DNA from: an uncultured Rubritalea sp.
GTDB taxonomy: Bacteria; Verrucomicrobiota; Verrucomicrobiia; Verrucomicrobiales; Akkermansiaceae
Assembly (NCBI GenBank): GCA_937132085.1
Contig: CAKZNV010000119.1
Location: 1 to 64,000 of the forward strand
Length of the DNA: 64,000 nt
Reading direction: 5' to 3'
The notes under the pieces are model-generated. The model saw nothing but the letters and a program-made list of their open reading frames with translations. It ran no database searches and had not been told where the DNA came from. This document shows positions 1 through 64,000 of the stretch, in pieces; the first letter of the stretch is position 1, and every line of letters starts with the position of its first letter. A program made the position numbers and the translations under genes.

Positions 1-119
1 GCCTACGTCTGGCTCTACATTAAATGATAAAACAGCATATCTAGCCTTCCATAAGCGTCTCTATACGCTATAGATTCACTGTCCCAGAACACACGGGGCA
101 CCTACTCAACTATATCGTC

Positions 120-1157
120 ATGCAAGTATCCGACCTACACATCACTAAAAACGTCCCTCTGCCATCCCCAGCTGACATGATCAGCGAAATCAGCCGCTCC
201 GATCAGCAGGCTAAATTTATGTCAGAATCCCGTGAGATCATCCGCAATATCCTTAACGGAACTGACCCACGTTTCCTACTCATCGTAGGTCCTTGCTCTA
301 TCCACGACACAAAGGCTGGCATCGAATACGCAGAGAAACTCGCAGCACTCGCTGAGCAGGTAAAAGACAAAGTTTACATCGTCATGCGTGTCTACTTCGA
401 GAAGCCTCGCACCACAGTAGGCTGGAAAGGTCTCATCATGGACCCAAATCTCGACGGCACTGATGACATCGCTAAAGGTCTCCGCCAAGCTCGACAATTC
501 CTTCTACAGGTCATCGACCTCGGACTACCAACTGCTACCGAACTCCTAGACCCTATCACTCCACAATACATCGCCGACCTCATCTCATGGTCAGCAGTTG
601 GAGCACGCACCACAGAGAGCCAGACTCACCGTCAGATGGCATCCGGACTCTCCATGCCACTAGGGTTCAAAAACACCACCACTGGTGACCTCATCGCAGC
701 AGTCAATGCGATCAACGCAGCAACGCAGCCACAGACATTCCTCGGAGTCTCTGACCAAGGCGTAGCGTCTGCCGTCACTACTTCAGGAAACCCTGACTGT
801 CACATCATCCTCCGCGGTGGTGACAACGGACCTAACTACGAAGCCTCTCACGTTGCTAAAACAGTAGAAACTCTATCAGCTAAAGGAGCATGTGACAGCA
901 TCATGATCGATGCCTCACACGCTAACTGCCAGAAGAACAACGAACTCATGCCAAACGTCTACCGTGACATCTTCAGACAGAGAGCTGAAGGCAACACCAA
1001 GGTCATCGGCGCCATGCTCGAAAGTCACCTAGTCGCTGGAAACCAAAAGTTCCCACAGCCACTAGAAGACCTCACCTACGGCCAATCCATCACCGACAAA
1101 TGCATCGACTGGGATACCACCGTCGAGCTAGTGAATGAGACCTACGCAGCGCTTTAA
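120..1157 (+). CDS. aroG: 3-deoxy-7-phosphoheptulonate (DAHP) synthase, class I
   Basis: 345 aa ORF with class I DAHP synthase signatures (LLIVGPCSIHD, MRVYFEKPRTTVGWKGLIMDP, CHIILRGG, IMIDASHANCQKN). Exact paralogue symbol (aroF/G/H) not resolvable. Confidence 0.95.
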   Translation: MQVSDLHITKNVPLPSPADMISEISRSDQQAKFMSESREIIRNILNGTDPRFLLIVGPCSIHDTKAGIEYAEKLAALAEQVKDKVYIVMRVYFEKPRTTVGWKGLIMDPNLDGTDDIAKGLRQARQFLLQVIDLGLPTATELLDPITPQYIADLISWSAVGARTTESQTHRQMASGLSMPLGFKNTTTGDLIAAVNAINAATQPQTFLGVSDQGVASAVTTSGNPDCHIILRGGDNGPNYEASHVAKTVETLSAKGACDSIMIDASHANCQKNNELMPNVYRDIFRQRAEGNTKVIGAMLESHLVAGNQKFPQPLEDLTYGQSITDKCIDWDTTVELVNETYAAL

Positions 1158-1183
1158 TTCTAAGGAATAAAACATTCTCAATA

Positions 1184-1219
1184 CCCAAAGCAGCCTTCAT
1201 TCGGAGGCTGCTTTTTATT
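1184..1219. terminator. Rho-independent terminator, probably bidirectional
   Basis: AAAGCAGCC-TTCATTC-GGAGGCTGCTTTTTATTT between convergent genes. Confidence 0.8.
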
Positions 1220-3320
1220 TAGGTTTAATATTTTCATCTTTCTCCCATTTTTTAGCCAGCTCCTCTAGTTCTTCATAATCTTTAATAAGCTTTGGCCCCA
1301 TCTCAGACTTATGCTTAGCGAATGCTCTCGCACTAGGTCTTAAAAAACTTACCACACGATTATATGCGACCTGCTTATTATTTAAACCTTTTCCATGTTT
1401 CCAGAGGAGCTCAGAAGCTCGACCCAATGCTGGAACAGCTATTTCCCATCTAGAACGGTATCTTGCGTAAACACTATAATATGTCGATATCGCCTTATCA
1501 TGATCCTTCATCATCTCATAGCCGCGAGCTAAGAAGAACAAAGCCTCCCCTTTATTGTTTTTATAACCTCTCTCTTTATAAATTTGAGCAAGCTGGATCA
1601 CTTTCTTCCCGTTTCCCTGCTCAACATAAATCTTAATCAATTCAAAAGCAGCTTTACCTTTCGTTCTTTTCTCAAATAATTTGCCCTTATCTTCTACAAT
1701 TTTACTAAGCAATTTAAGCCCTTCGACATTACCCAGACGCGCGAGTATAGTTGCTTTCTGATACATCGCTCTAGTTCTTAATTCAGGGCGACCATTTTTA
1801 AGTATTTGCTCAAAATATTTTAGTCCTTCTTTAGGTCTTTTACGATCAATCAAATGATTGCCGATGCGAAAAAGGAGGTAATCACTCAAATCTGTGAGCT
1901 TAAAATTATCTGTTAAATCTCGATACATCAAATTGATTTTCAACTTGAGCTTATCCGATTTTTTCCCATTACCATTCTCTTTTTCCTCAAGACGTTCATA
2001 AAGGTTTATAAGAGCGATGTGAAAAAGAGCTTGAATGCGAGGTTCTGGGCGACCAAGTGCATTTAATAAAAGGTTTTCCAGATCCTCTAGAGTCTTTCCT
2101 AGCTTGAGATAGTATTTTACATAGCTGTTGATGACAGATTCTAGAGCAGGAGCATTCTCCTGCTGACTCAACTCAGCAATCACCCTCTGCAGATTCCCCA
2201 GACCTTCTTCTCCACGCTTAGCCGTGATCATCAATGGCATCCCCAATACCGCCACTTTGGGCTTGTAGTCCGAAACAGGGTATTCTTTCCAAAATTTATC
2301 GTAGTAACGAAGCGCCGCCTGGTTATCATCTCTAACTAAAAGGCTCATCAACTTATAAAGAGCATGTCCAGCATCTTTCTTTATCCCCTGCTGTTCCGCT
2401 ACTTCCAAGGCCTTGAGATAATAGTTTCTTGATTTCACCTTCTGCCTTTCTACACGGAGCACGTCACCACGTAATATAAAGGACTGCGCATCTATATTGG
2501 ATCCTTTGAATTCGTTTTCAATCCGACCTAACAGTTTATGGATTTCATTAAATTCCTCCATGCTATACTCCTCCATTGTTGCAAAATAAGTCTCTGCACG
2601 ATCATAAAGAGCATATGGATAGTAGATATTGTTAGCTTTATCAGGGTAATCATTAAGAAACTTATCAAGCTTTTCAGCAGCTTTATGCCAATCTTGAATA
2701 CGGCTATAATTTGCAGCCTCAAAGTAATGTGAAGCGAGAACGTATTTGCTCTCTGGGTATGATTCTACATGCTTTTGAAGTAATGGTTGGGCTTCAGCAT
2801 ACTTGCCCAGATAATAAAGCGATCCACCTTTCACATGCAAACAAAGATCATGCAGTTTGCTATTCTCAGCAAGTGAGCCAAGCTTTTTGCCTTCCATTAC
2901 ATCCGTTGATAAAGCTAAAGCCTTCTCATACTCACCAGCATGAAACAAATAATCAAGCATCAGGCTCTTCACACGGTTTAGAGATTCACCTCTCGGGAAA
3001 TCAACAAAATATCGTTTGCTGTATTTTTCAGCACTCACCATATTATTCGCCTTACAGGATGATTTCACCAAATTATAAAGACCTTCCTCGCTATGTCCGA
3101 CATGTGTTGAAGGAGTCTCTTGTGCAACAACAGGATCAGGTAAAAAAACAACAAGGTTAATCCCTGTGATTAGCGCAGCAACGTTAAATGATTTTAATAG
3201 AGTATACATGGTTTTGTTCTTAAACGAATGATTGTTACTAAAAATTAGAGGTTTTGGAAACCATTTAAAATAAGTGGAATTTTTTAGTAATGGTTTACCT
3301 TCAAGTAGAATGTCCCTCAA
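1215..3320 (-). CDS. Tetratricopeptide-repeat protein, likely secreted/periplasmic
   Basis: 701 aa ORF with TPR-like helical repeats and an internal hydrophobic signal-like stretch (LLKSFNVAALITGINLVVFLPDPVVAQ). True start is probably the internal Met at that signal. Confidence 0.7.
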   Translation of the reverse strand: MRDILLEGKPLLKNSTYFKWFPKPLIFSNNHSFKNKTMYTLLKSFNVAALITGINLVVFLPDPVVAQETPSTHVGHSEEGLYNLVKSSCKANNMVSAEKYSKRYFVDFPRGESLNRVKSLMLDYLFHAGEYEKALALSTDVMEGKKLGSLAENSKLHDLCLHVKGGSLYYLGKYAEAQPLLQKHVESYPESKYVLASHYFEAANYSRIQDWHKAAEKLDKFLNDYPDKANNIYYPYALYDRAETYFATMEEYSMEEFNEIHKLLGRIENEFKGSNIDAQSFILRGDVLRVERQKVKSRNYYLKALEVAEQQGIKKDAGHALYKLMSLLVRDDNQAALRYYDKFWKEYPVSDYKPKVAVLGMPLMITAKRGEEGLGNLQRVIAELSQQENAPALESVINSYVKYYLKLGKTLEDLENLLLNALGRPEPRIQALFHIALINLYERLEEKENGNGKKSDKLKLKINLMYRDLTDNFKLTDLSDYLLFRIGNHLIDRKRPKEGLKYFEQILKNGRPELRTRAMYQKATILARLGNVEGLKLLSKIVEDKGKLFEKRTKGKAAFELIKIYVEQGNGKKVIQLAQIYKERGYKNNKGEALFFLARGYEMMKDHDKAISTYYSVYARYRSRWEIAVPALGRASELLWKHGKGLNNKQVAYNRVVSFLRPSARAFAKHKSEMGPKLIKDYEELEELAKKWEKDENIKPK

Positions 3321-3333
3321 AATCTATTCACTT

Positions 3334-3438
3334 ATGGAAGCTTTAAAAACTCTAGAGAAGGCTTCGCTAAGAAGGAAGTTGTCGGTTCAAGAGCACACCT
3401 CCATTCAGCTAGTGACAGAGACCCAAGTGGCACTCTAG
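3334..3438 (+). pseudogene. Remnant of a DAHP synthase 3' end
   Basis: Short frame MEALKTLEKASLRRKLSVQEHTSIQLVTETQVAL* aligns with the aroG C-terminus (SITDKCIDWDTTVELVNETYAAL*). The downstream GAATAAAACATTCTC...AAGCAGCCTTCATTCGGAGGCTGC is near-identical to that after aroG. Confidence 0.6.
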
Positions 3439-3465
3439 TTCAATCGAATAAAACATTCTCTATAC

Positions 3466-3502
3466 CAAAAGCAGCCTTCATTCGGAGGCTGCTTTTTATT
3501 TA
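3466..3502. terminator. Rho-independent terminator (second copy of the aroG terminator)
   Basis: AAAAGCAGCCTTCATTCGGAGGCTGCTTTTTATTT, same hairpin as at 1184. Confidence 0.75.
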
Positions 3503-3552
3503 CACTCCAGACAAGTAAGCGTAGAATCAGAAGTAATCTTTAAGCACCTAAA

Positions 3553-4314
3553 ATGTCCCATCACGAAAATCACGAAGCTGAACACACTCCGGAAGCGATT
3601 CGGAATCGGCTTCGTGATCGGTCTAATAGTGACTACCTCAAAGACTCAATCCTCGGCGCTATCGATGGAGCGGTGACGACCTTTGCTATCGTCTCCTCGG
3701 TAGCGGGAGCAGGACTCTCCAGCGGACTCGTCATCGTTCTCGGTCTAGCTAACATGCTAGCAGACGGCTTCTCCATGGCTGCTGGAAACTTCTCTGGCAC
3801 CCGTGCAGAGAACCAATCAGCTAGAAAATACCGCCGCGAGGAAGAAGAAGAAATAGAAAACTACCCAGAAGGAGAACGTGAAGAAATCCGCCAGATCTAT
3901 GCCGCCAAGGGCTTCGAAGGTGAAACTCTAGACAAAGTCGTAGACACCATCACCGCTGACAAGAAACGCTGGGTGGACACAATGATCCAAGAGGAGCACG
4001 GCCTTCCACTCCATCCACCATCAGCCACCAAATCAGCACTATTCACCTTTAGCGCCTTCATTTTCATCGGCACTATCCCCCTCATCGCCTATTTTCTGGA
4101 TGCAGCCTTCGACTCATTCTCAGGCTCGCCCTTCACCGCTGCATGTATCCTCACTGGCTGCGCATTCTTCGCCATCGGAGCATTTAAAAGCCGCTACACA
4201 GACCAACACTGGCTCTCCAGCGGACTAGAAACCCTAGCCATAGGAACATTTGCCGCCGTTCTAGCCTACCTCATCGGATACCTCCTAAGACCACTAGTCC
4301 CAGAGGGTTTATAG
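3553..4314 (+). CDS. VIT1/CCC1-family iron/manganese transporter
   Basis: LKDSILGAIDGAVTTFAIVSSVAGAGLSSGLVIVLGLANMLADGFSMAAGNF is the VIT1/CCC1 signature; C-terminal TM helices. Confidence 0.88.
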   Translation: MSHHENHEAEHTPEAIRNRLRDRSNSDYLKDSILGAIDGAVTTFAIVSSVAGAGLSSGLVIVLGLANMLADGFSMAAGNFSGTRAENQSARKYRREEEEEIENYPEGEREEIRQIYAAKGFEGETLDKVVDTITADKKRWVDTMIQEEHGLPLHPPSATKSALFTFSAFIFIGTIPLIAYFLDAAFDSFSGSPFTAACILTGCAFFAIGAFKSRYTDQHWLSSGLETLAIGTFAAVLAYLIGYLLRPLVPEGL

Positions 4315-4375
4315 AAACCAACTCCGTTTTACGATTCTATCACGAAGTCGTATGTCCGTGTATTAATGCTCACAA

Positions 4376-6238
4376 TTATTCGACCCCATCAATCGGCTGA
4401 TAAGTGGATAGAACTTTTTTCCAAGGATCCGACACCTTTGGAAAATCTTCACCCGTCTTCTCCTTGAGTATCCAAAGAATTTGGTTTTGGAAAAACTCGG
4501 TAAAATCTTTGGGAGCCACTTTCCACCCCCATTTAGCTTTTAGATTATTCGGAAATGGCTTATCAATAAGTTCAGCTAGAGCGAGGAGCGCCTGACGAGA
4601 ATCAACTTCTCCTAATGCAGAAATAGCCTCTCTACGCATGAATGCAGAGTCTGACTCTCCCGCTAACAAGGAAAGTGTCTCAACAACTCTTTTATCCTCA
4701 GGGTAACGAGCTAGTGCAAAAACTATGTCACTCCGCTCAGGTTCATAAGTCTCTTGATTTAGTAGAGCTTTTAGTGATGCCACAGGGTCTTTTGAGTCAA
4801 GCTGAATGAGTATTCTTTTAGCTGTAGCCACTAGTGACTTTTGGCCATTAGCAGCAATAAACTCCTTAAGAGCTTGGATAGAACTAGGATCTTTAAAGAC
4901 TAGTAGCGCTTCAAGAATTCTCTCTACCTCAATTTGAAAATGGAAGCCTCCATTGGTGGACGTAGCCGCTCTCCTAAGACGTTTATTTAAAATGGGAATA
5001 GCTTCTACAGCGTTGAGCTTAGTCAGAGCTGAGATCACATTTGATTGATAGCCAGTATCTTTCTGTAGGAGTTCCATAAGAAGTGATATCGCTTTTCGAT
5101 CACCTATTTCACCCAGTGCATCTATTGCTCCTCTGCTGTATGGGTTGCGCCTGACTAGTGCCATGATAGCTGGAGTAGCAGTTTGACATTTTGCCCTCCC
5201 TAGGCTCCGGCAGATAGATTCTAATGGAGTGATCATAATGTCATCTCTGTCTCCGTTAGGGTAGTCACCTTCTGGAGATGACTTCACTCCGCTGCCATCT
5301 AGTGCCCCACTTTCAATATGTTTTATGAGAATGTCTCTCCCCCATGGCTGTGCAGGGAATTCACCACGTAGCTCATACACAGCTTCTGCAGCGTTATAGC
5401 GGTGACGCAGATTTGTTGAGTCGAGTTGCTCTTCTAAAAACTTGCGTGCGTCTACACTTAAGTTTGCGATAAAGTGAGCAGCACAAATACGAGCATACAT
5501 GTTTCTTTTCGGATCTTTGACTACTTTCAACCACTCTTCTAAATCCGCAGTAGCATCAGTGTAGCCTAAACGATAAGAAGCTTCTGCTAGTCTATAATAA
5601 ACCTGCAACTCGAAAAGAGACATGTTACCAAATCCACTCTGTGGAATATTCACTGCTTCTAAAGCTTCTTCGAATGATGCTGGCTTCGCAGGCTTCTTAG
5701 CATTCCGCTTTCCTTCTAATCGATAAAACAGAGCAGTGTAGCTCTTCGGTTTTCTGTAAACAGGTAAGGATAGACTTTTAGTAAACTCCCTTAACTTAAC
5801 TAAATCTAACTTAGCTGGGATATTTTCAGGAAATGCTCGAAAGTTCCCACAGCCAAAGCAAATACTAATATGAGCTTTCACACTCCAATCTTTATCATAG
5901 AAGACAAAGGCGTGGTGAGGCATATAGCAGTCAGCCTCTCCTTGATCCTCTTGAGGTGCAGTAACTAAAAGCTTACGAAGTTTAGATGTTTGTTCAGCAC
6001 TGAGTTTAGTAGATAATGACGAAATGATACCCTTATGATGAGTTCCTGTATCATCTACAATCAGGCTATTTTCCTTATCTTGCCTGTAGTCGTAGCAATA
6101 CGCCACTACATGAGCATATTTATTTTGAGGCCATAGATCCCCTGCGCTCAGAGCATTGGTGAAACAAATAACGAGTAATAAAGTGAGAATTTTTTTCATA
6201 TTAGAATAAAGAGTCGACCAGCTTAGGATACATCTCAT
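4376..6238 (-). CDS. HEAT-repeat domain secreted protein
   Basis: HEAT-like repeats (AISLLMELLQ, AIPILNKRLRRA, REAISALGEVDSRQALLALAELI) and a signal peptide (MKKILTLLLVICFTNALSAG) after an alternative start. Confidence 0.7.
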   Translation of the reverse strand: MRCILSWSTLYSNMKKILTLLLVICFTNALSAGDLWPQNKYAHVVAYCYDYRQDKENSLIVDDTGTHHKGIISSLSTKLSAEQTSKLRKLLVTAPQEDQGEADCYMPHHAFVFYDKDWSVKAHISICFGCGNFRAFPENIPAKLDLVKLREFTKSLSLPVYRKPKSYTALFYRLEGKRNAKKPAKPASFEEALEAVNIPQSGFGNMSLFELQVYYRLAEASYRLGYTDATADLEEWLKVVKDPKRNMYARICAAHFIANLSVDARKFLEEQLDSTNLRHRYNAAEAVYELRGEFPAQPWGRDILIKHIESGALDGSGVKSSPEGDYPNGDRDDIMITPLESICRSLGRAKCQTATPAIMALVRRNPYSRGAIDALGEIGDRKAISLLMELLQKDTGYQSNVISALTKLNAVEAIPILNKRLRRAATSTNGGFHFQIEVERILEALLVFKDPSSIQALKEFIAANGQKSLVATAKRILIQLDSKDPVASLKALLNQETYEPERSDIVFALARYPEDKRVVETLSLLAGESDSAFMRREAISALGEVDSRQALLALAELIDKPFPNNLKAKWGWKVAPKDFTEFFQNQILWILKEKTGEDFPKVSDPWKKVLSTYQPIDGVE

Positions 6239-6340
6239 AAATTATCCATATTCACAATATCTCTACAACTACATTTTAGAAAATCTGAGCACCTACATAC
6301 TCCTTGACTCACTATCCATCCGAACCTAGTATCCTCTCCA

Positions 6341-6439
6341 ACGACAGGGGTGCTGCAATGAAAATCGCAGCTGAGATTCTTAGTAAGAAATAAGAAAACT
6401 CTTCGAACCTGAATTGGCTAACACCAACGGAGGGAGTCG
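6341..6439 (+). ncRNA. TPP riboswitch aptamer (THI element)
   Basis: ACGACAGGGGTGC...GCTGAGATT...CTTCGAACCTGAATTGGCTAACACCAACGGAGGGAGTCG. CTGAGA and ACCTGA...GGNTAACACCNNCGNAGGGA are diagnostic. Precedes thiC. Confidence 0.95.
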
Positions 6440-6474
6440 AACATCCAAAGCTACAGATTGATCAATTCTGCACC

Positions 6475-6506
6475 ATGCCTGTCACTACAAACGACAGGCA
6501 TTTTTT
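6475..6506 (+). terminator. Riboswitch-controlled intrinsic terminator
   Basis: ATGCCTGTC-ACTACAAAC-GACAGGCAT followed by a T6 tract. Confidence 0.85.
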
Positions 6507-6695
6507 ATGGATAATTCTACTACAAACAAATCAAACACCGCTCTAAAATTCCTAACATTCGTTATGTTAGCGCTCGTAATCATAGGGGTAGTTTTTGCCA
6601 TCTACGCGTTATCAGAAAATAACGGCCAATTCGCAATCGCATCCGCCATTTCACTAAGTAGCCTTATGCTAGGCTGCATCCGCATCCTCAACTAA
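6507..6695 (+). CDS. Small two-TM membrane protein in the thiC leader
   Basis: 62 aa ORF with two hydrophobic segments. ATG immediately follows the terminator U-tract. Confidence 0.5.
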   Translation: MDNSTTNKSNTALKFLTFVMLALVIIGVVFAIYALSENNGQFAIASAISLSSLMLGCIRILN

Positions 6696-6727
6696 TTTAC
6701 TCAATCACTCATTAACCCATTCACTAA

Positions 6728-8860
<2,133 letters not shown>

Positions 8861-8878
8861 GTAATAACAAATCGTATA

Positions 8879-8914
8879 AAGCCGCTTCCTTGAAAGGGAG
8901 CGGCTTTTTTATTT
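8879..8914 (+). terminator. thiC terminator
   Basis: AAGCCGCTTCCTTGAAAGGGAGCGGCTTTTTTATTT. Confidence 0.85.
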
Positions 8915-8933
8915 CCTAGCACCTAATCGCTGA

Positions 8934-9084
8934 TGTAAAGATATTCACTATTTCTTATCACAATTAAACTAAAGCATATAAATATCTCTATTTTCTTTAC
9001 ACGACACACACAAAACGTATAGATATTAACGATTTCTATACACATTAACACCAAAAGACATAAATTCCATCACTTTTCTTATCA
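8934..9084. repeat. Four-copy array of 27-bp imperfect dyad sites (N6-N15-N6) upstream of fic
   Basis: Sites at 8934-8960, 8975-9001, 9016-9042 and 9058-9084, each with an internal ...TTTC before the right half-site; start-to-start 41, 41 and 42 bp. Confidence 0.6.
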
Positions 9085-9088
9085 TATT

Positions 9089-10168
9089 ATGCGTCCGCTC
9101 CAAAAATTCGACTACTCCCGCTTTGAAACTATTCCGATCCTGAAACGTCTCAACTCGGCGACTCGCCAGCTCGCTGAGCTGAAAGGAAAAGCAGCGACTA
9201 TTCCCAACCAAGCCATCCTTATCAACACACTGGCTATTCAAGAAGCCAAAGATAGTTCCGAGATCGAAAACATCATCACTACACACGATGAACTATTCCA
9301 AGAAGATCTCAGTGCTAAAAGTGCACTAAAGCCTGCTGCGAAAGAAGTTCTTCGCTATCGAGAAGCCCTCTGGGAAGGCTACCATAGCGTTGCCCAGTCT
9401 GAGCTACTCACAAATCAAACCATCCTGCAAATACAAAGCACACTGGAGCAAAACAATGCAGGCTTCCGCAGAGTCCCAGGCACAGCACTCAAAAACGAAC
9501 AAACGGGAGAAACCGTCTACACTCCCCCACAAGACCAGCACGAGATACAGACCTTCATGCAAGATCTTGAAACCTTTATCAATGATCCAGAACTCTGCTC
9601 TATAGATCCACTCATCAAGATGGCACTCATTCACCACCGTTTCGAATCTATACACCCCTTCTATGATGGAAATGGGCGCACTGGCCGCATCATCAATGTC
9701 CTCTATCTAGTAAAAGAAAACCTCCTCAATATCCCCACACTCTACCTCAGCCGCTACATCCTCCAGACCAAGCAAACCTACTACCGGCTCCTCCAGCAAG
9801 TCCGCACCGAAGACAGCTGGGAAGAATGGATAGAATACATCCTCACCGCCATTGAGCAGACCTCTATCCACACCATCAAGACCATTAGCCAGATCAAAGA
9901 CGCATTCCAAGACTACAAGCTACGCATTCGTGCTCAGCACAAGTTCTACAGCCAAGACCTCATTAACAACCTCTTCACCCACCCCTACACCAAGATCGAG
10001 TTCATCCAAAAAGACCTCAAAGTCTCACGCATCACCGCTACCCGCTACCTAGACGAACTCTGCACCACAAACTTCCTCCACAAACGTAAAATAGGCCGCA
10101 CCAACTTCTACATCAACCCAGCCCTAGTCCCCATCCTTTCCAATCCACCCAAATTTCAACTACCCTAA
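9089..10168 (+). CDS. Fic family protein (putative AMP transferase)
   Basis: Fic motif HPFYDGNGRTGR, N-terminal Fic_N-like region with SSEIENI, C-terminal winged-HTH-like region. Confidence 0.93.
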   Translation: MRPLQKFDYSRFETIPILKRLNSATRQLAELKGKAATIPNQAILINTLAIQEAKDSSEIENIITTHDELFQEDLSAKSALKPAAKEVLRYREALWEGYHSVAQSELLTNQTILQIQSTLEQNNAGFRRVPGTALKNEQTGETVYTPPQDQHEIQTFMQDLETFINDPELCSIDPLIKMALIHHRFESIHPFYDGNGRTGRIINVLYLVKENLLNIPTLYLSRYILQTKQTYYRLLQQVRTEDSWEEWIEYILTAIEQTSIHTIKTISQIKDAFQDYKLRIRAQHKFYSQDLINNLFTHPYTKIEFIQKDLKVSRITATRYLDELCTTNFLHKRKIGRTNFYINPALVPILSNPPKFQLP

Positions 10169-10251
10169 ATAGCTCTAATGCATGACTTATTCTCATAGAC
10201 TAACGCATAAGATAAGACCAATCCGTCAGATCCGACCGATCAAAGCAAACA

Positions 10252-10535
10252 TTAGCTGACTGCTCCCTTATACACCCCTGCCTGTATGATTTCTCTAAAA
10301 TCAGAGCACTGCAATAGCTTGCCATAGTCAACAAAGGCTATGGCTCCAGCTGTAGATCTCACAGGCACTCCCTCTATAGGATTATCCAGCTGAAAGCTCC
10401 CTCCTAATTTAAAGATTATATATTCCTCATTAGAGCCTCTTTTATACTTGTGCCTTCGTAGATAAACTAGTGGATCTTCTACAATTTATATGTCTGGAAA
10501 TAACCCCAGCGGTAGATTCTTGCCAGAGTAGCTTT
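10252..10535 (-). pseudogene. Decayed CDS fragment
   Basis: Start-less minus-strand frame IVEDPLVYLRRHKYKRGSNEEYIIFKLGGSFQLDNPIEGVPVRSTAGAIAFVDYGKLLQCSDFREIIQAGVYKGAVS*, preceded after an in-frame TAA by GKNLPLGLFPDI. Confidence 0.45.
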
Positions 10536-10740
10536 CCTAAAACGCCAATTAATCGCTAAAGCTACCATCTCAACCTAATTTCATTTTAAAATACAGTAAA
10601 TTTACATGAAACTAAAATAACACTGTGAAATTCCCTAAGACATCGCCTCCATTTACTAAGCTTACAAAGTCGATCTCAGGTGAGAGAATGCTGGAAGCGA
10701 TGAAAAAGGTAGGCTTGCAGGACTTAGCAGATGCTACTTT

Positions 10741-10906
10741 TTGGGGTTCTTGAATAGTGTGCGAACTTCAGTTGAGTTTAGTTGTGCTAAAGTAGCTTCG
10801 TCCATAGCTAGAGCGACAAAGCAACGGCTCTGAACTTTTCTGCGTTAGCTGATTCTGTAGGTGTTATAGTCGAGTGATGAAGCCTTGATAGTAGTTTAGA
10901 TTTGTA
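10741..10906 (-). pseudogene. Degenerate copy of the 66-aa basic-protein gene at 11284-11484
   Basis: AGTGTGCGAACTTC(A/T)GTTGAGTT...GTAGCTTCGTCCATA(G/C)CTAGAGCGACAA...GATAGTAGTTTAGATTTGTA matches the intact downstream gene and leader in colinear order. Confidence 0.75.
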
Positions 10907-10959
10907 TATGTTCCTCAATAAGCTAGATGCCCTCACCTCCGCAGCTTGCTAGATAGAAG

Positions 10960-11134
10960 TGTAAAAAATTCTCCAGTTTCTTTACACGTTAGGCAATTTC
11001 CACGCTTTGATGTAAACAAAAGGGCATTTTCTTTACATGTCGATGATTTCACGTTTTATCGACATATTAGAGTGAAATGTTGATGAGATCGACATATAGT
11101 TCAAACGTGTCGACGATTTGCGTTTTTATCGACA
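10960..11134. repeat. Second cluster of 27-bp dyad sites (TGTAAA-N15-TTTACA and TGTCGA-N15-TCGACA)
   Basis: Perfect 6-bp half-sites at 10960-10986, 11011-11037, 11038-11064 and 11108-11134. Confidence 0.65.
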
Positions 11135-11194
11135 TTTATTGTTGAAAGATACTTACTCCTACAAATCCACTGGTTTTCATTTTAGGTAAGAGCA

Positions 11195-11243
11195 CAAAAA
11201 AATCCCCATGCTACTCAGGATATCTGAGCATCATGGGGATCTA
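11195..11243 (-). terminator. Terminator for the 66-aa gene
   Basis: ATCCCCATGctaCTCAG-GATAT-CTGAGcatCATGGGGAT hairpin; minus strand continues into TTTTTT. Confidence 0.7.
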
Positions 11244-11283
11244 TCTGCCTGATCAGGATGACCAGACGAAGTTAGTAGGAAAA

Positions 11284-11484
11284 TTATGCCTTATGAGCGT
11301 CACTTACCTTTTTTGGGTGCTTAAGTAGTGTGCGAACTTCTGTTGAGTTCAATGCTGCAACAGTAGCTTCGTCCATACCTAGAGCGACAAGGCGGCGGGC
11401 TTGCACTTTTCTGCGCTGTGTTTTTGCACCAGCTGATTTTGTAGGACGAGATCTGTTCGGGTTACGCTGTAATGTAGTAGCCAT
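11284..11484 (-). CDS. Small basic protein of unknown function
   Basis: 66 aa ORF MATTLQRNPNRSRPTKSAGAKTQRRKVQARRLVALGMDEATVAALNSTEVRTLLKHPKKVSDAHKA; a degenerate copy nearby suggests a real gene. Confidence 0.65.
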   Translation of the reverse strand: MATTLQRNPNRSRPTKSAGAKTQRRKVQARRLVALGMDEATVAALNSTEVRTLLKHPKKVSDAHKA

Positions 11485-11881
11485 AATAGTAGTTTAGATT
11501 TGTAGTTAAAGATGTTAAAAACCGCCTGATCGACAAACTCGAACCAGCTCGGTCTGCCGACTATTAGACAACCTACTAGGATCAGTCAACTGCAAATCAG
11601 TCGAAACTACGTCTGACGTCCCTGGAAGTTGATAGCTAAATGCCTCCATACGAGAACTTTACTTACTTAACGTAGTTTAATTTAGTGAACAGAAACCAAG
11701 TTTAACCTAGTTTCTCTTTTTATGATAAACTTAGGTAACTTCAGTGCAAATGGAATAGAAACCCTATTTTGTATACTTACACACTTAAATCCGGATCAAA
11801 AATGATAGATAAACCACTTAAAATTAGAACACTACACAAAAAGATGATTGACTGAAGCATCTTTGATGACATTATTGACGC

Positions 11882-12136
11882 ATGAGAACAACGATTACGA
11901 TTGATGATGATTTATTCAAAGATGCGGCCAAGGTTTTAGGTGATGGTAATATTTCTAGTCTTATTACCAAAGCTCTGAAGCAGATCATTGCGTCTGATAG
12001 GAAAAAGAGAATATTGAGACTATCAGGGGCCATTCCTGACTTTGCGATTCCCGGTAGAGATTCGCGCTCGGATTATAGATATGATAATCTTGAGGCGGGA
12101 GAGACTCCAATAGTCGCTGAAGATCCTAAACTATAA
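11882..12136 (+). CDS. vapB: VapB-like antitoxin (DUF2191/RHH type)
   Basis: MRTTITIDDDLFKDAAKVLG N-terminus; immediately upstream of a PIN-domain ORF. Confidence 0.8.
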   Translation: MRTTITIDDDLFKDAAKVLGDGNISSLITKALKQIIASDRKKRILRLSGAIPDFAIPGRDSRSDYRYDNLEAGETPIVAEDPKL

Positions 12137-12148
12137 TTCGATACCTCT

Positions 12149-12529
12149 GTGAACGTTCTCGCTGACACTAACATCTGGAGTAAGTATTTTCGCTACGGGA
12201 ACTCTACACTGAGCTCGCTGATCGAATATGATTTCCTGTCGATCCATCCGCTCGTAATCGGTGAGCTGGCTGTGGGTAATTTACCCAAAAGAGATCAACT
12301 CATCGAAGACCTCCATACTTTCCCAACAGTTAAGCCTGCCAGCTACGAGGAAACTCATTTTCTTCTGAGAGAGCATCAGCTCTGGGGTAAAGGTATTCAG
12401 TGGAATGATCTGCTAATTCTAGCTTCTGTCATTGCCAGCCCAGACACGCTACTCTGGACCAATGATAAACGCCTCGCTGAAATAGCGCAGCAATTTTCGG
12501 TGAATTATTCACCAATAGAGTCTGTTTGA
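12149..12529 (+). CDS. vapC: PIN-domain toxin (VapC-like), probable non-ATG start
   Basis: LADTNIWSKYFR, IGELAVGN, ILASVIASPDTLLWTNDKRLAEIAQQF typical of PIN ribonucleases. Confidence 0.85.
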   Translation: MNVLADTNIWSKYFRYGNSTLSSLIEYDFLSIHPLVIGELAVGNLPKRDQLIEDLHTFPTVKPASYEETHFLLREHQLWGKGIQWNDLLILASVIASPDTLLWTNDKRLAEIAQQFSVNYSPIESV

Positions 12530-12647
12530 ACTGGTTTTGAACATCTCATCAATTTCCCTCCTTGCTTCTTTCTAATCAGACGCCAAGGTCTACTCATGTT
12601 AATCCAAACCAACGGCACTCTACGCTCTCCGTTCGAGGCGCCGTGCC

Positions 12648-13157
12648 ATGAGTAACTTTCCTAAGTTTGAGCATATCAGACACAAACCACCTGCTGAGCT
12701 CACTACGCCCCGTCCTCTGATCATTGCATGCTCACCGCTGCGCACCCATGCGAATCTCTCTACCATTATCCGCACCGCTGGCTGCTGTGGCATCTCCGAA
12801 GTCATCGCTACTGGCAATGCTAAGGTGAATCCTAAGATCGCTCGCGATGGTGCTGAAAATGTCACACTCAGCGCCTACCGATCACTGCTGCCTGTCCTTA
12901 AGAAGCTCAAACTAGATGGCTACAAACTGGTAGGGCTAGAGCAAACTACGAACTCTACTCCTCTCGATGATTTCCAGTTTCCTCACAAAACTGTCCTAGT
13001 CATCGGGGCCGAACGTGAAGGCCTCAACCAAGACACTCTCGATCTGCTCGATGCTGTGGTAGAAATCTCAGTCTGGGGACTCCCCTATTCTTACAACGTA
13101 GCAACAGCGACTTCCATCTGCATGCACGCTTATTGCGCCCAATACCCAAGTGGATAA
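12648..13157 (+). CDS. TrmH/SpoU family RNA 2'-O-methyltransferase
   Basis: HANLSTIIRTAGCCGI, VLVIGAEREGLNQDTLDLLDAVVEI, GLPYSYNVATATSICMHAY are SpoU motifs. Confidence 0.88.
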   Translation: MSNFPKFEHIRHKPPAELTTPRPLIIACSPLRTHANLSTIIRTAGCCGISEVIATGNAKVNPKIARDGAENVTLSAYRSLLPVLKKLKLDGYKLVGLEQTTNSTPLDDFQFPHKTVLVIGAEREGLNQDTLDLLDAVVEISVWGLPYSYNVATATSICMHAYCAQYPSG

Positions 13158-13310
13158 ATCAACCTAGTTGTATTTTTAGATAGAAGGCTACAAAATCACA
13201 CAACTTAGGACAAATCTCCGAAGTTTCTTCGCTGTTGTAGAGAAGTTCTCAGTTTGTTATTAGCTGATACCTTCTTTCCGTCCATAATCCATATCTACTT
13301 AGCTTCTATG

Positions 13311-14759
13311 AAATACCTACTCCTCCTCGCTCTTTGCCTTCCTCAGTTACTTTTGGCTCATACATTCGAGGTGAGCTACACTGTGCCTGATAAAAAGCCC
13401 GTTTATGCTCCGACTGTTTACATTGTCATGGCACAAGGCTTCCGCGCTCCTAGAAACCGTATGGGAGATTGGGGTAATTTACCAATTCTATACTCCGTAG
13501 TGGATCATGATTTTGACGGCAAGGTCACTATCGACTCAACTAGTCTGGGGACCATTCCTATGGATCAACTAAAGGGTGAGTTAAAGCTTCAGGCAGTGGT
13601 TAGAATTAATCCAGATTGGATGTTACCAGGGTTTGGTGAAGGTGACCTCTATAGCAAAAGCCAGAAAATCGAATTCGTAAAAGATCAAAAGCAGACGCTA
13701 CAATTTGAAGCTGACAAGGCAGTCAAAGCCCCTAAATTCCGCAGTGAAGGACCTGTTCAAGATCATTACTTTAAAAGCGAAAAACTTAGTGAATTTCATA
13801 AGCGAGACTACAATCTACGCTACTCAGTCATCCTACCTAAAGACTGGTCTGCTGATAAAAAATACCCAGTCATCATCTATGTCACAGGCTTCAGCGCAGT
13901 GCATCAGACCTCGACCGGTAGAATCAAAAGAAAGTTTGGAAAAAAGGGACAAGAAGCAATCATCGTGATCGCTGACGCCAACTGCCGCTGGGGACATTCT
14001 GTGTTTGCCAACTCAGCAGTGAATGGCCCATGGGGAGATGCTCTGACCTACGAACTACTACCACACATCGATAAAACTTATGGCGGAGCTGGACCTAAAC
14101 ATCGTTACATCACAGGTGTTTCATCCGGAGGATGGACAGCGGCTTGGGCGATTGTGAACTACCCAGAAGCATATGCAGAAGCGTGGCCAGTGTCTCCTGA
14201 TCCAGTAGATTTCTCAGCCTTTCAAGAGCTCAATATCACTGACAAAAAAGCCGATAATCTATTCACTAAGATCGTAAAAGAGGAGCAAGAGGATCGTTGT
14301 ATCAGCCTACCTATGCTCGGCTGGACATTTCGTAACATGGCAGACTTTGAGCATGCTCTAGGTGGTGGTGGCCAGCTGCAGTCCTTCGCTGCTGTCTTCT
14401 CCCCTAAGCTGAACAAAGATGGCACACCTGACCAGTGGTATAATATCAAAGATGGTGCGGTGAACATGCAGGTAACTGATTCATGGACGCCTTATGACAT
14501 CTCTAAAATCATGCAGGACAATTGGAAAGAGTTAGCTCCTAAACTGAAAGGTAAGATACACTACGGCATTCACGAAAAAGACATGTTCCACCTAGATCAC
14601 TCAATAAGGCTCTTAGAGAAAAAGTGTGCAGATCTTGGCTCAGATGCGACCTTTACTTACTTCACAGGTGTAGGTCACCACTTACCATCTGAGCATGCGG
14701 AGAAGTTGATGGATTCAGTCTTAAAAAGATGGAATGCCGCTCCAGAAAATAAAAAGTAA
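13311..14759 (+). CDS. Secreted esterase-like alpha/beta hydrolase
   Basis: Signal peptide MKYLLLLALCLPQLLLAHT, nucleophile elbow TGVSSGGWTAAW, esterase-D-like architecture. The ORF track starts earlier at 13254. Confidence 0.7.
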   Translation, partial: KYLLLLALCLPQLLLAHTFEVSYTVPDKKPVYAPTVYIVMAQGFRAPRNRMGDWGNLPILYSVVDHDFDGKVTIDSTSLGTIPMDQLKGELKLQAVVRINPDWMLPGFGEGDLYSKSQKIEFVKDQKQTLQFEADKAVKAPKFRSEGPVQDHYFKSEKLSEFHKRDYNLRYSVILPKDWSADKKYPVIIYVTGFSAVHQTSTGRIKRKFGKKGQEAIIVIADANCRWGHSVFANSAVNGPWGDALTYELLPHIDKTYGGAGPKHRYITGVSSGGWTAAWAIVNYPEAYAEAWPVSPDPVDFSAFQELNITDKKADNLFTKIVKEEQEDRCISLPMLGWTFRNMADFEHALGGGGQLQSFAAVFSPKLNKDGTPDQWYNIKDGAVNMQVTDSWTPYDISKIMQDNWKELAPKLKGKIHYGIHEKDMFHLDHSIRLLEKKCADLGSDATFTYFTGVGHHLPSEHAEKLMDSVLKRWNAAPENKK

Positions 14760-14761
14760 TA

Positions 14762-15052
14762 CTACTTCTTGCGTTTATTTCTGAAGCCTTCTTTAGCTAC
14801 GATTTCTACGTAAAAGACTGTTTGCTCTTTCTCTTCAGCTTGATCGATAAGCTTGGTGAGGTCTTCGAGGTGGCAAGAACTTGCATCTTCAGAAGACTCT
14901 CCAAATTTGCAGGCAAAATCCCAGAAATCTACACCTGTCGGCAATTGCTTTTTGCGCTCTCTTTTAAGGTATTTATTGATCGTAGACTTAGTAGACTCGA
15001 TCTGACGAGCTAGCTTTACCTTTGGTTTATCCAGTTTGAATGTAGTTTTCAT
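14762..15052 (-). CDS. DUF6172-like conserved small protein
   Basis: KTTFKLDKPKVKLARQIESTKSTINKYLKRERKKQLPTGVDFWDFACKFG; family assignment from memory. Confidence 0.55.
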   Translation of the reverse strand: MKTTFKLDKPKVKLARQIESTKSTINKYLKRERKKQLPTGVDFWDFACKFGESSEDASSCHLEDLTKLIDQAEEKEQTVFYVEIVAKEGFRNKRKK

Positions 15053-15118
15053 AAAAATTTATCGGCCGCATTATAGCAGTCCTGCTGTGATCTAGTAAGG
15101 TTTTACCAGAAAGTCAAC

Positions 15119-15580
15119 TTATGAGTCGTTCGTGGTCTTCTTAAACTCATTAACAACCAAGTAGATTGCTAACATACACATGACTCCTAGGATGCCCATG
15201 TGAAGGTAATAATTATTAAATGTAAGAGCCTTACCAAAGCATCCACACTCGATGTTTAAGCCTCTATGATGGACAGAAATGATAGCGCCAAGGAAACCAA
15301 ATGACAAAAGACCGACACTGACAATCGCACCTCGATAGAGAATCCCAAGAATGAGACAACTCCCTGCGATTAGTTCAAATGCTGGTAACATATAGCCTAG
15401 CCACATATCCCACGGAGCTGAGTTAAATGGAGCAATTTCGAAATTGCTCACACTTTCGACGAATCCATCAAGGTTGATCAATTTAGCAATCCCAGCCCAG
15501 ATAAATATTCCACCTAAGATCACTCTGGCAGTAATTTCAGCCAGATTTAAATCATCGTCATCCTTGGTGGGGGCAGCCAT
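15119..15580 (-). CDS. DoxX/MauE-family membrane protein
   Basis: Four TM helices; ARVILGGIFIWAGIAKLINLDGFVESV and ELIAGSCLILGILYRGA. Confidence 0.75.
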   Translation of the reverse strand: MAAPTKDDDDLNLAEITARVILGGIFIWAGIAKLINLDGFVESVSNFEIAPFNSAPWDMWLGYMLPAFELIAGSCLILGILYRGAIVSVGLLSFGFLGAIISVHHRGLNIECGCFGKALTFNNYYLHMGILGVMCMLAIYLVVNEFKKTTNDS

Positions 15581-15594
15581 TTCATCGACTAAAG

Positions 15595-16053
15595 TTAGTC
15601 TGCAGAATACTCAGCCCATGAGCTAGTAGTCTCCCAGATACGCACAGTTTTCAGTCTAACCTCAGATCTGACATGGTAGTCATCATCTGGATTATTCACA
15701 TGATGAGCAAGCTGATCAGCAGTATGATCAAAGATAGTTTTTGCCATCACCTCAGTAGTAGGGTCTAGGCTTTCAAAACCAATAATACGATCACCATAGG
15801 CATCTTTGAAAAACTCAAACTTCGGGTCATCTGTGTTCATACAGAGTGCGTGATCATAGGTCTCGATAAAATCCTCCACCATCTGCTTCACTAGCTTGAA
15901 ATCAAACACCATCTCGTGGTCGTCCAGAGTGTCAGCCTCGAATACGAGCTCCACTTTACGAGTGTGTCCATGAGGGAATCTGCACTTGTCTGGGTGCTTA
16001 GAAAGGAGGTGACCATTTTCGACCTCGATCATTTTACATATTCTATAAGGCAT
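15595..16053 (-). CDS. queD: 6-carboxytetrahydropterin synthase / PTPS-like
   Basis: MIEVENGHLLSKHPDKCRFPHGHTRKVEL, MVFDFKLVKQMVEDFIETYDHALCMN. Confidence 0.85.
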   Translation of the reverse strand: MPYRICKMIEVENGHLLSKHPDKCRFPHGHTRKVELVFEADTLDDHEMVFDFKLVKQMVEDFIETYDHALCMNTDDPKFEFFKDAYGDRIIGFESLDPTTEVMAKTIFDHTADQLAHHVNNPDDDYHVRSEVRLKTVRIWETTSSWAEYSAD

Positions 16054-16186
16054 AATTTTTCTTGTTACTTATTTAGTTACGTTTCGCTTGCGCAGAATAT
16101 TAGCCCAGTTCATCAAGAATACAGTAAAAAATTTCCGTATAATTCGAATCAACCATCACTAAGCCAAATCTAGCCTAGTCTCTAAA

Positions 16187-16228
16187 CAAAAAAACTACTG
16201 CAATTTCTTAACGAAATCGCAGTAGTAA
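16187..16228 (-). terminator. Intrinsic terminator
   Basis: ACTACTGCAATTT...AAATCGCAGTAGT inverted repeat; minus strand continues into a T-run. Confidence 0.7.
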
Positions 16229-16286
16229 TAAAGTTAACAAAGTGACCTAACAGAAACTGTCGATGGTCAGTAATTGTTTTAAAGGA

Positions 16287-16442
16287 TTACTTAGAGTAAT
16301 CTACTTCGAGTGCCTTAAAGTCAGGTAGTGGACGAAGTGGTGGAACTGGATCTTCACCTGTGCAACATCCTGGTGTGCATGATGTAAGTGAGTAAGAACC
16401 TGCTGCGATTGCTAGTAATGAAATAATTTTAATGAGTCTCAT
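16287..16442 (-). CDS. Putative small lipoprotein
   Basis: MRLIKIISLLAIAAGSYSLTSCTPGCCTGEDPVPPLRPLPDFKALEVDYSK; signal peptide with LTSC lipobox-like motif. Below the ORF-track cutoff. Confidence 0.6.
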   Translation of the reverse strand: MRLIKIISLLAIAAGSYSLTSCTPGCCTGEDPVPPLRPLPDFKALEVDYSK

Positions 16443-16497
16443 AATGATATAATGGTTAGATCAGCACCCATAATGTCTCGCTCATACACTTAGGCAA

Positions 16498-16537
16498 GAA
16501 AAAAGGCGAACCTTCTAAGAAAGTTCACCTTTTATAT
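16498..16537 (-). terminator. Intrinsic terminator
   Basis: AAAAGGCGAACCTTCTAAGAAAGTTCACCTTTT hairpin; minus-strand T-run. Confidence 0.65.
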
Positions 16538-16563
16538 AGCTTTGTGTAAATTCTCTAGGAGAA

Positions 16564-16695
16564 TTACTTGCCTGAGCCCATGTCTACAGAAGGCACAGAT
16601 GGAGTCTCAGCAGGAGCTGAAGCTGATCCACATGATGCTGATACTGCGAAACCTGCTGCTGCAAGTGTTACTGCGATTAGTTTAACTATTTTCAT
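16564..16695 (-). CDS. Putative small lipoprotein
   Basis: MKIVKLIAVTLAAAGFAVSASCGSASAPAETPSVPSVDMGSGK; lipobox-like VSASC. Confidence 0.6.
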   Translation of the reverse strand: MKIVKLIAVTLAAAGFAVSASCGSASAPAETPSVPSVDMGSGK

Positions 16696-16760
16696 AATAT
16701 TTTGTTATATTGTTTGTTTTGTTAGGTAATTCAAAGCTGAATAAGCCAGCTAAGAAATGA

Positions 16761-16850
16761 TTATCCTCCACATCCACAACCGCATGAAGTCAGCACTGAA
16801 AGCGCTGCAGCTGCAACTGCGTATGTAAAATGTTTAAAGGAAAGTTTCAT
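16761..16850 (-). CDS. Putative Cys/Gly-rich micro-lipoprotein
   Basis: MKLSFKHFTYAVAAAALSVLTSCGCGCGG; LTSC lipobox followed by GCGCGG. Confidence 0.45.
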   Translation of the reverse strand: MKLSFKHFTYAVAAAALSVLTSCGCGCGG

Positions 16851-16871
16851 AATATGTGAGAGAAGTAAGGA

Positions 16872-17003
16872 TTACTTACCTGGGTTTACATATACAGGAG
16901 GTTGTGGTGGTGTTGCTTCTGGAGCTGAAGCTGATCCACATGAAGCTGAGAGTGCTACGCCAGCGGCTGCACATACGATTGAGATGATTTTAACTAGTTT
17001 CAT
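16872..17003 (-). CDS. Putative small lipoprotein, paralogue of 16564-16695
   Basis: MKLVKIISIVCAAAGVALSASCGSASAPEATPPQPPVYVNPGK shares SASCGSASAP and the xxVNPGK/MGSGK-type tail. Confidence 0.6.
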   Translation of the reverse strand: MKLVKIISIVCAAAGVALSASCGSASAPEATPPQPPVYVNPGK

Positions 17004-17180
17004 TGTTTTATTTTTGTTTTATAATTTAAATTATTCAGAAACTTAATTTCCTGAACTAGTCTAAGTTTATACACAGAACCTCTCTCTGCAAGTAATTTTA
17101 AGAGTTTCTTAGAATTTATTCCCCACACGATTTTAGATAAAAAACCCAGTCCCACAAAGTGCTAAAAATAAAGCATTTGG

Positions 17181-19169
17181 CTAAAATTTAGCACCTATGG
17201 AAAAGTGTAGTGCTCCACTCGGCTCACCTTCTCTCTTGTTTAGATTATATCCATATTCCAATCTAACAGGCCCAATAGGCAGGTCTAACCTCAGTCCGAG
17301 GCCAAGCGCATGACTAGGACTATTAAAGCTGAAATCTGATGTATTCTGAAACACCTGACCAGAATCTAAGAAGACCACTCCAGAAAGTAAGTCGTTATAT
17401 GGCTTAATGTATTCCACACTAGCATCCCAATATGCCTCTCCACCAATAGTAGTTCCACTAGCTGACTGTGGCCCCATGTCTCTCTCTCCGAAGCTACGAA
17501 CAGAGTCTATTCCTCCTTTGAAATATTTTAGATCAATCGGTAAATCTTGCGATTCTGCAGGAAAAATAGCACCCGCATTAAATCTAAATACGATCCTGTC
17601 TTTATCCTCTAACTGGTAGCGATAAGATGAATTCAGTTCGGTTCGAATGTAACTGCTAGATGCATCTCCACTCACCCCACCGAACTCTAACAACCCTCTA
17701 GCATGAAAACCCTTAGTAGGCACCACCGGGTTATTTCTAAAGTCGATTTCTTGCTCTAGACCGATGCTAGTGTTTGTATAGTTTTCAGGCCCTAGCTCGA
17801 AGTCCGTCACACTATTAGCGTTTACATTTGCATAGCTAACACCTGTGAATAATCGTGTAGAATAATGCTCACTAGGTTGCCATTTGAAGACTAATTCCAG
17901 TCCGCTTTTACCAATATCGTAGCTATCGTATTTACGTGTTAGAGCGTAGAGTCTCGTCGTCTGACGGATTGCTTCACCGGCAAAATATGGCTCAGTCAAG
18001 CTAAGCTCACCAAGTAAGCCACGCTTGTTCACCTCTGCCCTAGCGCTAAAGCGCTGAAGCTTTCCTAAGAAATTCTGGTCTGTGTATGATGTCCCCAGAA
18101 TAAAGCCATCGAATGTTGCATAGCCAGTATAAGACCGCACATACTTGGCTCTCATCTCTTGCACTTCTACTTGTAAATCTAGTTGATTCTCCCCCACCGT
18201 CTTCGGAGTAATTCTCACACTTTTAAAGGCTCCTGTCCTCAACAGCTCATTCTCGATTTTGTTGATTTGCTCAGCGTTATAATACTCACCTCTCATCGAA
18301 TCTAGATAACGACTAAATCTTCTTCTAACAGTTTTCTCATTCCCTCTCACGGCAATATCTCTCACCTTGTAACGATTTCCAGAGACCACATTAAACTCTA
18401 GCTGAGTCAGCCCATCACGGTGACCCGCAGAGACTTTTATTTCAGCAAATTCATAACCTTGCTTAGCATAATACTTAGTCACTATGCTACGAACAGCAGT
18501 GATGCTGGCATAGCTAGAGATTTTATTAGTATAGGGCTCCATTTCACTCAATAGATGAGCCTTCGCCTCAGAGCTCACACCATTAATTTCAGGTGTAGCA
18601 AGCTTGTGTAGTAGTCCTCGCTTTATATCTAGGTGCACGTCCATTTTAGCAACAGCAGATCGTTTCTCTAGTTTGCTAAGCTTCACCTTCGCTTCCCAAT
18701 AGCCTTGAGACTTCAGAAAGTTTTCTACATTTACAACGCCCTCGGCTGGATAGGTTTCAAGGTATGGAGCGTTCTTTCTAGATACCAATTCACCTTCTAT
18801 CAATGGTTGGAAAAAATAATCATCTAACAGCTTTCTCTTAAGCTCGGCCTCTGCATTGATCACCAAATTACCGAACGTGTAGCGCTTTCCTAACTCGACC
18901 CTAAGCATTATCAGATTCCCACCAGGTAATGACCAGCTAGTCTTACTATCTGAGTAGCCTTCACGGAGTAGAACTCTTTGCATAAAGTAAGCTGCATCAT
19001 CAGCTCTCCACTCGGATGCTTCTCGCTGGTGAATAAACTCTAAGCGTGGAGCCATTTTCGCAAAAATGCGTAGCCTTTGTTCCTCAGGAATCCCCACAAC
19101 ACGAACCTCAGCAGCCTGCCCTAACAGCAGTTGCAAAAAGTAGATCATGCTAATTGTTAGAAATTTCAT
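17181..19169 (-). CDS. tamA: BamA/TamA family outer-membrane protein (POTRA + Omp85 barrel)
   Basis: POTRA-like region (YKVRDIAVRGNEKTVRRRFSRYL) and C-terminal barrel (GGIDSVRSFGERDMGP, LGLGLRLDLPIGPVRLEYGYNLN, terminal GAKF). Confidence 0.82.
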   Translation of the reverse strand: MKFLTISMIYFLQLLLGQAAEVRVVGIPEEQRLRIFAKMAPRLEFIHQREASEWRADDAAYFMQRVLLREGYSDSKTSWSLPGGNLIMLRVELGKRYTFGNLVINAEAELKRKLLDDYFFQPLIEGELVSRKNAPYLETYPAEGVVNVENFLKSQGYWEAKVKLSKLEKRSAVAKMDVHLDIKRGLLHKLATPEINGVSSEAKAHLLSEMEPYTNKISSYASITAVRSIVTKYYAKQGYEFAEIKVSAGHRDGLTQLEFNVVSGNRYKVRDIAVRGNEKTVRRRFSRYLDSMRGEYYNAEQINKIENELLRTGAFKSVRITPKTVGENQLDLQVEVQEMRAKYVRSYTGYATFDGFILGTSYTDQNFLGKLQRFSARAEVNKRGLLGELSLTEPYFAGEAIRQTTRLYALTRKYDSYDIGKSGLELVFKWQPSEHYSTRLFTGVSYANVNANSVTDFELGPENYTNTSIGLEQEIDFRNNPVVPTKGFHARGLLEFGGVSGDASSSYIRTELNSSYRYQLEDKDRIVFRFNAGAIFPAESQDLPIDLKYFKGGIDSVRSFGERDMGPQSASGTTIGGEAYWDASVEYIKPYNDLLSGVVFLDSGQVFQNTSDFSFNSPSHALGLGLRLDLPIGPVRLEYGYNLNKREGEPSGALHFSIGAKF

Positions 19170-19170
19170 A

Positions 19171-22100
19171 CTAGTTAAACCTTAGTGCAAACACTACTAA
19201 CCCCCGAGTCTGCCCAGAACTATCGAACTGAGTTGTTAGATACCATCTCTCATGTAATTTCACCGTGGCAGAGGCATATTTCTCGCCAGTTAGATCATCT
19301 ACTTCCCCCACTCTTAGATCCAGATCTTCCATTCCAGACAACAAAGCACTAAACAACTTATTCCCGCCTGGTTGATCGCTTTTGTCCTTCAACTCAAGCA
19401 GTAAGATCTGCAATGCTTTGAAGGTCGCTACATCTCTATTTTCTAAACCAGCATTGGTTGTCCCAGTCGCTAACAGAGTCATGATTTCATGCTCAGGAAG
19501 AGGAGGATAAGAGCTGAACGCCGTCTTAGGTGAGTCCGCTGAACCATAGACGTTAAGGTTCACATTATAGCTGCCAATCTGAGATTTTCCATTGATCTGC
19601 AGAGTAGGGATCAATCCATTCTGCGGACGGAAAACTATCTTACCTTCACCAACTGTTAAAAAGCTGAACGGAAGCTTAGCCTTCACATCTCTAGCATAGA
19701 GCGTGCCCGCCAGCATAGGGTTAGACAAGGTGCCAGCTGCCTTCAGAGAACCTTCTAATCTACCTTTCCCTACATTACCTCGAATCAAAATAGGATCATC
19801 CGTGCGTATGCTTAACTTAAGTTTCCAGTTATTAAATGGAGCTGGGATATCAAATCCTTGCTGTGCGTTTTTAGATTCCAATGCCGGGAGCTTCACTGAC
19901 TCAACAGCTGAAGAAGGAACACCTATAGGAATCAGATCCAGATCCTTAAAGATGATAGACTCTACAATTCCTAAGTCCCCACTGATAGTAGCTTCGCTCA
20001 GCTTACCTTTGAATAAAATATCACCATTAGCACGTGTCGCTATCAGGTCATCTCTATAGACAAGTGCGTGATCAAGTTTAAGCATCAACTCGAAGCTTGG
20101 ATCATCAGCGTCGTTCACATCTGCTACTATATCTGCTTTAAACTTACCACCATTCACTTTCGCACTCAGCTCAGACTCCATAATGAGTCGCTCATTAATC
20201 TTCCCATGAAGCTTTAGATCTTTGATTTCATCGACACCAATACCTTTAATATTCAGCACAGGAAAATCTGCTTTAAACTCTAGACTGTATTTAGGATCAA
20301 GCACTGTTCCCTCAAAGAGCGCTACTCCCTCGATCATTCCTTCGATTTTCTCAAGCTGTGGATAAAAGTTCTTCAGCCTATCTAGCGGCAATTTCTTAAT
20401 CTCAGCCCTCCCTTTTACATTCGCTGATGTCTTGAGAGTCTCGATTAGGTTCTCATCATTCAGCCAATCTCTAGGAGCAAATGGCAAGGTTAAATCTATT
20501 GTCACTCTGTCCTCACCTGCCTCAGTCATCTTCCCTTTGACTGCTAGCTTCCCATCCTTACTTTCCAGACCTAACAGAACATTTATAGCCCCAAGATCTG
20601 CACCATACTCGCCCTTAAGATCCACCATGGTCAAATTGCCATTAATATCTGGAGCCGAGGGACTACCTGTCAGATTCATCTTTGTCTGCAAAACCCCAGA
20701 AGCATTCTCTAACAACTCTAGTGGGAATAGCTTCGAAATACGCTTCAAGCTTAGCTCCTCAGTATCGACAGTGATACTCCATGGCGCAGTCTGTTCCACG
20801 AATTTCTTCACACTATCAACGCTCAACTCGTAAGGCACCTCTCCTGTCACACTTCCAATAGCTTTATCGTCTCGAAACAACTCAAATTTACCTATCTTAA
20901 CTCTCTCCCCATCCCAGTTAAACGACGCAGTGGTCGAAAGCTCATCTTGCTGTAGATCTAGCTGCTCAACATTCACCTCAATTGGCCACCTATAATCCAC
21001 CTTAGTTTGTAAACTCACAGGCAAAGCATCCTTCATATCAGGCTGAGAAACTGTTGCCTTTCGTATTATCAGCGTTCCCATATGATCCTCGCTGTTAAGG
21101 TCGCCCCTACCCTTCCAGCTAAGAATAATATCATCTTGTAGAACTACTGGCGAATCGATCAACTCTAACAGACTATTCACCCACTCAATCTTATCTCTAC
21201 GATTCACGTCCGAAGGCCTATTCACTGATCTAACATCCAGCTCGACAAATACCATATACTCTTGCTTCTCAAGATGATATTCACCCAATATTTGCAGCGG
21301 CATAGCTTGTCCATCTCGCACCTCCATCGTTAGCTTCACTGGCTGATCTCTAGTCTTATCCCAGTGGGCTTTTAAATCCACCTTCGGCAAAACGATCTTA
21401 TTCAGAGCCACCTTCTCAATCTGCGCATCAGCTTTAAAATCACTCAACTCTAGCCGAACAATTTCAACCTCTAGTTGAGCGCTCAGTGTGGTGTTACCCA
21501 GCTCTATATTGTCAGGCAACTTAGGTAGAATCTTTAGTAACTCGGCGTTCGATTCAGCCTTTATATCAGCCTGCACAATCGTCGATTCCCACCAGCGCTC
21601 ATCTTTAGAGTTAGTCCATTTACCCACTAGCTCCAACTCTACAGGTGCAGAGTTGGCTGAACCTATAAATCCCACTTCATAACCAAACCCTTTTTGCCTT
21701 AAATCCAGCTTAGCATTCTCAATAACATACTCTTGATACTGAGCTTTCTCGATCACTGAACTCAGCGAAACATCCCACTCTGGAATAGCTAATTCCTGCC
21801 AAGATCTAAGCTCCACATCCAACTCACTCAACACAGCATCACCCTCAAAATCTAACTCCACACCAAACTTTTTCGCCGTCGCCACGAGATCGTTACTAGC
21901 CAGTTTACCTTGAGTTAGCTTCAGCCTTATCACATCACTAGCTGATGCCTCAAACTCAGTTTCACCCATACTCAGCTTAGCCTCCCCACGTATCGAACCC
22001 ACCCAGTTAAGCTTCAATTCACTAATCTCTAGATCTGGTAAAACCTCAAGTCTATCGAGCTGCAGTAGTTTTTCCTGCCAACTCAACACAACCGACTGAA

Positions 22101-22776
22101 CAGGCGTCTTAAGCCCACTAGCTTCTTCCACCATCCATTCATTCAGATGAAAATCTGCACTATCCGCAGCATGGCTAAGCGATGCTAGCTGCCAGTTCAG
22201 CACAGGTTTCCCCGCATCTACTAGCTCTACATCCAGGTCCTCCACGAGTATCTCTGGCTGCACCAACCATGGTCGGAGAGTCGCTAGAGTTTTTTCTAAA
22301 GCTACATTCGGATCTTCTTCAATCTCGTCTGGATTCTCTGGAAACCCAGAAACATCAATCTTCGCTTTAATCGAATCCACCTTGATGCCATCGATCTTAG
22401 AGTCTAACAATCCGCTCAACGTGTATTTAGGCTCTACTAAGCCTATACTAAGCTGCTGAATTCCGTCTTCTCCAATGTAATCTAAATCTCTCAATACTAT
22501 TCCACCGAGCACTGTTCCCTCTACCTCAGCAGATCCTGTCATCCCCTGCTCCACGAGTCCCTTGTTGAGATAATGTAGCACAGCCCAACGTGCGATCGGT
22601 CCATTCACAAAATAAGCTAAACCCCCCAATATAAATACAAGGATAGCCAAACGCCGAGTCCACTTCACCCACCTACGCTGACCACTCTGCTTATTCGCTT
22701 TAGTAGTCACTTTATCAGCAGAAGAATCCACCGGATCGGTAGACTCTTCTGATTCAGGATTAGGAGGTTTATTCAT
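19171..22776 (-). CDS. tamB: TamB-like translocation/assembly module protein
   Basis: 1201 aa, N-terminal TM anchor, repetitive beta sequence, C-terminal DUF490-like end (LYARDVKAKLPFSFLTVGEGKIVFRPQNG, PPLPEHEIMTLLATG). Confidence 0.78.
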   Translation of the reverse strand: MNKPPNPESEESTDPVDSSADKVTTKANKQSGQRRWVKWTRRLAILVFILGGLAYFVNGPIARWAVLHYLNKGLVEQGMTGSAEVEGTVLGGIVLRDLDYIGEDGIQQLSIGLVEPKYTLSGLLDSKIDGIKVDSIKAKIDVSGFPENPDEIEEDPNVALEKTLATLRPWLVQPEILVEDLDVELVDAGKPVLNWQLASLSHAADSADFHLNEWMVEEASGLKTPVQSVVLSWQEKLLQLDRLEVLPDLEISELKLNWVGSIRGEAKLSMGETEFEASASDVIRLKLTQGKLASNDLVATAKKFGVELDFEGDAVLSELDVELRSWQELAIPEWDVSLSSVIEKAQYQEYVIENAKLDLRQKGFGYEVGFIGSANSAPVELELVGKWTNSKDERWWESTIVQADIKAESNAELLKILPKLPDNIELGNTTLSAQLEVEIVRLELSDFKADAQIEKVALNKIVLPKVDLKAHWDKTRDQPVKLTMEVRDGQAMPLQILGEYHLEKQEYMVFVELDVRSVNRPSDVNRRDKIEWVNSLLELIDSPVVLQDDIILSWKGRGDLNSEDHMGTLIIRKATVSQPDMKDALPVSLQTKVDYRWPIEVNVEQLDLQQDELSTTASFNWDGERVKIGKFELFRDDKAIGSVTGEVPYELSVDSVKKFVEQTAPWSITVDTEELSLKRISKLFPLELLENASGVLQTKMNLTGSPSAPDINGNLTMVDLKGEYGADLGAINVLLGLESKDGKLAVKGKMTEAGEDRVTIDLTLPFAPRDWLNDENLIETLKTSANVKGRAEIKKLPLDRLKNFYPQLEKIEGMIEGVALFEGTVLDPKYSLEFKADFPVLNIKGIGVDEIKDLKLHGKINERLIMESELSAKVNGGKFKADIVADVNDADDPSFELMLKLDHALVYRDDLIATRANGDILFKGKLSEATISGDLGIVESIIFKDLDLIPIGVPSSAVESVKLPALESKNAQQGFDIPAPFNNWKLKLSIRTDDPILIRGNVGKGRLEGSLKAAGTLSNPMLAGTLYARDVKAKLPFSFLTVGEGKIVFRPQNGLIPTLQINGKSQIGSYNVNLNVYGSADSPKTAFSSYPPLPEHEIMTLLATGTTNAGLENRDVATFKALQILLLELKDKSDQPGGNKLFSALLSGMEDLDLRVGEVDDLTGEKYASATVKLHERWYLTTQFDSSGQTRGLVVFALRFN

Positions 22777-22978
22777 TGTTTATTTCTAGCGACATCTAGA
22801 CGGAATAACTTCTTGCTGAGTTATCCCCCCTTGCTGAGTTCGCCTTAGTTTACAACGCCATCATAGAAAAGCAAATACCCCTTTTATGTCGGGGATATTC
22901 TACATAGGCAATTGTCTCAGCACAACATTCTGCTCTAATATTTGTAACATCAATCGACTACTTGACGTTATAAACACC

Positions 22979-24007
22979 ATGAAAATTCAACTTACTGCAA
23001 TCTTACTATCACTCCCGCTCACAAGCCTGGCCCATGAAGGAAATCACGATAAAACACCTCAGCCAGTTATCACAGAGAAAGTGCAGACTGGTAATGGACG
23101 CTTTATCTACGAAGCAGATGCTCAATGGGGAAAACTCCCTAATAACGAAAAACTCGGACCTACTCATGGAGGTGTCGCAGTCGATGCCAACGGACTCATC
23201 TATGTCACCACTGATGGACCACAATCTATGTTTGTATTTAAAGCTGATGGCTCACTCGTAAAAAAGATGGCCCCTGAAGCTCGTGGTATCCATCACCTCA
23301 CTATCGTAAAAGAAGGTGAAAAAGAATTCCTCTACGGGGCTCAGCTCAATGCCTACGGAGGTAAAACTCCACCACGTATCGTGAAGCTTGATCTTGACGG
23401 TAAGATCTTACTAGAAATCTCTGCCAAGACAGCCCCTAAATTGCAAGGCGGATTCGGTGGTATCACAGGTGTCGCAGTCGCTCCCAATAGCAACATTTAC
23501 GTATCCATGGGCTATGGATCTAACCTCATTCACATCTTCGATAAAGCCGGAAAACACATCAAATCATTCGGCGGCAGAGGCAAAGAAAAGGAAAAATTCA
23601 CTACTCCTCACACACTAAATATCGACACCAGATTCGGCCAAGCTCGTCTACTTATCTCTGACCGAGAGAAACGTCGTCTCGTTCACTTTGACCTCAATGG
23701 CAACTACATCGGTGACTATGCGACTAAACTTCGTAGACCATGCGCTGTATCATTCTTCGGTGAATTCTGCGCAGTGGCAGAACTAGAATCACGCGTTGTA
23801 ATTCTAGATAAATCAGGCGCTATCGTTTCTATATTAGGAGATAACCCAGATAAGAAAAAGTGGGCAAACTTCGGGGTAAAACCAAAAGACCAGAAACTAG
23901 GTCTCTTCTCAGCACCACACGGGCTCTCATTTGATAAAGATGGTAACCTCTACGTCCAAGACTGGAATACGACCGGACGAGCTACGCAACTCAAACTGCA
24001 GAAGTAA
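22979..24007 (+). CDS. NHL/6-bladed beta-propeller secreted protein
   Basis: Signal peptide MKIQLTAILLSLPLTSLAHEG and propeller repeats (GGVAVDANGLIYVTTDG, GVAVAPNSNIYVSMGYG, HGLSFDKDGNLYVQDWN). Confidence 0.75.
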   Translation: MKIQLTAILLSLPLTSLAHEGNHDKTPQPVITEKVQTGNGRFIYEADAQWGKLPNNEKLGPTHGGVAVDANGLIYVTTDGPQSMFVFKADGSLVKKMAPEARGIHHLTIVKEGEKEFLYGAQLNAYGGKTPPRIVKLDLDGKILLEISAKTAPKLQGGFGGITGVAVAPNSNIYVSMGYGSNLIHIFDKAGKHIKSFGGRGKEKEKFTTPHTLNIDTRFGQARLLISDREKRRLVHFDLNGNYIGDYATKLRRPCAVSFFGEFCAVAELESRVVILDKSGAIVSILGDNPDKKKWANFGVKPKDQKLGLFSAPHGLSFDKDGNLYVQDWNTTGRATQLKLQK

Positions 24008-24038
24008 TTTGCAACACAGGATTTTTGGCTAGCACTCG

Positions 24039-25100
24039 CTAGCCAAAGGCTTTCATAAAGCTGACTTCCAGAGCCAACGCTTCACTGACATTTGTCTCTG
24101 ACATGCTACGTAGATCCTCTACAGCATCCATCCTAGCGAGAAGCGACTCTAGCGACTCCTTCTCAGCCACTACCTCCATGGCATCAGTATGTTTCTTAAA
24201 CTCTAGCTTTGGGGCCTTAGATTTAATTCTCACCAAATCACCAAGCCATAAAACTAGCAGATCGATAAACTTGGACCGCTCCAAAAGATACTCACTTTGA
24301 GTCAGAGCTTCGTAATACTTCTCACGTTCCTTGAGCCACTCACCATCAGTAGCGTTCTTGTAGTGATCCTGTTCTTCTTTCAGTGCGAAATCACATTCCT
24401 TAGCGATCTCTGCCTTGCGTTTCGTCAGAATAGAAGCAAACACAGACTTGATAGTCAGAGCTCGTGCTACCGTGCTAAAGCCTTGTTTCCCCGCTCTTAA
24501 GAGGGTTTGAATCATCTCCGCTTCACCCTCTAGCGGCTTGCGTTCATCGCTATCAGACATCAGCGTGATGTTCACACAGCGTGAAAGAATAGTCGGTAAA
24601 AGTCGCTCAGGCTTTGTCGTCAAAAGTATCAGAAGACAGCCATTAGGAGGTTCCTCCAGCGTTTTCAAAAAAGCATTAGCGGCTGATGGATTCATCCGGT
24701 CAGAATCGATGATCAAGCCGACCTTCCACTTATCCGCTTGAGCAGATTGATACATGGATTTCTCCAGCCCACGCATGTGCTCCACCTTGATAATTCTAGA
24801 TTTACTATGCGGTCTCACCACTCGGACGAGATCACCCTCTAGTTCATCCACATTCACAGCATCCTTAGCAGGCGCTGCCACTTCTGGCGCTGCTGCAACT
24901 TCTCCGAACAGATCAAATACATCATCTGCGCTCTCTTCTTTAGCCTCCACCTCGGGATCTCTATTAATGTGATTTACCACCTTAACAGCGAGAGATTCAC
25001 AAACCTCTTTATCACCAGAAAATATAAACGCATGGCCCAATCTACCTCTAGAGTGTGCCGATGCAATCAAATCAAACGCTTTGTCCTCAGTGTATGCCAT
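24039..25100 (-). CDS. holB: DNA polymerase III delta' subunit-like
   Basis: SRGRLGHAFIFSG, NAFLKTLEEPPNGCLLILLTTKPERLLPTILSRC. Confidence 0.85.
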   Translation of the reverse strand: MAYTEDKAFDLIASAHSRGRLGHAFIFSGDKEVCESLAVKVVNHINRDPEVEAKEESADDVFDLFGEVAAAPEVAAPAKDAVNVDELEGDLVRVVRPHSKSRIIKVEHMRGLEKSMYQSAQADKWKVGLIIDSDRMNPSAANAFLKTLEEPPNGCLLILLTTKPERLLPTILSRCVNITLMSDSDERKPLEGEAEMIQTLLRAGKQGFSTVARALTIKSVFASILTKRKAEIAKECDFALKEEQDHYKNATDGEWLKEREKYYEALTQSEYLLERSKFIDLLVLWLGDLVRIKSKAPKLEFKKHTDAMEVVAEKESLESLLARMDAVEDLRSMSETNVSEALALEVSFMKAFG

Positions 25101-25342
25101 TACAAGCCCAATTCACCACAGCTAGCCCTCCAATGCAATCGCCAAAACTGGAATATAGAAGGCCTATTTGGTAAGCTTTCTTAAGTTTACCCTTTCAGCT
25201 TTCTTTGATTCAGTGATCAGTAGTTTTTGTTATCTGTTGACAATCTTGAGGTTATTGAACTATGAGACAGCTAGGCCTCATAGAGACTCAACTCTTGAGA
25301 TCTAAAATTCTCAACTAACAACACTCACAACATCAAACTATT

Positions 25343-25639
25343 ATGTCAGAAGAACAACCAAACACACCAACTTCATCTTTCGGATTTCCAAAATCAACTC
25401 CAAAAAGACTTCAGGAAGAGATCGAAAAATTGGTCCCTAAAGAACTCCACGAACAAGCTATCCTCATCCTACGTGACAACGAAAAGCAAGGTCTCCGTGA
25501 CGCTCTCTCAGCTAATCCTTATAAGCTTACTCCTAGCATGATTGCTATGCTTCTTAAGAACTATTACTCCCACGGATGCGACACTTCTACGATCTTGGAC
25601 AAAGCGGGTCAACTCGCTAAGCTCATGACTAAGGGATAG
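25343..25639 (+). CDS. Hypothetical small protein
   Basis: 98 aa ORF with its own terminator hairpin downstream; no family recognised. Confidence 0.5.
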   Translation: MSEEQPNTPTSSFGFPKSTPKRLQEEIEKLVPKELHEQAILILRDNEKQGLRDALSANPYKLTPSMIAMLLKNYYSHGCDTSTILDKAGQLAKLMTKG

Positions 25640-25652
25640 TAATATCCTTTAA

Positions 25653-25691
25653 CAACTAGAAGCAGTAGACTTTTTTCTGCTTCTAGTTTTG
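25653..25691. terminator. Terminator hairpin
   Basis: AACTAGAAGCAG-TAGACTTTTTT-CTGCTTCTAGTT perfect 12-bp stem. Confidence 0.6.
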
Positions 25692-25714
25692 CTCTGTAAG
25701 CAGCTATCAAGCTA

Positions 25715-26140
25715 TTATACTTTTTTTGTCTTTCGGCAATTATAGCAACGTTCTAGATGATCAGTTCCTTTATGCCATGCATGCTCTAGTCCAATATTCT
25801 CACAGGACTCTAGCCTGTCATAGTCCCAGTTAGCCAACATGAAGTCTTCGTATGAAATGGAATCACCTCGTTCATCAACGGCGATAGTGAGTTCACTTGA
25901 TACTTCACAAGGCGATGAAAAGTCATCATCCATTAGTTCATGGATCGTATATTCCTCATGAAAACTTATAGTTTCTTGGCTATACTCTCTAGCTTCTCTT
26001 AAAAGTTTGGCCTCAGCTTCTTTTAGATTTTCAGCTGAACATAAAGTGACACGGCGCTCAAATTTAGGCAATATGTCTCCCTGACTCGCCCACTCATGGA
26101 TTGCTAACATCGAATACATTGGCATATTCCTATTTTTCAA
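25715..26140 (-). CDS. Hypothetical protein
   Basis: 141 aa ORF with C-terminal HAWHKGTDHLERCYNCRKTKK Cys pair. Confidence 0.45.
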   Translation of the reverse strand: MKNRNMPMYSMLAIHEWASQGDILPKFERRVTLCSAENLKEAEAKLLREAREYSQETISFHEEYTIHELMDDDFSSPCEVSSELTIAVDERGDSISYEDFMLANWDYDRLESCENIGLEHAWHKGTDHLERCYNCRKTKKV

Positions 26141-26142
26141 AA

Positions 26143-26880
26143 TTAATACATCCCCACAGCCTGCTTAGCACATGCTATCGCAAAACTAAACTTGCCGTTT
26201 GTAGGGCGCTTTGGGGTGATCAATGTCCAGCCTCGGCGCTTTCCTTCAGCTAGTAGTTTATCAGTAGGATGGACCATCGTGTTCTCCTCACAAATCATGA
26301 GCATTGGGATGTCCGCATGACTGTCTGAGTATCCGTGGCTATTAGGTAACACCATTCCGTCTTCCCAACCTTCGGGGAAATGTGGGGTCATTCTACCTAG
26401 TTTCACAGCGCCTTTATTGTTGTCCCCGAGTAGGTCTGGGAAAGGTTTCACTCTTCCCTCAAGCTCTACTCTTGTGCCATAGTAATGATCAAAGCCCATC
26501 TTCTCAGCTAGATACTTCACCCAGTATTCAGGGCTAGCACTGTTCAAAATCGTCAATCTTCCTGACGCCTTCTCTGCTTCAACAATCTCTAACACCTCAG
26601 AATACATGCCTTCCGGGAAGACCTCGTCGACAAACTCTCTAGCGTATTGATCAATCGTCTCGAAATCCATGCCGACTAGATAATTCAGAAAAACTCGCTT
26701 CATACCACCTGCTCCTAGAATCTTACTAAAGGGTAAAAATGGTAATAAGCCCAGAATATGAAGCCTACGTAGTGGCTCACGCTTCAGCACGAAATTACAA
26801 AACAACAACTGGGTATCCCAGGGCACAATCGTCTGATCTAAATCAAACAAGGCGTAACCACTTTTCTCACTTTTCTCCAT
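26143..26880 (-). CDS. HAD-IB family hydrolase (SerB-like)
   Basis: ALFDLDQTIVPWDT, TILNSASPEYWVKYLAEKMGF, YSDSHADIPML. Confidence 0.85.
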   Translation of the reverse strand: MEKSEKSGYALFDLDQTIVPWDTQLLFCNFVLKREPLRRLHILGLLPFLPFSKILGAGGMKRVFLNYLVGMDFETIDQYAREFVDEVFPEGMYSEVLEIVEAEKASGRLTILNSASPEYWVKYLAEKMGFDHYYGTRVELEGRVKPFPDLLGDNNKGAVKLGRMTPHFPEGWEDGMVLPNSHGYSDSHADIPMLMICEENTMVHPTDKLLAEGKRRGWTLITPKRPTNGKFSFAIACAKQAVGMY

Positions 26881-26946
26881 ATCAATAAATTTTAGCTTTC
26901 ATCCTGCATGCCAAATATTCACATGCTCAATGATACATCTTATGAC

Positions 26947-28023
26947 CTAGTCACCCATACAAATTCCGATCGCTCTAGCAGTCTCTACTACTTCGCCATT
27001 CGGGTCGACAGTTCTTAGCTTGTTGATCGCCTTCTCGATCGAGACCGAACTCACATGGTAAGATTGGTAACTCACCATACGGCCAAATCTACCTTCCTGC
27101 GCTAGTTTCACAGCTTTCACTCCGAATCTCGCACCCAGAATCCTGTCCATACTCGTAGGAGCTCCACCTCTCTGGAGATGCCCCAGTGTGCAGGCTCTGG
27201 TATCTTTCCCAGTGCGTTTTTCTAGTTCAGCAGCCACGATATCACCGATACCGCCGAGCCTGACCTGACCATTCGTTTCATCCTGAAACACTAGATCCCC
27301 ATCTGGAGTTCTAGCGCCTTCTGCCACCACGACCATCGAACTATGATAGCCTCTCGCCTCTCTCTCCTTGATATGTTCAGCCACTTTTTCTAGTGAAAAT
27401 TCAATCTCTGGCAGCAGTATCACATTCGCTCCACCAGCTATTCCGCCCCAGAGCGCAATCCAGCCAGCATTTCTACCCATCACCTCTACCACCATCACAC
27501 GCTTGTGACTCACCGCAGTCGTATGCAGTCTATCCATCGCATCGACCACACAGTTCACGGCACTATCAAATCCGAACGTCATCGCAGTAGCCTGCAAGTC
27601 ATTATCGATCGTCTTTGGCACCCCTATGACAGGGAAACCAGCCTGGAATAACTGCCAAGCCGTGCTCAGAGAACCATCTCCGCCTACTACGATCAATGCT
27701 CTGATTTCTAGCAGCTTCATCGTGCGCCCCACCTTCTCGATCACATTTTCTTCAATCTCTGCCTTCGACTCCCCCTCTTTACCAACTTTGGCAGCAAAAT
27801 GCCCTTTGTTAGTTGTTCCTAGAATAGTTCCGCCTAGTTTTAAAATACCGACAGTATCCTCAGAGTCTAGAACCTGATAATCTCCTGGAGGAAGTAAGCC
27901 CTCGAAGCCATCGCGGAAGCCAATTACTTCCCAACCTAGCTTACTAGCAGCTCCCACCACTCCGTGAATCACGGCATTGAGACCTGGACAGTCACCACCG
28001 CTATTTAAAATACCTATGCGCAT
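26947..28023 (-). CDS. pfkA: ATP/PPi-dependent 6-phosphofructokinase
   Basis: MRIGILNSGGDCPGLNAVIHGV, VVGGDGSLSTAW, GVPKTIDND, TLGHLQRGGAPTSMDRIL. Confidence 0.93.
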   Translation of the reverse strand: MRIGILNSGGDCPGLNAVIHGVVGAASKLGWEVIGFRDGFEGLLPPGDYQVLDSEDTVGILKLGGTILGTTNKGHFAAKVGKEGESKAEIEENVIEKVGRTMKLLEIRALIVVGGDGSLSTAWQLFQAGFPVIGVPKTIDNDLQATAMTFGFDSAVNCVVDAMDRLHTTAVSHKRVMVVEVMGRNAGWIALWGGIAGGANVILLPEIEFSLEKVAEHIKEREARGYHSSMVVVAEGARTPDGDLVFQDETNGQVRLGGIGDIVAAELEKRTGKDTRACTLGHLQRGGAPTSMDRILGARFGVKAVKLAQEGRFGRMVSYQSYHVSSVSIEKAINKLRTVDPNGEVVETARAIGICMGD

Positions 28024-28045
28024 GCCAATTACCTAACAAACTACA

Positions 28046-28086
28046 CAAAAAAAGCCAAGCTAGGAAAATTCTCCCAGCTTGGCTTA
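28046..28086 (-). terminator. sodB terminator
   Basis: AAGCCAAGCTAGGAAAATTCTCCCAGCTTGGCTT; minus strand continues into a T-run. Confidence 0.75.
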
Positions 28087-28107
28087 TGAAATAGTTAAGC
28101 TCAATGA

Positions 28108-28746
<639 letters not shown>

Positions 28747-28882
28747 AATAATATTCTTTGGTTATTTTTGCTTCGTTAGAAATGATGATAAATCGTGAAA
28801 TTTTAGTTTCAAAACTCATCCAATGACGCACACTAAACCCAAGAAACAAATTTCGCAAGAAACAAACAATTTCTGACACACT

Positions 28883-29389
28883 ATGAATTTCACACAGGAA
28901 CAATACATCATCATCGGCTCAATAGCACTAGCCTCATTTTTTCTCGGACTCATCATCACATGGGCCACCACCTCCGGTAAAACTGCCGCCCAGCTAGCGA
29001 CTCTCGAAGCTGAGAAAACAGCTGAAACCCAACGTGTAGAAGACACCAAACAACGCCTAGCCAGCACTCAAGAAGACCTCCAAGCACTCCGAGATGCAGA
29101 GCTGAACCTCAAACAGGAACTAGCCTCTGTAAAAGGTGAACTAAAGGCCAGCCTTGCAGCATCTGCTGAAAGCAACTCACTACTAGATGGTATCAACTCT
29201 CTCGATGAGCAGCTTAAACAACACATCGAGACCTCTAAAAAAACGTTGGCACCTCAGGATTTTATAGAGCCAATGCCTGGTGAAGGAGACTTTGCCGACC
29301 TTTCCATCCCACCAGCATTCACTCCAGACCCTACGCTTAAAACAGAATTTGAAGGCTTCACCGCTGACTCCGAGGGATCAGGCATCTAA
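28883..29389 (+). CDS. Membrane-anchored coiled-coil protein
   Basis: N-terminal TM (YIIIGSIALASFFLGLIITW) then heptad-like Ala/Glu/Lys-rich region. Confidence 0.55.
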   Translation: MNFTQEQYIIIGSIALASFFLGLIITWATTSGKTAAQLATLEAEKTAETQRVEDTKQRLASTQEDLQALRDAELNLKQELASVKGELKASLAASAESNSLLDGINSLDEQLKQHIETSKKTLAPQDFIEPMPGEGDFADLSIPPAFTPDPTLKTEFEGFTADSEGSGI

Positions 29390-29407
29390 CAGCAGCACCT
29401 CTTTATA

Positions 29408-30220
29408 ATGCACGCACTCATCAAAGCACTACTACTCCTAGCAATAGTCGCTATTCCATTTCTGTTACTCAGACTCCTCAACAACAAAAAGAGCAATAGA
29501 CGCCAAGCTTTAGCAAAGCTCAGGCTCGACTCCGACCAGCGAACAACGCTAGCTGAAGATTTCCCACTCTATGCTAAGCTCCCAGCTGAGCTTCAAGATG
29601 ATCTCGATGGACTCATCCATGTCTTCTTAGCAGAAAAAGCCTTCATGCCATATGGCGGGCTAGAAGAAGTCACTCCTCACATGCAGAGAGTCATCGCAGC
29701 ACAAGCCTGTATCTTACTTCTCCGCATGCCTCATAATCTTTATTCTAAGCTCAGAACGATCCTGCTCTACCCTGATGCCTATGTAGCCACAGATGATCAT
29801 GGTGAAACCAGCGTCCGCCTCGGAGAGAGCTGGGGCACTGGATCAGTAGTCCTCTCATGGGCCAGCGTCATCAGCGGAGGTAAGAACACTGAAGACGGCC
29901 ATAATGTCACCATCCATGAACTCTCTCATCAGCTAGATCAAGAAGACGGTGCAGCCGACGGAGTCCCTGAGTTACAAACTCGTGGCGCCTACAGAGAATG
30001 GGCTAGCACCATGCACCCAGAATTCAAAACCTTAGTAAAACGTAGCGAAAAAGGTAAACCTTCAGTCATCGATTCCTATGGAGCAGTAAATCCAGCAGAA
30101 TTCTTTGCCGTTTCCACAGAAACATTCTACGAGAAGCCTGAGCAGCTCAAAGAAAAACACCCTAAGCTCTACGACCTACTCTCTAAATACTACGGAGTAG
30201 ACCCAATCCAGTGGCTTTAG
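29408..30220 (+). CDS. mtfA: M90 family zinc metallopeptidase (MtfA-like)
   Basis: VTIHELSHQLDQEDGAADG HExxH motif, VLSWASVISG, NPAEFFAVSTETFYEKP. Confidence 0.85.
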   Translation: MHALIKALLLLAIVAIPFLLLRLLNNKKSNRRQALAKLRLDSDQRTTLAEDFPLYAKLPAELQDDLDGLIHVFLAEKAFMPYGGLEEVTPHMQRVIAAQACILLLRMPHNLYSKLRTILLYPDAYVATDDHGETSVRLGESWGTGSVVLSWASVISGGKNTEDGHNVTIHELSHQLDQEDGAADGVPELQTRGAYREWASTMHPEFKTLVKRSEKGKPSVIDSYGAVNPAEFFAVSTETFYEKPEQLKEKHPKLYDLLSKYYGVDPIQWL

Positions 30221-30289
30221 CGCAACGTTAGACTCTATAAACAGAGCTTACCGCTCCATGCTCCTCGCTTCCAAACTCGCTTTAGCACA

Positions 30290-30332
30290 ACAAAAAAGGA
30301 GGCGCACCCCATCACGTGGTGCACCTCCTGTA
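30290..30332 (-). terminator. marR terminator
   Basis: AGGAGGCGCACCCCATCACGTGGTGCACCTCCT hairpin; minus strand continues into TTTTTT. Confidence 0.7.
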
Positions 30333-30377
30333 TGAATTACTCATTCATGGGGAATAGTAACAATATAAAAAATGTCC

Positions 30378-30824
30378 TTAGATTGTGCGATTCAGTGCCG
30401 TCCTTGCGTGGTGCACTGTATCTGCTTCTTCTTCGTCCATTTCTGACATCACATCGGAAAGATTTGTAGCAATTTTGCCACGCATCTTGGAAACTAGTTC
30501 CAAACCGTGTGTTGTAATGCGGACCATGATCTTACGGCGATCTTCAGCTGCGTGAACTCGCTCGACATAGTTAAGTTTTTCAAGTCTATCTACAAGGCCG
30601 GTTGCAGCCGCAGTAGAATGACCCATCTTCTTCGCTATGTCAGACATGGTTAGATACTCCTCACTTGATAAATAAGTGAGAAGGAAGAACTGAGGAAAGG
30701 AAACATTTCCCTTATTCAGCTCTGAAGCAAGGTTTAGGATGCAGGAACGCTGAGTGAACAGAACGAAGTCTGCTAGTCTCTCTGCGTCATTATCTGTCCC
30801 ACCTTGTTTTTGTATTGTCTTCAT
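30378..30824 (-). CDS. MarR family transcriptional regulator
   Basis: EYLTMSDIAKKMGHSTAAATGLVDRLEKLNYVERVHAAEDRRKIMVRIT winged-helix signature. Confidence 0.9.
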   Translation of the reverse strand: MKTIQKQGGTDNDAERLADFVLFTQRSCILNLASELNKGNVSFPQFFLLTYLSSEEYLTMSDIAKKMGHSTAAATGLVDRLEKLNYVERVHAAEDRRKIMVRITTHGLELVSKMRGKIATNLSDVMSEMDEEEADTVHHARTALNRTI

Positions 30825-31007
30825 ATTGTTTTTACGGGTTTGTTAAAAACCTAGATCAGCTAGGTTTTTCTCATCCGTGGATATAAAGATACTTTAGAAT
30901 TACAACTTCTGACAAGCTTGTTTTTTAAAAAGTTTAAGATTCTTTAAGTTTATTTTAAGATTATCGCTAAAAATGAAGGACTTACGGGGTCTAAAGTTTT
31001 ATAAATT

Positions 31008-31436
31008 TTAATTGGACTTATTTATAATTTGGGCATCCTTATTATCATCTTCACTACTTTCATCAAGATTTCTAAGATAAATAGCATCACCAATATTAGG
31101 CATTCCTGAAGTAATATCTGCTGCGATAAACTGTCCTAATCTTTCCCCTGTTACTTTGAGATTAGCCACCTCACCATCCACACCTAAGCTATAAAGTATA
31201 ACATCGTCAGCGACTTTCAACCTTCCATACCTCTGAATAAGAGCATATCCCTCAGCAGCATTAATTGATGATACACGAGCAACTAACTTATCAGGAAACA
31301 CTTGCATCTTTTTTTCAACCTCAACCTCAGGTTGCGCACAAGAATTCATACAGATCAATCCACAGCTCATCAAAAAAGCTCCTGAAAGTGGCCCATAGTT
31401 ACCTTTGAAAATGTTGCTAAATGAAATCACAGCCAC
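31008..31436 (-). CDS. Putative lipoprotein
   Basis: 142 aa with hydrophobic N-terminus ending in CGLICMNSCAQPE. Confidence 0.45.
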   Translation of the reverse strand: MAVISFSNIFKGNYGPLSGAFLMSCGLICMNSCAQPEVEVEKKMQVFPDKLVARVSSINAAEGYALIQRYGRLKVADDVILYSLGVDGEVANLKVTGERLGQFIAADITSGMPNIGDAIYLRNLDESSEDDNKDAQIINKSN

Positions 31437-31551
31437 AGATTAGTTAAAAATGCGCTTTCACCAATAAAAATCCATAAATTTAATAACGAAGTATTGACGA
31501 AACTCTCTGGTTATGTTTTTTCTGTGCGCAGTTCGATTTAATTCAACTCAC

Positions 31552-31642
31552 GGGTCAGTGGCTGAGTGGTCGAAAGCGCTCCCCTGCTAAGGGAGTATAC
31601 TCCAAAAGGGTATCCAGGGTTCGAATCCCTGCTGACCCGCCA
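31552..31642 (+). tRNA. tRNA-Ser (anticodon GCT)
   Basis: GGGTCAG...CTGACCC acceptor pairing, discriminator G, encoded CCA; CCCCTGCTAAGGG anticodon arm; long variable arm TATACTCCAAAAGGGTATCC; T-arm GGGTTCGAATCCC. Confidence 0.95.
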
Positions 31643-31648
31643 TTCATC

Positions 31649-31690
31649 TAAAGCCCTATTACACAACCTGTAATAGGGCTTTGTTGTTTA
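31649..31690 (+). terminator. tRNA-Ser terminator
   Basis: AAGCCCTATTAC-ACAACCT-GTAATAGGGCTTTGTTGTTT. Confidence 0.8.
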
Positions 31691-31815
31691 AAAAATCAGC
31701 CTTAAACAGCCCAGTAATACCTATGGTAATACTATCCACATCTAACTCCAGATTACTCCACAGAGATCCAGAATACGCTTGAAGTCTTGGCTCTGTATTT
31801 TATAAATGCTGGTTA

Positions 31816-33231
31816 ATGACTCCTTCTCACTCCAATAACAATAGCCCCTTGTCTCCTCGTGAAAAGGAAATGGCTAAACAACAAGCTTTAGTTCTGAAAA
31901 AGCAGTCGGCAGATAGCCAGAGGACGGATAATGAGAAAGCAGTCTCCCAAGCTCAACAGGAGAAGAATCTTCAAAAAAAGAAAGCCGCTAAAAAAGAAGC
32001 GGTCGAAAAGGGATTAAAGACTAAACAATTAAACAAAAAAAATAGCGAGAAGAAGAAACAGAAACAAGAGTGGTTAGAAGAAGTGGCAGCCATCACCAAT
32101 GAGAATATTAAAGCATTAATGAGGCCACGCATCTATAATGATGGCACCGAATCCAACGAGGCGCTTGAGCATACTTATGAGAGCGCTAAATTAGATTTAC
32201 TGAAGAGAGGAGTCTCGACGATCAGGACTAAACTCTGCGCAATTTCTTCATTCAATAAGGTTATCGTATTTCCTGATGACAAAGAGGATTTACAGTCTAA
32301 TACTTGGAGAGTTCCGTATTGGAGCATAGATGGGAAAGAGAAAATATTCTACATTCCTCCAACAGAGAACCTCTACTCAGAATCAGATTTTTCTCTAAAC
32401 TCAGACTCAGACTGGGAGTATACCCTACGATCATCCCTTGAGGTATCGAATCAATACAACTTCCCTATTGATGAGCTAGCAAATTTAATAGGACTCCCCA
32501 CAACCGATGAAGCGATTGACATGAAGTCCCCACACGTTAGCCTCTCTACGTTATATGACAGTATCATAAGCTCCGAGCTGGAAAACCAACTGCAACAGCT
32601 TGGGCTCTTTGATCTAGATAAACACTATATAGAACTAGGCTTACAATACCTCTATCCGCCGAACGGAGTTATCGAATCAGGAGCACATGCAGTGGCTCTC
32701 GCTAATGAGAACAATACTACGCGTAAAGTCTGTGATACAGATCCTAGAGATATTTGGTTTTCTATGGATGAAGATGAGGTTTTTGAATTACGAAATAAAG
32801 TGACGAATCTCTATACTGACGCAACTCAGAATCTAAGTAGTATATCCGCTTCTCTAGATAAGGCACTTAGCCAACTCGAAAATCTCATATCTCTAAGAGA
32901 ACAAATCCAAGAGTCTATACTTACAGCCTTCAAAGCCGGGCAGGAGTATACCACTAACTACAGAATAGCAAACGATCTAAAGACCAGTCAGAAAGCAACT
33001 AGCATGGCTGAGGGAGGCAATAAGAAAGGTGTGCAAACTAAAACCCATACCGAAAAATTCATAGAAGCTATAAAGGCATTCGAGGCTACGTCTGGAGAAC
33101 AAAAGACTACTGTTAAAAAGGTAATCAGTTTCATCTCCAACTCTGATAAGAGCGAGTGGAAAAATACATTGGAATCCAAAGGGGCGCGATCATTAAAAGG
33201 CGTAATCTATCGAAACAGGACTAAGAAATAG
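31816..33231 (+). CDS. Hypothetical protein with Lys-rich coiled N-terminus
   Basis: 471 aa ORF; K/Q/E-rich first ~95 residues; no domain recognised. Confidence 0.5.
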   Translation: MTPSHSNNNSPLSPREKEMAKQQALVLKKQSADSQRTDNEKAVSQAQQEKNLQKKKAAKKEAVEKGLKTKQLNKKNSEKKKQKQEWLEEVAAITNENIKALMRPRIYNDGTESNEALEHTYESAKLDLLKRGVSTIRTKLCAISSFNKVIVFPDDKEDLQSNTWRVPYWSIDGKEKIFYIPPTENLYSESDFSLNSDSDWEYTLRSSLEVSNQYNFPIDELANLIGLPTTDEAIDMKSPHVSLSTLYDSIISSELENQLQQLGLFDLDKHYIELGLQYLYPPNGVIESGAHAVALANENNTTRKVCDTDPRDIWFSMDEDEVFELRNKVTNLYTDATQNLSSISASLDKALSQLENLISLREQIQESILTAFKAGQEYTTNYRIANDLKTSQKATSMAEGGNKKGVQTKTHTEKFIEAIKAFEATSGEQKTTVKKVISFISNSDKSEWKNTLESKGARSLKGVIYRNRTKK

Positions 33232-33409
33232 TCTTTTACGGGAAACACCTGCCCTTATTTTTAAGTCTCTCCTTTGAACCTTTAAAATAAGCTCACAAGT
33301 CATTCATTTATATAGGTTTTATTTCATATTTCGCGAAAAGTTCGGACGCGTAAACGCTTAAGCCCTTCCATCAAATCAACTTTCTCATACGAGAAATCGT
33401 GGCTATTTC

Positions 33410-33652
33410 TTGCCTATGTCCAGAGACGCCCAAGAAACTACAGCCAAGAGTAACGAACCTGAATATCTCCGATTGAAGGAGGCTTCAAAGTTGTTTTCCA
33501 TCTCCATCAGTAAATTCCATGAATATATTGCTGATGGTCGTTTACGCACCATCAACCTCAGGGAACCACATCAACAACGTGGTATCCGCCTCATAGCTAA
33601 GTCGACCTTAATCGACTTCCTTGAGCAACACGCGGAAGGGGGGGGGAAATAG
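33410..33652 (+). CDS. AlpA/excisionase-like HTH protein
   Basis: EYLRLKEASKLFSISISKFHEYIADGRLRTINL...GIRLIAKSTLIDFLEQH MerR/Xis-type HTH. Confidence 0.7.
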   Translation: MPMSRDAQETTAKSNEPEYLRLKEASKLFSISISKFHEYIADGRLRTINLREPHQQRGIRLIAKSTLIDFLEQHAEGGGK

Positions 33653-33777
33653 AAGCTGTGTCACCAGCAAAAATTAAAGAATCTAACAACAAACGATACA
33701 CCCAAAATGAAACTACAATCCAGAACAATTAAATATTCACCCAACAACTAACTGAAACCGCCCAAACAGATGAACGC

Positions 33778-34881
33778 GTGAACGGTCTCAGCCTTAGTTG
33801 TGGTAACTACGTAGAGATTAAATATACACGCATGATTTTGCAAGGGCTACTTTGCAAGAAAATGAAACAATCTAAAACAAGAAATTTACAATGTGATCAC
33901 AGAGACAACGTTAGTACCCCTGACGCGTTCGAGTGGTTAAAAGACAATATCAGCATTCCCCAGATATGGGAAAGGTTTGGCTTCAAAGAACAACCCAGTG
34001 TGAGCTGTAAATCTCCTTTCCGAGATGACCAACACGCCAGTTTCTCTATCTATAATGATGGGAGAAACTGGAAAGATTTTGCTACCGATGAAGGTGGTGA
34101 CGTAATCGAATTTATCAAACACGCACTCGATGGTAGCTATAAAGAGGTGTCAGAATGGATAAGGAACAATTACGGGTTTTCTGGGATGGGTCATATTCTA
34201 CATCCAAGAAAACGTAAGGTGAAAAACTCATCAGTTCCTGTGATTAAGTCAATTCAATGGCCAGGAAAACTAACTCCTGGCAAGTCAGAAACATGGGAGG
34301 GATTTGCCCGATTTAAAGATTATTTATACCCATCTGTATGGGTAATGGTTCATGCCGGATTACTTAGTTTTTGCCGCATTAATAACGAAAAATGTTTTGT
34401 CGTTAAAGACGAATCAAACCGCGCTGCAGAAATCCGTAAATTAAACGGACAGCTATTCTATAAAAGCTCCAAAGCTTATCCATTAAAAGGAGTGGATAAG
34501 TCTTGGTTGATTGGCTCACCCCTTCTCAAGGATGCATCACAAGAAACCTCCATCCTTCTTTGTGAAGGAGCGACTGACTTCTTAAAAGCAATCGACCTTT
34601 ATACTCGATATAGAAAGCTCCTTGGAGGTCGTCGTAGTTGGGTTCCTACTGCATTGCTCGGATCTATGTGCAGAAAAATAGACCCTGAGTGTGCGGAGTT
34701 ATTTAAAGGCCGACTAGTCCGTATAGCATCAGACGCTGATAATTCAGGAAACAAAATGGCCGACCACTGGAAACAGCAACTTCATACCCTTGGCTGTGAA
34801 GTCGAAACCATAGAGTTTGCACAAGGCATGGATCTCACGGAAGCGAGCGTAAACTTTAGCCCCAACGAACTTTACTCATGA
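33778..34881 (+). CDS. CHC2-like zinc finger / Toprim primase
   Basis: CKSPFRDDQHASFSIYNDGRNWKDFATDEGGDVIEFIKHAL plus Toprim ILLCEGATDFLKAIDL and RIASDADNSGNKMADHWKQQL. Real start may be internal. Confidence 0.75.
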   Translation: MNGLSLSCGNYVEIKYTRMILQGLLCKKMKQSKTRNLQCDHRDNVSTPDAFEWLKDNISIPQIWERFGFKEQPSVSCKSPFRDDQHASFSIYNDGRNWKDFATDEGGDVIEFIKHALDGSYKEVSEWIRNNYGFSGMGHILHPRKRKVKNSSVPVIKSIQWPGKLTPGKSETWEGFARFKDYLYPSVWVMVHAGLLSFCRINNEKCFVVKDESNRAAEIRKLNGQLFYKSSKAYPLKGVDKSWLIGSPLLKDASQETSILLCEGATDFLKAIDLYTRYRKLLGGRRSWVPTALLGSMCRKIDPECAELFKGRLVRIASDADNSGNKMADHWKQQLHTLGCEVETIEFAQGMDLTEASVNFSPNELYS

Positions 34882-36308
34882 TCAATAAAATCACTAAACA
34901 CAATCCTAAGATAGATGACAAAACACACTGTAAGAATAACAAACTTCATAACCCTAAAGTTATTCTTCCATCCGAAGAATTAGATCAGGATTCTAACGAA
35001 ATATCGACTCACGATTTCTACCCAGTCAATATAGTCTATAGTGCCTCTCAAGGGCATTACTATATCGACCGAGGCTCCTACTACCGTGTCTATAATAAGA
35101 AAACTCCAGTCTTAAACGGCATTAGAAATTACTTCGAGTCAATAGGAGAAAAAGATAACGCTAGAGGTCTTGCTAGAGACAGTATTGAAAAAATCGAAAC
35201 GGATCAGGCTGTCGACTGGGCTGGCTCCATTGCCGGCTACAATAAAGGACGGATGAAATTCGATGGTTTTGAGGCTCTTATCACGCGTGAGGCTAAGCTG
35301 ATAGAACCTGTTGAGGGAAGCTTTCCTGTGATAAGTAAGATCCTGAATGATGCCTTGGGGGATGGAAATCCCTTCATGGTTTTCATTGCTTGGCTTTCTA
35401 TCGCTTTAAAAGCAATCATAAATAGTAGCCACCAGCCAGGGCAATTACTGGTTTTAGCTGGGCAAGCTAACACAGGTAAATCATTACTTTGCAAATTAAT
35501 TTCAAGCGTCATGGGTAGTCGCACAGCAGATCCCTATACCGCATGGAATGGAACTTTGCCATGGAATGACGATTTAATTGCAGCGGAACTGTTGGTTATT
35601 GATGACTCTGTATCATCGACTGATCCTCGCGCCCGGCGTAACCTTGGATCGCGATTCAAGGAAGCTATCTATTCCAATGAAGTGCAGCTCCGTAAGCGTC
35701 AGACAACTAATATTTCTATACGTCCAGCGTGGAGATGTCTGATTTGCTGCAATGATAACCCAGATGCCCTTCAGATAATCCCTCCAATTGATGATGATTT
35801 ATTGGACAAGGTGTCAATTCTTAGGGTAAGTAAGATTACTCCTCCTGTGGATACATCAACCACTGAAGGTCGTGCAGAGTTCTGGGCTTTAATTGAAGAT
35901 GAACTACCGGCTTTTGTAAATTATTTACTGAGTTTCAAGACTCCAGATCATTTGAAAGACAGTCGTGCAGGAGTCATCGCATTTCGTGATAAAGCGCTAG
36001 AGCAAGCAGTTCTCGATATTTCACCTGAAAACCGTTTCTTAGAAATGCTACTACGCATATTCGATACAAACTACTTCTGCCTAAAACCTGGGGAACATAT
36101 AAAGCTCACCGCTACTGAATTAGAGAGTCAGATGACGGATCAGGAATCCCCCGTGCAGGGACCAGCCAGAAATCTACTCCAAAAGTGGTCAGGAGCATGT
36201 GGCACATACCTAAGTAAACTAGCCTCATCAAAACCACATCTAATCAAAAAACTCGGTAAAAATAGTGGTGTTCAAAAATGGCAGATCACACGACCTAATG
36301 CTGAATAA
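34878..36308 (+). CDS. P4-like primase-associated SF3 helicase (DUF5906-type)
   Basis: LVLAGQANTGKSLLCKLISSVMG (Walker A), AAELLVIDDSVSSTDPRARRNLGSRFKEAIYS, WRCLICCNDNPDALQIIP; overlaps the primase by 4 nt. Confidence 0.72.
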   Translation: MINKITKHNPKIDDKTHCKNNKLHNPKVILPSEELDQDSNEISTHDFYPVNIVYSASQGHYYIDRGSYYRVYNKKTPVLNGIRNYFESIGEKDNARGLARDSIEKIETDQAVDWAGSIAGYNKGRMKFDGFEALITREAKLIEPVEGSFPVISKILNDALGDGNPFMVFIAWLSIALKAIINSSHQPGQLLVLAGQANTGKSLLCKLISSVMGSRTADPYTAWNGTLPWNDDLIAAELLVIDDSVSSTDPRARRNLGSRFKEAIYSNEVQLRKRQTTNISIRPAWRCLICCNDNPDALQIIPPIDDDLLDKVSILRVSKITPPVDTSTTEGRAEFWALIEDELPAFVNYLLSFKTPDHLKDSRAGVIAFRDKALEQAVLDISPENRFLEMLLRIFDTNYFCLKPGEHIKLTATELESQMTDQESPVQGPARNLLQKWSGACGTYLSKLASSKPHLIKKLGKNSGVQKWQITRPNAE

Positions 36309-36446
36309 AATAGAGGAGGGGGTGGGGGTCTTTTATTACTTTAAATAATAATAACAAACATCCTGTAAAAGGAAATGTATGAAAAGCCCCCCCCCACTTA
36401 CTCAATAAATTCTCACCCACATCATCTAATCATAGCAAATTATACA

Positions 36447-37850
36447 ATGACACCAAACCAGACCAAAGACTTAAATAACTTCCTAGCTTTTACAAACACT
36501 GAGCAACTTGGTGAAGGCGATGTTAATGCTGGAGCTAACCTCTTAGCCACCGCTGCTTGCACTATTGCAAATCTCACACACCCCGGCAGTGGCATCAAAT
36601 CACAAGATGGCTCTAATATTAAAGTAAGGAGTAGCTTGCTCATAAAAGGCTCTTTCAGCTCTAATCTCATTCGGGATCATGTAAGCAGCGAACTCACATC
36701 ATTCCAAGATAACTGGACTGCCCATCTCAAACGATACCTGGAAGACATCACAGACGAGAAAGCTAAGCTCGGAATGAAATCGTTTAACATCCCAAATGGA
36801 CCTCCAGCATCTGACTCCGAAAACAGGTTTATGGCTCTACAGCAACCTAACCCCATACTCTGGGGAACCTCAGAAGAGGAGTGGGCTGATATCATCGCTA
36901 GCCCGCCAACCCCTAATTTACTCGACATGACTGCATTCCCTAAAGTGATCGTTACAGCTACGGGAGACTCCAGCCTCAATAAACAGCTCATAGGACTGCA
37001 CCGTAACCGTCCACTAGTCATCATGGGACTGACAGCTAAATCTGCTAGTCTAGAACTTGCAACCACCGCTACCGCGTTAATGAATGGGACTCTACCTGAT
37101 GACAGAGGAATAAAGACAATCGACGGCAACATGCTAATTCTAGACGCAGAGAACCGATTAGTAGAGTTAGCTGACAGCTCTCAGAAAAATGACATAAGAT
37201 GGTTAGGTAATATGCCCTGGCTTGTAGATGGCGGTGCTGGTCCGGAAGCAGATCCTATACTAAAAGAAAACACCCAGCCCATTGATCAGATGCCGGAACG
37301 CATCAAGACTGTACTCCACCACGCCATGGCTAGACGTTTAAGGAATGATAAAACTCATTCTACTATCTATGAAGAGAAAGAATTCATAGATGCCCAGAAG
37401 CGATGGATTCAGTTCCTGAAAAGCATGGAAAATTCTCTACCAGGCATTACAGGCTCTGCACGCCAACTCTTAGCCACGCTAGTCTTCGGCATTCGCGAGA
37501 TCACCCATATTCGTGGATACAAAAAGGTAACCATTCATATCTCATATATTGAAAGTTTCGCTCGTCACCTCATTCTCCGAATGTCGAATGCCAGAGATAC
37601 AATCTACACAGATGCAGACACGATACTCAGGACTAGGCTAATGCGGACCATAATCGTCAAGCTCCAGCATGGCGGTCAGTCTCCCCGGACTATCTACCGT
37701 GGACTAGGCATTAATGCAGAGCTATTCCACGACATCATCAATGAAATGGAGAACAAGAAGCATGTCCAGAAATCAGACAAGGAATGGCTTCTAACCGAAA
37801 ACACAATATCCCTCCTTCAAGCACAAAACATCAACCAAATTAACTTATGA
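36447..37850 (+). CDS. Hypothetical mobile-element protein (possibly divergent DUF3987-like) with C-terminal wHTH
   Basis: ORF continues upstream to 36375 through a C9 tract; ATG at 36447 is a more plausible start. C-terminal MRTIIVKLQHGGQSPRTIYRGLGINAELFHDIINEMENKKHVQKS looks wHTH-like. Confidence 0.5.
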   Translation: MTPNQTKDLNNFLAFTNTEQLGEGDVNAGANLLATAACTIANLTHPGSGIKSQDGSNIKVRSSLLIKGSFSSNLIRDHVSSELTSFQDNWTAHLKRYLEDITDEKAKLGMKSFNIPNGPPASDSENRFMALQQPNPILWGTSEEEWADIIASPPTPNLLDMTAFPKVIVTATGDSSLNKQLIGLHRNRPLVIMGLTAKSASLELATTATALMNGTLPDDRGIKTIDGNMLILDAENRLVELADSSQKNDIRWLGNMPWLVDGGAGPEADPILKENTQPIDQMPERIKTVLHHAMARRLRNDKTHSTIYEEKEFIDAQKRWIQFLKSMENSLPGITGSARQLLATLVFGIREITHIRGYKKVTIHISYIESFARHLILRMSNARDTIYTDADTILRTRLMRTIIVKLQHGGQSPRTIYRGLGINAELFHDIINEMENKKHVQKSDKEWLLTENTISLLQAQNINQINL

Positions 37851-39223
37851 ATAATGACTTCAAAATGCCGGGCGACTCAGGATTCCTTAATCAGAGCCAT
37901 CTGATGGAAATGACTGAACCAGCCCATGAGACTTTACTAGATCTGATCCGCGCATCTTCATCAGATCCTGATATCCGCACGACCATGGCTACCTCACTTG
38001 TCATGTCAGTTTGGCAACACGCTAACACCTCCTCCCTCATCAAACCATCGCTAGTTCTAGTAAACACCGCAGACACGTCATTTGACCCTGTTATGAGTGC
38101 TATAGAAGATCTGCTGGACCACAAAACTAAAATGGACCCCATACACCAAAAAGCAGATGGATACGTTGGCATGCCAGCACAGGCGCAGCAAACCATGAGT
38201 AACGTGATCGACCTATTACGTGCAGAAGGCAGATTTGTGAATCGTAGTGGTGAAGAGAAAATGTATCACAATGCACGACGCACTGCTTACGGTTTAGGCT
38301 CTATCCACAACTACTCCAAAGCATGGCATCCCAAGCTAAACCTAGTCACAGATAAGAGCGATACCATTACACTTCTGGTCAAAACAGAAGCCGATAAGAA
38401 GTTATTCAGAAAACACCTACTAAAAGATCCTCATAAAGTTTCTTCTCCTTCAGGTATTGGGACCGGGCTAACTACAGTATGCAAATCCATGCAGGTGTCC
38501 GCGTCCTTTTCGCCATCAGAATGTGATGACGCCATCGTTGATAGTATCATGGAGCTAGGAAGACCCTATATTATCCTACCGCACTTAGCGGATAAAGTAA
38601 TCAACATTCCTAATGTCCACTCAGTAAGTCACTGTATCAATATCATAAGATCAGATTGGCGTTCCCCTGTCACGTCGCAGCCTGTCATCCCGGATAACTA
38701 CTGGTGCCGCGCATATCAAAACCGTCTATGGACTCGTCTTAGTAGATTACCTATGGCTTATCGATACCCCATTCTTGATCTCGTTCACCAGCTAGAAGAA
38801 GCATGTGCTATTATAGTGGATTACACAGGGATTACCGCTGGAGGAGTCCCACCAGAAAAACTAACTTCATTGAAACTGGAACTCTATGCCCACAGCCTCC
38901 GTGGCATTACCATGAGTATGATAAGCCTTGGTTGGTATGGGCTAGGTCTTACTCAAGCCGCCCCTCTGCAACAAACGAGAAAGCTACTCCATACACTACG
39001 AGAAAAGGGCTCGATGACTTTAAGGGATATACAACGAACGGTTAACTTCAAGACAGCTGTAGAACGCGACAGCCTTGTCTATAGCCTCGTTGAGGAAGGA
39101 CTGCTAAAGAAAGAAGGCAAGGTTGTTTCTGCTACTAGCTACTCAGATTATATTCGAAGCCTTCCCAAACTTCATCGACTCCCCGATGTAGCAGACCTCT
39201 CACAGGAAGATTCTTGTGAGTGA
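37847..39223 (+). CDS. Hypothetical protein with C-terminal wHTH, coupled to the preceding ORF
   Basis: 4-nt overlap with previous ORF; C-terminal LREKGSMTLRDIQRTVNFKTAVERDSLVYSLVEEGLLKKEGKVV is wHTH-like. Confidence 0.5.
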   Translation: MNNDFKMPGDSGFLNQSHLMEMTEPAHETLLDLIRASSSDPDIRTTMATSLVMSVWQHANTSSLIKPSLVLVNTADTSFDPVMSAIEDLLDHKTKMDPIHQKADGYVGMPAQAQQTMSNVIDLLRAEGRFVNRSGEEKMYHNARRTAYGLGSIHNYSKAWHPKLNLVTDKSDTITLLVKTEADKKLFRKHLLKDPHKVSSPSGIGTGLTTVCKSMQVSASFSPSECDDAIVDSIMELGRPYIILPHLADKVINIPNVHSVSHCINIIRSDWRSPVTSQPVIPDNYWCRAYQNRLWTRLSRLPMAYRYPILDLVHQLEEACAIIVDYTGITAGGVPPEKLTSLKLELYAHSLRGITMSMISLGWYGLGLTQAAPLQQTRKLLHTLREKGSMTLRDIQRTVNFKTAVERDSLVYSLVEEGLLKKEGKVVSATSYSDYIRSLPKLHRLPDVADLSQEDSCE

Positions 39224-39454
39224 GGCTTCTTTGTAATCGAATTGTCACGGTACTAAATTCACTGCTCATCATTATAGCTACAACTAAAAATAGGCTATCC
39301 CATCAGTAACTGTCAGAGTAACAAACTAGCAACTAAGCCAAACCTACAAAAATAGCGTCTGACACTACTGACAAGCCTGACACTCTTTAGTTTAGATGTA
39401 TTCTCGAAGTTGACTGTCAGTGACAATACCACTTCTAAAGTTGAGAAGAGTCCC

Positions 39455-39709
39455 CTACTTCTTCATTTCTTTTAGTATCTCGCTAGGCAAACACTTCAAC
39501 GCTTCTGCAAAAGAGACTAACGTATACACCGTGATATTCCTTTCCCCACGTTCTACAATTCCAACGTAGGTACGATGACAGTTAACAAACTCAGCTAACT
39601 TTTCTTGGGATAGACCAAGGTTTCTACGCCTCCCAGCTATTACTTTTCCTACGGATTTAGCCAGTTTGCCAGCAGCATCGTCTTTGTCGGTATCAGGTGG
39701 ATTTTCCAT
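39455..39709 (-). CDS. XRE-family HTH regulator
   Basis: VIAGRRRNLGLSQEKLAEFVNCHRTYVGIVERGERNITVYTLVSFAEALKCLPSEIL. Confidence 0.88.
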   Translation of the reverse strand: MENPPDTDKDDAAGKLAKSVGKVIAGRRRNLGLSQEKLAEFVNCHRTYVGIVERGERNITVYTLVSFAEALKCLPSEILKEMKK

Positions 39710-39832
39710 CTTGTGACAATGCTTAAATGCTATCTACAGTTCGACAGACCATAGTTAGCATTTTGAGGTTGCCTATTTTTTACTTGTTGATAATTTCATG
39801 TTTGAAATTCCTAAACAACTACATCAGACACC

Positions 39833-40768
39833 ATGAACTGGTACTATAAAATTGACAACAAAGTGACCGGACCACTATCCGAATCGACCTTAAAGGAGCT
39901 GCATACTTGCGGAATTTTTTCAGAAAATACTCTACTCCGAAAAGAAGACTCTACAGAATGGATTGCTTACAGTGGAGCATTTATAAGGCAACAAAATCCA
40001 CAGCAAAAAGTAACTGATTCTTCAGCAGAGTCCACCATCATTAAGTTTCATTGCAAGCATTGTCAGCAACACATTTCCACCCCCGTTTCTACTGCTGGAA
40101 ATTCTTCACAATGTCCAGCATGTGATGGAGTAATTAGAGTCCCTTATAAGAACTTCACACCAGTAGGAGATGATATAAAAAATTCTGAAAGCAATAATCA
40201 CAATACCGTTACTCAAGATCAAAGCTCCAAAGATCGACCGTCAAATAAAGAGTTTCTAGTTAGCTTCTTAAAGAGTCTACTAGAGAGATCTAAAATAGTA
40301 ATTAGCAATCTAAGAGCAAAAATTTTCAATGCTGATTACCAAGCTAACAGCAATTCACCTCAGCAACAATCAGTCGAGCAAATTAACAGCTCATCTAACA
40401 TTTCATCGCCCCAAGACTCCTCTAAGAAGTTTGACTGGAAATTCCCAATTGGCATTGCCGTCGCCGTATTATGCACAATCATTATTGTTAACAGTAATGG
40501 AAGCAAATCAACAAAACCAACTTCCTCAGCATATCAAAGTACACACGGAGGAACTAGTTCTCACTCTGCTTGTCAACGCTGTAGAGGTAGCGGTCAATTA
40601 GTAGGACAGTGCAAACAATGCTATGGGGCTGGGACTATTGTAACCAAAAACGCAAATTATGATGGACTTGAAGTTCCATCCCAGAGGATGCGTCTAGCCT
40701 GCCCCGGATGTCGAGGAACTGGGCAAGCGCCTGTTCCATGCAATCGTTGTAGAGGTAGGGGCTACTAA
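39833..40768 (+). CDS. GYF_2-domain membrane protein with DnaJ-type CxxCxGxG zinc-finger tail
   Basis: MNWYYKIDNKVTGPLSESTLKEL; CKHCQQHISTP...CPACDG zinc ribbon; TM FPIGIAVAVLCTIIIV; CQRCRGSG/CKQCYGAG/CPGCRGTG/CNRCRGRG. Confidence 0.75.
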   Translation: MNWYYKIDNKVTGPLSESTLKELHTCGIFSENTLLRKEDSTEWIAYSGAFIRQQNPQQKVTDSSAESTIIKFHCKHCQQHISTPVSTAGNSSQCPACDGVIRVPYKNFTPVGDDIKNSESNNHNTVTQDQSSKDRPSNKEFLVSFLKSLLERSKIVISNLRAKIFNADYQANSNSPQQQSVEQINSSSNISSPQDSSKKFDWKFPIGIAVAVLCTIIIVNSNGSKSTKPTSSAYQSTHGGTSSHSACQRCRGSGQLVGQCKQCYGAGTIVTKNANYDGLEVPSQRMRLACPGCRGTGQAPVPCNRCRGRGY

Positions 40769-40798
40769 CATGAATCCGAAATCTTACTTATTCAACTT

Positions 40799-42166
40799 AT
40801 GAATTATTACTACATTAATGACGCTGGTGATGTGACTGGACCAGTTTCCATATCAGCTCTAAAGGAACTCAAAAATTGCGGGAGTCTTCATGACGATACG
40901 CTCATCTGCGTAGAGGGAGCAGAAAGCTGGAGCAAGCTTGGAAACCTCCCGAGTATTAACACTGATGATTCAAGCTCACAGACACCTACAGATCCGATTA
41001 ACCATCAAATACCAGAGGTTAAATCAACTGCTGAAGACCAGCCATTCAGAAAGACCAGATTCAAGACAAAACTTATCATTACAGGTAGTGTTGCTTTTAT
41101 CATTGTTTCGCTATCGATAGCATTCCTCGTTAAAGATAAAAATGTCTTCACTACAAGTGCTGGTCAACTACCCGATCTCTCCAGACCTTTGCCAGAAGGA
41201 TTTAGTCTTATTCCAGAAGGCTCTTTCATGATGGGAGATGCTCTTGATCATATAGAACACGCTCCTCAGCATCGGGTAACTTTGAGTGCATTTTATATAG
41301 GTAAGCATGAGGTTACTCAAGCTCTTTGGGATAGAGTTTGGCTGTGGGCAAAGTCGAACGGATACACATCTTTAACATGGTGTAAACAGGGAGGAAAGAA
41401 CCTGCCAGCCTATGAGGTGTCTTGGTATGATATTCTCAAATGGTGTAATGCCTATAGCGAAATGGAAGGTCTACAACCATGCTATTTTCTGAGTGGTGAA
41501 ATCTACCGCATAGGTGAACCTCAAGATTTAGAAACAACGATGATCAGCTGTGACTTCACAACTAACGGCTACCGTCTTCCTACGGAGGCGGAATGGGAAA
41601 AAGCCGCAAGAGGAGGGCTTGAGGGATTACGATTTCCTTGGGGAAACACAATCAATCATTGGAAGGCTAACTATACAGCAATTTTTCACACCTATCTTTA
41701 TCAAGAGGAAATCACTTTGGAACAATACAATGACCCTGACCTTAGCGACAGCAGGAGACATGACTATATGCGTATAGTTTCCAATCTGAGCGGAGGATCG
41801 CGCAATAGCATAACTGGAGAGCCCCGCCTTTTTAAACACGATAAAACAAGCGGTGAGCCGTATCTACTCCCAGTTGGTTCTTTTGCTCCGAACGGTTATG
41901 GCTTGTATGACATGGCTGGCAATGCGTCCGAGTGGTGTTGGGATTCATTTAAAGAGGAGTTTTACCTGAATTCGCCAGAACTTAACCCAACTGGGTTCAA
42001 GTATCCTCCGAGCGAGGAATCTAAATTCAATATTATCGCGAGCGCGTCCTGCCGTGTTGCACGTGGCGGACGAGGCGGATCACATGCCAGCCGGTGTAGG
42101 GTTGCGAGCCGTAGTGGTTATTCAACTACGGTCAGACACAATGGTTTTCGTTTAGTCTGTAGATAG
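40799..42166 (+). CDS. GYF_2 + TM + formylglycine-generating enzyme (SUMF1) domain protein
   Basis: MNYYYINDAGDVTGPVSISALKEL; TM ITGSVAFIIVSLSIAFLV; SUMF1 motifs IPEGSFMMGD, EVTQALWDRVW, YRLPTEAEWEKAARGG, GYGLYDMAGNASEWCWD, RVARGGRGGSHASRCRVASRSGYSTTVRHNGFRLV. Confidence 0.88.
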   Translation: MNYYYINDAGDVTGPVSISALKELKNCGSLHDDTLICVEGAESWSKLGNLPSINTDDSSSQTPTDPINHQIPEVKSTAEDQPFRKTRFKTKLIITGSVAFIIVSLSIAFLVKDKNVFTTSAGQLPDLSRPLPEGFSLIPEGSFMMGDALDHIEHAPQHRVTLSAFYIGKHEVTQALWDRVWLWAKSNGYTSLTWCKQGGKNLPAYEVSWYDILKWCNAYSEMEGLQPCYFLSGEIYRIGEPQDLETTMISCDFTTNGYRLPTEAEWEKAARGGLEGLRFPWGNTINHWKANYTAIFHTYLYQEEITLEQYNDPDLSDSRRHDYMRIVSNLSGGSRNSITGEPRLFKHDKTSGEPYLLPVGSFAPNGYGLYDMAGNASEWCWDSFKEEFYLNSPELNPTGFKYPPSEESKFNIIASASCRVARGGRGGSHASRCRVASRSGYSTTVRHNGFRLVCR

Positions 42167-42260
42167 TGGACGGCTACCTTACTGCAATTCATCCTATCTC
42201 TGTGTCATAAATAATTGATAAGACAGGAGTAACTCCCGTCACAAACCTCCGTCTTCACAG

Positions 42261-42293
42261 AGCCGCGATCCTTCATTGGGTCGCGGCTTTCTT
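42261..42293 (+). terminator. Intrinsic terminator
   Basis: AGCCGCGATCCTTCATTGGGTCGCGGCTTTCTT. Confidence 0.75.
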
Positions 42294-42337
42294 GTGTGGT
42301 CGGATCATTTAAATAACCAACTAACTAAAATTACATT

Positions 42338-42850
42338 ATGGCAATAAAACTAACAGTAAACTACGCGAAGAAGCTCGGGCTCCCGGGATATTCATCGCAT
42401 TCATTTTCTGCTTCTATTGAGGTAGAGATCGCAGATGTCAATCATGCTCCCAGAGAAATAGAAGAGCTCTATGCGACATTACAAACCAACGTAGATCAGC
42501 ATCTGCTCCAAAGCCCTGGGTTCATACCCCCAGATAATTACGGGATGACAACTCCTACTACATATGCGCCTTCACAGAAGCAGCTACCAGTGCCAGGTAA
42601 CGTACATTCGATCAATGACCATCCTGATCAATGGAAATGCTCAGGCAAGCAGAGGATTTTTATAGAAAAGCTCACGACTGAGCGCGGGCTAACCAAGGAA
42701 TACGTTGAACAGCTTGCTAGAGAGAGCTTCAGCCAAGAGATCCAGAGCTTGAATAAGCTTCAAGCTTCAAGCCTGATCGATCTGTTGTTCTCTGAAGGCG
42801 TAGCTCAGGCGCAGCAGAAATCATACAAGGGAGGTGCGCCATGCGCCTAA
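42338..42850 (+). CDS. Hypothetical accessory protein
   Basis: 170 aa ORF; WKCSGKQRIFIEKLTTERGLTKEYVEQLARESF resembles the helical segment seen in phage single-strand annealing-associated proteins (weak). Confidence 0.45.
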   Translation: MAIKLTVNYAKKLGLPGYSSHSFSASIEVEIADVNHAPREIEELYATLQTNVDQHLLQSPGFIPPDNYGMTTPTTYAPSQKQLPVPGNVHSINDHPDQWKCSGKQRIFIEKLTTERGLTKEYVEQLARESFSQEIQSLNKLQASSLIDLLFSEGVAQAQQKSYKGGAPCA

Positions 42851-43047
42851 TCTTACTCACGCTATTACTAGCGTCCTTGCTGTTCATGTCTAGCTGTAGC
42901 AGTCCTTCAACACCCGTGGTTTATGAAGCTCCTGACTATAGCCCTGTCTGCGAATCCCTTAAATTCTTAGGGCTTTGTTTCCTCGGTATCAGTATCATCT
43001 GTGCTGTTGCCTCCATCATAAAAAATATCATCCAGAAATCATCATGA
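42841..43047 (+). CDS. Small lipoprotein with TM
   Basis: MRLILLTLLLASLLFMSSCSSPSTP lipobox MSSC, second TM; overlaps both neighbouring ORFs. Confidence 0.5.
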   Translation: MRLILLTLLLASLLFMSSCSSPSTPVVYEAPDYSPVCESLKFLGLCFLGISIICAVASIIKNIIQKSS

Positions 43048-43205
43048 TTAAAATGATACTACAACCATTGCTGAACGTACTCTACCTGTTCGTCTTTGTC
43101 ACCATCCTAGGACTAGCTCTATGGATCATCAAAGACACATGGATAGTAATACTCAGCCTAATAGCTGGAATCCTATTGCTCTCCGCAATTCTAGGTAAAA
43201 GGTAA
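43044..43205 (+). CDS. Small two-TM protein
   Basis: MIKMILQPLLNVLYLFVFVTILGLALWIIKDTWIVILSLIAGILLLSAILGKR; ATGA overlap with the preceding stop. Confidence 0.45.
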   Translation: MIKMILQPLLNVLYLFVFVTILGLALWIIKDTWIVILSLIAGILLLSAILGKR

Positions 43206-43221
43206 CTTTTCACTTAGATAT

Positions 43222-43458
43222 ATGAGCGCATTAGACTCCATCTCTATCACGTGGCATGTCGATGACATTGTCAGCAGAGCAGAAGACCAATTCCAGCAAC
43301 TCACCCGGGCGCAAGCCCAGCGGGTGCTGGTAAACATCGGACGCGACCATGACGCCAATATAGGCATCAACTGGGAAGTGATAGACACACATATCGAACT
43401 CTACTTGGCGCATCTAACGAAACACAATCTAGAGCAGCCAGAGAGCATTCACTGCTAA
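43222..43458 (+). CDS. Hypothetical protein
   Basis: 78 aa ORF followed by a terminator. Confidence 0.45.
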   Translation: MSALDSISITWHVDDIVSRAEDQFQQLTRAQAQRVLVNIGRDHDANIGINWEVIDTHIELYLAHLTKHNLEQPESIHC

Positions 43459-43484
43459 ATACCAGTAATCGATACTGACCAACA

Positions 43485-43521
43485 TCAAGCCACATAGTAT
43501 CACGCTGTGTGGCTTTTCTTA
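43485..43521 (+). terminator. Intrinsic terminator
   Basis: AAGCCACATAGTATCACGCTGTGTGGCTTTTCTT. Confidence 0.7.
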
Positions 43522-43610
43522 CTTAAACAAACAACGCCATCACGCTAGGGAAAGTCCCTGATGCGAAATGGATCAAACAAACAACCAGCAACCAATAGAA
43601 ACTAAAAAAT

Positions 43611-44519
43611 ATGAACAATAACATCACACTACTCGCTGATCCAAGTCATAACGGAATACAGCTACCAAATCAAAACAACCGCCACCAGCGTCCACACGCT
43701 CATCCTGACACTCGGCACGCCATAGAGCTAGTCCAGGCTCAAGAAGTAATCCCCGAGCCTACTGAGCAGCCATCTCGCCCACCTGGTCTAATACTGCACT
43801 GTGGAGCTAACGTAGTAAGCCGAGAAGAAGTCTATGAGACTCAGACACCCCCTAACACGTCGACTTGGTTTCCGATGCCTCACCATCACCTGATCGAAGA
43901 GGTCGAGAACCAGCTATGGCACGGCGGTTTCCACATCCGCTCACGCACTTTCGCATTAAGTCACGAGGGAGCTCGCCTGTTTTGTTTGATAGAAGTTTAT
44001 AAAAGTGGCTACGAACATGAAGATTATACTTGGGTCATTGGGGTTAGAAACAGTCATGATCAATCGCTATCAGCCGGGATGGTCGCAGGCAACAGAGTTT
44101 GCATTTGCGACAACTTGTGTTTCAGCGGATTACATAAAATACAACGCAAGCACACACGCTATGCACAACGAGATCTCAGACCACTAATCCAAGGAACTAT
44201 AGGCAAGCTAGAGAACAACCTAAGCTCCCTAGATAAGCGCATAGCCCACTACAAAGAGAAATCAGTTACTGACTTAAGGGCACATGACATAATCCTCAGA
44301 GGAGTAGATGAAGGTGCCATCACCAACAGCCAGATCCCTGAAGTTCTCGGACAATGGAGAAAGCCAAAACACAAGGTATTCGAAGAGCGCACTGTCTTTT
44401 CTTTATGGAATGCGTTCACTGATGTGACGTCTAAAAATAACTTGAACACTCAGGTGACAAGAGGAGAGCACCTCCAACGCCTATTCGACAAGAAATACCC
44501 ACTAGCACTAGCTAGCTAG
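43611..44519 (+). CDS. DUF932-like phage/plasmid protein
   Basis: TWVIGVRNSHDQSLSAGMVAGNRVCICDNLCFSGLHKIQRKHTRYAQRDL matches the DUF932 core as I recognise it. Confidence 0.7.
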   Translation: MNNNITLLADPSHNGIQLPNQNNRHQRPHAHPDTRHAIELVQAQEVIPEPTEQPSRPPGLILHCGANVVSREEVYETQTPPNTSTWFPMPHHHLIEEVENQLWHGGFHIRSRTFALSHEGARLFCLIEVYKSGYEHEDYTWVIGVRNSHDQSLSAGMVAGNRVCICDNLCFSGLHKIQRKHTRYAQRDLRPLIQGTIGKLENNLSSLDKRIAHYKEKSVTDLRAHDIILRGVDEGAITNSQIPEVLGQWRKPKHKVFEERTVFSLWNAFTDVTSKNNLNTQVTRGEHLQRLFDKKYPLALAS

Positions 44520-44533
44520 ACGGACGACCATAA

Positions 44534-44582
44534 ATAAAGCTTACAGTCCTGTGCCACAAGCGCAGGGCTGTAGCTTTTTCTT
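44534..44582 (+). terminator. Intrinsic terminator
   Basis: AAGCTTACAGTCCTGTGCCACAAGCGCAGGGCTGTAGCTTTTTC. Confidence 0.75.
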
Positions 44583-44720
44583 TAGGTCTGGCAATAATAT
44601 ATATAGATTTAGATAGGCTATTTACGAGCAACAAATGTATCATTAAACTTGCTGGGCATAGAGACTATAGTTTAAATTTAGACATGAATGAAGCATTTGC
44701 ACCTCTATTAAACCCCAAGC

Positions 44721-45869
44721 GTGAACTTCAAAATACTCATTAAAATGAAATCAAAGTACCTTTCTCACTACGAACCTTTAGTTCAGGATTTCAGCCAACA
44801 GCTTAAAGACCAGAATCTATTAGGACTAGAGCACATGCCGCAGCCCTTTTTACCCTTGTTCGGCAAGGAATATGAATCCTCAAGACTGAAGCTTATGATA
44901 ATGGGACAAGACACTAGAGGCTGGGGTAAGTGTTCAACTTATATAGAAGGAGAGTTGGATAACCCTTCATCTGAAATAGCTACTATATTTTCTGAGATTG
45001 AAGACAGAAACTTTACTCAGTCGGGTAATTCTACAAACTCATTCTGGGGGTTTGCGATGGCGCTCCTATCGTCCGTTCATGGTGTAGATAATTGGACCAC
45101 CATGAAATGGGGGGCGCATTCAGAAATATTAAGCTCGTTTGCTTGGGCTAATAGTAATGTCATCGAGCTATGGGCATCACTGAGAAAATACACTAAAGGA
45201 GTACCTCACGAGACATGGAAGGCTGTAAGAGCGGCGGGAACTGAACTTACTCGCCTTCAGCATGCTCTAGAGACAACTAATCCAGATGTTATAATTCTTA
45301 CCTGCTGGTCTAATCTTCCAGGTAATTTCTTCGATGGTCTTACTAAAAAGGAAATAGAGTGTGAAGTAAACTATCTGAAACATTACTATATCGAAGATTA
45401 TGAGACACACATTCTTCATACATATCATCCGGGATATATGCGCAACCTTGGCGGACCTTGGGGCTTCTTAAATGACATCAGAAATTACCTCAAAGAGATA
45501 AATCTTGCTCCGGATTTCCCCGAATTTGTGAATGATGATGAGCAATCTAAAATAATCCACCAAAGCCTTACTCGTGGTTTCCGTATGCGACACCCCCAAA
45601 TAACTGATCAGCCTGATAAGTATAAGGCTTTAGAGTGGATAGCAGAAGAATTAAATAAATATCAAGCGTTCATGTCTATCCCGGTCGTTGCGCAGTTACT
45701 AAATGAACTTGGATACAGAACAGACTATGGAACTGAATATGCTGGAGGGCGAGGTAGTTACCGACTTGTGAGAGGTGCATACCATCGCTGCGTAGCTCAA
45801 GGTGACTCTGTCGGCGCTGACCGCATCGCTAGAGTTTTTCGTAAACCAGACTTCACATATGCATATTAG
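44721..45869 (+). CDS. Uracil-DNA-glycosylase-superfamily-like protein
   Basis: LKLMIMGQDTRGWG (GQDP-like), PDVIILTCWSN, ETHILHTYHPGYMRN (HPSP-like). Probable start is a Met just downstream of the listed one. Confidence 0.45.
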   Translation: MNFKILIKMKSKYLSHYEPLVQDFSQQLKDQNLLGLEHMPQPFLPLFGKEYESSRLKLMIMGQDTRGWGKCSTYIEGELDNPSSEIATIFSEIEDRNFTQSGNSTNSFWGFAMALLSSVHGVDNWTTMKWGAHSEILSSFAWANSNVIELWASLRKYTKGVPHETWKAVRAAGTELTRLQHALETTNPDVIILTCWSNLPGNFFDGLTKKEIECEVNYLKHYYIEDYETHILHTYHPGYMRNLGGPWGFLNDIRNYLKEINLAPDFPEFVNDDEQSKIIHQSLTRGFRMRHPQITDQPDKYKALEWIAEELNKYQAFMSIPVVAQLLNELGYRTDYGTEYAGGRGSYRLVRGAYHRCVAQGDSVGADRIARVFRKPDFTYAY

Positions 45870-46082
45870 CCATAATTAGCCCAGCAAACTTCACCTATCG
45901 TAAACTGTGCAATTAGGTTGCCCTGAGTGTCATAAATAAATGATACGCAGGAACGTTTTCTGTGAGCTCATTATTCGATTTATGAATGAGAGCATTAAAT
46001 AGCGATCTAGTTACAAAACTTGACTTACTCATAACAGCAAGTCATTTTTGCGATCAGATCGTGCAACTATAAATTAATTACA

Positions 46083-46841
46083 ATGAACGATAAATATCCA
46101 TACCCAATTGAAAATGCAGCTCATATTCCTTCTTCAAAAGAAGAGGCTATGAGGGCTCTGAATTTGATTGATGAATTTAGAGATGATCCACAGTCTGCAT
46201 GTACTTCAACTTTCTTGGATGGTTGGTTTGCTATACACTTTATAGGCGATGCCCCCCACCCTGATGAAATTGAAGCGTGGCCTAAGAATCTGAAACCTAT
46301 AGTTACAGAAGCATGGAGTAGGCACAAAGCAGGAGAAGTAACCGAAGAGCAACTTTATTGCTCCGATAGTCAGCAGCAAGGAATCCGTCTACAACTAGAC
46401 GGCAACTTACAATGCTACGTAATTGGAAAACAGGGTCAAGATCTTGGCTACATTTCGGCTCACTACGACCCAGAAAAAGGGAATCAGCCAATTCTTACCG
46501 GAATACCAGCTAAAGCCTATATCTATGAATCACCCAAGGTTGCCATTCACGCGTGTAGACATCTTGAACTAGACTCAATTGACATATATGCTAGTTCTCC
46601 TACAGAGGATCTAGAGTGTGCAGACGGTAAAATCATTCCGATTAAGGATCTCTTTGATAAAGAAGTCGTAATTCAAACACCTGAAGGACTCTTTTTATAC
46701 AGAGATGGTAAGACCCTTGGGGAAAGTCCGGTAAGAGCCTGTAAGTATCGTCTATACGGCGACAACGTAGAGCAGCAACTTCAGCAAATTAAAACAGAAC
46801 TCGGAGTTACTTGGAAATGGGTTGAATACGACAAGATCTAA
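46083..46841 (+). CDS. Hypothetical protein
   Basis: 252 aa ORF with downstream terminator; no family recognised. Confidence 0.5.
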   Translation: MNDKYPYPIENAAHIPSSKEEAMRALNLIDEFRDDPQSACTSTFLDGWFAIHFIGDAPHPDEIEAWPKNLKPIVTEAWSRHKAGEVTEEQLYCSDSQQQGIRLQLDGNLQCYVIGKQGQDLGYISAHYDPEKGNQPILTGIPAKAYIYESPKVAIHACRHLELDSIDIYASSPTEDLECADGKIIPIKDLFDKEVVIQTPEGLFLYRDGKTLGESPVRACKYRLYGDNVEQQLQQIKTELGVTWKWVEYDKI

Positions 46842-46845
46842 ATTA

Positions 46846-46887
46846 GTCCCCGTTTACTTTAGCAAGTTAAGCGGGGATTTTTTTACC
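46846..46887 (+). terminator. Intrinsic terminator
   Basis: TCCCCGTTTACTTTAGCAAGTTAAGCGGGGATTTTTTT. Confidence 0.8.
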
Positions 46888-47103
46888 TATGATCTACAGC
46901 CATCCATTGAAGTATCTTTCATCCTCGACGAAACGATACTACCTATTTGCCTCACCAAATATGGGGTTGGGTCTCACCCACTTGATGAAGCTGTGCTGTA
47001 TTAGAACCCCAAATAGTCATACTAGGGGGCGGTATGGTTATTTGAAATATTAGAAACAACCGTAGTCAATGGGTGTCGCTCACTTTGCACACGAAACTGT
47101 TCA

Positions 47104-47304
47104 TTAATCCGATTTCTTTGAGAAATTTTTCGCTACTTCCATACGAGCTTTAAAGATAGCTAGCTTAAGTTCGAATTCTTCTGAATATTCGACAACTACC
47201 TGTCCTTTTGATTCAGCATGCACAGCTTTACGTATTTCACTAATTCTTTGACGAATCCATTTCTCGCTCTCTTTAGATCCTGCTTTGTTTGATTTAGTAC
47301 TCAT
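47104..47304 (-). CDS. Small basic hypothetical protein, last gene of the restriction-like operon
   Basis: 66 aa ORF; 4-nt overlap with the upstream ORF. Confidence 0.5.
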   Translation of the reverse strand: MSTKSNKAGSKESEKWIRQRISEIRKAVHAESKGQVVVEYSEEFELKLAIFKARMEVAKNFSKKSD

Positions 47305-48284
47305 GCGGCATTACTCCTTATTTTTGTTTTTTCAGCTATTATATGATACTCCAATGCGTGCTTGAATACCAATATTTCTTCCAACAAATATTCTTGTGCA
47401 TCGTCCTCATTTTCAAAACAAGGTACGTTATGTATTTCAATGTTAAGAAATCCTAGGAGATTGTCTTCCTTATCAAGGAGCATCATACCAAAATAGTTTT
47501 CTACTTTCCCGCTACGCTTATTCATAGTCTTTTTATATTTAGCTTTGTTAAGCTGAATAATAATACTCTCCTTATTCACTATGCACTTCGAGCATTCATA
47601 ATCAGCATGGTCTTCCGATGTAACGTCTATTTCTTTTGAGTTAACTGGGAATCTAGCGGGGTCTATCGAGGTTAGATTCGACAGAAAGCCTTCGAAAACT
47701 TTTTCATTATGGGTTTTGTTCAAAAGCCCTTTTACTAAATAAACGGTAACGTTGACTTGTTTATCTGCGTTACTAATCTTGTTGATAGTTTTCTCCATGT
47801 GTTTACGCAGCGATATTATAACCATTGTAGCACGATCCTCTAATTTACCAAGAGTGTTAGCATTATTAGCAGTATTTAGTGTATTGTATAAATCATATTG
47901 AGTATAAGCGCACGCTTTGAAAACCACTGCTATTTCACTACTACCGTCAGGAGAGTATTCGCCACAGTAATCTCTAATTAAATTGAACATTTTGATCAAT
48001 GTGGCAATAAGCATTATTAAGTAGACGCTAGTCAGAAGAAAAACGTGTAACCCAGGTTTAGAAACAAACCATTCATCAATATTATCGCTGAATCCTCTAT
48101 ATAGAGCCATTCCAAATGGGAAAGCAATTAGTATAATATTAGAGCATGTAACCCAACCTGATTGAGGAGACACAAAGTTGCATCTTGAAAGCCGCTTAGG
48201 CCAACACCAGAATTTAAGACGCCAAGGCCACTTTGAAGGTTCTTTATCGAGAGATTCTGATTTCATATTGAATAACGTCTCCAT
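47301..48284 (-). CDS. Two-TM membrane protein with a cytosolic GAF-like sensor domain
   Basis: TM segments GWVTCSNIILIAFPFGMALY and GLHVFLLTSVYLIMLIATLI; C-terminal region (YFGMMLLDKEDNLLGFLNIEIHN...EILVFKHALEYHIIAE) resembles GAF folds. Overlaps the upstream ORF by 22 nt. Confidence 0.45.
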   Translation of the reverse strand: METLFNMKSESLDKEPSKWPWRLKFWCWPKRLSRCNFVSPQSGWVTCSNIILIAFPFGMALYRGFSDNIDEWFVSKPGLHVFLLTSVYLIMLIATLIKMFNLIRDYCGEYSPDGSSEIAVVFKACAYTQYDLYNTLNTANNANTLGKLEDRATMVIISLRKHMEKTINKISNADKQVNVTVYLVKGLLNKTHNEKVFEGFLSNLTSIDPARFPVNSKEIDVTSEDHADYECSKCIVNKESIIIQLNKAKYKKTMNKRSGKVENYFGMMLLDKEDNLLGFLNIEIHNVPCFENEDDAQEYLLEEILVFKHALEYHIIAEKTKIRSNAA

Positions 48285-48742
48285 CCCTTAAGTGTTATAA
48301 CTGGGATTACCTCATCGTCGTCATCAGTATAAGCTGATCCTATTACAGAACCCAAAGAAGGTGTAGCCTTCCTGATAAAATTAATCCTATACTTCTTATT
48401 AGGGATAATTTCTTCAAACTCTACGGTGTCACCTTCTTCGGCGTTGTATTCTTTGAACAATTTTGTCATGTGGGTAATACGGTATTCATTACGGGTTCCA
48501 TATTTACCTGTTTCTGGGTGTTTAACTATTTTGTTATTATAATGAATATACTGCATATCCCAAATTTTCCCATTAGTGTCTACACAATGTATTATTTCGC
48601 GTGGGTTATAATCATTAGAGGAGAGTGCGGGAAGGAAGCTTAATAATCCCTTCATTTTCTTTGGAACACAAATACCTCCTTGGTGTCCTCCTGTTTTACC
48701 AACGTCATTAGATGTTAATTCTTTAGCGTATTTATTACTCAT
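48263..48742 (-). CDS. Standalone EcoRII-N-like DNA-binding domain protein
   Basis: KELTSNDVGKTGGHQGGICVPKKMKGLLSFLPAL...NPREIIHCVDTNGKIWDMQYIHYNNKIV...GTRNEYRITHMTKLFKEYNAEEGDTVEFE resembles the EcoRII N-terminal effector domain. No catalytic domain follows. Confidence 0.7.
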   Translation of the reverse strand: MSNKYAKELTSNDVGKTGGHQGGICVPKKMKGLLSFLPALSSNDYNPREIIHCVDTNGKIWDMQYIHYNNKIVKHPETGKYGTRNEYRITHMTKLFKEYNAEEGDTVEFEEIIPNKKYRINFIRKATPSLGSVIGSAYTDDDDEVIPVITLKGWRRYSI

Positions 48743-48752
48743 GATATTAGGT

Positions 48753-50531
48753 TTATGAAAGTTGTTGAGGTATAATGGCTCTCTGAGCTAGATCGGCTTT
48801 CCATTCTACTTTAGCGAGCATGTCTTCTTCTACGCTATCCTTATAAATCAGGTAGTACACAGTAACGTGTTGTTTTTGTCCATTACGATGTGCGCGTTTA
48901 CTAGCTTGGGCTTCTATGGCTGGGTTCCAATATTGGGTGAAGTGGATAACAATGGTAGCTGCTGTTATGTTAAGTCCTGCACCCGCAGCTCGTGGGTTAA
49001 GGACAAGCACTCCAGCTCCATCATATTTAGTGAAATCGTCAATTATAGTTTGCCTGTCAAGAGTTGGTGTAGATCCGTTAATCTGATTCCAATATGCTTC
49101 AGGTAACGACGATTCTTTAGAGGCTAACTCAATTAGTTCTTTGCATTTGTTAAACGCTGCAAAAACCAACACTTTTTTACCATTGCGGAATGACTCGTTA
49201 AGTAGTCCTATTAACACCTCCATTTTAGGTGTCATCAGGGGCATTGTAGAGCTTGTGTTGATTTCAATATCGCCCTCCCATGGATTATCTGGATCTTTGG
49301 CTTGCAGCCAAGGGTGAGCACAAAAGAGAACCATTTGACCAGTAGCAACTAGTTCACCAGCTCTCCCATATTTTTCAACCGTTTCGTTTTTGATCCTATT
49401 ATATTCAGTGGTGAGCTGTTCGTCCATCTGCATAGGAAGTTCGATGTTACTTCGTTCTGGAAGATCTTTTGCTACGTCTTTAACCAATCGCTTGAGGACA
49501 ATCGGTCCAGCAACTTTAGTTAGTTTTTCTGCACCGTGTTTATTATCGGGGTATGCGATTTGAAAGTCATCTTTAGTACCTAAGCTCCCGGGTATTGCCA
49601 TATCCACGATTGACCATAGATCCAACAACGAGTTTTCTATAGGAGTGCCAGTCATCATAATGGTCCACCTCCTTGGTAGCGTGCTAATAGATGCTCGTTT
49701 TGTGGAGTCAGGATTCTTTAAAGCCTGTGCTTCATCACAAACTAACATACTCCACTGGACATCTTCTAATAGGAGCATGTCATTGTGAAGAGTGTCGTAT
49801 GTTGTTATGACAATCTCTGGTTTTTGCAAATCTTTGTAGATCCTAGCCCTGTCCGATCCTTGGTGAATCATACACGACACAGTTGGTGCAAACTTGTGGA
49901 TTTCACGTTGCCAGTTCACTAATAAACTACTCGGACAAGCGATGAGAACAGGACTCCCCTTTTTATCAGGTAACTTACAAATAAGGGTGATGACCTGTAG
50001 TGTTTTTCCTAGTCCCATTTCATCAGCTAAGATGACACCACCTAGTTTTTGTATTACTGACCACATCCAGCTCACCCCTTGTTTTTGGTATGGATATAGA
50101 GTTGCTTTTACCTTAGTTGGAATGATCAACTCTTGTGAAAGCTCAGCCTGAGTGGCTGCTGAAGTAAAAACATCTTCTCCTATTTCTAATATAAATGGTA
50201 AGTGCTCTGAGTTCTTCGTCAGCTCTAACACTTTAGGGTACGGTAAGTCCTCTAAATCCATTTCAATAAAGCACTGATCTAGACATTCGGTAATTCCTGC
50301 TGGCATTGACTTGATACTAGATCTGCTCTGAATCCATTGGTGTCTATTTGTAATTGCTGGGACAAATACTCTCTTACCTGCCTGCACCTCTAGAGCCCCT
50401 ATAGTTGCTCGATACTTATTATTAGAGTATTCGATATGAAGGCAGGGTTTTGCCTGAGTGCTTGATAATATTGCACCTTGTAGATCCATGCCTTGAAGGG
50501 CATTGAAGTTTTCTTCCTTCAAATAGTTCAT
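48753..50531 (-). CDS. SNF2-family (SF2) helicase
   Basis: GGVILADEMGLGKTLQVITLI, LVCDEAQALKNPDSTKRASI, MMTGTPIENSLLDLWSI, NPAIEAQASKRAHRNGQKQHVTVYYLI. Confidence 0.93.
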   Translation of the reverse strand: MNYLKEENFNALQGMDLQGAILSSTQAKPCLHIEYSNNKYRATIGALEVQAGKRVFVPAITNRHQWIQSRSSIKSMPAGITECLDQCFIEMDLEDLPYPKVLELTKNSEHLPFILEIGEDVFTSAATQAELSQELIIPTKVKATLYPYQKQGVSWMWSVIQKLGGVILADEMGLGKTLQVITLICKLPDKKGSPVLIACPSSLLVNWQREIHKFAPTVSCMIHQGSDRARIYKDLQKPEIVITTYDTLHNDMLLLEDVQWSMLVCDEAQALKNPDSTKRASISTLPRRWTIMMTGTPIENSLLDLWSIVDMAIPGSLGTKDDFQIAYPDNKHGAEKLTKVAGPIVLKRLVKDVAKDLPERSNIELPMQMDEQLTTEYNRIKNETVEKYGRAGELVATGQMVLFCAHPWLQAKDPDNPWEGDIEINTSSTMPLMTPKMEVLIGLLNESFRNGKKVLVFAAFNKCKELIELASKESSLPEAYWNQINGSTPTLDRQTIIDDFTKYDGAGVLVLNPRAAGAGLNITAATIVIHFTQYWNPAIEAQASKRAHRNGQKQHVTVYYLIYKDSVEEDMLAKVEWKADLAQRAIIPQQLS

Positions 50532-51322
50532 GCTAGTAATTCTTTCAATTCTTCTGGTCGGTAGGCGGGTTTACGGGTGTGAATCATTTTATGACAATTG
50601 GGGCACAGAGGTATTAAGTCAGTTCGAGGGTCATAAATACGAGCTTCTTTCAGTTCGCAAAGCGGCTCAATATGATGAATCTCTAGAATATTGCATAGTT
50701 CGTCACCAAACTCTTCAACGGGCTTAAGACCACATACTCCACATGTTTTCCCATGAACCATGAATGCAAGCATTCTATTTCTTGGTGAACGCTCCTTACG
50801 TGTTAAAGTAACAGTTTTATCCCCCCCTTCACAACCGCCTTCGCCAACATCCTCACTCTGCTCAAATAAATTTGCTATGCATGCTACCAAGGGCGTTAGA
50901 ATAAGAAGCATGCCATCTTCAGCCGGATCTTTAGAGTCAATATTTCTGTATCGGAATTGAATATTAGTATCCCCTGTGAACTGAAGGTCGGTGTAAATTG
51001 ATTCAGCAATTCCGTCCTCGTCTCTGTAATTAATGTTCAGTTGTTGCAGTAGAGCAGAGGATAACGCTCGTTTTTCAGGGTTATCTTGTGCATTGAGTTG
51101 GCGAATACATTGACCAGCCATCCTTCCAAACCTCATGCAAACTACTGCACCAAAAATACCACTCTGACGTATAGAGAATATAGGTGAGGTTTGTTCGGGC
51201 CATCCTGGAAAGCTGAATTTTATACCAGTCCTTCCTTCCTCTGCAAATTGCCACGCATCAAGGGGTATCCCTACTATGTGGGATACTTTGGCATTGAGTA
51301 ATTCAGCTTCAGATGGTGGCAT
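50528..51322 (-). CDS. HNH endonuclease-domain protein
   Basis: CGVCGLKPVEEFGDELCNILEIHHIEPLCE...DPRTDLIPLCPNCHKMIH; unique N-terminal region. Confidence 0.88.
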   Translation of the reverse strand: MPPSEAELLNAKVSHIVGIPLDAWQFAEEGRTGIKFSFPGWPEQTSPIFSIRQSGIFGAVVCMRFGRMAGQCIRQLNAQDNPEKRALSSALLQQLNINYRDEDGIAESIYTDLQFTGDTNIQFRYRNIDSKDPAEDGMLLILTPLVACIANLFEQSEDVGEGGCEGGDKTVTLTRKERSPRNRMLAFMVHGKTCGVCGLKPVEEFGDELCNILEIHHIEPLCELKEARIYDPRTDLIPLCPNCHKMIHTRKPAYRPEELKELLA

Positions 51323-51332
51323 TATAAATGGA

Positions 51333-52979
51333 CTAGATATTAGTAGGAATGTCGTAATCTTGAAGAAGAGTGCGCAGGTTACGTGAAACTACAGCTCTAA
51401 CATCATCCCAGAATGCCTTCATTTCTTTGGTAGTGTGACTTGCTTCTGCTGAAGCCAGCGACCAAATAAGAAAGTCTATTCCATCAACAACATCACCACC
51501 ACTTTTGGAGTAAACCTTGGTGTAAAACTCGTGGTGTTTATTGATGCGAGCTGCAACTTGATAGTCTGCATCGCTCTCAGAATTAAGGGATACTTCCCAG
51601 AAATCACCATTATTGATTTCACCTGTTGGGGTAACATGTACTTCGTTAGGCGAGACTTGAGAGAATATAGGTAACTGAATTGTATGCGTTCCCATGGCAC
51701 CAGTAAGTGTAACTGTATTCGCCGTTGGGTTTACATTAGTTACTGTTGGTTGTTCTTTATTCCCGCTGTTTTTAATTCTCTTATTAGAAGTAGCGTGATT
51801 TATACCACTAGTTGTAACCTTTTTCTGAGTCCTGCGATAACGTTTGTTGGCTTCTTCCCTCGGATTCTCCAGCAGAGCTTTAAGATATGCCGCAACGTTT
51901 TCATCAAAAATGATTTTAGTTTTACGAACATCCGTTTCAAAAGCTTCATCTAATTCGTTGTCAAAGTCTAATTCTACACGAATAAGTGAGTAGTGAGGAT
52001 CTCTAGCTTTCCAAATACCTAACCAATCACCATTGTGGATCATTCTACCTTCTCTGTAGACGTAGAATCCTTGATTAGGGTTATTGATCTTAGCGCTCTT
52101 CATGTAATCAGAGCCTTTTGCCGCCTCTAGGTCTTTGCGGTGCGGAAGTATCCATGCTTTGATTGTCGCGTCATGTGTTCCACCAGCTGAGTCTACAGCA
52201 ACACGTAGTATTTGTTTTTTAGGAGAGAGGACTTGTTCTGAATCTTCGGGAAAGAATGGGTTCCACGGTTTGGCTTCTTCACCATCAATGTTTAAAGTTA
52301 TATTCTTGAAATCCGCATTACTTGTATCGAGGAACTTGTGATAGATCATTTCAACATGAGTTCTCAAGTTATTACTGAGGCGTTTCAAGGCAGCCCTTTC
52401 TTCTGTGCTACCCGGTTCATATTGAGAATTTTTTAGTATACGATCGCACATACTCCAAACTACAAGAGTTCCTGTTTTCCCACAAAGTTCGTCATACTTC
52501 TCGATTTCATATTGCTCAATACCTCCTTCAATCATTTCCCACTCACCACACTTATCAATGTGATCAAGGTCCCATATAAATTTATTCAGGGGGGCATCTG
52601 GTTTATCTTTGGATATGACTGCAAGCCTACGACACACAGAAGTTGAGGCTGTTTTCAGACCCAAGCCAAATTTACCTAATGATTTGGAGTTTATTCGTTT
52701 GGGTGCTCCATATCTCATCCCGTCAAAGATCCCATCACGATCCATACCAGTTCCATCATCACCAAAGAAAATGAACTGTTCCCATTCCCCGTCAATTTGA
52801 ACTAGATCAATAGAGACATTGATTTTGCCTGCACCAGCAGCAATTGAATTGTCTATAATATCAGTTGCTGCTGTATTGAAATTATATCCAGTATCACGCA
52901 TGCCAGAGGCTAAACGTGCTGCATCTGGTTTATTTTCAATGTACTTTATCGCATCTTGATCGTTATCTTGAGATTCCAT
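51333..52979 (-). CDS. MORC/MutL-type GHKL ATPase
   Basis: MRDTGYNFNTAATDIIDNSIAAGAGKINVSI, FFGDDGTGMDRDGIFDGMRYG, SLGKFGLGLKTASTSVCRRLAVISK. Confidence 0.88.
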   Translation of the reverse strand: MESQDNDQDAIKYIENKPDAARLASGMRDTGYNFNTAATDIIDNSIAAGAGKINVSIDLVQIDGEWEQFIFFGDDGTGMDRDGIFDGMRYGAPKRINSKSLGKFGLGLKTASTSVCRRLAVISKDKPDAPLNKFIWDLDHIDKCGEWEMIEGGIEQYEIEKYDELCGKTGTLVVWSMCDRILKNSQYEPGSTEERAALKRLSNNLRTHVEMIYHKFLDTSNADFKNITLNIDGEEAKPWNPFFPEDSEQVLSPKKQILRVAVDSAGGTHDATIKAWILPHRKDLEAAKGSDYMKSAKINNPNQGFYVYREGRMIHNGDWLGIWKARDPHYSLIRVELDFDNELDEAFETDVRKTKIIFDENVAAYLKALLENPREEANKRYRRTQKKVTTSGINHATSNKRIKNSGNKEQPTVTNVNPTANTVTLTGAMGTHTIQLPIFSQVSPNEVHVTPTGEINNGDFWEVSLNSESDADYQVAARINKHHEFYTKVYSKSGGDVVDGIDFLIWSLASAEASHTTKEMKAFWDDVRAVVSRNLRTLLQDYDIPTNI

Positions 52980-52987
52980 ATTAGGTA

Positions 52988-54229
52988 TTATTTGAGTTTC
53001 AATAGTTTGTTATTCTTAGGCGGGACAAATGTTCCCTCTATATGAGGTTGCATTGCTTTGGCAATAGCTTCTATAACAGGCACTGCTACTGCATTACCGA
53101 ATTGCCTCCATGCTTGGCAGTTCGAAACAGGTATCTTTATTGGTTTATTCTTAGGTCTATCGAATCCCATAAGTCGTGAGCATTCACGAGGAGTAAGCAT
53201 GCGCGGGTTTTTACCCTTCTGCTTGATAAGTATCTCTGATCCATCTTTATAGTATCGAGCAGATAGTGTTCTCGATACATCTTCAGGGCCAACTACACTA
53301 CAACCAAAGCCGTTACCCTTAGCTGCATGTTTTTTGGAATAGCCTTGTAGATAATTCCATAGTTTATCTGAGAGCGTATATTTTTCTAACACGCGAGTCA
53401 TTCCTTGGTATTTTTCGGTGTAACCTTCTTCCGGCTCTTCATCAGATTGATGCAGAATTGAAGCAAGAGTGGGGTTAGTGTCAGGGATAACTACTTGATC
53501 AAAGTCAAATTCTGTTGTGTCACGGAACCCAACAATGAATATTCGTTGACGTTTCTGAGGAACCCACGGAGTAGCTGAAATTACACGGAACTCAATGTGA
53601 TACCCCAACTTTTTCAATGAGTCTTTAATTACTTTAAATGTCTTCCCTTTGTCGTGGCTTACAAGATTCTTTACGTTCTCTAGTAGGAATGCCCTGGGTT
53701 GTTTCTCTGCTATTATACGGCATACATCAAAAAACAAAGTGCCTTGTGTTTCATCCTCAAATCCATGCTTTTTACCCATGGATTTCTTCTTAGAGACCCC
53801 TGCTAATGAAAATGGCTGACAAGGAAAGCCTGCTAATAATACATCGTGATCGGGAATATCTTTAGCATTTACTTCAGTGATATCCCCATTGATTTCGTGA
53901 TCATCAGGATAGTTTGCCTTGTATGTTTGCACACTGAATTTATTCCATTCACTAGTGAAAACGCATTTTCCACCAATTTTTTCAAAACCCTTACGGATTC
54001 CACCTATACCAGCGAACAAGTCGATCATAGTAAAGGTTGCCTTGGTGTTAGATGGTTTCTGTAGATGATTTCTAAGTTCATTAACACGCAAGGGCTGTGG
54101 CTTAACTTTATCACTAAGATAATTGTAGATTTGACGTTCTGATACACCCATGATATCTGCGATGGCAGAAACTTGAAGGTATTCACGTGCGGCAATTATA
54201 GCTTGTTTGGGATCTTCTGGTAAACTCAT
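52988..54229 (-). CDS. Dcm/EcoRII-type C5-cytosine DNA methyltransferase with N-terminal HTH
   Basis: [118 protein letters not shown]; close in wording to E. coli Dcm as recalled. Confidence 0.95.
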
Positions 54230-54352
54230 AGTAGTTGCAGGGAAAATTTACTGAAACTTATTCATCTTTTTAACCCTGTGCAAACTCTTTCGGATATTTT
54301 ATTACGCTCCCTTGTTTTTTTAAAATTACAAGTATTCACACAGAGTGTTTCC

Positions 54353-54368
54353 ATGTCTTTTTTGACAT
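54353..54368. promoter_or_regulatory. Dyad ATGTC-N6-GACAT in divergent promoter region
   Basis: ATGTC TTTTTT GACAT perfect inverted repeat. Confidence 0.35.
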
Positions 54369-54497
54369 TTCAGTACTATCTGAGGCAGAGGATGTGCTAA
54401 CATTCCCACTCCTTCAACTTGTCATTAGCTAGCCCTATTATTTGGTGTTCTCAGAAGAATCTCCTTGCGGATCTAACAATCATTATTCAGTCTTAAA

Positions 54498-54519
54498 TTA
54501 TTATCGTGGTTGATAATAA
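54498..54519. promoter_or_regulatory. Dyad TTATTATC-N6-GATAATAA 9 bp upstream of the NERD-helicase ATG
   Basis: Perfect 8-bp inverted repeat. Confidence 0.45.
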
Positions 54520-54528
54520 AACATATTT

Positions 54529-56178
54529 ATGAAGATCATTCCTACATACTTCCCTGAAGAAGGTCCGTCCTCGGAGCGTAAGGTATTCAAGCTTCTCAGT
54601 GAATTAGAAATGCTAGGTGAATGGGTCGCTTTCCACTCACAAAACATCTCGGAATATCACCGAGAAAAGCAGTGGTGCGAGCTCGACTTTATCATAATTG
54701 GACCTAAAGGAGTCCTTGCTTTAGAAGTTAAAGGTGGTCGTGTGGCATGTAAAGACGGCATATGGAGTGGCAAAGACCGCCATGGCAGAGAACACTTGAA
54801 AAAGGAAAGCCCTTTTGACCAAGCAAATAAGGGCCGATTTGCACTGGAGGCAGCTATTAAAGAAAATATAGATTGGCAAGATGTCAGAGGAACACTGTTC
54901 GGTTGGGGCGTCATATTCCCGGATGTTAATTTTGATGTAAGGACATGTGAAGCTTCTCCTGAGCTCATTGCGGGTAGAGATATAATAAGTAATAAAAAGC
55001 GTTTCGGGAATTATATCAAAGACTTATACGATTTCTGGCAAAATCAGGTTCAGTTCACAGTGAGAGAAACGACAGCAAACCAAATTAATAAGATTTCAGG
55101 ATTTCTACGTCCTAATCTAGATTTGGCTCCACGCATGAGCAGCTTGGCTCTCGAAGCTGAGAAAGATTTCGTTCGCCTCACTGAAGATCAATATCTGTTT
55201 TTGGACTGCACAGAGGATAGTGAAAGGATTCTATGTAGGGGAGGCGCAGGCACAGGAAAAACTTTTGTGGCCGCAGAATGTGCTCGCAGGGAAGCATCTA
55301 GCGGTCATTCCATTTTGTTCGTCGTTGAAAGCCCATTGTTTGCTCAATACCTAAGAACTCAAATTCAACATCCTTTAATTCACATTTATGATTTCGCCAC
55401 ACTAGCTTTAGCAGAGATCAAAGAAATATTTGAGCTCCTGATTATAGATGAAGGTCAAGATCTGATGAACTGTGTAGCATTGGATTTATTCGATTCTCTA
55501 CTTGAAGGAGGGCTCGAATCTGGTCGATGGCGCTGGTTCATGGACCCCAATAATCAAGCAGGAATCTTAGGTCGATTCGATCAAGAAGCATACGAGATAC
55601 TTGCATTATATACACACACACCTTTGTTGCTGAAGCGTAACGTTAGAAATACTAAGCCGATAGCTACTCAGACGCAGCTTATAACCGGAGCTGATATTGG
55701 AGTAGCTGAAAATATAGGAGGAGGCTCAGCACCTCAAATCTGCATGGTAAATTCTCGCGAAGATGAGGCGGCTAAATTACAATTGGCTTTACAAACATTA
55801 CTCAACAAAGAAACGGTTCTGCCCAAAGACATTGCCATCCTATCTTTTCAACCTTACGAAAAGTCTTGCATCCAACTACTAAGCTCCAAATTAAGTCAAC
55901 ATATTGTTCATCTAACAAGTGACAGTTTTAATGCAGTCATAGATCAACAAAAAGTCCTTTTTTCTTCAATTCATAATTTCAAAGGCTTAGAAAAAAAGTT
56001 TATTTTCATTGTAGATTTGGACAACGCTGACCCATTGGGCAAAGATATTGCTAAGCTCTATGTCGCTCTTACCCGGGCAAACTTTGGGCTTTGGCTTGCA
56101 TTACCCAACTCCAAGAAAGTATCCTTTGAAGAGGTGAAACTACGTAATACAACTAACCTTTTAGCATCACTATCATGA
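54529..56178 (+). CDS. NERD-domain + UvrD/SF1-like helicase
   Basis: NERD-like CELDFIIIGPKGVLALEVKGGRV; Walker A ILCRGGAGTGKTFVAAECA; LLIIDEGQDLMN; KGLEKKFIFIVDLDN; LYVALTRANFGLWL. Confidence 0.85.
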   Translation: MKIIPTYFPEEGPSSERKVFKLLSELEMLGEWVAFHSQNISEYHREKQWCELDFIIIGPKGVLALEVKGGRVACKDGIWSGKDRHGREHLKKESPFDQANKGRFALEAAIKENIDWQDVRGTLFGWGVIFPDVNFDVRTCEASPELIAGRDIISNKKRFGNYIKDLYDFWQNQVQFTVRETTANQINKISGFLRPNLDLAPRMSSLALEAEKDFVRLTEDQYLFLDCTEDSERILCRGGAGTGKTFVAAECARREASSGHSILFVVESPLFAQYLRTQIQHPLIHIYDFATLALAEIKEIFELLIIDEGQDLMNCVALDLFDSLLEGGLESGRWRWFMDPNNQAGILGRFDQEAYEILALYTHTPLLLKRNVRNTKPIATQTQLITGADIGVAENIGGGSAPQICMVNSREDEAAKLQLALQTLLNKETVLPKDIAILSFQPYEKSCIQLLSSKLSQHIVHLTSDSFNAVIDQQKVLFSSIHNFKGLEKKFIFIVDLDNADPLGKDIAKLYVALTRANFGLWLALPNSKKVSFEEVKLRNTTNLLASLS

Positions 56179-59100
56179 CAGCAAGATCACAAATCACAGA
56201 ATACTTGAGACAGGAACTTATTGGCCCAGTTGATGGACCGAATGAGACCGTAAAGGAGCGACCGTTCAAACGATACGCCATGGGAATGCTCTTCCCGCAA
56301 GATAGTGGTAATTTCAGTGATTTGGAAGAAGAAGAAACGGAAGAGGTTTCTGAGAACTCCGACTCTGGAATTACCGACTCATCTGTTAGTTTGTCATTCC
56401 AGAGGCTCCCATCCTCGTTTGGAATTAGCTTTGTTCTGCCCGAACCCACAACACTAAAATTTGAGGTGAAAGCTGCTATTTATAAATCTGAAGAGGGCAA
56501 AACAGGCAAGCACAGAAGATGGACCCGTCGAGAACTTGACGCGTCACCTTCTCCGAAATCTATCGTTATTGAGGTAAAGAAACCTGAGAGAGTAAAAGTG
56601 TCTATACTCGAAGGGCTGGCTGAATTGGATGTCTTAATCCGATCACACGCTGCTGGATATTTGATAACCGCTACATTGGTAAATACACAACGCCAACAGG
56701 GAACACATACGCAAACTGAGAAGTGCCTTTTCCAAACAGGTCTTAAAATATCACTCCCTGAAACAAGTTCGCTAGGTTTCGCTCAATATCCTAGTCGTGA
56801 CCGTCTAAGTCATGATGAGGAAGACCGCGAACTGGCATTAATATACCGATCAAAGTCAGCATATGCTATCGGACATGGCTGTGCCGCAAAATGGGATCAG
56901 AGCGAAACTCGTAAATGGGTAAGTGCAGAGTTCATGCCTGAACAAGAGGTTAAGCCATTAACTACTGCTATCGATGGTCTTTCAGAAAAGACATTATCGC
57001 TTCAGTATCTAAGTGACTCATCTGTTCAGCCTTCCGAGCTTAAAAAATCTTTGTCTGATTTTTTAGCTGGCTACCGTAGCTGGATTAAAGATCCAAAAAT
57101 ATTGAACTCCGTCCCTTCGTGGGGCATGCATACAGCCGGAAAAATTATTGCTAGACTCGAAGAAGCAGCAAACCGAATGGAGAGAGGAATTGAAATCCTA
57201 GCCCAGGGTGATGATTGGATTAGAGAATCATTTCGCCTAGCCAATCTAGCTATGCTACGTCAAATGATTCATGCCGAGTTGACTCAAAATCCACTACCGT
57301 TAGGTCAAGGTCATACAGATGAATTAGACTACAGCTCCGAAGAATACGAAAAATTCAAATGGAGACCTTTCCAGTTAGCATTTCAACTGCTGTCGCTCCC
57401 TTCTATAGCTGGAGATACTCCTGATGACATTAAGGAACGGGATATTGTAGACCTAATCTGGTTCCCAACAGGAGGAGGAAAGACTGAAGCATACCTAGCA
57501 GTCGCTTCTTTTGAATTGATCGCTAGAAGGCTGCGTTTCGGTGACAAAGGTGCAGGCACTACAGTTATTAAACGATACACTCTAAGACTACTAACTACTC
57601 AGCAATTTGAACGAGCCGCAACACTGGTTACCGCTCTTGAGCTTCTTAGGAGAGAGCAGATTCCCCGGCTTGGAACTATCCCCTTTTCCTTAGGGCTCTG
57701 GGTTGGAGGTGAAACGACACCTAACAGATTTGTACAAAACGGTAAGGGCTCGCACGATAAATATCAGGCTATGCTGGATGAGAACCCCCCAGTTAGCCCA
57801 TTTCAAATTCAAAAATGTCCTCATTGCGGGACGAGTTTAGTCCCGAACAAGAAAAGTAATGATGAATCTCACTATGGATTTATCTCAACGGAGAGCTCAT
57901 TTAAAATTCGGTGCCCGGAGCAGTCATGCCCTTGCCACTCTGAGATGAATGATACTTCTCAAGACACTGGTATTCCAATCTCAGTAGTTGACGAACATCT
58001 CTACGCCCACCCCCCTAGCCTACTTATTGGAACCATTGACAAATTTGCTCGCCTTGCTTGGGCTTCCGAGTCGAAAGCATTTTTTGGTGTAGGAAAGGGA
58101 TATAGCCCACCTTCACTTATAATCCAAGATGAGCTTCACCTAATTTCAGGTCCTCTAGGAACAATTGCTGGGATATATGAGAGCGCAATAGATACAATCA
58201 TCACCAGCTTAGGAAATGGGGTCAAACCCAAAATCATAGCAGCTACTGCCACGATCAGACGTGCTGATGAGCAATGTCAGAGACTATATGGGAGAAACGT
58301 AAGAGTCTTTCCTCCTCCCGGAACAGATTCTGAGAATTCATATTTTTCAAGAGTAGATAATGATGCACCAGGGCGACTTTATCTTGGAGTAATGGCTCAG
58401 GGCCATTCCCCCGTATTCTCCTTAGTAATGGTAGCATCAGCGGTGGCACAAGCTCCCGTTGCTTTGAATCTCAAAAATAAAGATCGCGATACCTATTGGA
58501 CTCAAGTGATCTACCATAATAGTCGTCGTGAGCTTGGTAAAACCATGACATTGGCTAGGGATGATATTCCAGCACGTATTACAGCCATTGAAAAAGTAAA
58601 AGACCGTCGTAGAGCTCTGCCTAATGTAGAAGAACTTTCCGCTAATCGTCAGGGTTGGGAGATACCAAAGGTTCTTGAGCAATTAGCAATTCAAGCTCCT
58701 GAGAAAAGTGCTGTGGATATATTACCTTGCACTAATATGATTTCGGTTGGAGTTGATGTTTCTCGACTTGGCCTCATGACTATAGTCGGCCAACCCAAGA
58801 CCACAGCCGAGTATATTCAAGCATCTAGCCGTGTTGGGCGTAAAGATGATAGACCGGGTCTGGTTCTCACTCTCTACTCAGTTTCTAAACCTCGTGACAG
58901 ATCTCACTATGAATCATTCACATCTTACCATGCATCCCTTTATCGTCATGTTGAGCCAACTAGTGTAACCCCCTTTGCCCCTCCTTCTCGTAAACGGGCT
59001 ATGCATGCAGCAATAATCGCCATGATGAGAATTGCTGGCGGTCTTGCTGACAATCAAACGGCCTCCAACTTTGATGCTTTAGACCCAAATACTAAGCGTC

Positions 59101-59357
59101 TTTTGACGATGTTATTGGAGCGAATGAAGAAAGCAGAGGTAGCTGAAAGTCACGGTATTGAATCCGAAATGAAAGAGATTGTCGATAGATGGACTGTACT
59201 TGCTGCAAAGCCCCAGTTACGTTTTGATGCGAAAGGAAGCAGACAATTTGAATCTCTTATAAAAGGGTTTGGAGAAGCAGAGAATAGTGCTGAATGGGCC
59301 ACCCTTAACTCCATGCGTAACGTTGACGCTGAATGTAAAATCCGTGTCAAACCATAG
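56175..59357 (+). CDS. drmA: DrmA-like DISARM helicase
   Basis: DLIWFPTGGGKTEAYLAVASFELIARRLR, YTLRLLTTQQFERAATLV, LIIQDELHLISGPLGTIAGIYESAID, AATATIRRADEQCQRLYGR, NMISVGVDVSRLGLMTIVGQPKTTAEYIQASSRVGRK; followed by a DUF1998 gene. Confidence 0.85.
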   Translation: MTARSQITEYLRQELIGPVDGPNETVKERPFKRYAMGMLFPQDSGNFSDLEEEETEEVSENSDSGITDSSVSLSFQRLPSSFGISFVLPEPTTLKFEVKAAIYKSEEGKTGKHRRWTRRELDASPSPKSIVIEVKKPERVKVSILEGLAELDVLIRSHAAGYLITATLVNTQRQQGTHTQTEKCLFQTGLKISLPETSSLGFAQYPSRDRLSHDEEDRELALIYRSKSAYAIGHGCAAKWDQSETRKWVSAEFMPEQEVKPLTTAIDGLSEKTLSLQYLSDSSVQPSELKKSLSDFLAGYRSWIKDPKILNSVPSWGMHTAGKIIARLEEAANRMERGIEILAQGDDWIRESFRLANLAMLRQMIHAELTQNPLPLGQGHTDELDYSSEEYEKFKWRPFQLAFQLLSLPSIAGDTPDDIKERDIVDLIWFPTGGGKTEAYLAVASFELIARRLRFGDKGAGTTVIKRYTLRLLTTQQFERAATLVTALELLRREQIPRLGTIPFSLGLWVGGETTPNRFVQNGKGSHDKYQAMLDENPPVSPFQIQKCPHCGTSLVPNKKSNDESHYGFISTESSFKIRCPEQSCPCHSEMNDTSQDTGIPISVVDEHLYAHPPSLLIGTIDKFARLAWASESKAFFGVGKGYSPPSLIIQDELHLISGPLGTIAGIYESAIDTIITSLGNGVKPKIIAATATIRRADEQCQRLYGRNVRVFPPPGTDSENSYFSRVDNDAPGRLYLGVMAQGHSPVFSLVMVASAVAQAPVALNLKNKDRDTYWTQVIYHNSRRELGKTMTLARDDIPARITAIEKVKDRRRALPNVEELSANRQGWEIPKVLEQLAIQAPEKSAVDILPCTNMISVGVDVSRLGLMTIVGQPKTTAEYIQASSRVGRKDDRPGLVLTLYSVSKPRDRSHYESFTSYHASLYRHVEPTSVTPFAPPSRKRAMHAAIIAMMRIAGGLADNQTASNFDALDPNTKRLLTMLLERMKKAEVAESHGIESEMKEIVDRWTVLAAKPQLRFDAKGSRQFESLIKGFGEAENSAEWATLNSMRNVDAECKIRVKP

Positions 59358-59365
59358 AAAAAATT

Positions 59366-61228
59366 ATGAGTGATAACAATAAAACGGTCCGAAGAAGCCA
59401 AGTCATCACAGGCCAAGGACCCGGTGGCATTTTAGACATAGGACAGGAGTCTTTCATTTGTATTGATACCTCCCAATGGAATGTCATCAAATGTTCAACA
59501 ATTCGATTACCTCGCTTAGAGTCAAAGACTGGAGCTACTTTAGGCTTCAAATCGCCTCCGGTTAAGCAAGGATTCTCTGATTTCAACCCAGCTACTTTAC
59601 CCTATTATCGTTTTCCAAGGTGGTTATTTTGCCCCAAATGTAAGAGTATGGTCAAATGGACCGCTGCGATGGAAAAGCAAATAGGCGACAATGGAGTGCC
59701 GACATGTTTATCATGTAACGGCAATAAACCTCCTGTCTTAGCTCCAATGCGCTTCATCCTAGTTTGTAAATCGGGTCATATTGGCGATGTTGATTGGAAT
59801 AAGTGGGCTCATTCACGCAGCGACAAAGCGACAAAGGGTCAATGCTCTTTTAATCCTCCAAAACTTAAATTCAAGACTGCATCAGGAGGGGCAAGCGACC
59901 TATCTTCACTATCGGTAGCTTGTAAAGAATGTGGAGCCTATCGAAGTTTGGCTGATTTGACTAATCCAGCCCAAATGAAATCCGCTGGTATTTTTTGTTC
60001 AGGGAAACAGCCGTGGCAATATTTCGAGGATCTTCCTCCAATCTGTAAAGATGAGTGCCGCGCTGAACAAAGGGGAGCTAGCAATATTTACTACTCGCAG
60101 ACACTGTCAGCACTAGACATTCCAGGTCTACAAGAAGACACCACTGTTTCGGATGAGGACACTACTACAGCTATACTTAATCACCCAAATTTCGCATTTG
60201 TTAAAATGCTTGCTGACGCCGAAACAGAGCCTTTAGAAGCTCCTCATGTTAAGTTAGCAGCAGGGCAGGTTGCTAATGATCTCAACCTTGAACTTGATGT
60301 GATTCTAGATCAATTAGGCTGCGGAGATCCGCTCCCCCCTCCAACTGAAGCCTCATCAGATGATGGCGAACAAAGCCTACGACGCGGTGAATGGCCTTGG
60401 CTTATTAAAGATAATAATGCTGCACACCTCAATACCAGTATAGAGCCTCTCGCGGATTCCAATACTGCATCCAAGGAATTAACTAAAGTAATTGACACTA
60501 TTATACTCGCGAAGAAATTACGTGAAGTCCGTTGCCTCAGAGGTTTCAGCAGAGTCGACCCCAGCGGAGACGCCATTCCTCCTGATCTGGATGGGTCGCG
60601 TAGGTGGCTTCCTGCCATTGAAATTTTTGGCGAAGGTGTTTTTGTGAAATTTGATGAATATGCTATCCATTTGTGGTCACAACAAGAAAAAGTAATTGCT
60701 CGGCTGACTAAACTACAAGAAAGGTTTGATGAGTCCGAGGGCATAACATCCATTTTACCAACGCCAACACCTCGACTGGTTATGCTACATACATTTGCCC
60801 ATTTATTGATCCGTCAATTATGCTTTGAATGTGGGTACAGTGCATCATCACTTCGAGAACGGATCTATTGTGACGAACCAGATCAACCAACCGGACCTAT
60901 GGCTGGAGTGATGATCTATACAGCCGATACTGACTCAGAAGGATCTCTGGGCGGCCTTTGCCGTCAAGGGGAAGAGAGTCGCTTCTCTGCTACACTTTTG
61001 TCAGCTTTAGACAGGGGGAGCTGGTGCTCATCTGACCCGGTATGCAGTGAGGTCGAAGGTCAGGGTCTTGGCGGATTAAATCGAGCAGCTTGTCATGCCT
61101 GTAGTTTGGTCGCAGAAACAAGCTGCACAATGTTCAACTGCCTTCTTGATCGTGAGCTCGTGACCGGGACAGAGATTGGCTATTTTCGCGAGACTATTGA
61201 AAAACTCAACTCACTGAATACCCACTGA
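59366..61228 (+). CDS. drmB: DrmB-like DISARM protein (DUF1998)
   Basis: RRSQVITGQGPGGILDIG; zinc-cluster Cys pairs; RLVMLHTFAHLLIRQLCFECGYSASSLRERIYC; GLNRAACHACSLVAETSCTMFNCLLDR. Confidence 0.85.
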   Translation: MSDNNKTVRRSQVITGQGPGGILDIGQESFICIDTSQWNVIKCSTIRLPRLESKTGATLGFKSPPVKQGFSDFNPATLPYYRFPRWLFCPKCKSMVKWTAAMEKQIGDNGVPTCLSCNGNKPPVLAPMRFILVCKSGHIGDVDWNKWAHSRSDKATKGQCSFNPPKLKFKTASGGASDLSSLSVACKECGAYRSLADLTNPAQMKSAGIFCSGKQPWQYFEDLPPICKDECRAEQRGASNIYYSQTLSALDIPGLQEDTTVSDEDTTTAILNHPNFAFVKMLADAETEPLEAPHVKLAAGQVANDLNLELDVILDQLGCGDPLPPPTEASSDDGEQSLRRGEWPWLIKDNNAAHLNTSIEPLADSNTASKELTKVIDTIILAKKLREVRCLRGFSRVDPSGDAIPPDLDGSRRWLPAIEIFGEGVFVKFDEYAIHLWSQQEKVIARLTKLQERFDESEGITSILPTPTPRLVMLHTFAHLLIRQLCFECGYSASSLRERIYCDEPDQPTGPMAGVMIYTADTDSEGSLGGLCRQGEESRFSATLLSALDRGSWCSSDPVCSEVEGQGLGGLNRAACHACSLVAETSCTMFNCLLDRELVTGTEIGYFRETIEKLNSLNTH

Positions 61229-61230
61229 TT

Positions 61231-62454
61231 ATGAAGCTTCCAAAAGCAACAGAACTTGATTCTGACCAACAGTCCATACTAGATGCTCCTTTAACATCAA
61301 ATTTATTTGTGTCGGGTCCGCCAGGGTGTGGAAAGACTGTCATCGCTTTGTATAGAGCCTTGGCTGCTAAAAATAGCAATCAGCAGTGTCAGATGATTAT
61401 GTACACTAATGTTCTAACAAGATATACTTCAGGAGGAGAAGGCCAAGCGATTCCTACTTCAACAATGAATAGTTGGTTAACTAAATGGTGGAAATCTGGC
61501 AAAATGGGAGTCGTGCCGAAACTGGAATCAACCCCCAACAGTCCTTACAAGAAACCTGATTTTCAAACCATGCAGGTATATATGTTTAAAGAGCGGGTCA
61601 TTAGTTCTGCTATGAACTGGGGACATTTGGTTATTGATGAGGGGCAAGACTTTCCTCCCATATTTTATAACCTTCTGAATACTGTCACACATCGTTTGAC
61701 TGAACAAGATGAAGAGCCTCCAGTGATGACAATACTAGCTGATGAGAACCAACGCATTACCACAGAAAACTCAACATTGGAGGATATACGAAATGCTCTT
61801 AAATATTCAAACCCCTCTCACAGAAAACTTCATAAGAACTATCGCAACACCAAACGTATTGCTCAATTCACTAATCATTTCTCAGTAGGACTAGAAACGG
61901 GAACAGGTAGTCCAGTGTCTACTCGCGATGGAGAGATGCCGCGCATTGTTACCACGAACAAATTAAATGATAGTGTCCAGAGGATCGTTCGTTATGCTAA
62001 TAATCACCCGGATCATCAGATCGGCATATTCGTAATCACACAGAAATTATGTAAGAGCCTCTATAATCGCCTAGAACCAAAATTAGGAGGTAGAGTACAA
62101 GCATCTCTCGGCGGCGGGTGGAGAGTAGAGGATAAGTTTAAACCTGAAAACCTAGATTTTGATAGTGGGGATAAGATTACAATTTTATGCTTTGCTTCCA
62201 TAAAAGGATTAGAGTTTGACGCAGTTTTTCTTCCTGAACTACATCATCTCAATCCCGATATGGGAAGTGAGGATGAGTTTAAAATGAAGATGTTTGTTGC
62301 GTGCTCTAGAGCTAGAGAGTTTCTCGAATTACATTACCAGCATGACGACCCCAAAACTCAATCTGCTTCTCGTTGGCTTCCATCCCGAGAAAGTGGAATA
62401 GCTCAATGGGACTCAGGCGAGAGCCCTGGATCAAGTAAAACTAGACAATTTTAA
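61231..62454 (+). CDS. SF1/UvrD-like ATPase/helicase
   Basis: NLFVSGPPGCGKTVIALYRAL, HLVIDEGQDFPPIFYNLL, ITILCFASIKGLEFDAVFLPEL, KMFVACSRAREFLELHY. Confidence 0.8.
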   Translation: MKLPKATELDSDQQSILDAPLTSNLFVSGPPGCGKTVIALYRALAAKNSNQQCQMIMYTNVLTRYTSGGEGQAIPTSTMNSWLTKWWKSGKMGVVPKLESTPNSPYKKPDFQTMQVYMFKERVISSAMNWGHLVIDEGQDFPPIFYNLLNTVTHRLTEQDEEPPVMTILADENQRITTENSTLEDIRNALKYSNPSHRKLHKNYRNTKRIAQFTNHFSVGLETGTGSPVSTRDGEMPRIVTTNKLNDSVQRIVRYANNHPDHQIGIFVITQKLCKSLYNRLEPKLGGRVQASLGGGWRVEDKFKPENLDFDSGDKITILCFASIKGLEFDAVFLPELHHLNPDMGSEDEFKMKMFVACSRAREFLELHYQHDDPKTQSASRWLPSRESGIAQWDSGESPGSSKTRQF

Positions 62455-62465
62455 CATTTGATATA

Positions 62466-64000
62466 ATGAAACCAAAAAAAACCACTGAAAAGCGTTACTT
62501 CATCGTTCTAAACAGAAACCTTTTTTTACGCTCCCTCGCTGCATTCAAGGCGTTAACGGGTTCATCCTACCCTTCATTTGCAGATCCACTGACTACGGCT
62601 GCTAACGACAAATTACTAATAGTCCGAGACGGCATCCCTTCTACTTGGACTGAATGCATTAGTTCCAGTAGAGAAAATGAATTCCCTGTTCTTCTCGAAC
62701 TCGATCTGGTCGGGTTAGAGTCATATTTCGATGACTCTAATGCTTGGAGTTTACTCCCGTGCAGTATTCCACTCACCCAAATAAAAACAGCATTTTTCCC
62801 AGAAAAAGAACAGATTAATGACTTCATTTCACGTTCGTATGAAGATGTAACTACGGATATTATTCCCATTAAAAGGGACTCTCATTTATTTAGATCTGAA
62901 GCTACTAGTCTCGTTAGTAAAAAGGAATCTGATTTATTTACATCAAAGAAAAATCCAAACAATCTAGCGGATAGTATAGCCGAAATAAAGGAGAAAGAGA
63001 TAGCGTGTGAAAATTTAATCAACAACAATCAAGATGATGCAGTGGCTGGGGGTATATGCTGCCTATTACAAATGCTACCAGAGGGAGTTACTTGGCATCA
63101 TGAAATCCTTCCTATTATTGCAAATGACCCCTTAGAAGGAGAAAGTAATAAAATATCGAAAGATGTTCTCAATTGCTTTGTCAATCTAGTAGCGCCTGAA
63201 CATGCCGCTACTACCAAGCATCAAATTCGCTGCGCTATCGAAGTGTTCATGGCAAACATTTCAAAAGAGGGCTGGCAATCCACCCAGGTGCTTACAGATA
63301 TAGCGACTAAAATGAGCCACTCTCCTTCCGAACTTGCCATAGACAACAGCATGATTCAAAATTGGATGGAATTGAGTGTAGATATTTTGGAAAACCGAGC
63401 TGACTGCGAACCACTTCCAGATGAAGGAGAGGTAGCGTTGCGGGCTATTTTACTAGCCTGTTTACGTAAAAAACCCGAAGCAGTAACGAGTGCAACCAAC
63501 TCCTATCTCAGAGCTGGTAAAACAGTAACAGCTATCGCGGGTTTCTTATGTGGTCTATCTTCTGGAATGGCCAACCTTTCCAAAGAAATAAAATTGTTTA
63601 ATTCTAGACCAGAGATGGCTGCATTAATAGTGAGGAACCTTCTATTGCCTAAACTATGGGAATCCGGCTTGAGTATTCCCAATAAAACTATTTCCATTTC
63701 AAACGAGCTTAATGATGACCTTTCTAGCCTACTTCAAATAACAAAAGGCAAGACTGTTATTTATTCTAAAAATATTCCAGCCAGAGCAGTCTACCAGCAA
63801 CTTGTTGCCATGGGTCGCCAAATGGATCTACCGCTGTTTGGAGACAAAGAAAGTGGGTATCTAAAATTTACTCACGAATGGAAAAGTGGTCGGAAACAAT
63901 CCGTTTATATCAAATCACTGCATAGCAAGGAGCACCGAGAGGATATGGTGCGTTTTATTTCACCGTTTGAAAAATTACCAGAAACATGCAAAAAATCAGA
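62466..64000 (+). CDS. Unclassified large protein, truncated by the window edge
   Basis: Open from ATG 62466 (MKPKKTTEKRYFIVLNRNLFLRSLAAFKALTGSSYPSFADPLTTAANDKLLIVRDGIPSTW...) to the end with no stop, 12 nt after the previous gene. Not in the ORF track because no stop is present. Confidence 0.75.
   Translation, partial: MKPKKTTEKRYFIVLNRNLFLRSLAAFKALTGSSYPSFADPLTTAANDKLLIVRDGIPSTWTECISSSRENEFPVLLELDLVGLESYFDDSNAWSLLPCSIPLTQIKTAFFPEKEQINDFISRSYEDVTTDIIPIKRDSHLFRSEATSLVSKKESDLFTSKKNPNNLADSIAEIKEKEIACENLINNNQDDAVAGGICCLLQMLPEGVTWHHEILPIIANDPLEGESNKISKDVLNCFVNLVAPEHAATTKHQIRCAIEVFMANISKEGWQSTQVLTDIATKMSHSPSELAIDNSMIQNWMELSVDILENRADCEPLPDEGEVALRAILLACLRKKPEAVTSATNSYLRAGKTVTAIAGFLCGLSSGMANLSKEIKLFNSRPEMAALIVRNLLLPKLWESGLSIPNKTISISNELNDDLSSLLQITKGKTVIYSKNIPARAVYQQLVAMGRQMDLPLFGDKESGYLKFTHEWKSGRKQSVYIKSLHSKEHREDMVRFISPFEKLPETCKKS

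What the first reader, a model, noticed from the sequence alone, without database searches (positions are those of the whole stretch)
8934..9084. Phased array of four 27-bp dyad operators upstream of fic
TGTAAA-GATATTCACTATTTC-TTATCA, CATATA-AATATCTCTATTTTC-TTTACA, CGTATA-GATATTAACGATTTC-TATACA and ACATAA-ATTCCATCACTTTTC-TTATCA start at 8934, 8975, 9016 and 9058, i.e. 41, 41 and 42 bp apart, about four helical turns. The last ends just before the fic ATG. The phasing suggests cooperative binding, possibly by the Fic C-terminal wHTH itself.
Basis: seen in the sequence. Interest (0 to 1): 0.66.

Follow-up and report, generated by a model that had tools for sequence, protein, structure and literature searches.

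The report
Self-binding operator array of Fic toxin
A toxin-like bacterial enzyme (a SoFic-type Fic protein) has a row of evenly spaced DNA sites beside its gene; the same spacing and a matching DNA 'word' recur beside its relatives across bacteria, so the enzyme very probably binds these sites itself to control its own gene.

Summary
Three 27-bp dyads (8934, 8975, 9016; 41 bp apart) are real; the fourth (9058) is only a half-site, in register. A motif built from other genomes, without this window, ranks the three 3rd-5th of 63,970 positions. Ranks 1 and 2 are further dyads in the window (10960, 11011), part of an array left where a second fic was probably lost.

Across 91 homologous fic upstreams, 27-bp dyads repeat at 41 bp (33 of 43 spacings; the rest 40 or 42). 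The half-site follows recognition-helix residue 315 of the Fic winged helix: I/L/V/P/M gives TGTAWAG, Q gives TGTT or TGTCG; eight of eight later-fetched genes fitted. In 10 of 23 Bacteroidota loci a half-site is fused to the -7 promoter box. So Fic very probably binds a one-faced half-site lattice and represses its own promoter. In about 25 homologues the array instead follows the fic stop codon, often before a restriction gene.

A Fic-HTH autorepressor is known (CccR), with a different operator; SoFic DNA binding was undemonstrated as of 2023. New variant of a known kind. All evidence is computational; no binding was measured.

The parts
8878..8907 (+). intrinsic terminator after thiC; separates fic from thiC, so fic needs its own promoter
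   Evidence: 13-pair stem plus T run; thiC by Pfam ThiC_Rad_SAM
8912..8921 (-). weak distal half-site TTTCCTAGCA, roughly in lattice register
   Evidence: half-site score 6.2
8934..8960 (.). operator dyad 1, TGTAAAGATATTCACTATTTCTTATCA
   Evidence: rank 4 of 63,970 with a PWM built without the window
8975..9001 (.). operator dyad 2, CATATAAATATCTCTATTTTCTTTACA
   Evidence: rank 5 of 63,970
9016..9042 (.). operator dyad 3, CGTATAGATATTAACGATTTCTATACA (best symmetry)
   Evidence: rank 3 of 63,970
   Evidence: half-site score 8.7, chance about 0.2% at this register; full dyad score -6.4, rank 531
9089..10168 (+). fic: SoFic-like protein adenylyltransferase, 359 aa, with Fic motif HPFYDGNGRTGR and N-terminal inhibitory motif SSEIEN
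   Evidence: Pfam Fic_N, Fic, SoFic-like_C; SoFic models best in NCBIfam and PADLOC; PDB SoFic E 1.6e-84
9923..10126 (+). C-terminal winged helix (residues 279-346), proposed DNA reader
   Evidence: PF21248 SoFic-like_C; AlphaFold mean pLDDT 86.8
10028..10066 (+). recognition helix, residues 314-326 (R314-I315-T316...); residue 315 covaries with the operator half-site
   Evidence: helix H314-326; covariation
10960..10986 (.). second array, dyad TGTAAAAAATTCTCCAGTTTCTTTACA
   Evidence: rank 2 of 63,970; 91% identical to DNA upstream of a second fic in a congener (L024)
11011..11037 (.). second array, dyad TGTAAACAAAAGGGCATTTTCTTTACA, 51 bp from the previous one
   Evidence: rank 1 of 63,970
11038..11134 (.). 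adjoining TGTCGAT-type half-sites (centres 11041, 11061, 11081, 11091, 11111, 11131), the operator type of a lost AKRQ-type fic
   Evidence: half-site scan; L024 has the same array in front of its fic
11146..11197 (.). scar: 52 bp where the congener L024 carries about 1.2 kb with its fic gene
   Evidence: flanks align to L024:451-634 and L024:1838-2231

Best explanation
The array is the operator of the adjacent fic gene, read by the C-terminal winged helix of the Fic protein itself. Each 27-bp dyad holds two convergent half-sites (TGTAWAG) whose centres are 20 bp apart; the next dyad's nearest half-site is 21 bp away, so half-sites lie about every 20.5 bp (two turns) on one face of the DNA. 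A Fic dimer occupies each dyad, and neighbouring dimers can touch (inferred). Occupancy of the row across the fic promoter shuts off transcription, so the toxin keeps its own level low; loss of free Fic or of its DNA binding would derepress it. Shown computationally: the array, its conserved geometry, and covariation with the Fic recognition helix. Inferred: dimer binding, cooperativity and repression.
For: A PWM built without the window finds the three dyads at ranks 3-5 of 63,970. Lag 41 is the top period in 91 homologue upstreams (z 11.9) and 27 the commonest dyad length; successive spacings are 41 (33), 40 (8), 42 (2), and shuffles give 0.7 sites against 104. Half-site centre gaps are 20 (convergent) and 21 (divergent); two-site chains are 9 convergent to 1 divergent. 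Lattice support is 2434 against 352 off-lattice and 272 shuffled. Residue 315 hydrophobic: TGTA-type 62, TGTT/TGTC-type 3; residue 315 Gln: 2 and 32. Eight of eight later-fetched loci show the half-site expected from the helix. Genome-wide, all 4 pattern matches with at most 1 mismatch lie in this locus. In 10 of 23 Bacteroidota loci (and 2 of 50 other A-type loci) a half-site is fused to the -7 box TAnnTTTG, mostly at -35/-34, which fits promoter occlusion. A distant Fic-HTH protein, CccR, is an experimentally shown autorepressor (PMC9755527).
Against: No binding or expression was measured. CccR's operator geometry differs (10-bp boxes 26 bp apart). No sigma-70 promoter was found on the fic strand. 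In about 25 homologues the array lies after the fic stop, six of them before a convergent gene, which simple promoter occlusion of fic does not explain. On the tree the helix/operator switch rests on about 5 changes of residue 315 and at most 5 independent pairs, too few for a formal test. About a third of homologues had no peak in the stricter scan (54 of 152).
Confidence: 0.85

Rival explanations
1. The sites are operators of another regulator, for example a neighbouring antitoxin or a global repressor, and not of Fic.
For: Most toxin modules are repressed by an antitoxin (own knowledge); EcSofic has a small downstream antitoxin AS1 (PMC12249575).
Against: The array accompanies fic across phyla, plasmids and changing neighbours with no shared second gene. 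The half-site tracks the Fic recognition helix. The annotated window neighbours are ThiC, VapB/PIN and SpoU.
Confidence: 0.06
2. The array is transcribed as a row of RNA hairpins, for example a type III antitoxin RNA that inhibits Fic.
For: Type III antitoxin RNAs are tandem repeats beside the toxin gene (own knowledge); the 27-bp dyads could fold.
Against: The two arms of a dyad are no more complementary than arms of different dyads of the same locus (0.700 against 0.700, p 0.48), so there is no stem covariation. Lone half-sites stay in register. The sequence tracks a DNA-recognition helix.
Confidence: 0.03
3. Besides or instead of repressing fic, DNA-bound arrays act as a controller or tether: Fic controls the next gene (often a restriction gene), or is held inactive on its array and freed when DNA is damaged.
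For: About 25 homologues carry the array just after the fic stop. There fic follows its upstream gene closely (median gap 40 against 172 bp) and the next gene is codirectional in 19 of 25. Next genes include HsdR, HsdS, an HsdM-S fusion, Eco57I and AAA-RloB. DNA binding changes activity of CbFic2 (PMC10628234, title).
Against: In the window the array is upstream of fic behind a thiC terminator; six downstream arrays precede a convergent gene, so no single downstream role fits all.
Confidence: 0.3
4. Chance periodic AT-rich sequence or a decayed minisatellite.
For: Tandem Repeats Finder reports no 41-bp array here; single dyads in the window are weak.
Against: Independent-genome PWM ranks, 0 of 2000 shuffles, conserved spacing in 91 upstreams.
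Confidence: 0.01

Closest known systems
CccR (YPK_0951) of Yersinia pseudotuberculosis, Fic-HTH toxin and autorepressor (PMC9755527)
   Same: Fic domain plus C-terminal HTH; binds inverted repeats in its own promoter as a dimer; represses itself.
   Different: One operator AGATAATCAT-N26-ATGATAATCT, not a 27-bp dyad and not a 41-bp array; CccR is only distantly related to SoFic (29% identity to 3eqx over 45%, per the paper).
SoFic of Shewanella oneidensis (PDB 3eqx, 3zcn, 9tc4) and the Sofic phage-defence system
   Same: Same domain order and clear full-length homology (E 1.6e-84); wHTH present; Sofic acts by abortive infection through AMPylation (PMC12249575).
   Different: DNA binding not demonstrated as of 2023 (PMC10628234). 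Its helix (AKRQTAS) predicts TGTCGAT half-sites, not TGTAWAG.
CbFic2 of Coxiella (PMC10628234)
   Same: Fic with wHTH that binds DNA with nanomolar affinity; DNA affects activity.
   Different: Tested only on random DNA; no specific operator identified.
AbiE antitoxin AbiEi autoregulation (PMC3985639, PMC7319586)
   Same: wHTH protein that binds several inverted repeats in its own promoter, cooperatively.
   Different: An antitoxin, not the toxin enzyme; different protein family.
Restriction-modification controller (C) proteins
   Same: Autoregulated, with operators before restriction genes (own knowledge).
   Different: C proteins are small HTH regulators, not enzymes; the likeness applies only to homologues with downstream arrays.

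Membership tests
Fic/Fido adenylyltransferases, class II | Fic domain with HPFx(D/E)GNGRxxR motif | tested here: met
   PF02661 E 6.8e-18; HPFYDGNGRTGR in the sequence
Fic/Fido adenylyltransferases, class II | N-terminal inhibitory helix motif (S/T)xxxE(G/N) | tested here: met
   SSEIEN at residues 56-61; S56, S57, I59, E60 and N61 invariant in 18 aligned relatives
SoFic (NCBIfam NF046030 equivalog) | score above the curated cutoff of 550 bits | tested here: not met
   378 bits; so called SoFic-like, not SoFic itself
SoFic-like C-terminal winged helix (PF21248) | Pfam gathering score | tested here: met
   72.2 against 27 bits; helix-turn-helix followed by a two-stranded wing in the AlphaFold model
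Fic-HTH autorepressors (CccR type) | specific palindromic operator beside own gene | tested here: met
   (computational only)
Fic-HTH autorepressors (CccR type) | operator of two 10-bp boxes with a 26-bp spacer | tested here: not met
   27-bp dyads at 41-bp steps
Fic-HTH autorepressors (CccR type) | measured binding to and repression of own promoter | not testable with these tools
   needs EMSA/footprint and reporter
Sofic plus AS1 toxin-antitoxin | small antitoxin AS1 gene next to fic | not tested
   AS1 sequence is not in the text read; no ORF of 60 aa or more directly follows fic in the window
Type III toxin-antitoxin (RNA repeats) | stem covariation in the repeats | tested here: not met
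   arms vary independently, p 0.48

The most novel reading that the evidence does not exclude
SoFic-family Fic toxins are a large, unrecognised class of sequence-specific DNA-binding enzymes that assemble on one-faced half-site lattices with a simple recognition code (helix residue 315), and in restriction-modification operons they serve as the controller of the restriction genes, coupling abortive-infection AMPylation to restriction.
Probability: 0.4. Interest if true: 0.8.

Novelty: new variant of a known kind. Interest (0 to 1): 0.63.

Why it matters
Sofic is a widespread anti-phage toxin, yet how its level is kept low in uninfected cells, and what its winged helix is for, is open. This gives a concrete, testable answer: it reads its own 41-bp operator lattice. 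A one-residue code predicts the operator for other members, including Shewanella SoFic. The downstream arrays in restriction loci raise the possibility that Fic regulates restriction genes. The orphan array shows that fic genes come and go, leaving operators behind.

Tried and rejected
Tandem Repeats Finder does not see the array. An unrestrained EM motif search collapsed to plain A/T-richness and was replaced by hard assignment with per-sequence background. My first reading of relatives' upstreams used some loci in the wrong orientation and was corrected. The RNA-hairpin reading was rejected. Chance was rejected. The fourth dyad was rejected as a full site. I tried to make the helix/operator covariation significant on a tree; there are too few independent switches. 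Literature searches found no report of an operator for SoFic, but only open-licence papers are held.

Full report
WHAT IS THERE. The interval lies between thiC (6737-8860, Pfam ThiC), closed by an intrinsic terminator at 8878-8907, and fic (9089-10168). The Fic protein has Fic_N, Fic and SoFic-like_C domains, an intact HPFYDGNGRTGR motif and an N-terminal SSEIEN inhibitory motif. It is best matched by SoFic in PADLOC and the PDB, but scores 378 against a cutoff of 550 for the SoFic equivalog; I call it SoFic-like.

IS IT REAL. The four 27-mers start at 8934, 8975, 9016 and 9058. The 41/82-bp periodicity beats all 1000 dinucleotide shuffles, while the palindromes taken singly do not beat chance. 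The decisive test used other genomes. From 91 homologous fic upstreams, the window excluded, a palindromic motif emerged: caTGTAaAGAAAat-nnn-atTTTCTtTACAtg. It gave 104 sites in 61 loci, against 0.7 per set in shuffles. One caution: the motif search was started from a consensus I had read from relatives. Site 4 keeps only its right half-site, in register. In the whole 4.46-Mb genome a consensus pattern has four matches with at most one mismatch, all four in this locus (8975, 9016, 10960, 11011), and at two mismatches it finds 8934 and one other place (this pattern was loosened with the window sites in view).

GEOMETRY. In the homologues, lag 41 is by far the strongest autocorrelation (z 11.9) and 27 the commonest dyad length. 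Successive dyads are 41 bp apart 33 times, 40 bp 8 times, 42 bp twice, with nothing else. Half-site centres are mostly 20 bp apart within a dyad and 21 bp between dyads, alternating in orientation, so the half-sites face the same side of the helix about every two turns. Chains of just two half-sites are convergent 9 times and divergent once, so the 27-bp dyad is the unit. Arms of one dyad are no more alike than arms of different dyads, as expected for half-sites each read by a protein and not for RNA stems.

WHO BINDS. The half-site varies between homologues and follows the recognition helix (residues 314-326 in the AlphaFold model). With I, L, V, P or M at residue 315 the operator is TGTA-like in 62 loci and TGTT/TGTC-like in 3; with Gln the numbers are 2 and 32. 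The TGTT form goes with SRQTA/TRQTA helices and the TGTCG form with AKRQ helices. By eye, other helices have further words: HRNTA with TGCACA, S/TRKTA with TGGGTA, SKPTA with GGTAAAG. Eight loci fetched after the rule was formed all fitted, although several are close kin of loci used before. On a tree without the wHTH columns, residue 315 changes about five times and the operator type about seven; only three well-supported independent pairs exist, so the formal test has no power. The array accompanies fic in Verrucomicrobiota, Pseudomonadota, Bacteroidota, Chlamydiae, Cyanobacteria and Spirochaetes and on plasmids, beside unrelated neighbours.

HOW IT WORKS. In 10 of 23 Bacteroidota loci a half-site is fused to a TAnnTTTG box, 34-35 nt (once 42) before the called start codon; among 50 other A-type loci only 2 have it. 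TAnnTTTG is the Bacteroidota -7 promoter element (own knowledge; papers holding the motif were listed but not read). A Fic dimer on that dyad would cover the promoter. With the autorepressor CccR as precedent (PMC9755527), the best explanation is autorepression by cooperative occupation of the array. Cooperativity, dimer stoichiometry and repression are inferred; the published CccR dimer has its DNA-binding helices about 70 angstroms apart, which would fit 20-21 bp, but that is a distant relative with a different operator.

A WIDER PATTERN. About 25 homologues carry the array directly after the fic stop codon, not before the gene; only L012 and L065 have both (103 lattice peaks against 12 off-lattice). 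In these loci fic follows its upstream gene closely (median gap 40 bp against 172) and the next gene is codirectional in 19 of 25. Next genes include HsdR (L053, L097, L110), HsdS (L059, L105, L220), an HsdM-S fusion (L078), an Eco57I-type enzyme (L084) and AAA-RloB (L090). So in restriction operons Fic may control the next restriction gene; but in six loci the next gene is convergent, which I cannot explain.

THE SECOND ARRAY. Window 10960-11145 is 91% identical to the DNA upstream of another fic in a congener (L024), and 11198-11596 is 81% identical to the DNA downstream of it. The fic gene between is absent. The two TGTAAAG dyads there (51 bp apart, five turns) are the strongest sites in the window, and TGTCGAT half-sites follow. 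The simplest reading is a lost AKRQ-type fic whose operators remain; the surviving Fic may still bind the TGTAAAG pair, as a decoy or by looping (speculation).

NOVELTY. Fic-HTH autorepression is known from CccR. New here are the 27-bp/41-bp lattice operator of the SoFic family, the residue-315 code, the downstream arrays in restriction operons and the orphan array. DNA binding by SoFic had not been shown by 2023 (PMC10628234), and I found no later report in the held library; subscription papers are not held, and the newer SoFic structures (9tc4, 9tch, 9tcl, 9tb0) may come with a publication I could not see.

Noticed in passing
window 10960-11197: Orphan operator array and deletion scar of a second, AKRQ-type fic that a congener (L024) still has.
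   Followed up: yes
L053, L059, L072, L078, L084, L090, L097, L105, L110, L220 and others, 0-140 bp after the fic stop: Operator arrays lie directly downstream of fic, often before restriction-modification or other defence genes.
   Followed up: partly
L077, L092, L113, L119, L216, L236 after the fic stop: Downstream arrays whose next gene is convergent, where a promoter role for that gene is impossible; unexplained.
   Followed up: no
L012, dyads at 1361/1402/1443 and 2557/2598/2639 in the orientation of fic: fic flanked by two near-identical operator arrays as direct repeats, which could recombine and delete fic.
   Followed up: partly
window 10734-10850 and 11287-11484, minus strand: A 66-aa ORF of no Pfam family with a decayed partial copy (72% identity, two stops) on the other side of the orphan array.
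   Followed up: partly
window 11882-12529: VapB / PIN-domain toxin-antitoxin pair next to the orphan array.
   Followed up: partly
G075:C268 (L010): A fic homologue split by about 2.6 kb of DNA (residues 3-82 and 74-352 lie 2.6 kb apart).
   Followed up: no
L026-L036 upstream of fic: More distant Fic_N/Fic proteins also carry nearby dyads with other half-sites (for example TTATTAAAG-like).
   Followed up: no
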